Positions 1-34,533 of a DNA stretch of 34,533 nt are shown in pieces; the first letter of the stretch is position 1, and each line of letters starts with the position of its first letter. The stretch spans positions 1 through 34,533 of the forward strand of contig JADFXK010000005.1 of NCBI GenBank assembly GCA_015233625.1, given 5' to 3'. The DNA comes from Deltaproteobacteria bacterium (lineage in GTDB: Bacteria; Desulfobacterota; JADFXK01). The notes below the pieces were generated by a model that did no database searches, was not told the origin of the DNA, and saw nothing but the letters and a program-made list of their open reading frames with translations. Made by a program: the position numbers and the translations under genes.

Positions 1-137
1 GAAGATACCGCCTAGTCGACAGGATGGCGGCGCAACCTGGTGATGGTTAGGCAGAGAGTTCTTTATTAACAGACGAATTGCGGCTTCCAACCTGATAACC
101 CGCAACCCGTATCCCGTACTCCGCACCCGAGGGTCAT

Positions 138-941
138 ATGTTATCTTGTAATGAGCTGTTTGATCTATCTAATTTTAGTGAGGCCGGGATTTTTGACGGG
201 TTAAGGTTTCCATGGGAAGTACTGCCCAGAATAAAGGAGTATGTTCTTTCCCGTCTGGACCGCACCGGGGTCACGACGGTCAGGCAGGATGGGGAGGTAC
301 TCCGGAAGACCCGGGTCTTCTACCAGGGAGAGGTGCTGACCGACCATCTTCATTTGGAGCCCGGTGACGTGACCAAAGGGCGGTTTAAGGTTTATCATCG
401 AGATGAGCTGCTCGTCGGAGCTTCGGTTATCTACGCCGGGGCCTGTCTGTTTGATAATGACATCACTCTGGGGGCGGGAGTGGTGGTTGAGCCCGGGGCC
501 TTAATTAAAGGTCCGACCATGATTGGTGACTTTTCCGAGGTGCGGCAGGGGGCATACATCCGCGGCAACTGCCTGGTCGGCCGGTCATGTGTTGTCGGTC
601 ACGTGACCGAGATAAAAAATGCGGTGATGTTGGATCAAGCCAAGGCGGGTCACTTTGCCTATATTGGAGACAGTATTCTCGGACGGAACACCAATTTGGG
701 GGCGGGGACAAAGCTGGCTAATCTGAAATTCATTCCAGCCCCGACTAGAATTCAGGTGGGCGAGGAAGTCCACATTATTGACCTGCACAAGTTTGGCGCA
801 ATTCTGGGGGATCATGTGCAAACGGGATGCAACTCGGTGACAAATCCCGGAACGGTGCTGGGTCGGCGAAGCCTGGTCGGTCCCAACATGACAGTGGCGT
901 CCGGGTATTATCCTCCCCACTCCATTATTCTGACCGGATAG
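138..941 (+). CDS. Left-handed beta-helix (hexapeptide-repeat) acyltransferase-like protein, GlmU C-terminus type
   Basis: From about residue 95 the protein shows hexapeptide-repeat spacing of small and aliphatic residues (ITLGAGVVVEPGALIKG, then IGDSILGRNTNLGAGT). The blocks GHVTEIKN, AGHFAYIGDS and NLGAGT resemble the acetyltransferase half of GlmU, where the matching region carries the acetyl-CoA and sugar-phosphate binding residues. At 267 residues it has no N-terminal nucleotidyltransferase domain; the first 90 residues are a different alpha/beta leader. A sugar or sugar-phosphate O/N-acyltransferase acting in envelope precursor synthesis is plausible, but the substrate cannot be read from sequence. 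The ATG follows GAGGG by about 4 bases. It is the only clear plus-strand gene in the first 11 kb and converges on the next gene, so it is probably transcribed alone. Fold call is firm; function is inference. Confidence 0.75.
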   Translation: MLSCNELFDLSNFSEAGIFDGLRFPWEVLPRIKEYVLSRLDRTGVTTVRQDGEVLRKTRVFYQGEVLTDHLHLEPGDVTKGRFKVYHRDELLVGASVIYAGACLFDNDITLGAGVVVEPGALIKGPTMIGDFSEVRQGAYIRGNCLVGRSCVVGHVTEIKNAVMLDQAKAGHFAYIGDSILGRNTNLGAGTKLANLKFIPAPTRIQVGEEVHIIDLHKFGAILGDHVQTGCNSVTNPGTVLGRRSLVGPNMTVASGYYPPHSIILTG

Positions 942-1008
942 GCATTAGTCTTCGAAATTTATGCCGCACATGATAATACACAAGAAGATGTACAGGAGGC
1001 CTAAAGAA

Positions 1009-1047
1009 ATATCCCCCATGATCATAATGATGGATCATAGGGGATAT
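1009..1047. terminator. Strong hairpin between convergent genes, possible bidirectional terminator
   Basis: ATATCCCCCATGATC and GATCATAGGGGATAT form a 15-bp stem with a single mismatch and a 9-base loop. It lies in the 179-bp gap between the plus-strand gene ending at 941 and the minus-strand gene ending at 1121. No long T-tract follows on either strand, so termination is inferred from position and stem strength. A small structured RNA is the alternative. Confidence 0.45.
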
Positions 1048-1120
1048 GTCGTGATGTAGGCTACTAAGTTGGTAACATCCATGCGTCAGCCCACCTGTCA
1101 GGCAACTAACGCCGCGATTC

Positions 1121-1369
1121 CTATTTTTTGTAGTCGTGGACGGGTTCTTTTTTGTCCTTATCCGGCTTACCCGCGTCCTTAGCCTTAGCCTTAGCTTTAG
1201 CGGCGTCCTTCTTGGTTTTTGCCGCATCCTTGTTGTACGTTGCCGCCTTAGGGGCACCAGCTTCCGATTTCTCGACCTTCTTATCGGCTTTTTCTTGAGC
1301 CATGGTCATCGGGGCAAAGCAGACAAACAAAATCAGGGCAAACAACGCGGCAGAAATTCTTTTGATCAT
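1121..1369 (-). CDS. Small secreted Ala/Lys-rich protein of unknown function
   Basis: This 82-residue protein starts with a typical Sec signal peptide: MIKR, a hydrophobic core LFALILFVCFAPM, then a TMAQ cleavage site near residue 25. The mature part is about 57 residues of Lys, Ala and Asp (runs such as KKDAAKAKAKAKDAGK) and is very basic and probably disordered. The start is well supported by GGAGG four bases upstream of the ATG. It follows sufB on the same strand after about 180 bp containing two small hairpins, so it probably has its own promoter. No family is recognised. A periplasmic polyanion- or membrane-interacting protein is possible but not shown. Confidence 0.65.
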   Translation of the reverse strand: MIKRISAALFALILFVCFAPMTMAQEKADKKVEKSEAGAPKAATYNKDAAKTKKDAAKAKAKAKDAGKPDKDKKEPVHDYKK

Positions 1370-1417
1370 AATCCCTCCAAAGTCAAAAAAAGGTTACCAC
1401 AAGGTTTCTATATTTTA

Positions 1418-1453
1418 TAGGTTTGCAAAAACCTACACCACAATCTTTGTGGT
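1418..1453 (-). other. Two adjacent short hairpins in the leader of the small secreted gene
   Basis: TAGGTTT-GCAA-AAACCTA (1418-1435) and ACCACAA-TCT-TTGTGGT (1437-1453) are both perfect 7-bp stems. They lie 50-85 bases upstream of the minus-strand gene starting at 1369. An AT-rich stretch that could hold a -10 box (TATAAAATATAGA on the minus strand) lies just downstream of them. They could be operator palindromes or leader structure. Confidence 0.35.
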
Positions 1454-1530
1454 CCTGATGTGGCCAAAACATCCTGGGTAACGGTGAAACAGTGAAGTGA
1501 CGCTATCACAACGATGGGTCGGTGTCAATT

Positions 1531-1553
1531 CAAAAAATAGACGCGACGCGTCA
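1531..1553 (-). terminator. Weak possible terminator at the end of sufB
   Basis: On the minus strand GACGCGTCGCGTC, overlapping the sufB stop codon, is followed by TATTTTTTG. A stem of only four pairs with a five-base loop is geometrically reasonable, so the case rests mainly on the T-tract and location. Confidence 0.3.
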
Positions 1554-2777
1554 CATGACATCTTTATCACTCATCTCGACAGCCCGATCAATTTCGGCTC
1601 TAAGCTGCGGAGGTAAACCGGGAATATCAACATTGAGGAACCCCCGAACGATGGTCGAGGTGGCTTCGTCCTCGGTTAGTCCCCGCGACATAAGATACGA
1701 TATTTCCTCTTGGGCGATTTTACCCACAGCCGCTTCGTGGGACATCTCCACCCCGTCACAATGACCTTCCAATTCCGGAACCGCGTGAATCAGGCCACCC
1801 TTCAAGAGCAGCCCCTTGCACTCTAAGTGTGCTTTAATGTCCGGGACTTCGCCGATAAGATGTCCGCGGGCAATAATCCTTCCCCCATTACTGATGGTGC
1901 GGGCCACGATTTCCGCCCTGGTCCCCGGTTTCTTGAGGAAGATGCGGCCGCCGATGTCGAATTCCGAACCCGGCGACCCAACAATAATACTGTAGTACCG
2001 GGCGACCGCGTTGTCACCGACAAGGTAAGTGGTCGGGTACATTTGGAGCGTCCGGACCGGCTTCATACAAATGTAGTTGTTCAGGAACAGGCCTCCCTCC
2101 TCCACTTGAGCCGCCGACCGGGGGCGGACGACCATGTCTTCAGCCCAGTTATGGATCATGGTGAAGCTGAGTTTGGCATTCTTCTTGACAAAGAATTCAG
2201 AAATACCCACGTGTGCCCCTTTTTTGACATGGGGCGAGGTGGCGCATCCCGTGATGATGTGTAGTTCTGAGTCCTCTTCGGCAATAATGATATTATGGAC
2301 CGTTTGCTGCAGCCCTTCTTTGTCCAAATAGAGGCAGGCCTGGATCGGATACACGCTTTTCTGTCCCGGGAGACACCGGATGACATACCCGTTGTGCAGG
2401 TCCGTTTCCGCGGAAGCAGTATACTTATCCATATCCACCGATATTAGCTTCCAGTAGTAGTCCCTGATCCAGTCGTACTCTTCCAACGCTTTTTTGATGG
2501 GGATGACCTCGACCCCTTCCATCTTACTACTGCAGTGAACGACCGCGGTGTCTTTTTGAAAATAGGTACCGCCGCGCTCTTTACCCGTCAGATCCAGGCC
2601 GGACATGATCAGACGTTTCTGTTCGGCATCGGGCAGGGAACGCAGCTCTTCCTCTTGGAGATACTCATGGGGCACATCAGCCGTCTCGAATTGTGCCAAG
2701 TCGACATCTTGTCCCAGCGCCGCTTTCTTGGTCGCCGCCCCAGCCGCTTTGCTTTTTAGTTCTTCTCTAGAGTACAT
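1551..2777 (-). CDS. sufB: Fe-S cluster assembly scaffold SufB/SufD family protein
   Basis: This is a SufBD-family protein of 408 residues, the scaffold component that works with the SufC ATPase to build Fe-S clusters in the cytoplasm. The C-terminal half has the family's beta-helix core. It ends with a recognisable conserved block (HCDGVEMSHEAAVGKIAQEE) and the helical tail LMSRGLTEDEA...VRGFLNVD. The ORF track starts at 2786, but GAGGA abuts that ATG. It is correctly spaced (9 bases) for the ATG at 2777, which I chose. Either way the gene overlaps the end of sufC, so the two are probably translationally coupled. No sufD, sufS, sufE or sufU is nearby. That matches the minimal two-gene SUF (SMS-type) layout known in archaea and anaerobic bacteria. 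Confidence 0.9.
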   Translation of the reverse strand: MYSREELKSKAAGAATKKAALGQDVDLAQFETADVPHEYLQEEELRSLPDAEQKRLIMSGLDLTGKERGGTYFQKDTAVVHCSSKMEGVEVIPIKKALEEYDWIRDYYWKLISVDMDKYTASAETDLHNGYVIRCLPGQKSVYPIQACLYLDKEGLQQTVHNIIIAEEDSELHIITGCATSPHVKKGAHVGISEFFVKKNAKLSFTMIHNWAEDMVVRPRSAAQVEEGGLFLNNYICMKPVRTLQMYPTTYLVGDNAVARYYSIIVGSPGSEFDIGGRIFLKKPGTRAEIVARTISNGGRIIARGHLIGEVPDIKAHLECKGLLLKGGLIHAVPELEGHCDGVEMSHEAAVGKIAQEEISYLMSRGLTEDEATSTIVRGFLNVDIPGLPPQLRAEIDRAVEMSDKDVM

Positions 2778-3520
2778 CGCACGCATTCCTCATATCCCAT
2801 CTCGCTGATACAATTTAGAATTTCGCGAGGATTAGTGGAACAGCTTAAGATGCCGTTAAACAGCACCTGTCCCTTATCCGCGGCCACGTAGTCCATGATG
2901 TAGCCGGTGTGGGTGATGATCAGGCCCATCTTTGTCCGGTCACGCTTTTGCCGGGCGATTGTCTTTTCATCGGAATGAAATATGTCTTTTTCGAGGAGCA
3001 TGGCAATCGTCTCCCCGACCAGGGTGATATTTTCCAAGTCAACGCCGGACTCCGGCTCATCAAATAGCATCAGATCAGGATCTTGAGCTAAGAGTTGGAG
3101 CAACTCAGACCGTTTGATTTCTCCGCCGGAAAAGCCGGCATTAACATCACGGTCGAGGAAGTCCCGGAAGTTAACCATCTCGGCATATTCTTCCACATCT
3201 ATCTCTTTCTTAGAGCAGATGTCGATCATTTGCCGAGTCTTAAGACCATGAATGGTCGGGGGCCGCTGGTAGGACATGCCGATACCCAAGGCGGCGCGTT
3301 CGTTGATGGGCAGTCCGGTGATGTCGACCCCTTTGAACAGGATTCTGCCACCCGTCACCCGATACTGGGGATAACCCATGATGGTCATCACGAGGGACGT
3401 CTTTCCGGACCCATTCGGCCCAAAAAGGATATGGGTCTCACCCGGTTTGATCTCTAAGTCGATGTGCTTCAATATCTTATTCCCGGCCAGCTCCACCTGC
3501 AAATCTTCAATGAGCAACAT
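2756..3520 (-). CDS. sufC: Fe-S cluster assembly ATPase SufC
   Basis: This ABC-type ATPase of 254 residues powers the SufB scaffold. Visible motifs are Walker A GPNGSGKTS (about residues 36-44), the Q-loop region SYQRPP, the signature FSGGEIKRSEL typical of SufC, Walker B LMLFDEPESGVD, and a switch histidine in IITHTGY. The track ORF starts at 3646, but its first 42 residues are low-quality basic sequence. The internal ATG at 3520 has AGGAG eight bases upstream and gives the usual SufC N-terminus (MLLIEDLQVE), so I use that. A sigma70-like promoter lies about 100 bp upstream. The insert ARQKRDRTKMG before the switch region is slightly unusual. Confidence 0.92.
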   Translation of the reverse strand: MLLIEDLQVELAGNKILKHIDLEIKPGETHILFGPNGSGKTSLVMTIMGYPQYRVTGGRILFKGVDITGLPINERAALGIGMSYQRPPTIHGLKTRQMIDICSKKEIDVEEYAEMVNFRDFLDRDVNAGFSGGEIKRSELLQLLAQDPDLMLFDEPESGVDLENITLVGETIAMLLEKDIFHSDEKTIARQKRDRTKMGLIITHTGYIMDYVAADKGQVLFNGILSCSTNPREILNCISEMGYEECVRCTLEKN

Positions 3521-3617
3521 CTGATGTCTCCTGTGTCTAGTTTCGGGACGCGGCATAGCCAGTAGCCGCCTCTTTCTCTCGGTGTTCTTTGCCTCATGCT
3601 TTTGGGCTGAAGGTGAG

Positions 3618-3646
3618 AACATACCCAATCGAAATCCAATTGGCAA
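3618..3646 (-). promoter_or_regulatory. Candidate sigma70 promoter for sufCB
   Basis: On the minus strand TTGCCA is followed after 17 bases by TATGTT. They match the -35 and -10 consensus at 5/6 and 4/6. The position, about 100 bases before the chosen sufC start and after birA, suits a separate sufCB promoter. No IscR or SufR site was recognised. Confidence 0.45.
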
Positions 3647-3713
3647 GAGGCCGTTTGACCTGATGATGTTAACACGCTGTTTTTATTTGATTGAAGCGCT
3701 GGAGGAGGGAGGC

Positions 3714-4490
3714 TTAAATGTCCTCCGGTCGTAGATGGACCACGTCTCCGGCCAAGATCTTCTCTAACCCCGTGTCGGTCTGCAACCACAACCGACCCTC
3801 GGGATCTAGATCCACGGCCGTGCCGGTCAAGGTCTGCCCTTGGGACATGATCACCTTAACCCGGCTGCCCAGGGTGGCCGAATGGGTCAAATAATTCCGG
3901 TGGATTTCTTCTAGGTAGGGAGGATCATCGTGGAACCGAGTATAATGCCCGGCCAGGTGAGATAAAATGCCGTCCCGCAACTCCGCCGCGGCCACGCTCG
4001 CCCCGGCCTGGGCCAAAGAGGTGGCCGTATCAGTCAGCTCAGCCGGGATATCATTCTGAACATTAACCCCGATGCCCCAGATCAGAAAAGGATTTCCTCC
4101 GGGGGCAAAATGCGACTCCATCAGCATCCCGCACACCTTCTTGCCGTCGATCAACAGGTCATTGGGCCACTTAATGGAGACCGGGAGTTCAGTCAGGCTA
4201 TGGATGGCCTGTTGCACCGCGAGAGAGGCGATGAGGTTAAGCCCCCCCCAGGCAGCCAGCGGGACACCCGGACGCAGTAATAGCGACATCCACAAGCCGC
4301 CGGGTTGGGCTTCCCATTTACGGCCCAGTCGCCCTTTGCCTCCGGTTTGCTCTAGAGCCACCGCCACATACCCTTCCGGTTCTCCGGCCAGGGCCTTTTC
4401 CAAAACAGTGGTATTGGTGGACGCGACTTCCGGGAAGTGTTCGATGCGAAAGGAGTTATCGTTCTTGCTGGATATGTTTTGGAGTGGCAC
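3714..4490 (-). CDS. birA: Biotin--[acetyl-CoA-carboxylase] ligase, without repressor domain
   Basis: This enzyme attaches biotin to the carboxyl carrier protein through biotinyl-AMP. Diagnostic motifs are GGKGRLGRKW (biotinyl-AMP binding loop, about residues 49-58), the active-site strand SIKWPNDLLIDGKKVCGML, and the C-terminal SH3-like domain ending in DVVHLRPED. At 258 residues it lacks the N-terminal helix-turn-helix of E. coli BirA. It is therefore a class I ligase and should not regulate biotin genes. The start is GTG, with only a weak AGGA upstream; the N-terminus SKNDNSFRIEHFPEVASTNT gives the expected S/T-N substrate-loop context. It lies between the DnaJ-like gene and sufC with gaps of about 180-190 bp. 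Confidence 0.9.
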   Translation of the reverse strand: MPLQNISSKNDNSFRIEHFPEVASTNTTVLEKALAGEPEGYVAVALEQTGGKGRLGRKWEAQPGGLWMSLLLRPGVPLAAWGGLNLIASLAVQQAIHSLTELPVSIKWPNDLLIDGKKVCGMLMESHFAPGGNPFLIWGIGVNVQNDIPAELTDTATSLAQAGASVAAAELRDGILSHLAGHYTRFHDDPPYLEEIHRNYLTHSATLGSRVKVIMSQGQTLTGTAVDLDPEGRLWLQTDTGLEKILAGDVVHLRPEDI

Positions 4491-4671
4491 GAGTAAAGCA
4501 TCCTGTCGGCAAATCGTTATCTGGCTGCCGTGGAACCTGGTTAAATTTATGTTTAGGCGGTCTTAGTCGGCGATGGACGAGACTTTGGGGGCTGGCCGTT
4601 GGGCATCTATCTTAAAACGAGTACCGGCAGCAAGCAACCAGAGCGGTTCAAAGCGTCAAATGTGCGAGGGT

Positions 4672-5424
4672 TCAAAAACGCCACCGGCCCACTTGAATAT
4701 TTTGGTTATGGCGCAATTGCTTCCGGGCCAGTTCTTCCATTTGTTGTGGCGTGAGCAGGCCCCGGTCGATAAAGAAACTACCGATGGGTTGGTTCAGCCG
4801 GCGCTGTTTACCCAATAAACACATAATGTTAAATGTGGACAGATAGCCCAAACGTTTGGCGCAGTCCCCAAATTTTTCTCCGACACCCCGGTGGGCCAAG
4901 ATAAACTGAATGTCCTGGGGTAAAAGTAGACCCCAGTCTCGGGCAAGTTGACCGATCAGAGGGCGTTGTCTTCTTTGCCAGGTGATGGCCTCGATGAGGG
5001 CGCGCCAGGAAATGAACCCCGAGTAATACAAAAACTGGCCGATGAGCAGTTCCCGATGGGGGAGAGGCCCAAAATAGGAGTGATCTTGCCATTCTCGTTG
5101 GGAGGTGGGCCTGGACGCCGGAGGCTTCCGGCGAGGTGGAGCTTTTGGTCCGGCGGGCCGGATAATGGCTTCATCATTGGCGATGGCGGCCCGAAGGAGT
5201 TCGTAGGCCAGCGAGACCTCTTTAAACAGCTCGGTCATCTCTGCTTCATCCCGGCCCATGGCCTTGGCCCGGTCGGGATGAGTCTCCAGAGCCTTCCTCC
5301 GATAGATGGTTTTAAGCTCGGCGGGTTGGATCTGTTTTAGGAAATCGTGGGAGAAGTTGTTTCCCGGGCCAAAGATCAGGCCACAGGCCGCCATAATCTC
5401 AGGAGTAGAAAGTTGTGACAGCAT
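4672..5424 (-). CDS. J-domain protein fused to a C-terminal repeat region
   Basis: Residues 1-80 form a J domain with the HPD tripeptide at 49-51 (YRRKALETHPDRAKAMG), which should stimulate an Hsp70 ATPase. A Pro/Arg-rich linker (RPAGPKAPPRRKPPASRP) follows. The C-terminal half (about 120-240) holds two or three copies of an IGxLLxxxGxxxxxxLxxAL-like unit: LIGQFLYYSGFISWRALIEA, LIGQLARDWGLL and IGSFFIDRGLLTPQQMEEL. These resemble the helical repeats of MshEN / PilB N-terminal domains, which in other proteins bind c-di-GMP or partner proteins. No Zn-finger or DnaJ C-terminal domain is present, so this is a specialised co-chaperone. The ATG has AAGG eight bases upstream. It is a stand-alone unit with its own candidate promoter. 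Confidence 0.75.
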   Translation of the reverse strand: MLSQLSTPEIMAACGLIFGPGNNFSHDFLKQIQPAELKTIYRRKALETHPDRAKAMGRDEAEMTELFKEVSLAYELLRAAIANDEAIIRPAGPKAPPRRKPPASRPTSQREWQDHSYFGPLPHRELLIGQFLYYSGFISWRALIEAITWQRRQRPLIGQLARDWGLLLPQDIQFILAHRGVGEKFGDCAKRLGYLSTFNIMCLLGKQRRLNQPIGSFFIDRGLLTPQQMEELARKQLRHNQNIQVGRWRF

Positions 5425-5475
5425 TCCGGCACCTTCTAATATTTATCGACAGAGTCACAATAAACTAAGACGACT

Positions 5476-5504
5476 ATCTTACCTCCTAATTTCGGCTATT
5501 GCAA
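5476..5504 (-). promoter_or_regulatory. Candidate promoter for the J-domain gene
   Basis: Minus-strand TTGCAA and TAAGAT are 17 bases apart, about 50 bases before the ATG at 5424. The 213-bp gap after lptD fits a fresh promoter. Matches are moderate. Confidence 0.4.
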
Positions 5505-5637
5505 CCCCTTTTTTGTCCGCCGGGGGAGTGAAGAACCCGGATAATTGCAAATGTTTCGAGGGGACATCTATTAGTTGCGGGTATCCCAGGCGGTCCCTTC
5601 ATTGGCCCTGACCCGTAACTCGCAACACCTTATGTGA

Positions 5638-7953
5638 TCACATCCCCTTGGAGAAACCGGCCGAGTTGCCCAGACCGAACAGCGAGATAACAAAGGTGAT
5701 GGAGGTGTCCTCCTCCTTCTTGCTATAGGACAAATCAATACCCCAGCATTGGGCCTGGTAATTGATTCCGTAGCGGCTCTCCACCTCTGTGTTGGTTTCA
5801 AACGAATTTTTATTCTCGTAGATTAAGGAGATGGGCTGGATCACCTTGACCAGTATCCGGGTATTCAATTCCTTCACCCGATCCTGGGTAAACCGGTAAT
5901 CCACGCCCAACACGTCGCCCCGTTTGTCGTTGAAGTAAGCCGAACAGTTGAATGACTTGAATTCATCATCCTGGGCGGAATAAGAGGTGTCGGTGTTGAT
6001 GACCATAAAGGTGGTCGGGGTAAACTCCATTTCCAGTTTGATGGGTGAGAAAGAACGGTGCTCCCCCACCGCGTCGCTCCGTCGGTTAAGGTAAGCCTGG
6101 TAGGCCAAAATATCATCCTGGTTCCGGGGGCGGGGGTTCCAGGATGAGAAAGCGTTTTCATAGTAGCGCCACCACTTATTAATATTGGCCTGACGCCAGC
6201 GCATCAGGTTATCCGACTGGGTGGTGTCGCCGTTAGTGAAATCGTAGGACTGGCTGATCTTAAGGCGCAACATCTCCCAGTAGCTTGGTTTGCCGCCGGA
6301 AAGCAACTTGGCCATGATCATATTGTCCAGGCCATAGGTCACGGTGTTGACCTTATCCAGGTAATCCTGCCCGTCAAAATCCATAGGCTGGTCGGGATTT
6401 TCATCGGGCCGAAAACGGTAGGTCACAAAGGGCCGGAACCGATGCTTCACATTGGTGAAGTTACCGACGTTGAAGGGGTAAACTTTAGAGAGGGAAGTTG
6501 ATAAATTTCCGGTGACATCATAAAGGTGTCGGTAGTAATCTGATTTATCGAATGAACTGTCTCGGTCTTGAAATTGATAAGCCGTCTCCCGCAGTCCCAG
6601 AGTCCCCTCGAAGTCGAGGAAATTTTTATAATGCAAGGGCAGGGATGCGCTGGGATGCAGATCCGTGCGAGTGGCTTTGACCCCTTGTTCACGCCAAAAA
6701 TAGGCGGCGTTGGCATCCCAGTTCAGGTACACGGAATCATTCATAACCGGCAGCCGGGACCCGACAAATCCCGCCTTGGGCAGTTCCTGGACAGTGGGGT
6801 CATCGGCAATTTGCGTGGCTTTTTGAAAGTACGAGACCTTGCCATAGGCCATGGAAGAATCGCCTTTTTTATCTGCCACCACCCGGGACTGGCGATACTC
6901 GTCCACGTTGTCATCCAGATCCCGTCCAAAATGTTCCAGAAAATCTTCCCGATTGGTGGAGATGGAGTTAAATCCGGAGGTAAACTCCCGGAGGAATTCC
7001 CGATCACTGACCAGATCGACATCGGCCTTGACCCGAATGTCGGAGGGGGCGTCTTGGTTCAACTTGCCGCGCAACCACCAGCGGCTGTCATTGGTTCGGG
7101 GGATGTTGTCACCGATGAAATTGTCGCCCGTTTGGAGGTCGTTCAATCCGGAAATCCGAAAGGTGCCCTGGTCTCGGGTCCCGGCCGCGTAACGGTACTC
7201 CAGTCCCTCCATCAAGCCCCTTCTCGCCATGTAATCCTGATGAAAAGTAGCGTCCATATGGTCGTTGATGGCCCAGTAAAAGGGGACGTCGATTTCGAAT
7301 CCGTTGCGGGACGAAGAGGTGAAGCTGGGAACAAGGAGTCCGGATTGTCTGCTGGTCTTAGCCGGAAACATGAAGTAGGGGAGGTAGAAGATCGGGAATG
7401 ATTTCACTTGTAGTTTAGCCCCATTAACTATCCCATATCCATCCATGGTCACCCAGGCCTCGGATCCGGTGATGATCCAGACGGGGTTCGACCCGTCACA
7501 GGTGGTCAGACCGGCTTGCACCATATGGTAGGTGTTCTCTCCCGTTTTTTCCACCTCCCGGCCGCTGATATAGAAATGATTCGATTTAATGAATAACAAC
7601 CCGCTTTGCATCCAGCCGGTTTTTTTGACGAGATTAAGGATGGCCTGGTCACTCATGATGTATCCGTCGTCCGTCGTCAGGCGGACATGTCCGGTGGCCC
7701 GAGCTTCCCCCTTGGTATTGTTCAGCATCACTTCATCGGCCGTGAGGCTCCTCTGCTTTTGCGTAATATGCACATTCCCTTTGGCCCGATAGAGGTCTTG
7801 TATTTTATCGTAACTCAGGTAATCCGAGTCCATCTTGAATGGTTCACCGCCGCCCAGATCGAAAGAGTCGGGGTTTTGGGCAGCCGCGAGGCCGGGAAAA
7901 CAGGCCGCCGCCGTCATCATCAGAGAGAAAACAATCAGTCGCATAGTCATCAT
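5638..7953 (-). CDS. lptD: LPS-assembly protein LptD
   Basis: LptD is the outer-membrane barrel that inserts lipopolysaccharide into the outer leaflet together with LptE. The start at 7953 has GGAG seven bases upstream and yields a clean signal peptide (MRLIVFSLMMTAAA...LAAAQ). The track start at 8004 overlaps folC and lacks such support. The mature protein begins with an LptA/OstA-like jellyroll (YDKIQDLYRAKGNVHITQKQ, then ADEVMLNNTKGEARATGHV). A beta-rich barrel of about 550 residues follows and includes PYFMFPAKTSRQSGLLVPSF. Cysteines of the mature part include LTTCDGS, matching the conserved N-domain cysteine, and QAQCWGID near the C-terminus. The second site is a single Cys instead of the CC pair of E. 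coli. The protein has 771 residues from this start. Confidence 0.93.
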   Translation of the reverse strand: MMTMRLIVFSLMMTAAACFPGLAAAQNPDSFDLGGGEPFKMDSDYLSYDKIQDLYRAKGNVHITQKQRSLTADEVMLNNTKGEARATGHVRLTTDDGYIMSDQAILNLVKKTGWMQSGLLFIKSNHFYISGREVEKTGENTYHMVQAGLTTCDGSNPVWIITGSEAWVTMDGYGIVNGAKLQVKSFPIFYLPYFMFPAKTSRQSGLLVPSFTSSSRNGFEIDVPFYWAINDHMDATFHQDYMARRGLMEGLEYRYAAGTRDQGTFRISGLNDLQTGDNFIGDNIPRTNDSRWWLRGKLNQDAPSDIRVKADVDLVSDREFLREFTSGFNSISTNREDFLEHFGRDLDDNVDEYRQSRVVADKKGDSSMAYGKVSYFQKATQIADDPTVQELPKAGFVGSRLPVMNDSVYLNWDANAAYFWREQGVKATRTDLHPSASLPLHYKNFLDFEGTLGLRETAYQFQDRDSSFDKSDYYRHLYDVTGNLSTSLSKVYPFNVGNFTNVKHRFRPFVTYRFRPDENPDQPMDFDGQDYLDKVNTVTYGLDNMIMAKLLSGGKPSYWEMLRLKISQSYDFTNGDTTQSDNLMRWRQANINKWWRYYENAFSSWNPRPRNQDDILAYQAYLNRRSDAVGEHRSFSPIKLEMEFTPTTFMVINTDTSYSAQDDEFKSFNCSAYFNDKRGDVLGVDYRFTQDRVKELNTRILVKVIQPISLIYENKNSFETNTEVESRYGINYQAQCWGIDLSYSKKEEDTSITFVISLFGLGNSAGFSKGM

Positions 7954-8000
7954 GGGGTTTCTCCGGCCATCGGATACCTCTCCCTGGTATTTGTTTATAA

Positions 8001-9320
8001 TCAAGGTTGGATTGGACGGTGGGAGAAGTATGCCTTAGCCTCACCCACGGTAAACAGTGACCCGGTAATGACCACCAGGCCGTTATCACCCGCGGTCCGG
8101 ATAGCCAGTTCGATGGCTTGGGGCAAAGATGGTTCAATCATCGCGTTATGATGGCCGGCCGGTAGCAACCTGGCCAGGTCGGCTGGTTCCGCGGCCCGGG
8201 CATAGGCGGTCCGGGTCAAAATCAGATTATCCGCCAACGGGACCAATCGGCTGATAATTCCGGATTTGTCTTTATCCGCCATAATCCCCAAAGCCAGGGT
8301 CAATTTCCGACCCGCGGCCAGGTCTTTCAATTCCTCGGCCAGGACCTTTGCCGCGGCGGGATTATGGGCGCCGTCAAGATAAACGGGAGGATGGTCCAGA
8401 ACCTTTTCCAGCCGGCCGGGCCATTGAACCTGGGTCAGGCCGGCCACCAGATGTTCCTGAGTGAGAGACCATCCTTGCTGCCTCAAAACCTCGGCTGTGG
8501 CCAAAGCCCCGGCCATGTTCCGGAACTGATGGTGTCCCTTAAGAGCCGGGATCACCCCCCGCAACTGCTCCTCTAAGCCAAAATAGTCAAACCCGTGATT
8601 GCGGTTGGCCCGATACCGGACATCCCGGCCGACCCTGATCAAGGGGGCCTGAAGGTCATGGCACCGCTTCTCGATCACCTCCAGGGCGGCTGGCTGACGG
8701 GCGGTGGTGATGATCGGCACCTGAGGTTTAATTATCCCGGCCTTCTCGAAGGTGATCTGGTTGAGAGTCGTACCCAGAAGATCCTGATGTTCCAGTGATA
8801 TCTCCGTAATCATGCAGACCTGAGGCGTGATCACGTTGGTCGCGTCCAATCTGCCGCCCATCCCCGTTTCCATGATGGCCAGGTCCACCGACTGCTCCTT
8901 AAAATAAGCCAGGGCCATGGCTGTGACTGCTTCAAAAAAAGTGGGCGGTTCGGCCGACGACATGGCTTTCATCAAAGCATTGGCCATGTCCAGGACCTCG
9001 GCGTCAGATATCTCCGTAGTCCCAATCCGAAACCTTTCGTTAAATCTGACCAGATGCGGCGAGGTGTAGAGACCCACCCGATACCCGGCGGCCGTGAGCA
9101 TCGTCTGGAGAGTGGCCGCGACAGAGCCTTTGCCGTTTGAACCGGCGATATGTACATATTTCTGGCCGACGTGGGGGGTGCCTAACCCGGCCAGCAGGTT
9201 CTGAGTTGAATTCAGGCCAAACTTGATGCCGAACTTTTGTAGGCTATACAGATAATCAACAGCCTGAGCCGCGGTGTCGAAACTCTGGGGCGTGGGATTA
9301 GATTTATTATTGTTTTTCAT
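8001..9320 (-). CDS. folC: Bifunctional dihydrofolate synthase / folylpolyglutamate synthase
   Basis: FolC ligates glutamate to dihydropteroate and then to reduced folates, using ATP. At 439 residues it has normal family length. Motifs include the Mur-ligase P-loop HIAGSNGKGSVAATL (about residue 57), the folate-loop stretch GLYTSPHLVRFNERFRI, METGMGGRLDATN, SLEHQDLLG, and the C-terminal domain motif YLDGAHNPAAAKVLAEEL. The start is supported by AAGGA shortly upstream, positioned over the helicase stop codon. Only 9 bases separate the genes, so folC is almost certainly cotranscribed with the helicase and with lptD, which starts 47 bases later. Confidence 0.95.
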   Translation of the reverse strand: MKNNNKSNPTPQSFDTAAQAVDYLYSLQKFGIKFGLNSTQNLLAGLGTPHVGQKYVHIAGSNGKGSVAATLQTMLTAAGYRVGLYTSPHLVRFNERFRIGTTEISDAEVLDMANALMKAMSSAEPPTFFEAVTAMALAYFKEQSVDLAIMETGMGGRLDATNVITPQVCMITEISLEHQDLLGTTLNQITFEKAGIIKPQVPIITTARQPAALEVIEKRCHDLQAPLIRVGRDVRYRANRNHGFDYFGLEEQLRGVIPALKGHHQFRNMAGALATAEVLRQQGWSLTQEHLVAGLTQVQWPGRLEKVLDHPPVYLDGAHNPAAAKVLAEELKDLAAGRKLTLALGIMADKDKSGIISRLVPLADNLILTRTAYARAAEPADLARLLPAGHHNAMIEPSLPQAIELAIRTAGDNGLVVITGSLFTVGEAKAYFSHRPIQP

Positions 9321-9329
9321 TTAGTTTCC

Positions 9330-11252
9330 TTACAGATGCCTGCCGCGGGAATCCTGGCGGTCCAGGATGTCACGGGGCGCCCGGCTGACAAAGCGGCTCG
9401 GGCCGGAACCGAAATTACCATAAAAAGAATGGCCGGAGGTGTCCGGATAGGTGATAAACAAAAAATCCTTGGCCCGGGTGGCGGCCACATACATCAACCG
9501 CCGCTCTTCTTCCAGGGATTCGGCGTTGTCCAGGCACTTTTGGGGCGGGAAATAGCCTTCCTGGGCCCAGATAATGAAAACCGCCCCCCACTCTAATCCC
9601 TTGGCTGAATGAATGGTGGATAAGGTCAAATTGGCCCGATTCTGGCGGCGGTCCATCAGGTCGGCCTGGGAACTGGGCGGGTCGAGGGTGATATCGGCCA
9701 GGAAATGCTCCAGCGAGCGGTACCTGGTCATGATGGTTTTGAGCTGTTCGATCTCCCGGTAGCGTTTCGGAAAATCGTCATATCTTTCTTCTAAGACCGG
9801 GCCGTAAAAAGTCATCAGGCTGTCGAGCGTATCGGGTAAAGATTGGCCTGGATTCGCCGCCGTCTCCAACGCCTCGACCAGTTTGAGCAAGCCTTCTCGG
9901 GTGGCTCCTTTAGCCGGAAAATCCTTCAGCTGCCGCCAGGTCCGCCCTTCCTCAGACGCAAAGTTGATCATATCTCGGGATTTCTTCGGCCCGACCTTGT
10001 CCAACATCAGGAGCACCCGATTAAGCGACAGGGCATCTGACGAATTCTCCAGGATGCGGAGAAACGAGACAATATCTTTGATATGAGCGGATTCGACGAA
10101 CTTGAATCCTCCGTATTTAGTGAAGGGAATAGCCTGACTATCCAAGGTCACTTCCAGGTCGAAAGAATGAAATCCGGCCCGAAACAACACGGCCATCTCG
10201 GACAAGGCCAGCCCCTGGGCCTTCAATTCCTGGATGCGTCGGACGACAAACTGAGATTGATCGTTCTCTGTTCGGCACTCCACCAAGGCCGGCCGGGCCC
10301 CGGTTTTCCGGGTGGTGTACAGGCATTTGGTGTATTTAGTCTGGGCGGAGCTGATAATCTGGTTGGTCAAGTTCAAGATGGGTTGGCTGCTGCGATAGTT
10401 CTGCTCCAGTTTGATAACTTTGGCGCCCGGAAATTCTTGGGGGAAATTCATAATGTTTTTAAAAGTGGCGCCCCGGAAGGAATATATCGACTGGGAGTCA
10501 TCTCCGACGACCAGGACATTGTTATGGACCGAACTGAGTTGTTTGACGATGGCCGCCTGCAACAGATTGGTGTCCTGATATTCATCCACCATGATGTACC
10601 TGAAGCGCTGGGATAATTCAGATCTGACGGCCTCGTTTTCTTCCAGCATTTGCTTGAACATGACCAGCAAGTCATCATAGTCCAATAAACCGCTGTCCCT
10701 TTTGTACCGGGCATATTGGTCGTAGATGGTCTCCAACTGGTCCAGCACGGGGAAAAATTGGGGGAATTCTTTTTTCAAGACGTCATGGAGGTTCAAGGAC
10801 AGATTCCGGCACTTGCTGACGATCTGGACCACCGTTCGGGTCTTGGGCAGCCGGACTTTACTTTCCTTGGGCATGGACGGCTTGAACTGGGAAATGGCTG
10901 ATTCCATGTCGGCCTGGTCCAGGATGACGAAGTTGGGCGGCAGTCCGATGGCATGGCTATAGCGACGAAGACAGGCATTGGCCGTGGCGTGGAAAGTCCC
11001 GCCGGAGACATCACTCAATTCATGATCGATTAACTGGCCGGCCCGGTTGAGCATTTCCTGGGCGGAGCGGCGAGTGAAGGTCAGGAGTAAGATGTTATTG
11101 GGGGGGACGCCGTCCTCCACCATTCTGGCCACCCGATAGACCAGAGCCCGCGTCTTACCACTCCCGGCTCCGGCAATAACCAGGCAAGGACCGTCCTGGA
11201 AGAACACCGCTTCATATTGAGATTCATTAAGTTCTTTGTCGTATTGAATCAT
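9330..11252 (-). CDS. UvrD/Rep/PcrA-family ATP-dependent DNA helicase
   Basis: This superfamily 1A 3'-5' DNA helicase has 640 residues, a little shorter than E. coli UvrD or Rep. The canonical motifs are in order: Q-motif LNESQYEAV, Walker A AGAGSGKTRAL, LLLTFTRRSAQEM, DEYQDTN, GDDSQSIYSFRGA, LEQNYRSSQPIL, TIHSAKGLEWGAVFI and LMYVAATRAKDFLFI. Residues after the last motif are few, so the long UvrD C-terminal tail (RNA-polymerase/UvrB interaction region) is missing. The role is replication restart, repair or protein displacement; sequence alone does not separate Rep from PcrA/UvrD. It is first gene of the helicase-folC-lptD unit. Confidence 0.93.
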   Translation of the reverse strand: MIQYDKELNESQYEAVFFQDGPCLVIAGAGSGKTRALVYRVARMVEDGVPPNNILLLTFTRRSAQEMLNRAGQLIDHELSDVSGGTFHATANACLRRYSHAIGLPPNFVILDQADMESAISQFKPSMPKESKVRLPKTRTVVQIVSKCRNLSLNLHDVLKKEFPQFFPVLDQLETIYDQYARYKRDSGLLDYDDLLVMFKQMLEENEAVRSELSQRFRYIMVDEYQDTNLLQAAIVKQLSSVHNNVLVVGDDSQSIYSFRGATFKNIMNFPQEFPGAKVIKLEQNYRSSQPILNLTNQIISSAQTKYTKCLYTTRKTGARPALVECRTENDQSQFVVRRIQELKAQGLALSEMAVLFRAGFHSFDLEVTLDSQAIPFTKYGGFKFVESAHIKDIVSFLRILENSSDALSLNRVLLMLDKVGPKKSRDMINFASEEGRTWRQLKDFPAKGATREGLLKLVEALETAANPGQSLPDTLDSLMTFYGPVLEERYDDFPKRYREIEQLKTIMTRYRSLEHFLADITLDPPSSQADLMDRRQNRANLTLSTIHSAKGLEWGAVFIIWAQEGYFPPQKCLDNAESLEEERRLMYVAATRAKDFLFITYPDTSGHSFYGNFGSGPSRFVSRAPRDILDRQDSRGRHL

Positions 11253-11377
11253 AATCCCTGATCACCGTCATTGATGTTGAATCGCCCTTGGCGAATAGGC
11301 GCCCGGCCAAATTTTCAAAAGAAAAATCCAGGACACCCGGCATGTCTCTTCTCGTCTCATTAGACCGGCCCTTACCT

Positions 11378-11406
11378 TCTATACCTAAAGGCAAATCTAT
11401 TTTCAA
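11378..11406 (-). promoter_or_regulatory. Candidate sigma70 promoter for helicase-folC-lptD
   Basis: Minus-strand TTGAAA is followed after exactly 17 bases by TATAGA. The expected start point gives a leader of about 120 bases before the helicase ATG. The absence of any gene between supports it. Confidence 0.5.
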
Positions 11407-11536
11407 GGAGTTTTCCGCGACACGGCATTATTTGACCCGACCAGGCTGGATATTCGGCCGATTAAATCCGGTTCAGAAGAAGTTAAACCGGTTCTATGCC
11501 GGCAATTTTATTATCCGTTAGCTGCATCAAATGGTC

Positions 11537-11565
11537 TTGCCTTAGGTGAATTTGGCAGGTATAAT
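11537..11565 (+). promoter_or_regulatory. Strong sigma70-like promoter
   Basis: TTGCCT, a 17-base spacer, and a perfect TATAAT. Transcription would begin near 11572 and yield a leader of about 335 bases before the ATG at 11907. This is the best promoter match noticed in the window. Confidence 0.55.
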
Positions 11566-11637
11566 TCTTGAGCATTAATCATAAAAGCCAACACGTCGGG
11601 TTCGCTTTGCCCGGAGTCGGCCGATAATTGCACTCAT

Positions 11638-11657
11638 GCGGTAGATCGCGGTAGATC
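11638..11657 (+). repeat. Tandem 10-bp repeat in the leader
   Basis: GCGGTAGATC occurs twice with no gap, about 65 bases after the predicted transcription start. It might be a regulator or RNA-binding site, or chance. Confidence 0.5.
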
Positions 11658-11724
11658 AAGAAAGAGCAAACATGCCGGACCTGAAAGGACATTCAGCCGC
11701 AGGGTATTCGTCCTTGCAACGCTT

Positions 11725-11759
11725 GGGATGTTTCTCTTTGCCTAAAGGGAAAACATCCC
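11725..11759 (+). ncRNA. Stable leader hairpin
   Basis: GGGATGTTT CTCTTT GCCT AAAGGG A AAACATCCC forms a 15-bp stem with one G-U pair, one bulged A and a 4-base loop. It sits in the predicted transcript 150 bases after the promoter. A 33-codon ORF (11672-11773, starting MPDLKGHSAAG) runs through it but has a poor ribosome-binding site. No T-tract follows, so a plain terminator is unlikely. A leader control element or small RNA is inferred. Confidence 0.4.
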
Positions 11760-11906
11760 TGTCATCGCCCTGACAAATGTCTTGGAAACATTCGCCAGAC
11801 GGTTCATACCCATCAGAAACAAATGGCGATACTCAGATGGAGCATTGATAAAACAATTAGATGAACTCGCCTCATATGGAGCCATTCAACCCGAAGAGGA
11901 GAAGCT

Positions 11907-12560
11907 ATGTTTATTGAGAATAAAGTAATTAAGGAAATATTTGAACAAATATGCCTGTTCGATCACTATACAATTTTGTGGGCTTTGGACATGGCGGAGG
12001 CATTAGGCAAAGATCCGGTTACGGGCGAAGAATCAGGTCTATCTTGTGAGGAAAAAATATCGAGGATTAATGAAATAATTTCTTCCGAGTATGCCAAGAA
12101 AAGTCATGAAGTTAAGGCTGGGGTAGCGATCAATAAGATCAGAACTATAATTGAGTCTTTGATTAAATCCGAAGGCGGCGACCCGTATAACTGGGAACCG
12201 GAAGAAGACCCCTGGCCCGGAAGATTTTATTTCCGCCAAATGAACGATTATTGCAAAATAGCTGAAGACCAGGTCCTAACCGAAGACGCTAAATCTATCA
12301 TCACCATGCTCTCTTTAACCTTCTGTATCGAAGACCGCCGGGAGCCTTCTCAAGAACAACTGGCCGTGTGGTTAAATAAGTCCGTGGCCCAGGTTCAGCA
12401 TGGACTTGAAGAACTGAGGGCCAACGGATGGATCAAAGTATCTTCTGAGGGGAAAGAGCTACTTCGTTTTTGGCCTGATGATTATCCCAGGAATAGAAAT
12501 CGCATAGGGCATTCTGAATTGGATATCCAATCGGCTGATTTAGAGTCAGGAAGAGAGTAA
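11907..12560 (+). CDS. Uncharacterised protein with probable C-terminal winged helix
   Basis: This 217-residue protein belongs to no family I recognise. The N-terminal two thirds are acidic and largely helical. Residues about 145-185 (EPSQEQLAVWLNKSVAQVQHGLEELRANGWIKVS) have the spacing of a winged helix-turn-helix: a helix, the turn LNKSVAQV, a recognition helix, then a wing strand. The same layout is seen in replication initiators and regulators that use it to bind DNA. The start is secure, with GAGGAG five to six bases before the ATG. It is followed after 3 bases by the next gene, forming an operon driven by the promoter at 11537. A DNA-binding or regulatory role is inferred. Confidence 0.6.
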   Translation: MFIENKVIKEIFEQICLFDHYTILWALDMAEALGKDPVTGEESGLSCEEKISRINEIISSEYAKKSHEVKAGVAINKIRTIIESLIKSEGGDPYNWEPEEDPWPGRFYFRQMNDYCKIAEDQVLTEDAKSIITMLSLTFCIEDRREPSQEQLAVWLNKSVAQVQHGLEELRANGWIKVSSEGKELLRFWPDDYPRNRNRIGHSELDIQSADLESGRE

Positions 12561-12563
12561 AGT

Positions 12564-13118
12564 ATGGAGAATTTTTATATCGGGCTGGAACTACTTCATT
12601 TATGGGGAATTCAAGACTTTCAACTTCTTGATTTCATGGGGCAAGGGCTTAGGGCTTATGATCAACGAGGAAGACTTGTGGTTAGCTATGAGTCACTTTC
12701 AGAGTTAGATAAAGATGACTTCGCCCCTTTCAGTTTTAACCTTTCAAGAGAAAAGTATGAGGCCGAGGCCCAGTTAAAGGCCATCCAAACCTTTATATTT
12801 CGGCTTGAAGACGTTCGCCTGTTTGCTTTAGCAAATAGACTTCCTTCGCCACAGAGCAAAAAAGAACCGCAGGCGCCAGAGCCACCACCCCAACCCGAAG
12901 TGAAGGTGGAAACCCTATCCGAGAAACGATTTAGGGACAGATTGGCGTGTAGAAAAGTCGCTAAAAGGCTCTGGTTGGACGACCCATCAATTATGATTAC
13001 CAGTATGGTAGAGCGGCAAGAAGTCATCGAAGCATCCGGAGAAAGATCCGCCTCTGTCGTATACAGTTGGATCAGGGACTTGAGCCCATCCCATAAGCCG
13101 GGACGCCGAAAAAAGTAG
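12564..13118 (+). CDS. Uncharacterised protein with basic, possibly DNA-binding C-terminus
   Basis: The protein has 184 residues. The N-terminal part (1-90) is mixed alpha/beta (MENFYIGLELLHLWGI, then VVSYESLSELDKDDFAPF). A Pro/Gln-rich linker follows (PQAPEPPPQPEVKVE, about 108-122). The C-terminal 60 residues form a compact helical unit, ACRKVAKRLWLDDPSI then VVYSWIRDL, ending in PGRRKK. That C-terminal pattern resembles a small helix-turn-helix of the kind that follows lysine/arginine-rich tails in accessory genes, but I cannot name the family. It is tightly linked to the preceding gene and most likely works with it. Confidence 0.55.
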   Translation: MENFYIGLELLHLWGIQDFQLLDFMGQGLRAYDQRGRLVVSYESLSELDKDDFAPFSFNLSREKYEAEAQLKAIQTFIFRLEDVRLFALANRLPSPQSKKEPQAPEPPPQPEVKVETLSEKRFRDRLACRKVAKRLWLDDPSIMITSMVERQEVIEASGERSASVVYSWIRDLSPSHKPGRRKK

Positions 13119-13137
13119 AAGTCTTGGCGGCCGGAGC

Positions 13138-13164
13138 GACCCGGATCAGGCGGTTTACCGGGTC
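13138..13164 (+). other. Hairpin after the two-gene operon
   Basis: GACCCGG and CCGGGTC form a perfect 7-bp GC-rich stem with a 13-base loop, 20 bases after the stop at 13118. Without a T-tract it is only a possible terminator or mRNA-end stabiliser. Confidence 0.35.
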
Positions 13165-13179
13165 CTCACAGGGAAATTC

Positions 13180-13197
13180 GAATTCTCAAGAGAATTC
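13180..13197. promoter_or_regulatory. 18-bp perfect palindrome, possible operator
   Basis: GAATTCTC-AA-GAGAATTC is a perfect inverted repeat about 185 bp before the ATPase start. The two-base centre is too short for a stable RNA hairpin, so a dimeric protein site is more likely. No regulator can be assigned; the winged-helix protein upstream is one candidate. Confidence 0.35.
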
Positions 13198-13382
13198 ACT
13201 CGGAACTTCGTCGAACAGTCACGACAGCCCCGCAGGGCGTGTTTAGCGGCCCGGCAGGCGGCGCCCGGCGACGGCCAAGAAAAAAATGAAGGGTTGAAGA
13301 AATCCCGCGTCGTGTGAAAAATTATGGTTCTAAATACTACACCGACTGAAGATTACATCATGTTCAAGACAGGAGATATCTC

Positions 13383-14447
13383 GTGCTTAATGAAATTGTT
13401 GAGATAAATAATTTCGGGCCTCTGGCCAAGGTGAGCTGGCCAAACTTGGGCCCGATCAATCTGGTAATCGGTGAAAACGACAGCGGGAAAACCTTTCTCT
13501 TGAAAGTGCTCTACAGCGTTATGCGAACACTGGAAGAATACAAGCGTGGAGAGGACCGGCGCACGGCCGCGGAAATTCTTGCAGAAAAGCTCTACTGGAC
13601 GTTCCAGCCGGATAAGATTGGGGATCTGGTCACTAAGGGAGCGGACGCGGCTTTGTCTTGTGCCGTCCAATTTGATGCGCATAGTTTCAAATATAGCTTT
13701 GGCAAGGATACGACCAGGCAGATTGCCACCTTGGAAAACCATGTGCCACCCCGTTCAAGCAATTCAATTTTTTTGCCGGCCAAGGAAATTCTGTCCTTGC
13801 TACAGATTATTCTCAAATCCCGCGAACAGGATAAAGAATTTGGCTTTGACGATACCTATCTCGACCTGGCTCGCGCCTTGCGGCAATCACCGAAGACTGG
13901 TGGAATTGGAAAGACTGGCGGTACAGGAGCAACTGGTCAAACCGGGGGTAAGGGCTATCCGGAATTTGGAAAGTCGCGTCAGAGCCTGGAGAAAATTTTA
14001 GGCGGCCGGATCGAATACGATGAAGCCACTGGACGGTGGCAATTCAAGAAGGGAAAGCAAAAGTTTCCGATCGGTGTTACGGCGGAAGGAATAAAAAAAA
14101 TAGCCATTCTCGATACGCTGCTGGGCAACCGCTACCTCGATACCAGTTCTATTATATTCTTTGACGAACCGGAATCCGCTCTTCATCCTGTGGCGATCTC
14201 TCAATTGCTGGACATTGTTGCTGTTTTGACCGACCAAGGTATTCAATTCTTCCTGGCCAGCCATTCCTATTTTGTGGTCAAGAAGTTGTTCCTAATCGCC
14301 CAAAAGAAAAATATCTCCATTCCCGTGATTTCGCCACAAGACACGAGATGGACCCCGGCAAACCTGAAGGACGGCATGCCGGAAAACGCAATCATCGATG
14401 AATCCATTCGGCTTTACAAGGAAGAAGTGGGGTGGGCACTCGCATGA
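13383..14447 (+). CDS. AAA/SMC-like ATPase of a two-gene cassette, with collagen-like tract
   Basis: This 354-residue ATPase is of the RecF/OLD-like (AAA_15/AAA_21) type. Walker A is GENDSGKTFLL (30-40), a signature-like segment is GVTAEGIKKIAIL (231-243), Walker B is IIFFDEPESALHP (257-269), and a sensor histidine is in LASHSYF (291-297). There is no TOPRIM nuclease domain after the ATPase, unlike OLD or GajA; the effector may be the next gene. Residues 173-191 are a perfect run of Gly-X-Y triplets (GGI GKT GGT GAT GQT GGK), a collagen-like insert between the two ATPase halves. The start is GTG with AGGAG seven bases upstream. The stop overlaps a start of the next gene (ATGA). Family-level call is firm; a defence role is inference. 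Confidence 0.8.
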   Translation: MLNEIVEINNFGPLAKVSWPNLGPINLVIGENDSGKTFLLKVLYSVMRTLEEYKRGEDRRTAAEILAEKLYWTFQPDKIGDLVTKGADAALSCAVQFDAHSFKYSFGKDTTRQIATLENHVPPRSSNSIFLPAKEILSLLQIILKSREQDKEFGFDDTYLDLARALRQSPKTGGIGKTGGTGATGQTGGKGYPEFGKSRQSLEKILGGRIEYDEATGRWQFKKGKQKFPIGVTAEGIKKIAILDTLLGNRYLDTSSIIFFDEPESALHPVAISQLLDIVAVLTDQGIQFFLASHSYFVVKKLFLIAQKKNISIPVISPQDTRWTPANLKDGMPENAIIDESIRLYKEEVGWALA

Positions 14448-15004
14448 CGACGCAGCCCATCGGAGAATCTAAGATGACCTTTGGCCCATACCCTGATGGG
14501 CATTGCTTTTATATTGAGAAGAGTGCGACCTATCAGAAGATTCAGCAAGGTGTGAAAATGGCGGAGTTTCTCCTTCTCCGTTTCAGCCATGGTAAACCTC
14601 CTGTCGTCTGGGTGGTTGAGGCAAAAGAAAGCGCACCGCACCCCGAAACTGAGGGCGATGAAACTAAAGCCGGTTTTGATAAGTTCATCGCAGACGTGCG
14701 TGAAAAGCTGGTCAATGCATTTTCCCTGTGCGTAGCTTCCTGTCTTAAACGACATGCGCAAGCTGAAGAGGAACTTCCAGAACCATATAAGGCACTGGAT
14801 CTTTCTGACGTGGGGGTCCGGTTTGTGCTGGTTATCAAAAATCACAAAGACGACTGGCTTGATCCCATTCGGGACGCTCTAAGAAAATCGTTTCAGGCCA
14901 CGGTCAAAACTTGGGCGCTATCGCCTACTTCCGTTGTTGTTCTCAACGAGGTGCTGGCAAGACAACATGGTTTGATCCTTTCGGCGAATGGGAGAATTAC
15001 ATGA
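14444..15004 (+). CDS. Small partner protein of the ATPase, candidate PD-(D/E)XK-type nuclease
   Basis: The protein has 186 residues. After a helical segment (YQKIQQGVKMAEFLLLR) comes a hydrophobic strand with an acidic-basic end, PPVVWVVEAKES (52-63). This is the strand plus E-x-K arrangement of the PD-(D/E)XK nuclease core. A helix (FDKFIADVREKLVNAFSL) and a further strand (VRFVLVIKNHKDDW) follow, as expected for that fold. The first catalytic acidic residue is not obvious, so nuclease activity is a hypothesis. The track start is GTG 14432. ATG 14444 overlaps the ATPase stop as ATGA. ATG 14474 has the best ribosome-binding site (GGAG, 8 bases). All three keep the domain intact. Confidence 0.6.
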   Translation: MTTQPIGESKMTFGPYPDGHCFYIEKSATYQKIQQGVKMAEFLLLRFSHGKPPVVWVVEAKESAPHPETEGDETKAGFDKFIADVREKLVNAFSLCVASCLKRHAQAEEELPEPYKALDLSDVGVRFVLVIKNHKDDWLDPIRDALRKSFQATVKTWALSPTSVVVLNEVLARQHGLILSANGRIT

Positions 15005-15063
15005 CCAGCATGGCCAAAAGCATTCTCGAAAAGACAACCCTAGAAAGAAAGGAATCCAAGCAT

Positions 15064-15663
15064 ATGAGACGCAAACACTGCGAAATAACCGACCCGCAAG
15101 AGATTGAGCGAATTCTCTGTTCCGCCACGATCGGGCGATTGGCCACCCATGGGGCGGACGGCTATCCTTATATTACCCCGGTCAATTTTGTCTTCTACCA
15201 GGGGAAGATCTATTTCCATTGTGCCCCGATGGGCGAAAAATTGGATAACTTGTACGGAGATTCCCGCGTCTGCTTCGAGGTGGACATTCCTTTGGCCTAT
15301 ATTGATGCCGGGGCTAATCCGGGGCGACAGGTCAACCGGCTGCATCAATTCTACCATTGCGTGATTATTCGGGGCGAAGCGAATGTCATCCCGGACGGGC
15401 CGCTGAAGTTAGCCGCGCTGAACGCCCTGGTGGCCAAACATGAAGGTGATTCCGGTTGGGAGCCGGTCAACGAGCACACGCTCGGCTACCAGGCCTGTAA
15501 GGTCGTCGAAATTCTGCCGGACTACACCTCAGCCAAGAGTGACCTGGCCCAAAACAAGACTCCCGAAGACCGATTGGCCTTAGCCCAATATCTGAAGACC
15601 CGGAATCGGCCCGGCGACCGGGAAACCGTCCAGGCGATGGGATTTGATCCGGACAATCTGTGA
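15064..15663 (+). CDS. Pyridoxamine 5'-phosphate oxidase-like (NimA-type) flavin-binding protein
   Basis: This is a split-barrel protein of the PPOX/Pyridox_ox_2 class, 199 residues. Characteristic segments are MRRKHCEITDPQEIERIL, IGRLATHGADGYPYITPVNF and KIYFHCAPMGEKLDNL, followed by VCFEVD and the helix LAALNALVAKHE. Relatives bind FMN, F420 or haem; the substrate cannot be predicted. The usual family N-terminus matches the ATG at 15064. An in-frame ATG at 15001 overlaps the stop of the preceding gene as ATGA and has GGGAG six bases upstream, so a 21-residue longer, translationally coupled form is possible. It would then be part of the ATPase operon, otherwise it is simply downstream. Confidence 0.8.
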   Translation: MRRKHCEITDPQEIERILCSATIGRLATHGADGYPYITPVNFVFYQGKIYFHCAPMGEKLDNLYGDSRVCFEVDIPLAYIDAGANPGRQVNRLHQFYHCVIIRGEANVIPDGPLKLAALNALVAKHEGDSGWEPVNEHTLGYQACKVVEILPDYTSAKSDLAQNKTPEDRLALAQYLKTRNRPGDRETVQAMGFDPDNL

Positions 15664-15723
15664 CGGGGTGGTTGCTCGATGCTGGTTAATGTCATCGTCT
15701 TCAGGACAGGGCAAGCGCCCTCA

Positions 15724-15882
15724 TTGTCTGAACCTTGATTACGCTGATTTACGGATTTACTATGATGTTTGCGGCTTCAAGGCCAAACATGAAATCCCAC
15801 GGCTTACCCGGCACTCCAACATGCGGATATTCTGCCTTAATCATAGTTCTTCATTTAATCAGCGTAATCAAGGTTCAGACAA
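15724..15882. repeat. Inverted-repeat element with 26-bp perfect arms
   Basis: TTGTCTGAACCTTGATTACGCTGATT at 15724-15749 is repeated as its exact complement at 15857-15882. A second matched pair (CTATGAT / ATCATAG) lies 10 bases further in on both sides, so the whole 159 bp can fold as one long hairpin with symmetric internal loops. The arm sequence looks like a dispersed intergenic repeat I associate with many anaerobe and cyanobacterial genomes. No ORF is inside. It fills most of the 339-bp gap between the PPOX gene and the pentapeptide gene. Confidence 0.7.
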
Positions 15883-16002
15883 CGAGGCGGATTCCAGTCC
15901 AAGCCGCACCTTAATTCAACGTCATCGGGGCGTTGCCCTGAGCCGTTAACATATTTGCATCGCACCAAAATATACCACGAACCCGTCACCAAGAGAGAAG
16001 CC

Positions 16003-17943
16003 ATGGCCTGCTGTAAATGCAATAGGACGGATATAGTCTTCACTGATCCTGATAAAAGGGAAGCCTACTGCCTGTTCCATGCTCCGGTGGACAAAAAAGG
16101 GATGACTGCGGCGGAATTCCAGGAGCAGGTTCTTCGTGAGATAGACCGGTCAAAAGCAGCGGATGAGAAATACTGTGATGTATCGGGCGCCATCTTCCCC
16201 GAGGTAGACTTCCGTGACACCACATTTTCCCATATCATAGACTTCGACGGCGCTACATTTACCCAAAAAGCCGACTTTAGCCGAGCCACATTTAACCAGC
16301 ATGTCTACTTCCGCGGCACCAAATTTACCCAGGACGCAGTTTTCAGCCACGCCACATTCATCTGGGCCAACTTCGGCGGCGCCATATTTACCCAGTGGGC
16401 CGACTTCAGTGGCGCCACATTTACCGAGAAGGTCAGCTTCAAGCTCGCCACATTTACTCAATGGGGCTTCTTCAGCCACGCCACATTTACCGAGGACGCC
16501 GACTTCCGCTACGCCAAATTTACTCTGGATGCCGATTTCTCCGGCGCCTCATTTATCAAGGTCGGCTTCAGCGGCACCAAATTTACCCAGGACGCAGTTT
16601 TCAGCCACGCCACATTTACCGAAGCCGCCGACTTCAGTCTCACCTCATTCAGCGGGGATGCAGAGTTTATCGAAGCCGAATTCGCCCTGGCCTTCTTCAA
16701 CGGAGCCAAATTTGACCGGGCCTTCTTCATTGGGGCCATCTTTAACCGGGATACCTACTTCAGCGAGGCCGAATATACCGTGGAAGCATCCTTCCGCGAA
16801 GCCGTCTTTACCGAAGACGTCTATTTCAGTGAGGCCAAATTTAGCCGGGCCTTCTTCGATGATGCCGTTTTTATCCAAGACGCATATTTCCGTGAAGTAA
16901 AATTTACCCAGGATATTTATTTCATTCGCACTAAGTTTGAACAACATGCTGATTTCAAGAATTCTTTTTTTGAAGGAACTACAGTATTCGAGGACACCAA
17001 GTTCCATCAGGCTGAGTTTAAGCGTTTATTCATAAAGGAAAAAGTATTCTTTATCGATATCGACCTGACGAAAGAAATTAGTTTTCTCCAAACCGACTTG
17101 CGCCGATTTCAGTTCGAGCGCTGTCTGTGGCCCAGAGCGCGCCGGTGCAAATGCTGCCGGTGGCTCGGAATGCGCATGTTTCAGTTCAAGTGTTTCCAAT
17201 GGCTAAAAAAAAGAGATTGGCTCCGAGGCCGGGAAGTCCTCTGGGATGAGCTATCGATCGACTTGCTCGACGCGAAATCGACCGAAAATGATAAGGCCGA
17301 AGTGGCCCCGGACTTTGTCACGGTGGGCAATCTCTACCGGCAGTTAAAGCAGAAATATAAAGAGGAGCACAATGAGTCGGAGGCGTCCAAATGGCATTAT
17401 AACGAAAAGGAGATGTTTCGGAAAAGCAGCAAGTGCCGAGGACTCTTTCTGGTCCCTCTAACCTATCTCTACTATTGGTTCAGTGGCTACGCCGAGAGGC
17501 CAGTCCGGGCCGGGATCATGCTGATTTTGCTATTCATGTTCTATGTGGGAGTAATGGCCGGCTGTGACTTGGAATTCACCTCTTTGCCCTCGGTTCAAGC
17601 TCCGGTCAAGGCCGCAGTACTAGCACCGGCACCGCCTCAGGCTCAGACAAAGGCCGCAGAGTGGGCATGGTTTCAAGTTCCGTGTCAAGACTCGGGCAAC
17701 AAGCAAACTGTCTGCCTGAACTTGATAGCTATTACCCGCTCACCGGAACGCATCTGTAAAGACCGGACGGCGTGGAAGCATTTAGTGGTCGGTTCATTTG
17801 AACAAATCTTTGCGGTCAAAGATCCCTATTTCAAGCCGGCAACCTGGCCGGGTCGAGCGTGGAACCTCGCGCTGACCAGGCTGCTCATCCCGCTTCAGGT
17901 CATCTTTTTTGGTTTGGCCGTGCGGAACCGATTCAGACGATGA
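16003..17943 (+). CDS. Pentapeptide-repeat membrane protein with N-terminal zinc-ribbon-like motif
   Basis: The protein has 646 residues. It opens with C-x2-C ... C-x2-H (C3, C6, C23, H26), a probable zinc site. Residues about 55-360 are more than 50 tandem pentapeptide units with a central Phe (ADFSGATFTEK, VYFRGTKFTQD), which build a right-handed quadrilateral beta-helix. After that come a helical segment with LYRQLKQKYKEEHNESEASKWHYNEKEM, a transmembrane helix (AGIMLILLFMFYVGVMAG), a loop with Pro/Ala-rich sequence, and a last hydrophobic segment before RNRFRR. This C-terminal module recurs in pentapeptide proteins and looks channel-like, but no K+ filter is visible. The track's TTG start at 15955 is less likely than ATG 16003, which has AGAGAGAAG just upstream. 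Confidence 0.8.
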   Translation: MACCKCNRTDIVFTDPDKREAYCLFHAPVDKKGMTAAEFQEQVLREIDRSKAADEKYCDVSGAIFPEVDFRDTTFSHIIDFDGATFTQKADFSRATFNQHVYFRGTKFTQDAVFSHATFIWANFGGAIFTQWADFSGATFTEKVSFKLATFTQWGFFSHATFTEDADFRYAKFTLDADFSGASFIKVGFSGTKFTQDAVFSHATFTEAADFSLTSFSGDAEFIEAEFALAFFNGAKFDRAFFIGAIFNRDTYFSEAEYTVEASFREAVFTEDVYFSEAKFSRAFFDDAVFIQDAYFREVKFTQDIYFIRTKFEQHADFKNSFFEGTTVFEDTKFHQAEFKRLFIKEKVFFIDIDLTKEISFLQTDLRRFQFERCLWPRARRCKCCRWLGMRMFQFKCFQWLKKRDWLRGREVLWDELSIDLLDAKSTENDKAEVAPDFVTVGNLYRQLKQKYKEEHNESEASKWHYNEKEMFRKSSKCRGLFLVPLTYLYYWFSGYAERPVRAGIMLILLFMFYVGVMAGCDLEFTSLPSVQAPVKAAVLAPAPPQAQTKAAEWAWFQVPCQDSGNKQTVCLNLIAITRSPERICKDRTAWKHLVVGSFEQIFAVKDPYFKPATWPGRAWNLALTRLLIPLQVIFFGLAVRNRFRR

Positions 17944-18578
17944 TCGTCCGACGGCGTTGAGGTGTTGCATGTGGTGTGGAAAAGACACAACGCTTTTGTT
18001 GCATGCAACAGTTTTTCTACTCAAGCCTACCCCTTTGGACGATGTGCGCTCCTTCCATAAGTGCTTATACATATGAGCTTAATTTTAAACACGACGTCTT
18101 TTGGTTTATCCGGCATGGGTTTTGCGTATAAGAACAGGACGAAGTAGGAAGCCTACCGAACGATGATAATGTCATGCGAATAGAAAACCGGTGTCTGGAA
18201 AGCCTTGAAAAACGCGGTGTCCGGTTTTGGTCGAAATGATATTGAAGGGCTTTTGCACGAGACTCGAAGCTATAGCATATTGGCAGCCCAACAGAGGTGC
18301 GACCATCGGCGAGGTGGCTTGGAAACGCAACGCCCTGGATAATCGCCCAAATCATCAGGGGTTTGCTTACGGGGGCGTCAGCTTTCCTTTATTTTGGTCG
18401 GACAAAGAAAGACCGAAGTTATTTAGCTAAGTTAGGAAGGAAAGGGTTATCTTGGTTTAAGTCCCGGAATAAGGTCATATCATTACCGCTTAAATTAGTT
18501 GGTCATTTTCCGGGATTGCCTTAAATGTGTTGCGGACAAAAACAATGGAACAAATTCATAAACTTAAGGAGGCATGGC
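17944..18578. other. 635-bp region with no convincing gene
   Basis: It contains the 12-bp palindrome GTTGCATGCAAC at 17998-18009 (half-copied at 17964) and an inverted pair TCCCGGAA / TTCCGGGA at 18462/18508 just before the next gene. Short ORFs on both strands (18065-18355 minus; 18227-18430 and 18297-18524 plus) are low-quality sequence without ribosome-binding sites. They may be decayed mobile-element sequence, but nothing identifiable remains. Confidence 0.5.
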
Positions 18579-18905
18579 ATGAGTCAGAGGCTCGGAAAGA
18601 GTATCGCATCGAGAAGTCTATTGGTTTTCTTTCCAGTTATTCTTGCGTTATTCTTGTTTTTTCTTTTTAATACGCAGGACTGTTCCGCCCAACAAGAGGG
18701 ACGGACGTATCATGAAGGAACAGTCAGCAACCAAAGGCACCATAATGACAATTGGTCAAAGAGCCGGAAGTACCATCACCCACCCAGAAGGGTAAGGAAA
18801 CGGACTCGTCGGCACCGGAGGGTAATCCACCACACCTCGATCAGCCAGCCAACGACTATCTCCATGGGGATACCCAACATTCTCTCAACCATAGGCAGAG
18901 TATAA
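18579..18905 (+). CDS. Small secreted or membrane-anchored Arg/His-rich protein
   Basis: The ATG at 18579 has a near-perfect AAGGAGG six bases upstream, a better start than the upstream TTG/ATG in the track. The 108-residue product has a basic N-terminus (MSQRLGKSIASR), a strong hydrophobic stretch (LLVFFPVILALFLFFLF) and then DCSAQQ. That is either a signal peptide with cleavage near SAQ or a signal anchor. The rest is rich in His and Arg (KYHHPPRRVRKRTRRHRR) with a Ser/Thr/Ile tail. No family is recognised. It ends 50 bp before a strong terminator, which supports it as a real short transcription unit. Confidence 0.6.
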   Translation: MSQRLGKSIASRSLLVFFPVILALFLFFLFNTQDCSAQQEGRTYHEGTVSNQRHHNDNWSKSRKYHHPPRRVRKRTRRHRRVIHHTSISQPTTISMGIPNILSTIGRV

Positions 18906-18955
18906 GGGTAGCCTAGATTAACCCCGGCCTTGGCACAGACTAAAATGATCGATTA

Positions 18956-18984
18956 GGGGGGGCTTTCACGGCCCCCCCTTTTTT
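18956..18984 (+). terminator. Rho-independent terminator
   Basis: GGGGGGGC, a 7-base loop, GCCCCCCC and six T residues form a textbook intrinsic terminator, 50 bp after the small secreted gene. Confidence 0.85.
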
Positions 18985-19120
18985 ACATCCCCGGGCATAC
19001 CTGCCAGGTCCCATGACGGTTTTCTGAAGTTCGTAACGCCCCCTACCATTCAATCTGCTGATCCGATTTATCCACGTCGAGCCCTAGTTTTGCCTAAAGC
19101 TTCCTTCAGACCTCGCCTCC

Positions 19121-19864
19121 TTACTGCCGACCCTCGAAAAACGCTATGGCCTGCCGTACCTCGGCGAACTGGTAGATGATGTAATCCGGCTCTACCCCGT
19201 TGGCCTTCTTCCTGCCCTGGTTGGAGGAAAAGAACACGGTCTTCATGCCGGCCTGCCTGGCGCCGTAAATATCGTGGTACATGTCATTGCCCACGAAAAG
19301 GACGTTTTCCGGTAACGCATTCAATCCATCGAGGGCAGCCTGGAAAATCCGTCTGTCGGGCTTTCTGTAGCCGTAATCACCGGAAACGATGATGGGCTGA
19401 AAGTAGCCATCAAGGCCCACTGCTTGCATTTCCGGTAGAGCCCAGGCGCTTTGAGCGTCGGACAGGGCGGCCAGTTTGTAGCGCTGGGCCAGCTCGCCGA
19501 GCACGGTTTTCACCTCGGGGTAGAGCTGCAAATGGTAGCGGGAAATACCCCGGTACATTTCGGCCAGAATCTGAGGCATCCATTTCAGTTTTTCCGGATG
19601 CAGGGCCCGGCCGGCCTCGGGCCGGCGGCGCAGGTACTCCCGCCACAGCTCCACGGCGTCGAACTCCGGGAAGGCCTCACTACTGGCTTGGCGCTGCTCC
19701 TCCATCAGTTGGTAATACTCGTCGCGCACCTCCCAGCGGTGAACATGTATGCCCTGGTAGGTCAGGAAATGGCTGATGCCCCGGTAGACTTCCTCGTTGC
19801 CCTCATCGGTCTGGATATCGATAAGCGTACCGTTGATATCGAATACAATGGCCTTGACGTTCAT
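19121..19864 (-). CDS. HAD-superfamily hydrolase (HAD-IA type) with DxN motif I
   Basis: The protein has 247 residues. Motif I is FDINGTLID with nucleophile D9; the usual second Asp (D+2, general acid/base) is Asn11. Motif II is ALSDAQ, motif III lysine is in YGYRKPDRR, and motif IV is GNDMYHDIYGA. The helical cap between motifs I and II fits the phosphoglycolate phosphatase/haloacid dehalogenase branch. The Asn replacement occurs in some HAD subgroups and may mean altered or weak phosphatase chemistry. The ATG overlaps the stop of the upstream kinase-like gene (ATGA), so they are coupled. The substrate is probably shared with that gene, but unknown. Confidence 0.82.
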   Translation of the reverse strand: MNVKAIVFDINGTLIDIQTDEGNEEVYRGISHFLTYQGIHVHRWEVRDEYYQLMEEQRQASSEAFPEFDAVELWREYLRRRPEAGRALHPEKLKWMPQILAEMYRGISRYHLQLYPEVKTVLGELAQRYKLAALSDAQSAWALPEMQAVGLDGYFQPIIVSGDYGYRKPDRRIFQAALDGLNALPENVLFVGNDMYHDIYGARQAGMKTVFFSSNQGRKKANGVEPDYIIYQFAEVRQAIAFFEGRQ

Positions 19865-20871
19865 GGTAATGCCCTCAGAATCTTTTTGGCTTTCTGCACG
19901 AGCCGCCAGCGATAATCCCGGTCGATCCAGGAGTTGCGCGCGATGCGCAGCAGAGTGATGCCCATGTAGAAGGGGATGCGCCGGGTGATGGCCCTAAAGG
20001 CGCTCATGCGGTCCGGAAAATGGCCACAGTATTCCCAAAGGAAATGCCCGATAAATGGCTCGGCCGCGCCGGGGTCGCCCTTGCCCTGGTAAAAGAAGTG
20101 GGCCAGTTCGCCACAGATCCTGCCCAGGTCGAACACCCGGTCGGCCCATTGCATGCGCTCCAGGTCAATGGCCAGTACAGTGCGGCCCTTGCCGAAAAGA
20201 AAGTTGGAGGGCGTGGCGTCGCCGTGCACCAGCACACTTCGGTCCTCCCACATCAGGCCCTGATTACGCCAGGCCTCCCGCAGGTGGTAGAGTTCGTCGG
20301 AGTGGTCGCGTCCCATGCCCCATTTGGAGAAGAGCGAACCGATGAGCCGGCCCATGTAGGCATGGCTGTGGTCGAAGTTGACTCTCCAGTCGCCCGCCGT
20401 GCGGTTGTGCATGGTGGCCAGAAAATGGGCCAGAGCAGTGAGCTTGCGGTATAGCCGCTCGCGTCTGCCCTGGTGCATGGCCTCTTCGATCACCGTTCCC
20501 AGTAAGTCGCCTTCCAGAAATTCCATCAGCAGGACGTTGTTTAGGGCCGGGTTGAAGCCCAGGGGCTTGACCACATAATGGGGTGGCGAATCGAACCCCA
20601 GGCCGCGCAGGTAGATCAGGTGGCTGAACTCGGCTTCCCCTGTTTTTCCATGCCGTCCGGAGGTGCTTTTGGGGGGATAAAATTTGCCCACGAACCGCAC
20701 TTTGCTGTATTTTTCCTCATAGAGGTAGACGTTGCGCGAACACGCTGACTGGAAGACGCTAAACTCCACGTGCTCCGGCCCGACACCAAGCTGGGAAACG
20801 ATGTGATCACGCAGGTACCCGTGCAGAGGATCATGATGGTCAAGATGTCCGAGAGACCTGCCGATCATCAT
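19861..20871 (-). CDS. APH-like phosphotransferase / kinase
   Basis: This protein kinase-like-fold enzyme is of the aminoglycoside phosphotransferase/choline kinase class. The catalytic loop is LVHGDATPSNFLF (catalytic Asp in HGD, Asn for metal), followed by AIDLERMQWADRVFDLGRIC, which provides the DFG-equivalent Asp. Upstream VRFVGKFYPP may hold the ATP-binding lysine, and VLLMEFLEGDLL is the hinge. The track ORF begins at 20919, but ATG 20871 (with a second ATG at 20868) has GGAG four to seven bases upstream, so I use it (336 residues). It is likely a small-molecule kinase rather than a resistance enzyme, since it is coupled to a HAD hydrolase. Confidence 0.8.
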   Translation of the reverse strand: MMIGRSLGHLDHHDPLHGYLRDHIVSQLGVGPEHVEFSVFQSACSRNVYLYEEKYSKVRFVGKFYPPKSTSGRHGKTGEAEFSHLIYLRGLGFDSPPHYVVKPLGFNPALNNVLLMEFLEGDLLGTVIEEAMHQGRRERLYRKLTALAHFLATMHNRTAGDWRVNFDHSHAYMGRLIGSLFSKWGMGRDHSDELYHLREAWRNQGLMWEDRSVLVHGDATPSNFLFGKGRTVLAIDLERMQWADRVFDLGRICGELAHFFYQGKGDPGAAEPFIGHFLWEYCGHFPDRMSAFRAITRRIPFYMGITLLRIARNSWIDRDYRWRLVQKAKKILRALP

Positions 20872-21681
20872 CACGCTCCAGGTTTTGTAATATAAGTGTC
20901 CCGATGCCTTCCGCCCCATGGCGGAGCAGAACCAACGGTATGCCAGGGTGTAGCGAGCATGTCATAAATCGTAACGCACGGGGGGAAGACGAACTGATAG
21001 GAAATCGCTTTTTGAGGATTTTGGGGTAGCATAATATTATAGCCGGTGAAAAAGCATGCCACTCTGGCCGGTCAAAACTGCTCCAGCTCACTTTTTTTTC
21101 AGCCCTTCAATCCTTGGGTGTGGCGTGGATGGCCCCCCGGCCCTGATTCCGGTCAATTAGTCCGGCCTTGGGGATGGTCGGTGGGCTGACGGGGTGCTTT
21201 TATCCTCGAGTGGCATACATTAATTCCGAAGACCTTAGCATACTTTCCACCGCATAATTGTAACATCCGTCGGTGATGCTGTCAAGTACATTTACGTTCC
21301 GACCAGGGCAAACGCATGAAAAAATATTGCATAGAGAAAAGTGTGGTTTTACAAGAGTGGGTGGCCCGAAAAGCCCTGAAAGGGCGCACTAGGTTAGCCC
21401 AGGGAAAGCGAAGCGCAGTCCTGGGTGCCAGAGGTCCGGCTTTCTGATAGATGGGGTTTTAATTGTAATCTAATTACCCAGGGTGCTGCCGCTGGCTAAC
21501 CTAGTGCGCCCTTTCAGGGGCTTAATCGGAATTAATCGTTTTAAGAATATTTCATGCGTTTGCCCTGCTCATCCGACAGAAATACGGATTCTTTTTCTAT
21601 AAAGCGATATTGTTTCCGGTCATGTATTTTATTATTGGACGGCCGCTGTCTGGGGCTACCGGAAATTTTGTTAAGCATATG
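20872..21681. other. 810-bp intergenic region holding a repeat element
   Basis: No gene is supported. The right part contains the 264-bp inverted-repeat element listed next. On the minus strand a TATAAT at about 21037-21042 could be the -10 box of the kinase-HAD operon, but no matching -35 is seen. Confidence 0.5.
21304..21567. repeat. REP/MITE-like inverted-repeat element
   Basis: Outer arms are perfect 18-bp inverted repeats (CAGGGCAAACGCATGAAA). Inner arms are about 29 bp (AGCCCTGAAAGGGCGCACTA and onward, 21372-21399; its complement at 21494-21522) with one single-base indel. Each inner arm itself contains a CCCTGAAAGGG mini-palindrome, a REP-like feature, and the left arm continues into a CCCAGG/CCTGGG hairpin. 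No transposase lies inside, so it would be mobilised in trans, for example by a REP-associated tyrosine transposase. This is inference from structure. Confidence 0.65.
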
Positions 21682-22983
21682 TTAGGCGAACAACGATGAG
21701 CCAAGACCACTTTGGGTATACACCCCGTTAGAATAGCTACTCGAGCTGGCCTGCATGTAGCTTTTAATGGCTGCCGCCAGTTGGCTCGCATAGCTTGAAG
21801 TTGTGCTGTTGTTATTGGTCGTGGAGGTCGTCGAGGAGGATGACGAAGAAGATGTGGCATCTTTCTTGAGAGCCTCCAGCAGGGTCTCTAAGGTGCTTGA
21901 AGATGATGAGCTTGAAGATGACGAAGTAGATGTATCATCGCTATTAAGGGAATCCAGCAGAGTCTGCAAAGAATCCGCTGAAGTGGTCCCTTGGGTCTGG
22001 GTGGTCGCCGATCCCGATGGAGGTGGTCCTTGCATACCACCCATGCCCCCTGGAGGCGGACCCATCATGCCTCCTGGAGGTGGTCCTTGCATACCGCCGC
22101 CGCCCCCGTGATGATGGCCGTGGTGCGCCGTCATCGTCGTCTGAGCTTGGGAATACGCCTGTTGAGCGTCAGTCAGGCTGCCCGATTTCAGAGCAGTTCC
22201 TATATCCTGCATGGATTTACTCATGGGATCATTGGATTGGCTGTTCTGCCGGTTCGGGGCGTCGCTTTGCAGCTTAGTTAAGGCCGCCTGGGCGTCGGTC
22301 AAGCTCCCAGATTGCAGAGCACTACCGAGAGCTTCAAAATCCTGCTTGGCCTGGGCAAACTTATCTGCGCCGCTGGTTTGTTGATTTCCGTCCGAACCGG
22401 TAGTATTCTGAGCCGACTCATGGGCCTTAATCGCCGTCTGCATCTTGGAATACGCCTGTTGGGCATCAGTCAGGCTGCCCGACTGCAGGGCAGTTCCTAT
22501 ATCCTGCATGGATGTACTCATGGGATTGTCGGATTGGCTGTTCTGTTGATTCGGGGCATCACTTTGCAGTTGAGTATAGGCCGCCTGGGCATCAGACAAA
22601 CTCCCTGACTGCAGAGCACTGCCGAGAGCTTCAAAATCCTGCTTGACTTGGGCGAATTTATCTTTGCCGCTGGTGTCTTGCGTGCTCCCGGTGTTTTGCG
22701 TCGTCTGAGACGACCCTTGTGATTGCCTCTCCTGAGCCAGCTTGGCCAATCCGTTACTGAACTCCAGTTGGCTGATGGCGCCGTTATTGTCCGAATCGAG
22801 CTGTTTGAAGATGTCGGCTACGCTCGTTGAGTTACTGGAGCTGCCGGCCTTCAACTTATTGCTCAGTTCGGTGGAGGTGATTTTGCCATCCGCATTAGTA
22901 TCAGTTGCTTTGAACAACCTTTGCTGCATCTGTTTGAGGTAGGATATGTCAAATCCGCCCCCACTACTGATTGAACTTACCAT
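21682..22983 (-). CDS. EF-hand protein with internal repeats and metal-binding-like low-complexity segment
   Basis: The start at 22983 is chosen because GGGAGG precedes that ATG by seven bases; the product has 433 residues. Two canonical EF-hand calcium loops occur at 28-39 (DTNADGKITSTE) and 63-74 (DSDNNGAISQLE). Then follow two copies of a 77-residue helical unit (108-184, 207-283), each with two ALxSGSLTDAQxAY motifs. Residues 287-325 are His/Gly/Met/Pro-rich (HHGHHHGGGGG, then repeated MQGPPPGG). The C-terminal region is Ser/Thr/Asn-rich with runs of Ser. No signal peptide is visible. The gene is divergent from a CpxRA-like pair. Calcium or transition-metal sensing or binding is likely; its location is uncertain. 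Confidence 0.75.
   Translation of the reverse strand: MVSSISSGGGFDISYLKQMQQRLFKATDTNADGKITSTELSNKLKAGSSSNSTSVADIFKQLDSDNNGAISQLEFSNGLAKLAQERQSQGSSQTTQNTGSTQDTSGKDKFAQVKQDFEALGSALQSGSLSDAQAAYTQLQSDAPNQQNSQSDNPMSTSMQDIGTALQSGSLTDAQQAYSKMQTAIKAHESAQNTTGSDGNQQTSGADKFAQAKQDFEALGSALQSGSLTDAQAALTKLQSDAPNRQNSQSNDPMSKSMQDIGTALKSGSLTDAQQAYSQAQTTMTAHHGHHHGGGGGMQGPPPGGMMGPPPGGMGGMQGPPPSGSATTQTQGTTSADSLQTLLDSLNSDDTSTSSSSSSSSSSTLETLLEALKKDATSSSSSSSTTSTTNNNSTTSSYASQLAAAIKSYMQASSSSYSNGVYTQSGLGSSLFA
22135..22662 (-). repeat. Two 231-bp direct repeats within the EF-hand gene
   Basis: The stretches encoding residues 108-184 (22432-22662) and 207-283 (22135-22365) are recent-looking duplicates, with protein identity high across the whole unit (DKFAQxKQDFEALGSALQSG). 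Each unit is itself an imperfect internal duplication of a 13-residue motif. Confidence 0.7.
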
Positions 22984-23043
22984 TTTATACCTCCCTGTAT
23001 TGCGCTCCTCATCCTTGATGACTAACGCCGTTTTGAATGTCCG

Positions 23044-23120
23044 CTCCGGCATGGGCTTCGAGCAACTGGTGAGAAATCCTCCCACCCCGGAGTTTCAACC
23101 TAACATCTTGAACCTCCTTT
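23044..23120 (-). promoter_or_regulatory. Unusual leader: strong RBS, three-codon ORF, then hairpin
   Basis: On the minus strand AAAGGAGG sits six bases before ATG TTA GGT TGA (23095-23106). After the TGA the same frame stays open through to the EF-hand ATG at 22983. A stem CTCCGG/CCGGAG starts three bases after the TGA and encloses a second hairpin (GGTG...CACC). This could be a regulatory mini-ORF, a decayed former start, or, least likely, a selenocysteine context. Confidence 0.45.
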
Positions 23121-23163
23121 CAATCGTGTTCCGATAGTTCAGAACACCGTCCGTCCAGTGTGT

Positions 23164-23196
23164 ATTATAAGTCATTATTAGTCCGACGTGTGTCAA
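23164..23196 (-). promoter_or_regulatory. Candidate regulated promoter for the EF-hand gene
   Basis: Minus-strand TTGACA and TATAAT both match the consensus perfectly but are 21 bases apart instead of 17. Overlong spacers are typical of promoters that need an activator. The leader would be about 175 bases long. Confidence 0.4.
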
Positions 23197-23210
23197 ATTA
23201 CGTAATCTCT

Positions 23211-23250
23211 ATGTGAAGTTTTGTAAAGAATGAGGGTGCTATCTTCACAT
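23211..23250. promoter_or_regulatory. Inverted repeat between divergent genes, candidate response-regulator site
   Basis: ATGTGAAG (23211-23218) and CTTCACAT (23243-23250) are perfect 8-bp inverted repeats 24 bases apart. They lie between the EF-hand promoter and the two-component promoter, directly upstream of the latter's -35. A run of T follows on the plus strand, so a terminator-like hairpin is the alternative reading. Confidence 0.4.
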
Positions 23251-23253
23251 TTT

Positions 23254-23282
23254 TTTACTCATACCAACGGCCAAAGTATGAT
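23254..23282 (+). promoter_or_regulatory. Candidate promoter for the two-component operon
   Basis: TTTACT, a 17-base spacer and TATGAT, about 40 bases before the response regulator ATG. The weak -35 fits activation from the adjacent inverted repeat. Confidence 0.4.
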
Positions 23283-23323
23283 AATGCTGAATCATGATCG
23301 TTCGTACCGCAAAGGAGATAATA

Positions 23324-24049
23324 ATGGAACGAGTTCTCGTTATAGATGACGATGCGGGATTGTGTGAACTGCTGGTGGAGTACCTGACCATTGAAGGCTT
23401 TCAGGTCGAAACCGTCAATGATGGTCTGTCCGGCGCAGAACGGGCTTCCGGAGGGAATTACGACCTGATTGTGCTTGATGTGATGTTGCCGGGGATGAAC
23501 GGCTTCGAGGTATTGCGCCATATCCGAGGTAAGATTTCTACCCCGGTGGTTATGTTGACGGCCCGTGGCGATGACGTAGACCGGATTGTCGGTTTGGAGC
23601 TGGGAGCAGACGACTATCTGCCGAAACCGTTCAATCCCCGGGAGTTGGTGGCCCGAATTCGGGCGGTCCTGCGTCGGGTCAAGCCGGAGCGGGAAGAGGC
23701 GGCATCACCAGCCACCCCCAGGAAACTCAAGGTCGGAGACGTGGAGATGGATATCGGCACCCGCGTGGTCTTTCGGGCTGGGGAACAGGTTGATCTGACG
23801 ACGGTCGAGTTCAATCTTTTGGAGCACTTGATTCGCAACGCCGGGGAACTCGTCTCCCGGGAAAAGCTGATCAAGGCCGTACTGGGACGTTCTCTTTCTG
23901 CGTATGACCGTAGTATTGACGTCCATATCAGCAAGCTCCGCAAGAAATTGGGCCGTGAAGTAGATGGAATGGAACGGATCAAGTCGATTCGGAGCGCAGG
24001 ATACCTGTACGCCCTGGTCAGTCCCATGGATAACCTCGGGGAGCACTAA
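23324..24049 (+). CDS. OmpR/CpxR-family response regulator
   Basis: Start 23324 has AAGGAG followed by ATAATA before the ATG, better than the track start. The receiver domain (1-120) shows the acidic pocket VIDDD (6-10), phospho-acceptor D52 (LIVLDVMLPG), the conserved Thr in VVMLTARG, and Lys in YLPKPFNPREL. A linker at about 121-140 (REEAASPATPR) leads to a winged-helix output domain of the OmpR/PhoB type: VDLTTVEFNLLEHLIRNAGELVSREKL, then SIDVHISKLRKKLG and RSAGYLYAL. It is CpxR-like overall. The histidine kinase follows after 16 bases. It probably autoregulates and controls the divergent EF-hand gene. Confidence 0.92.
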   Translation: MERVLVIDDDAGLCELLVEYLTIEGFQVETVNDGLSGAERASGGNYDLIVLDVMLPGMNGFEVLRHIRGKISTPVVMLTARGDDVDRIVGLELGADDYLPKPFNPRELVARIRAVLRRVKPEREEAASPATPRKLKVGDVEMDIGTRVVFRAGEQVDLTTVEFNLLEHLIRNAGELVSREKLIKAVLGRSLSAYDRSIDVHISKLRKKLGREVDGMERIKSIRSAGYLYALVSPMDNLGEH

Positions 24050-24065
24050 TTGCGAAGGATTGGTT

Positions 24066-25484
24066 ATGCATAAGCAAAAGATCTTTATAAAAATCTATCT
24101 CTGCTTCTGGGTCGTCATGATTCTGGCTGTGTCCACCCAGATCATTCTGGACAGGCTGACTGGTTGGCGCCCGCCTCCAGGTTTTCCTCCGCGAATGCTT
24201 GATGTCCCTTTATCGTTGTATGGCCAGGCGGCCCTGGCTTACCATCTAAGCGGCCAGCAAACGGCCTTGGTGGATATGACCGACCGGTTACGCGAGGCTA
24301 GCGGCATCCGGGCCTATATTATTGACCAGACGAACCGGGAAATCACCAATCGTCCATTGCCACCCGAAGCGCTGGGCTTAGTTTCGCTAGCCAGGCACAG
24401 CGGTCATCCCGAAGAGGCGCTGGTCAAAGGGACTTTGATGGTCGCCGTTTTAACTAAGGGAACAAATGGTCATGAATATGCGTTACTCGGCGAAATGCTG
24501 CGAAAAGACTTTGCACCACATCGACATCAGGGATTCCCTCCTCACATGGCCTTGCGGTTGTTTGTCATCCTGGTAATATCAGGCATCATCTTTCACGGGT
24601 TGGCCCGATACTTAGTCTCACCGGTCATCGCCCTGAGTGATGCCACCCGACGCTTTGCCGCCGGAGAGCTAAACGTTCGCATTGGAAAGAGCCTGGGTAA
24701 AAGGAAGGATGAGTTATCAGAACTGGCCAATGATTTTGACTTAATGGCGGAACGCATCGAGTCTTTAATGACCCTGCAACGCCAATTGCTGGGAGATATT
24801 TCCCATGAACTCCGTTCCCCCCTGGCCAGACTCAGTGTGGCGCTGGAACTGGCTCGGAGACAGACCGGACCTCAGGCTGAAAAGTTTTTGAATAGAATTG
24901 AACAGGAGGCGGAATCGCTTAACGACATGATTGGCCAGCTCCTAGCCCTGACCCGGCTGGAAGGCGGTTTTGGCGGGATTCAGATGGAACCTGTCAACGT
25001 GACCAGGCTTGTTCATGAGGTCATCAAAAATGGTGATTTTGAGGCGCAGGGGAGTAACAGAGGCGTCAGGCTTATGGAAAGTCAAGACTGCACCATCCAC
25101 GGAAACGAAAAACTACTGGGCCGGGCCATCGAAAATGTCGTTCGCAATGCCATCCGGTATACCGCGGAAAAGACTGAGGTGGAAATCAGTATCACCAAAG
25201 ATGAACATCAACCAGTGCCATACGCCGTCATCTCGGTCCGTGACCATGGCCAGGGAGTGCCAGACACGGAACTCGGCAACCTGTTCCGTCCATTCTATCG
25301 GGTGTCCGATGCCAGGGAACGGGAGACTGGGGGGACCGGATTGGGACTGGCCATTACCGACCGGGCCGTGCGGCAACACGGCGGGATAATCCGGGCCGTT
25401 AACGCGGCGGGAGGCGGGTTAATCGTTGAAATCAGACTTCCCGCGGCTCAGTGTCCAGAGGCTCAAACGGCAAATGTAAAATAA
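24066..25484 (+). CDS. CpxA-like sensor histidine kinase
   Basis: Start 24066 follows AAGGA and gives a protein of 472 residues starting at the first transmembrane helix (7-27, FIKIYLCFWVVMILAV). A periplasmic sensor of about 130 residues follows, with a second transmembrane helix at 161-181, then HAMP (SPVIALSDATRRFAAGELNVRI). HisKA has the phospho-acceptor H247 (GDISHELRSPLARL). The HATPase has the N box NVVRNAIRYT, G1 DHGQGVP and G2 GGTGLGLAI. The periplasmic domain includes HRHQGFPPH next to the second membrane helix, a possible metal-sensing patch. It pairs with the upstream regulator; the signal is unknown. Confidence 0.92.
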   Translation: MHKQKIFIKIYLCFWVVMILAVSTQIILDRLTGWRPPPGFPPRMLDVPLSLYGQAALAYHLSGQQTALVDMTDRLREASGIRAYIIDQTNREITNRPLPPEALGLVSLARHSGHPEEALVKGTLMVAVLTKGTNGHEYALLGEMLRKDFAPHRHQGFPPHMALRLFVILVISGIIFHGLARYLVSPVIALSDATRRFAAGELNVRIGKSLGKRKDELSELANDFDLMAERIESLMTLQRQLLGDISHELRSPLARLSVALELARRQTGPQAEKFLNRIEQEAESLNDMIGQLLALTRLEGGFGGIQMEPVNVTRLVHEVIKNGDFEAQGSNRGVRLMESQDCTIHGNEKLLGRAIENVVRNAIRYTAEKTEVEISITKDEHQPVPYAVISVRDHGQGVPDTELGNLFRPFYRVSDARERETGGTGLGLAITDRAVRQHGGIIRAVNAAGGGLIVEIRLPAAQCPEAQTANVK

Positions 25485-25558
25485 AACTCCGAGCCTACCA
25501 CGAATGTCCGTGACTCCCTTTCCTGGAGAAAAATGCGCCGAAAAGACGTTTAATTTCC

Positions 25559-25586
25559 TCGACTGCTTTAACCAATTGTGTATAAT
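25559..25586 (+). promoter_or_regulatory. Candidate promoter for the diguanylate cyclase gene
   Basis: TCGACT, 16 bases, and a perfect TATAAT, about 55 bases before the ATG at 25640. Confidence 0.45.
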
Positions 25587-25639
25587 ACGTCTCGGTCCCG
25601 CGGCTGGACTGCGCTGCATATGACTTATCGGAGCGACAA

Positions 25640-28252
25640 ATGAACGGCTGTTTATCCACCCTGTCTATTCGCACCAAGCTTCTCCTGGGGTATTCGCTCA
25701 TCTTCTTGGTCTCGATCAGTCTCGGGAACCTGATTATCTACCTGATCGTCAGGCATACCATCCAGACGAATATCGAGAAAGAACTCACCAACACCACCAA
25801 CATCATCTTGAACATGGTCAAGAGCGCGGCCGACGCCTCAATCAAGAACTACCTCCGCTCCGTGGCCGAAAAGAATCGTGACATCGTCAAATATTATTAC
25901 GAAGAGTATCAACAGGGAAAGATGAGCGAGGCCTCGGCCAAGGAGAAGGCCTCCGAGGTCCTTCTCTCTCAGCGCATAGGGCGAACCGGTTATATCTACT
26001 GCGTCGATAGTAAAGCCATCCTCCGCGTGCATCCTAAGATCAGCGGCGCCGACCTGTCTAAGGAGGAGTTTATCCGCCGGCAGATCCAGTCTAAGGAAGG
26101 CTACCTTGAGTATGATTGGGCTAATCCCGGCGATAAGACAAAGCGCCCCAAGGCTCTCTACATGACCTACTTCGGTCCCTGGGACTGGATCATCTCCGTC
26201 TCTTCTTACCGGGAGGAGTTCAAGGACCTCCTCAACGTGAGCGACTTCCGGGACAACATCCTGGCGGTGTCCTTCGGCAAGACCGGGTACTCCTTCGTCA
26301 TGGACACCAAAGGGAATCTGATTATCCATCCCAAGCTCCAGGGCCAAAATATTTACGACTCGAAGGACTCCGCCGGCCGTGAATTTATCAAAGATATCTG
26401 TGAGAAGAAGAACGGGAAGATCGTCTATCCGTGGCAGAACCCCGGAGAGACCAAGCCCCGGGAAAAACTGGTCATATTCAATTACATCCCCGAATTCGGC
26501 TGGATCGTGGCCTCCTCAGGCTATCTTGATGAGTTCAATGAACCCCTGCTGACGATCAGTTACGCCACGCTGCTGACCCTGGCCTTTGTCCTTCTTCTCG
26601 TCGTGCCGATCACGTGGTACATCAGCTCGTCGATCAACAAGTCGCTTCAGGATATTATGCGCGGCTTCTCCCAAGGGGCCAGGGGTGACTACTCCTATCG
26701 AATCAATACCGGCGGCGGGGTTGAGATCCGTCAACTTGCGTCGTACTACAACGACTTCATGGAAAAACTCTCGGTCTCCAATCAGAACCTCCAGGCGTCG
26801 GAAGGAAGATTCAGACTCCTTTTTGAAAACGCCGTCGAGGGTGTCTTCACCATGAGCCACGAAGGGAAGTTTCTCACGGTCAACCCATCCCTGGCCCGGA
26901 TGCTCGGCTATGATAGCCAGAACCTTCTTCTGAGCGAGGTCGCCGACGTCGGGCCAGCGGCCTACATTGAGGCGTCCGAACTGGAGCGCCTGATGTCTGA
27001 GCTTTCCCGCACGGGCATGGTCACCGGCTTCGAGACCACTTACCGGCGCCGCGACGGCTCTGCCATCTGGATGTTGGTCAATGCGCGAGCCTATACGGAC
27101 GCGGAGGGCTCGATTGCCACCATCGACGGTTTCTGCAGTGACATGACGGAAAGGAAAAAGGCGGATGAGGCCCGGAACAGGATCAAGGAGGAACTCGAGA
27201 ATCGCGTGGCCGAGCGGACCATGGAACTATCAAATTACATCGGACAGTTGGAACAACTAAATGTCCAGGAATCCCTTTTGCGGGAAATGGGCCAACTTCT
27301 TCAGGTCTGCCGCAACACCCGCGAATCGTACGCCATCGTCGACGAGTACGTGAACCGTTTCTTCCCGGATTACCGCGGAGTCCTTTGCCTTTTTGAAGCG
27401 ACGAAGAAAAGGCTCGAAACGGTCGTTTCGTGGGGGGCACCCGGAGGCATCGAGTCGGAGTTCACCCAGACCGACTGCTGGGCCCTCAGGCAGGGCAAAC
27501 CTTATAGCGTAGGCGACGGTGGCAATCGGCTCTTTTGCAGCCACGTTCACGAAAAAGAGTGCCGTGCCTACCTGTGTATGCCCATCATCGCCCAGGGTGA
27601 GATAGTCGGCCTGTTACACCTTCAATCCCTTCCGGATGGGGACGCAGACTGGAAAAGCCGGGCCGAGACCAGGGTGGGGCTCGTTAGTACGTTCACCAAC
27701 CATCTCGGCCTGGCCCTGGTCAACCTCAAACTCCAGGACAGACTGCGGGACCAATCTCTGCGAGATCCGCTCACCGGCCTCTACAACCGGCGGTTCATGG
27801 AGGAGTTCGCCACGCAGGAGATCTGGAGGGTCAAGCGTTACGGCACCCCGCTGTCCATGGCCCTGATAGACGTCGATCATTTTAAGAAATTCAATGACAC
27901 TCATGGGCACGACGCCGGAGACTTGGTGCTAAAGGAGTTGGCCAACCGTCTTAAGGATTACTGCCGTGAGAGTGACGTGGTCTGCCGGTTCGGCGGCGAG
28001 GAGTTCATCATCATTATGCCGTCCTGTCTCTTAGACGACGCCGCGGCCAAGGCCGACGGGCTGTGCAAGGAGATCAGGGAACGGTTGCGCATCTCCTACC
28101 GGAATGAGAATCTCACCGTGACCGTGTCTATTGGCGTGGCCTCCTGCCCAGTCCATGGCCTGAACATCGACGAGGTGGTGAAGGCGGCAGACAATGCCCT
28201 CTACCAGGCCAAGCACGGAGGCCGCGATAGGGTCGTCGCCGCAGAGATCTAA
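25640..28252 (+). CDS. Double-Cache/HAMP/PAS/GAF/GGDEF diguanylate cyclase
   Basis: This 870-residue membrane sensor makes c-di-GMP. In order: TM helix (about 12-34), an extracytoplasmic region with two Cache-like units (VDSKAILRVHPKISG ... WDWIISVSSY, and MDTKGNLIIHPKLQG ... FGWIVASSGY), a second TM helix (about 297-320), HAMP, PAS (GRFRLLFENAVEGVF and SLARMLGYDS), a coiled linker, GAF (about 550-690), and GGDEF. The active site is GGEEF at 785-789 with RESD at 776-779, exactly five residues upstream. That is a complete inhibitory I-site, so product inhibition is expected. GGAG six bases before the ATG supports the start. The Cache pair suggests small organic acids or similar ligands. Confidence 0.92.
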   Translation: MNGCLSTLSIRTKLLLGYSLIFLVSISLGNLIIYLIVRHTIQTNIEKELTNTTNIILNMVKSAADASIKNYLRSVAEKNRDIVKYYYEEYQQGKMSEASAKEKASEVLLSQRIGRTGYIYCVDSKAILRVHPKISGADLSKEEFIRRQIQSKEGYLEYDWANPGDKTKRPKALYMTYFGPWDWIISVSSYREEFKDLLNVSDFRDNILAVSFGKTGYSFVMDTKGNLIIHPKLQGQNIYDSKDSAGREFIKDICEKKNGKIVYPWQNPGETKPREKLVIFNYIPEFGWIVASSGYLDEFNEPLLTISYATLLTLAFVLLLVVPITWYISSSINKSLQDIMRGFSQGARGDYSYRINTGGGVEIRQLASYYNDFMEKLSVSNQNLQASEGRFRLLFENAVEGVFTMSHEGKFLTVNPSLARMLGYDSQNLLLSEVADVGPAAYIEASELERLMSELSRTGMVTGFETTYRRRDGSAIWMLVNARAYTDAEGSIATIDGFCSDMTERKKADEARNRIKEELENRVAERTMELSNYIGQLEQLNVQESLLREMGQLLQVCRNTRESYAIVDEYVNRFFPDYRGVLCLFEATKKRLETVVSWGAPGGIESEFTQTDCWALRQGKPYSVGDGGNRLFCSHVHEKECRAYLCMPIIAQGEIVGLLHLQSLPDGDADWKSRAETRVGLVSTFTNHLGLALVNLKLQDRLRDQSLRDPLTGLYNRRFMEEFATQEIWRVKRYGTPLSMALIDVDHFKKFNDTHGHDAGDLVLKELANRLKDYCRESDVVCRFGGEEFIIIMPSCLLDDAAAKADGLCKEIRERLRISYRNENLTVTVSIGVASCPVHGLNIDEVVKAADNALYQAKHGGRDRVVAAEI

Positions 28253-28356
28253 GTCTCTTTCCCCCGCCCGCTGAAATTAGACTGCCAGCCTAAACTGGAC
28301 GCCGCCGGTCGGAAGGGCTGAGACACGTAAAGACGGAGCCATAAAGGAGTGAATAC

Positions 28357-28890
28357 GTGATAATCGATCAATTCTTGCCAGACTACGATGTAAGTGCGTC
28401 GTACCATATAAGCGTTCAAGCGCCTATCGACACCGTATATTCGGTAGCCCGTTCTTTAAACATGCGTGAGTCCTGGATAGTCCGGTGGCTCTTCAAATTG
28501 CGCAGACTCCCCGGATCCGGCCTGACCCTGGACGGTATGCTGAAATGGGGGTTTGTTTTACTGGCCGACCAGCCGTCGCAAGAATTTGTGTTTGGGTTAA
28601 TCGGTCGCTTCTGGACCTCTACGCCTCAGCTTCAGTCCGTCACTTCCGATGCTTTTGTCAGATTCGACCGGCCGGGATTTGCCAAGGCGGCGGGAAATAT
28701 GGCGTTTATCCCCCAGTCCGATGGGAGCGTTCGAGTCACGACGGAAACCCGCGTTTTAGGTCTGGATAAGGCCAGCCGCCGTCGTTTTCGGATATATTGG
28801 TTGTTGATTAGTCCCTTCAGCGGCCTGGTCCGCAAAGAATGGCTCCGGCTAATCAAGGAGCAGGCCGAGGCCCTGTCCGGGCACAAATGA
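28357..28890 (+). CDS. SRPBCC (START-like) superfamily protein
   Basis: This 177-residue protein starts with GTG, which has AAAGGAG seven bases upstream. The opening YHISVQAPIDTVYSVARSLNMRES is the typical first strand plus helix of the SRPBCC hydrophobic-cavity fold. The final long helix (SGLVRKEWLRLIKEQAEAL) closes the cavity. Middle strands (EFVFGLIGRFW, MAFIPQSDGSVRVTTETRV) fit. Such proteins bind lipophilic ligands; the ligand is unknown. It lies 105 bp after the diguanylate cyclase and is perhaps cotranscribed with it. Confidence 0.7.
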   Translation: MIIDQFLPDYDVSASYHISVQAPIDTVYSVARSLNMRESWIVRWLFKLRRLPGSGLTLDGMLKWGFVLLADQPSQEFVFGLIGRFWTSTPQLQSVTSDAFVRFDRPGFAKAAGNMAFIPQSDGSVRVTTETRVLGLDKASRRRFRIYWLLISPFSGLVRKEWLRLIKEQAEALSGHK

Positions 28891-28936
28891 CTGGCCACAA
28901 ATAAAGCGGATACGCACAGACCATAGGCAAAAAAAG

Positions 28937-29995
28937 ACCCCGTCCGGGCTTCGGCGCACGCATATGGCGCTGTCGAAACAAGTCAAAAATATGGCAAAAG
29001 ATATGCAAAATAGAAGAAACCATTATTTTAAAGATGGAAAGCCACAGCACGAACTCTCGTATTGTGCGTTTCTGGATGTCCTTGGGTTCTCGGACAGAAT
29101 AAAAGATAGCTTTAGTGGGAAAAATCCTAATGCCTTGCTTGAAAAATTCCATAAGATTTTGTCCGACCGAATTGAGGCTCTCAATGCTCACACATCTTTT
29201 CTATATTTCAAGGCATTCACTGACAACGTAATTTTAGCTTGCCCCCAATTCACTGAAGATCTTGAGTCAGAATTCGGGTTTATCCTTGGGTCAATTTCTG
29301 AATATCAGTATATAATGGCGCTGGAAGGTTTTTTTATACGTGGAGGTCTATCTATAGGTCCATTATTCATGGATGAAAATTGTGTATACGGTCCTGCGCT
29401 GTTGAGCGCGTATGAGCTTGAAAGTAAACATGCGGTGCACCCAATTGTGGTATTATCGAACGACGTGAAGGATCTCGTACTTTCTCATGTTAACTACTAT
29501 GCAATAAAAAAAGAAGCCCCACAAAATAGAGATGCTTGGGTAAATTCCGACGGTCGGTTCTTCTTGAATTACCTGTCAGAGTGCATTATAGATAGTGGAG
29601 ATGACGAATTTGTGGATTGGGATTCTTTGAGCATGCATGCTCGCAACATCGAGAAATGTCTCAAACAACACTATGGAAACTCGACAGTTTTCTCGAAGTA
29701 CGCGTGGCTAGCTAATTACCATAATCAGTTTTGCGAAACAGTGTCAGACTTCGACGGTTTTACTTCATCGGTCGAGATATCGGCCCAGGAGTATTCAATT
29801 AAACTCAGGAAAATATCGGAGCTTGATTTATAAAGAGCACTCGAGCCATGACTGGGCAAAGCTGCCAGCAAGGTAAGCACGTTCTCGGAGCCTGCGACAG
29901 GGGAGTCGGCTTGACGCAGCGTGCCAGGGAGGGAAAATGCTTTTCGGAGCAGGAAGATTCAATGCCGAACAAATGATCAACCCCGTCCGAGCTTC
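28937..29995. repeat. Imperfect direct repeats flanking the cyclase-like gene
   Basis: ACCCCGTCCGGGCTTC (28937-28952) and ACCCCGTCCGAGCTTC (29980-29995) match at 15 of 16 bases and lie about 1.04 kb apart, bracketing the AT-rich gene. A short CACGC match follows both copies. They could be the ends of an inserted cassette, or a chance pair. Confidence 0.4.
28964..29833 (+). CDS. Orphan class III nucleotidyl cyclase-like protein
   Basis: The track start gives 289 residues. The segment CAFLDVLGFSDRI (34-46) matches the first strand of class III cyclases with metal ligand D38. FKAFTDNVILA (82-92) matches the beta hairpin with the second metal ligand D87. RGGLSIG (126-132) and VYGPALLSAYELE (141-153) match later cyclase-core segments. 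Both metal aspartates are kept, so catalysis is possible. The purine-specifying Lys/Asp pair of adenylate cyclases is not evident, as in the pyrimidine cyclases (PycC) of Pycsar defence. The gene is clearly AT-richer than its neighbours, which suggests transfer. The start is uncertain: no Shine-Dalgarno for 28964, 28991 or 29003. No effector gene is adjacent. Confidence 0.6.
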   Translation: MALSKQVKNMAKDMQNRRNHYFKDGKPQHELSYCAFLDVLGFSDRIKDSFSGKNPNALLEKFHKILSDRIEALNAHTSFLYFKAFTDNVILACPQFTEDLESEFGFILGSISEYQYIMALEGFFIRGGLSIGPLFMDENCVYGPALLSAYELESKHAVHPIVVLSNDVKDLVLSHVNYYAIKKEAPQNRDAWVNSDGRFFLNYLSECIIDSGDDEFVDWDSLSMHARNIEKCLKQHYGNSTVFSKYAWLANYHNQFCETVSDFDGFTSSVEISAQEYSIKLRKISELDL

Positions 29996-30133
29996 CAACA
30001 CGCCCAAGGCGGTATCGAGATAAATCGAACGGGGCGTAAGTACCTTTAAATCTAAGAATATCGCCCATCACCGGATTGCTGACAGGGGTAATTCAATTTA
30101 TTCCACTAATTCCACCCGACGCCCAACCTCACA
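29834..30133. other. 300-bp region between cyclase-like gene and RNase J
   Basis: No gene is supported. The track ORF on the minus strand (29805-30071) has no recognisable features. It includes the right copy of the direct repeat at 29980. No terminator with a T-tract was seen for either flanking gene. Confidence 0.5.
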
Positions 30134-31843
30134 TCACATGGGGATAATCATGGGCAATATCATGGGCCGGCGTTTTAAGACGTTGTAGAAGAATTTGCGG
30201 ACTTCGCGGCGGATTTCATTTTCTATTTCCAACCAGTCGAACTCACCTTTCTCGTGAAAGCGTTCAAACACCTCGATCACAATACAGCGGGAATCTTCCA
30301 GCAGATCTTGTTTCATCCCCTCAAAGATAAAGCCGCGGGACAGGACATCCGGACCGTTAAGAATCGCTCCGGTCAGGTTGTCCACCACCGTCACGAACAC
30401 GACCATCCCGTCGGCCGATAGGAAGTGCCGGTCGCGCAGAACAATCTCGCCCACATCGCCTATGCCTTTGCCGTCAACCAGGACCCGGCCCACGGGTACG
30501 CTTCCGGTGATGGCCGCGTCGCCTTGATGGTCGAAGGTGATGACGTTTCCGTTATGGGCTATCAGCACCCGTCCGGCCGGGATGCCGGTAGACCGGGCGA
30601 GCTGGGCGTGCTTGACCAGGTGCCGGTACTCGCCATGGATGGGGACAAAGTACTTGGGGCGGGTCAAGGTTAAGAGCAACTTCAGTTCTTCCTGGTAGGC
30701 ATGGCCCGAAGTGTGGATATGGGACACCTTCTCGTAAACGACTTCCGACCCGCGGCGGTAGAGGCTGTTGATGATATCGGAGATGGCCTTCTCGTTGCCG
30801 GGAATGAATTTGGATGACAGAATTACCGTATCCCCACGCTTGATCTTAACGTACTTATGATCATCCACTGCCATCCGGGTCAAAGCCGACATGGGTTCGC
30901 CCTGGGAGCCGGTGGTGACGATAATTATGCGCTCATCCGGATAATTTCGGATTTCACCGATATTTATTTCCATGCCGGATGGGATTTTCAGGTAACCCAG
31001 ATCCTTGGCAATGCGCATGTTGACGTGCATGCTCTTGCCGTTAAAGGCAATCTTTCGGTTGAATTCTCGGGCGACGTTGACGACCTGCTGAATGCGCTGG
31101 ATATTGGAGGCAAAGACGGCCACTACGATGCGGCCCTTGCATTCTCGGAAGATGTCCTTGAAAGTGGCGGCCAGGATATTCTCCGAAGGCGAGTATCCTT
31201 CTCGTTCCACATTGGTCGAGTCCGAAAGCAAGGCCAGGACCCCGGATTCTCCGTAGGTAGCGAATCGGCCCAAATCGGTCAAACGTCCGTCTATGGGGGT
31301 CTGGTCGATTTTAAAGTCACCGGAATGAATTATTGTGCCCACCGGTGAGCTGATGGCCAGTCCCACTCCATCCATGATGCTATGGTTGACATGGAGACAT
31401 TCGATTGAAAAGGGATCGATCCGAATGATCCCGCGGGGGGCGATCAAGCGCAAAGGTACCACATCTTCCAGCCGGTGTTCCTGGAGTTTGATCTTCAGGA
31501 TTTCCAAGGTCAGCCGGGTGCCATAAATAGGCGCCTGAATGTGCTTGATCAGGAACGGAATAGCTCCGATATGATCTTCATGCCCGTGAGTCAGGATGAC
31601 GGCCTTTATTTTACTTTGATTTTCCTTGAGGTAGGTGATGTCGGGGATAACTACATCGACCCCCAACATGTGTTCCTCCGGGAACATCAGTCCGGCATCA
31701 ATCAGGATGATGGTGTCTTCATATTGGATCACCATCATGTTTAGGCCGATTTCACCCAAACCGCCCAAGGGGATGATCTTCAAGGCGGCCTCCGGTCGGC
31801 CGGGATCGGGCTGATTTTGTGTCAATTGGTTTGGATAGCTCAT
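30134..31843 (-). CDS. rnj: Ribonuclease J
   Basis: This metallo-beta-lactamase/beta-CASP ribonuclease with 5' exo- and endonuclease activity for RNA processing and decay has 569 residues, normal length. The opening KIIPLGGLGEIGLNM and the metal motif LTHGHEDHIGAIPFL identify it. HSGDFKIDQTPIDG provides the next metal ligand, TTGSQGEPMSAL is a beta-CASP hallmark, and SGHAYQEELKLLL with VPIHGEYRHL completes the active site. The C-terminal domain is present to the end. The plsC gene upstream overlaps its start by 4 bases (ATGA), so the two form an operon. Confidence 0.95.
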   Translation of the reverse strand: MSYPNQLTQNQPDPGRPEAALKIIPLGGLGEIGLNMMVIQYEDTIILIDAGLMFPEEHMLGVDVVIPDITYLKENQSKIKAVILTHGHEDHIGAIPFLIKHIQAPIYGTRLTLEILKIKLQEHRLEDVVPLRLIAPRGIIRIDPFSIECLHVNHSIMDGVGLAISSPVGTIIHSGDFKIDQTPIDGRLTDLGRFATYGESGVLALLSDSTNVEREGYSPSENILAATFKDIFRECKGRIVVAVFASNIQRIQQVVNVAREFNRKIAFNGKSMHVNMRIAKDLGYLKIPSGMEINIGEIRNYPDERIIIVTTGSQGEPMSALTRMAVDDHKYVKIKRGDTVILSSKFIPGNEKAISDIINSLYRRGSEVVYEKVSHIHTSGHAYQEELKLLLTLTRPKYFVPIHGEYRHLVKHAQLARSTGIPAGRVLIAHNGNVITFDHQGDAAITGSVPVGRVLVDGKGIGDVGEIVLRDRHFLSADGMVVFVTVVDNLTGAILNGPDVLSRGFIFEGMKQDLLEDSRCIVIEVFERFHEKGEFDWLEIENEIRREVRKFFYNVLKRRPMILPMIIPM

Positions 31844-32574
31844 AAATAATTCTTATCTATTTTCTCGAGGATGGCCGCCTTGACCCGATCAGCTACCTCA
31901 TAGCGTTGTTTATAACTCAATCCCGCAGTTTCGATGGGGCGGCCCAAGGCCACCTTAATCCGACCGGGGCGGAGACAGAGAGTCTTGCCGGGCAGCACCC
32001 GGGCGCTGCCGGAAATGCCGACGGGGACAATGGGCCGCTTTGATTTGATGGCCAGCAGGAAACCGCCGGGTTTGAACGGCAAGAGTTGTCCGTCAAGGGA
32101 CCGGGTGCCTTCGGGGAAGATAATCACGGAAGTGCCTTGCTGAACCTTTTTAGCAGCCAGTTCGAGGCTTTGCATGGCGGATTTTTTGTTACCTCGGTCA
32201 ATCGGGATGTAGCCGGTACTGGCCATGAACCTGCCGAAGCAGGGGATGTCGAATAGTTCCTTTTTAGCCAGCCAGCGAAATTGGACTGGAAGGTATCCCT
32301 GGAGCACAATGATGTCTAAGGCGCTTTGATGATTGGAAGCGTAGACGTACGATTGTTCAGGATCGATGTTTTCCAGCCCTTCTAATATGACATCAATGCC
32401 GGCGGCCAGGCCGATCAAACGGCCCCAAAGTTGGGCCAACCTGTGACATTTATTGCCATTCTTATCGACTACCGAGACAAAAAGGATGATGCAGCCGATA
32501 ACCAGAGTGCCTAAGATCACAGTCATGATAGCCCAGACACGGCGAAAGATAAATTGATTACATTGATTAGACAT
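31840..32574 (-). CDS. plsC: 1-acyl-sn-glycerol-3-phosphate acyltransferase
   Basis: This membrane enzyme converts lysophosphatidic acid to phosphatidic acid. The 244-residue protein has an N-terminal hydrophobic anchor (TVILGTLVIGCIILFVSVV) and the acyltransferase blocks NHQSALD (the HX4D catalytic motif), GYIPIDRG, FPEGTRSLDG and IVPVGISGS. No good ribosome-binding site precedes the ATG at 32574. An ATG 16 codons later would still keep the anchor, so the start is uncertain. It is followed by RNase J with a 4-bp overlap. The pairing is unrelated in function but suggests shared expression. Confidence 0.9.
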   Translation of the reverse strand: MSNQCNQFIFRRVWAIMTVILGTLVIGCIILFVSVVDKNGNKCHRLAQLWGRLIGLAAGIDVILEGLENIDPEQSYVYASNHQSALDIIVLQGYLPVQFRWLAKKELFDIPCFGRFMASTGYIPIDRGNKKSAMQSLELAAKKVQQGTSVIIFPEGTRSLDGQLLPFKPGGFLLAIKSKRPIVPVGISGSARVLPGKTLCLRPGRIKVALGRPIETAGLSYKQRYEVADRVKAAILEKIDKNYL

Positions 32575-33168
32575 AATTAGCCAGAATTCCCAAGTATAGT
32601 CAGCAGGCTGAAGACTAAAAAACTTATGTTTATGTTAATGCCCAGAAAAGACCCAAAAGGGCCCGGTTGGTTAGCCCAATCCCGTAGGGCTAGGGATCAG
32701 TCTGGGAATACTTTTAATTAATTTAATAAGTTATCCCAAGGTCGGAGGCGCTCTGGACCGGGTGGGCCGGAAAAAAATAACCGCACGCATTGTACCACAA
32801 CCTATGCCCCGGTGGTCAACAAATATTTCGCTTGACAGGCAACGTAATTGCCTTCGGGGTATCCACCTGATCCTGTCCCATTTGCCGTCTGGGGCAAAAT
32901 TTTTCGCTTCAGCTTGGCTGGCTTTTCTGCTAAGATTGTCTGGATTAGGTTTGAAGCCCCATTTCAGTGGGCGAGACCAGGTTTCGGATGCTGGGGGGGG
33001 CCGATGTGCCCGCGCCGATGGCCGATGGCCGATGATCCGATAATGGATATGAAATCTTTGTCACATCGCCTGGTTAGTCTGGCCATAAGCAATGGCGAGA
33101 CTTGGCGAGATCCAGACAACGAAGTGGCCAACACTTGATAATTTAAACTAAAATAGGTCGAACCGAAA
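32575..33168. other. 594-bp divergent intergenic region
   Basis: It lies between plsC (minus) and the ABC permease (plus). It includes the hairpin TAGCCC/GGGCTA (32672-32692), three tandem copies of GCCGATG (33014-33034) and a direct repeat TGGCGAGA (33093, 33103). The two overlapping track ORFs (32762 and 32848) look like noise. Promoters must be here, but none stands out. Confidence 0.5.
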
Positions 33169-34533
33169 ATGAACGAACTGGTCATTCTCTTGGCGCCCAG
33201 GACGCTGGCCGTCAGAAATCGGATTAAGTACCGCAGCAAATCCACCGGCTCTAAACTGGCCTTCATGGGAATGATCGGCGCGGCCTTCTGGGCTCTAATC
33301 TTTTATGTCTTCTATCGGGTGTTGGGATACTTCCAGGGGGTGGAGGACTTCGGGGACGTGCTGGCCTACAAGCTCTTGTCCGTCGTCATTCTAACCTTTT
33401 TTTCCGTTCTCATATTTTCCAATGTGGTGGCCGCCATCTCCACTTTTTTCCTGGCCAAGGACCTGGAACTGGTTCATGCCACTCCGGCTTCCCGTGAAGG
33501 TATTTTCTGGTCTCGCTGGGTCAATACCATTGTTGACAGTTCCTGGATGGTCTTGATTTTCGGCGCGCCCGTGTTTCTGGCCTACGGCGTCGTTTACTCG
33601 GCTGGACTTGGCTTCTATCTGACCTTGCTATCGGTGTTCCTCACTTTGATTATGATTTCTTCGGCCCTGGGGGTGTTAGTGGTGCAGGCCTTGGTCAACG
33701 TCTTCCCGGCCAGAAGGATGCGGGATATACTATTTTTTCTCGGGATCGTGGCGGCCATATTAGTTTACTTTTTGTTTCGCTTCATTCGCCCCGAACGGCT
33801 GGTCAATCCCGAAGGCTTCGCCACCATGGTCTTATATTTTAGGGAAATGAAGGGCGTTCACTCTGTCTTCTTGCCCAGCCATTGGGTGACGGAAACACTC
33901 TGGGGGATGCTGTCTCCGGAAATGGGAGCCCAAACGTTTTTCCATCTGCTACTTTGGTCCACCACCCTGGCCTTGATCGTGATTACGACCTGGGTGGGAG
34001 GCTGGTTGTACCATTTGGGTTGGTCTCGATCATTGGAGGGGAAGAAATCCCGGCGCCTGGGGAGGTCATTCTTGGACGGGGCAGCCGGTATCTTTACCTT
34101 TTATTTAAGGCCTGATATCAGGTCGGTTATCCAAAAAGATTTTAAGACATTTTTTCGGGACAACAATCAATGGTCGCAGCTTTTTTTGTTGGCCGCACTG
34201 GTGGTGGTGTACCTATACAATTTTAGTGTCTTGCCGGTGGACATTGCAGCCGCCCAATCTTACTACCTGGTGAATCTGCTGGCTTTCTTGAATCTAGGCC
34301 TGGCCGGTTTTGTCCTGGCAGCCGTGGCGGTAAGATTTGTCTTTCCGGTGGTCAGCCTGGAAGGGCCGGCCTTCTGGCTGATCAGAAGTTCTCCAATGTC
34401 AATTAAGAAGTTTCTTTGGGGCAAATTTTGGGCCTATTTGCCACCTCTGCTCATCTTGGCTGAGGTGCTGACGTTGGTGACCAACCGGATGCTGAACGTG
34501 TCCTCAGCCATGAACTGGTTGTCGGCCGTGACC
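33169..34533 (+). CDS. ABC-2-type exporter permease, 3' end beyond window
   Basis: This open frame of 455 codons runs to the window edge without a stop and therefore is missing from the ORF track. The protein starts MNELVILLAPRTLAVRNRIK and contains many hydrophobic helices: FMGMIGAAFWALIFYVFYRV, VVILTFFSVLIFSNVVAAI, WMVLIFGAPVFLAYGVVY, ILFFLGIVAAILVYFLF and more in the second half. The segment FFLAKDLELVHATPASREGIFWSR, followed later by KDFKTFFRDNNQWSQL, matches the large putative ABC exporter permeases (ABC_tran_2 type). In these the ATPase gene is usually adjacent, so it may lie just outside. The ribosome-binding site is weak. Confidence 0.75.
   Translation, partial: MNELVILLAPRTLAVRNRIKYRSKSTGSKLAFMGMIGAAFWALIFYVFYRVLGYFQGVEDFGDVLAYKLLSVVILTFFSVLIFSNVVAAISTFFLAKDLELVHATPASREGIFWSRWVNTIVDSSWMVLIFGAPVFLAYGVVYSAGLGFYLTLLSVFLTLIMISSALGVLVVQALVNVFPARRMRDILFFLGIVAAILVYFLFRFIRPERLVNPEGFATMVLYFREMKGVHSVFLPSHWVTETLWGMLSPEMGAQTFFHLLLWSTTLALIVITTWVGGWLYHLGWSRSLEGKKSRRLGRSFLDGAAGIFTFYLRPDIRSVIQKDFKTFFRDNNQWSQLFLLAALVVVYLYNFSVLPVDIAAAQSYYLVNLLAFLNLGLAGFVLAAVAVRFVFPVVSLEGPAFWLIRSSPMSIKKFLWGKFWAYLPPLLILAEVLTLVTNRMLNVSSAMNWLSAVT

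Follow-up and report, generated by a model that had tools for sequence, protein, structure and literature searches.

A HEC-02 gene pair of an ABC/Rad50-type ATPase and a predicted PD-(D/E)XK-type partner in a deltaproteobacterial genome

The window analysed here is a stretch of 34,533 nucleotides from a deltaproteobacterium of the phylum Desulfobacterota (contig JADFXK010000005.1, assembly GCA_015233625.1), and it holds two overlapping genes, A and B, within a segment that is variable in the genus. The genes, their motifs and the surrounding features are the following:

9330-11252, minus strand: left flank, helicase gene that we name UvrD/PcrA-type from features of its sequence; outside the system, 96-97% identity in two sister genomes
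11626-15042, no strand: variable segment, absent from two genomes of the same genus, whose flanking DNA matches that of the window at 84-91% identity, ending at 11625/11633 on the left and resuming at 15043 on the right
11907-12560, plus strand: open reading frame of 217 aa with a weak HTH match (HTH_36, E = 0.001, below the cut-off); no membership of the system is claimed
12564-13118, plus strand: open reading frame of 184 aa with no significant family; no membership of the system is claimed
13383-14447, plus strand: gene A (HEC-02A), 354 aa, GTG start, TGA stop, predicted Rad50/PtuA-type ABC ATPase
13470-13493, plus strand: Walker A of A, GENDSGKT (residues 30-37); G30, N32, G35 and K36 invariant in 49 sequences
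13896-13943, plus strand: Gly-rich insert of A, about 16 residues (around 172-187), disordered, only in the genome of the window
14151-14168, plus strand: Walker B of A, IIFFDE (residues 257-262); D261 invariant, E262 in at least 90%
14444-15004, plus strand: gene B (HEC-02B), 186 aa, ATG start, TGA stop, small protein of putative PD-(D/E)XK type
14564-14566, plus strand: E41 of B, which probably serves as the acid of motif II; diverged relatives have D
14618-14626, plus strand: E59-A60-K61 of B, putative motif III (E-x-K), at the end of strand 54-61
15064-15663, plus strand: right flank, pyridoxamine-oxidase-like (NimA-like, PNPOx) gene (PF12900, 1.4e-18), outside the system, 60 nt past B

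Both open reading frames lie exactly where a sequence-only reading of this DNA had placed them, and the ATGA junction that it described between an ATPase gene and a small-protein gene is a 4-nt overlap in which the start of B falls inside the stop of A. The start of A is preceded by AGGAG and coincides in alignments with the point at which its relatives begin (MLNE/MINx). An alternative GTG start of B at 14432 is unsupported, because relatives begin at the same MTT.

By sequence and by model, A is an ABC/Rad50-type ATPase. It matches the Pfam families AAA_21 (1e-18) and AAA_15 (7.5e-15), its H-loop histidine is conserved along with the Walker motifs, and Pfam detects no nuclease domain in it, in agreement with the earlier description of an SMC/RecF-like ATPase devoid of a nuclease of its own. 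The AF2 model (pLDDT 88) retrieves Rad50, SMC heads, retron PtuA and Septu PtuAB in Foldseek searches, with E values of about 1e-10 to 1e-8, and the sequence search agrees with the structure search on the nearest solved structures. Among PADLOC models, those of AriA (1e-20), AbiLi and NsnB are matched in the range 1e-20 to 1e-15. The insert encoded at 13896-13943 is Gly/Thr-rich and repeat-like (TGGIGKTGGTGATGQT), is absent from 48 relatives, and coincides with a region of pLDDT <50 (residues 173-189); it may have arisen by local expansion of a repeat within a disordered loop.

The partner B matches no family in Pfam or NCBIfam. Its AF2 model (mean pLDDT 92.4) consists of a helix (28-33), two strands (42-46 and 54-61), a long helix (72-100), a strand (124-131), a helix (136-149) and a last strand (164-168). 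The hairpin 42-46/54-61 brings E41, which opens its first strand, and E59-x-K61 to the same end, and is followed by the long helix, which contains K88, and then by strand 124-131; E25 stands before the first helix. E59-A-K61 closes the second hairpin strand of the model, and the strand ending in EAK noted in the sequence-only reading is therefore borne out. Residues E41, E59 and K88 are present in all 53 intact sequences and K61 in 52 of them, the single exception being a relative with E-A-R at motif III, and near invariance of E41, E59 and K61 holds over relatives of about 31-71% identity. The acid of motif II and the E-x-K of motif III are found on neighbouring strands, with E replacing D.

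Diverged relatives of the ATPase (26-39% identity) also have small-protein partners, most of which carry the canonical D-x(n)-E-x-K (e.g., KAVDIIAI...VIWLIEAKDY), and one of which (in L118) has E-x-T instead of E-x-K. The diverged partners that were tested match the HEC-02 partner models (HEC-02B). They align with B motif on motif (hhalign probability 91.5, E = 8.8e-7, A4 versus A7), so that E41 takes the position of their D, and given the canonical D...E-x-K of these partners, B is probably a PD-(D/E)XK nuclease in which the first acid is a glutamate.

The order of elements in B is compatible with a restriction-endonuclease-like core on condition that one strand of that core is shortened or out of place. 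In Foldseek searches, neither the PDB nor viral structures (BFVD) gave a match at E <0.001; some of the weaker matches are nuclease-like, and the top PDB match is the restriction enzyme BsmI (probability 0.44). Searches of the PDB by sequence with B profiles gave no match. The outcome that was to refute the sequence-only reading, a partner structure with no nuclease or other effector fold, did not appear: the site of B is nuclease-like and set in a confidently modelled fold, although that fold matched no solved nuclease significantly. A useful comparison within the superfamily is the Holliday junction resolvase Hjc, in which motifs I, II and III follow one another as E9, D33, E46 and K48 (PMC1913061). 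The succession of acid, acid and E-x-K and the helix that follows are common to both proteins (PMC1913061), whereas B lacks detectable sequence homology in the PDB and has E where motif II has D. Taking alignments and model together, we consider it likely that B is an active nuclease of this kind.

The pair is almost certainly a member of HEC-02, a two-gene candidate antiviral system that has already been catalogued. In PADLOC-DB 2.0.0, A matches the HEC-02A model PDLC04214 at E = 1e-156 (residues 1-352 to 1-336 of 338) and B matches the HEC-02B model PDLC04221 at E = 3.9e-65 (residues 1-178 to 1-169 of 171), and all 46 aligned relatives of B match HEC-02B. The system had been put forward as undescribed, a claim that falls because this database names both genes; what is added here is the assignment of catalytic residues, the test of co-occurrence in both directions and the evidence on hotspots. 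The name HEC denotes a Hma-embedded candidate and goes back to a 2024 preprint by Payne et al. on 'guilt-by-embedding', as cited in PMC12988326 and PMC12255303. According to PMC12988326 several HECs were active, HEC-06 being the only one named. The Hma context of HEC-02 is a context of discovery and no requirement of membership. The pair of the window shares with HEC-02 the two genes, their order and full-length model matches, and differs from it in lying outside any Hma cluster (inspection of open reading frames identified no Hma locus in the window), in the unique Gly-rich loop of A and in a 5-residue insert in B. Note that some PADLOC labels seem to have been exchanged: the ATPase is matched by PDLC04146 ('HEC-02B') and the small partner by PDLC04145 ('HEC-02A'), and PDLC04144 ('HEC-01B') matches a HEC-01 ATPase.

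Several other systems resemble the pair in part. HEC-01, composed of an ABC ATPase and DUF4276, has the same layout of an ATPase with a small partner, but its ATPase belongs to another subfamily and its partner is DUF4276 instead of a PD-(D/E)XK-type protein. Septu and retron PtuAB share the fold of A, and searches by sequence and by structure both put them with the solved structures closest to it. Their second protein, PtuB, is an HNH nuclease. Membership of Septu was rejected, since neither Pfam nor PADLOC gives an HNH match for B. PARIS is likewise a two-gene system of an ABC ATPase and an effector, and A scores 1e-20 against its AriA model; its effector AriB is a Toprim nuclease (PMC11455837), and membership was rejected because B has no Toprim or AriB match in Pfam or PADLOC. 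In Gabija and OLD the ATPase is fused to a Toprim nuclease, whereas A, at 354 aa, ends after the ATPase; A is similar to the ATPases of both, yet they too were rejected. AbiL was rejected as well; A resembles its ATPase, but B matches no AbiL partner.

An alignment of B scanned against about 85,000 species genomes recovered 52 related loci over several phyla, and A lies directly upstream of B in 51 of 51 checkable loci (L056 begins at a contig edge), with an exact 4-nt overlap in 48 of 53 pairs. In the reverse test, A was searched in 399 genomes of Pseudomonadota (the phylum of L054) and 292 of Cyanobacteria (the phylum of L024). Fourteen matches of at least 50% identity were found, two of which end at a contig edge; the 12 with enough downstream sequence all have B, and 9 of these lie outside the first set of loci. 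That homologues of the two genes should occur together, which the sequence-only reading had set as a check, is thus essentially always the case. Where dN/dS could be computed it was 0.03-0.21 for A and 0.09-0.23 for B, deeper pairs being near synonymous saturation, and both genes are therefore under purifying selection. Kept together in more than 50 genomes, with dN/dS values of 0.03-0.23 wherever these were computable, the pair is not a product of chance.

Its distribution is patchy. Of 247 genomes from the phylum to which the window belongs, 2 have B, and it was not found in the two other genomes of the genus, all three genomes of which are incomplete. Scans of IMG/VR contigs and phage records found no relatives of B. 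Two copies appear to be broken, A being frameshifted in L014 (8992-10004) and B in L057 (10001-10530), unless these are assembly errors; they suggest that the module is dispensable in some hosts.

The two sister genomes reveal what else can occupy the site. Both of them (G042 and G005) have a uvrD-type and a PNPOx gene that share 90-97% identity with the flanking genes of the window (92% for the PNPOx gene in a sister without A and B), in collinear DNA, and between these two genes lies a HEC-01-type ATPase gene in place of HEC-02 (window 11626-15042 versus L137 and L138). The G005 copy matches PDLC04182 (8.4e-128) and PDLC04144 (2.5e-174), and the G042 copy has an in-frame stop. This gene may be a remnant, since no DUF4276 partner was seen beside it at the sister site. 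The open reading frames at 11907-13118, upstream of A and co-directional with it, are missing from this site in the sister genomes. The local context is accessory, as the earlier reading held; the possible operator that it mentioned gained no support, promoter-like and terminator-like counts being those of the shuffled expectation.

Neighbours of the relatives were tallied by Pfam and NCBIfam, the PADLOC neighbour scan being swamped by redundant HsdS models, and they vary between genomes. Type I restriction loci (HsdS-HsdR) enclose the pair in L013, L016 and L060; in L039 it lies between PglX and PglZ of BREX, in L026 it has PglZ downstream and in L040 it adjoins HEC-01A. This association with defence is real and was seen in a minority of loci. 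Many relatives stand in or beside housekeeping genes and not in defence islands, including cysD-cysN, hisS, prfA, purC and pgk (hisS, prfA and purC named by eye). The pair is found at cysD-cysN in seven methanotroph loci (L055 and L052 with partial flanks, L056 with cysN only), and these copies form one clade on the tree of A.

The gap between cysD and cysN was also compared in 29 further cysN loci, where its length runs from 41 nt to >1 kb. In methanotrophs of the order of G247 (L051-L056, L064, L078-L106) it is a variable insertion site, measuring 41-62 nt in many genomes. In the others it holds HEC-02, 23S rRNA intervening-sequence-type (23S-IVP-type) proteins (L081, L083-L085, L093, L101, L103), a HEC-01 pair (L080), a Mrr_cat-like protein with a partner (L082) or small secreted-like proteins (L089, L095, L098). 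Since other species have unrelated inserts in this gap, a link between the pair and the metabolism of sulfate was rejected.

The ATPase fold of A, the conserved nuclease-like site of B, the obligate pairing, the selection on both genes, the patchy distribution and the sharing of sites with HEC-01 are the grounds on which we regard the pair as a probable defence module. We accordingly retain the reading of an ATPase-plus-effector pair with a PD-(D/E)XK-type partner, and of defence as its likely role. The mechanism that we predict, and hold to be moderately probable, is an antiviral defence in which the ATPase gates a nuclease. A would oligomerise through ATP and bind B, and translation across the overlap would fix the ratio of the two proteins. 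An infection signal, either a phage DNA structure or a phage protein, would alter the state of A, upon which B would be allowed to cleave nucleic acid, more probably DNA than RNA, and the cleavage would block the phage or shut down the host cell. Gating of this sort is suggested by analogy, the best fold matches of A being Rad50 and PtuA/retron PtuAB and the nearest cases worked out in detail being PARIS and Septu/PtuAB. AriA, the ABC ATPase of PARIS, retains AriB as long as no trigger such as Ocr is bound; once one is, AriB cuts tRNA (PMC11455837).

That precedent (PMC11455837), together with the scores of A against the AriA, AbiLi and NsnB models and the obligate, operonic pairing, would accommodate a scheme in which A sequesters B as an antitoxin and B, freed when a phage protein is sensed, cuts host RNA such as tRNA, the outcome being abortive infection and not an attack on the DNA of the phage. 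We think this unlikely, given that B has no Toprim match. Proteins of the PD-(D/E)XK superfamily, furthermore, mostly cut DNA. It is also conceivable that B is catalytically dead or is no nuclease at all, for instance a DNA-binding adaptor of the ATPase, as the glutamate in motif II, the natural E-A-R variant and the lack of a significant fold match would allow. However, the near invariance of E41, E59 and K61 among quite distant relatives and the canonical D...E-x-K of the diverged partners make such a reading improbable.

A role outside defence, such as the repair of DNA or a task connected with sulfate activation, could be read from the resemblance of A to Rad50 and from the methanotroph copies at cysD-cysN, which belong to a single clade. 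Most sampled cysD-cysN gaps, however, have other inserts or none. The rarity of B in the phylum, the contexts that differ between genomes and the two genomes of the same genus that lack B and have a different gene at the site argue against housekeeping too, and we regard such a role as very doubtful. ATPase-gated nuclease defence remains the preferred reading.

These results turn the database label HEC-02 into a mechanism that can be tested, in which the catalytic residues are named, the partner is obligate and the homologues available for cloning are diverse. The sites shared by HEC-01 and HEC-02 and the insertions into housekeeping operons further suggest where defence genes may be sought beyond defence islands. 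We tentatively propose, as a possibility for which the balance is slightly unfavourable, that HEC-02 and HEC-01 can stand in for one another as cargo and have repeatedly entered small chromosomal hotspots, including housekeeping operons (uvrD/PNPOx in the window, cysD/cysN in methanotrophs), with no obvious integrase beside them, forming a reservoir of defence outside classical islands, and that HEC-02B is a branch of the PD-(D/E)XK proteins with a motif II glutamate.

Two observations concern the DNA to the right of the pair. Between the PNPOx gene and a gene for a pentapeptide-repeat protein, at 15719-15887, lies a 48-nt inverted repeat (85% complementary) that looks like a dispersed repeat element. 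The pentapeptide-repeat protein (15955-17943, 662 aa, with C-terminal hydrophobic segments) is encoded downstream of PNPOx, and a start related to its own is present in the sister locus L137.
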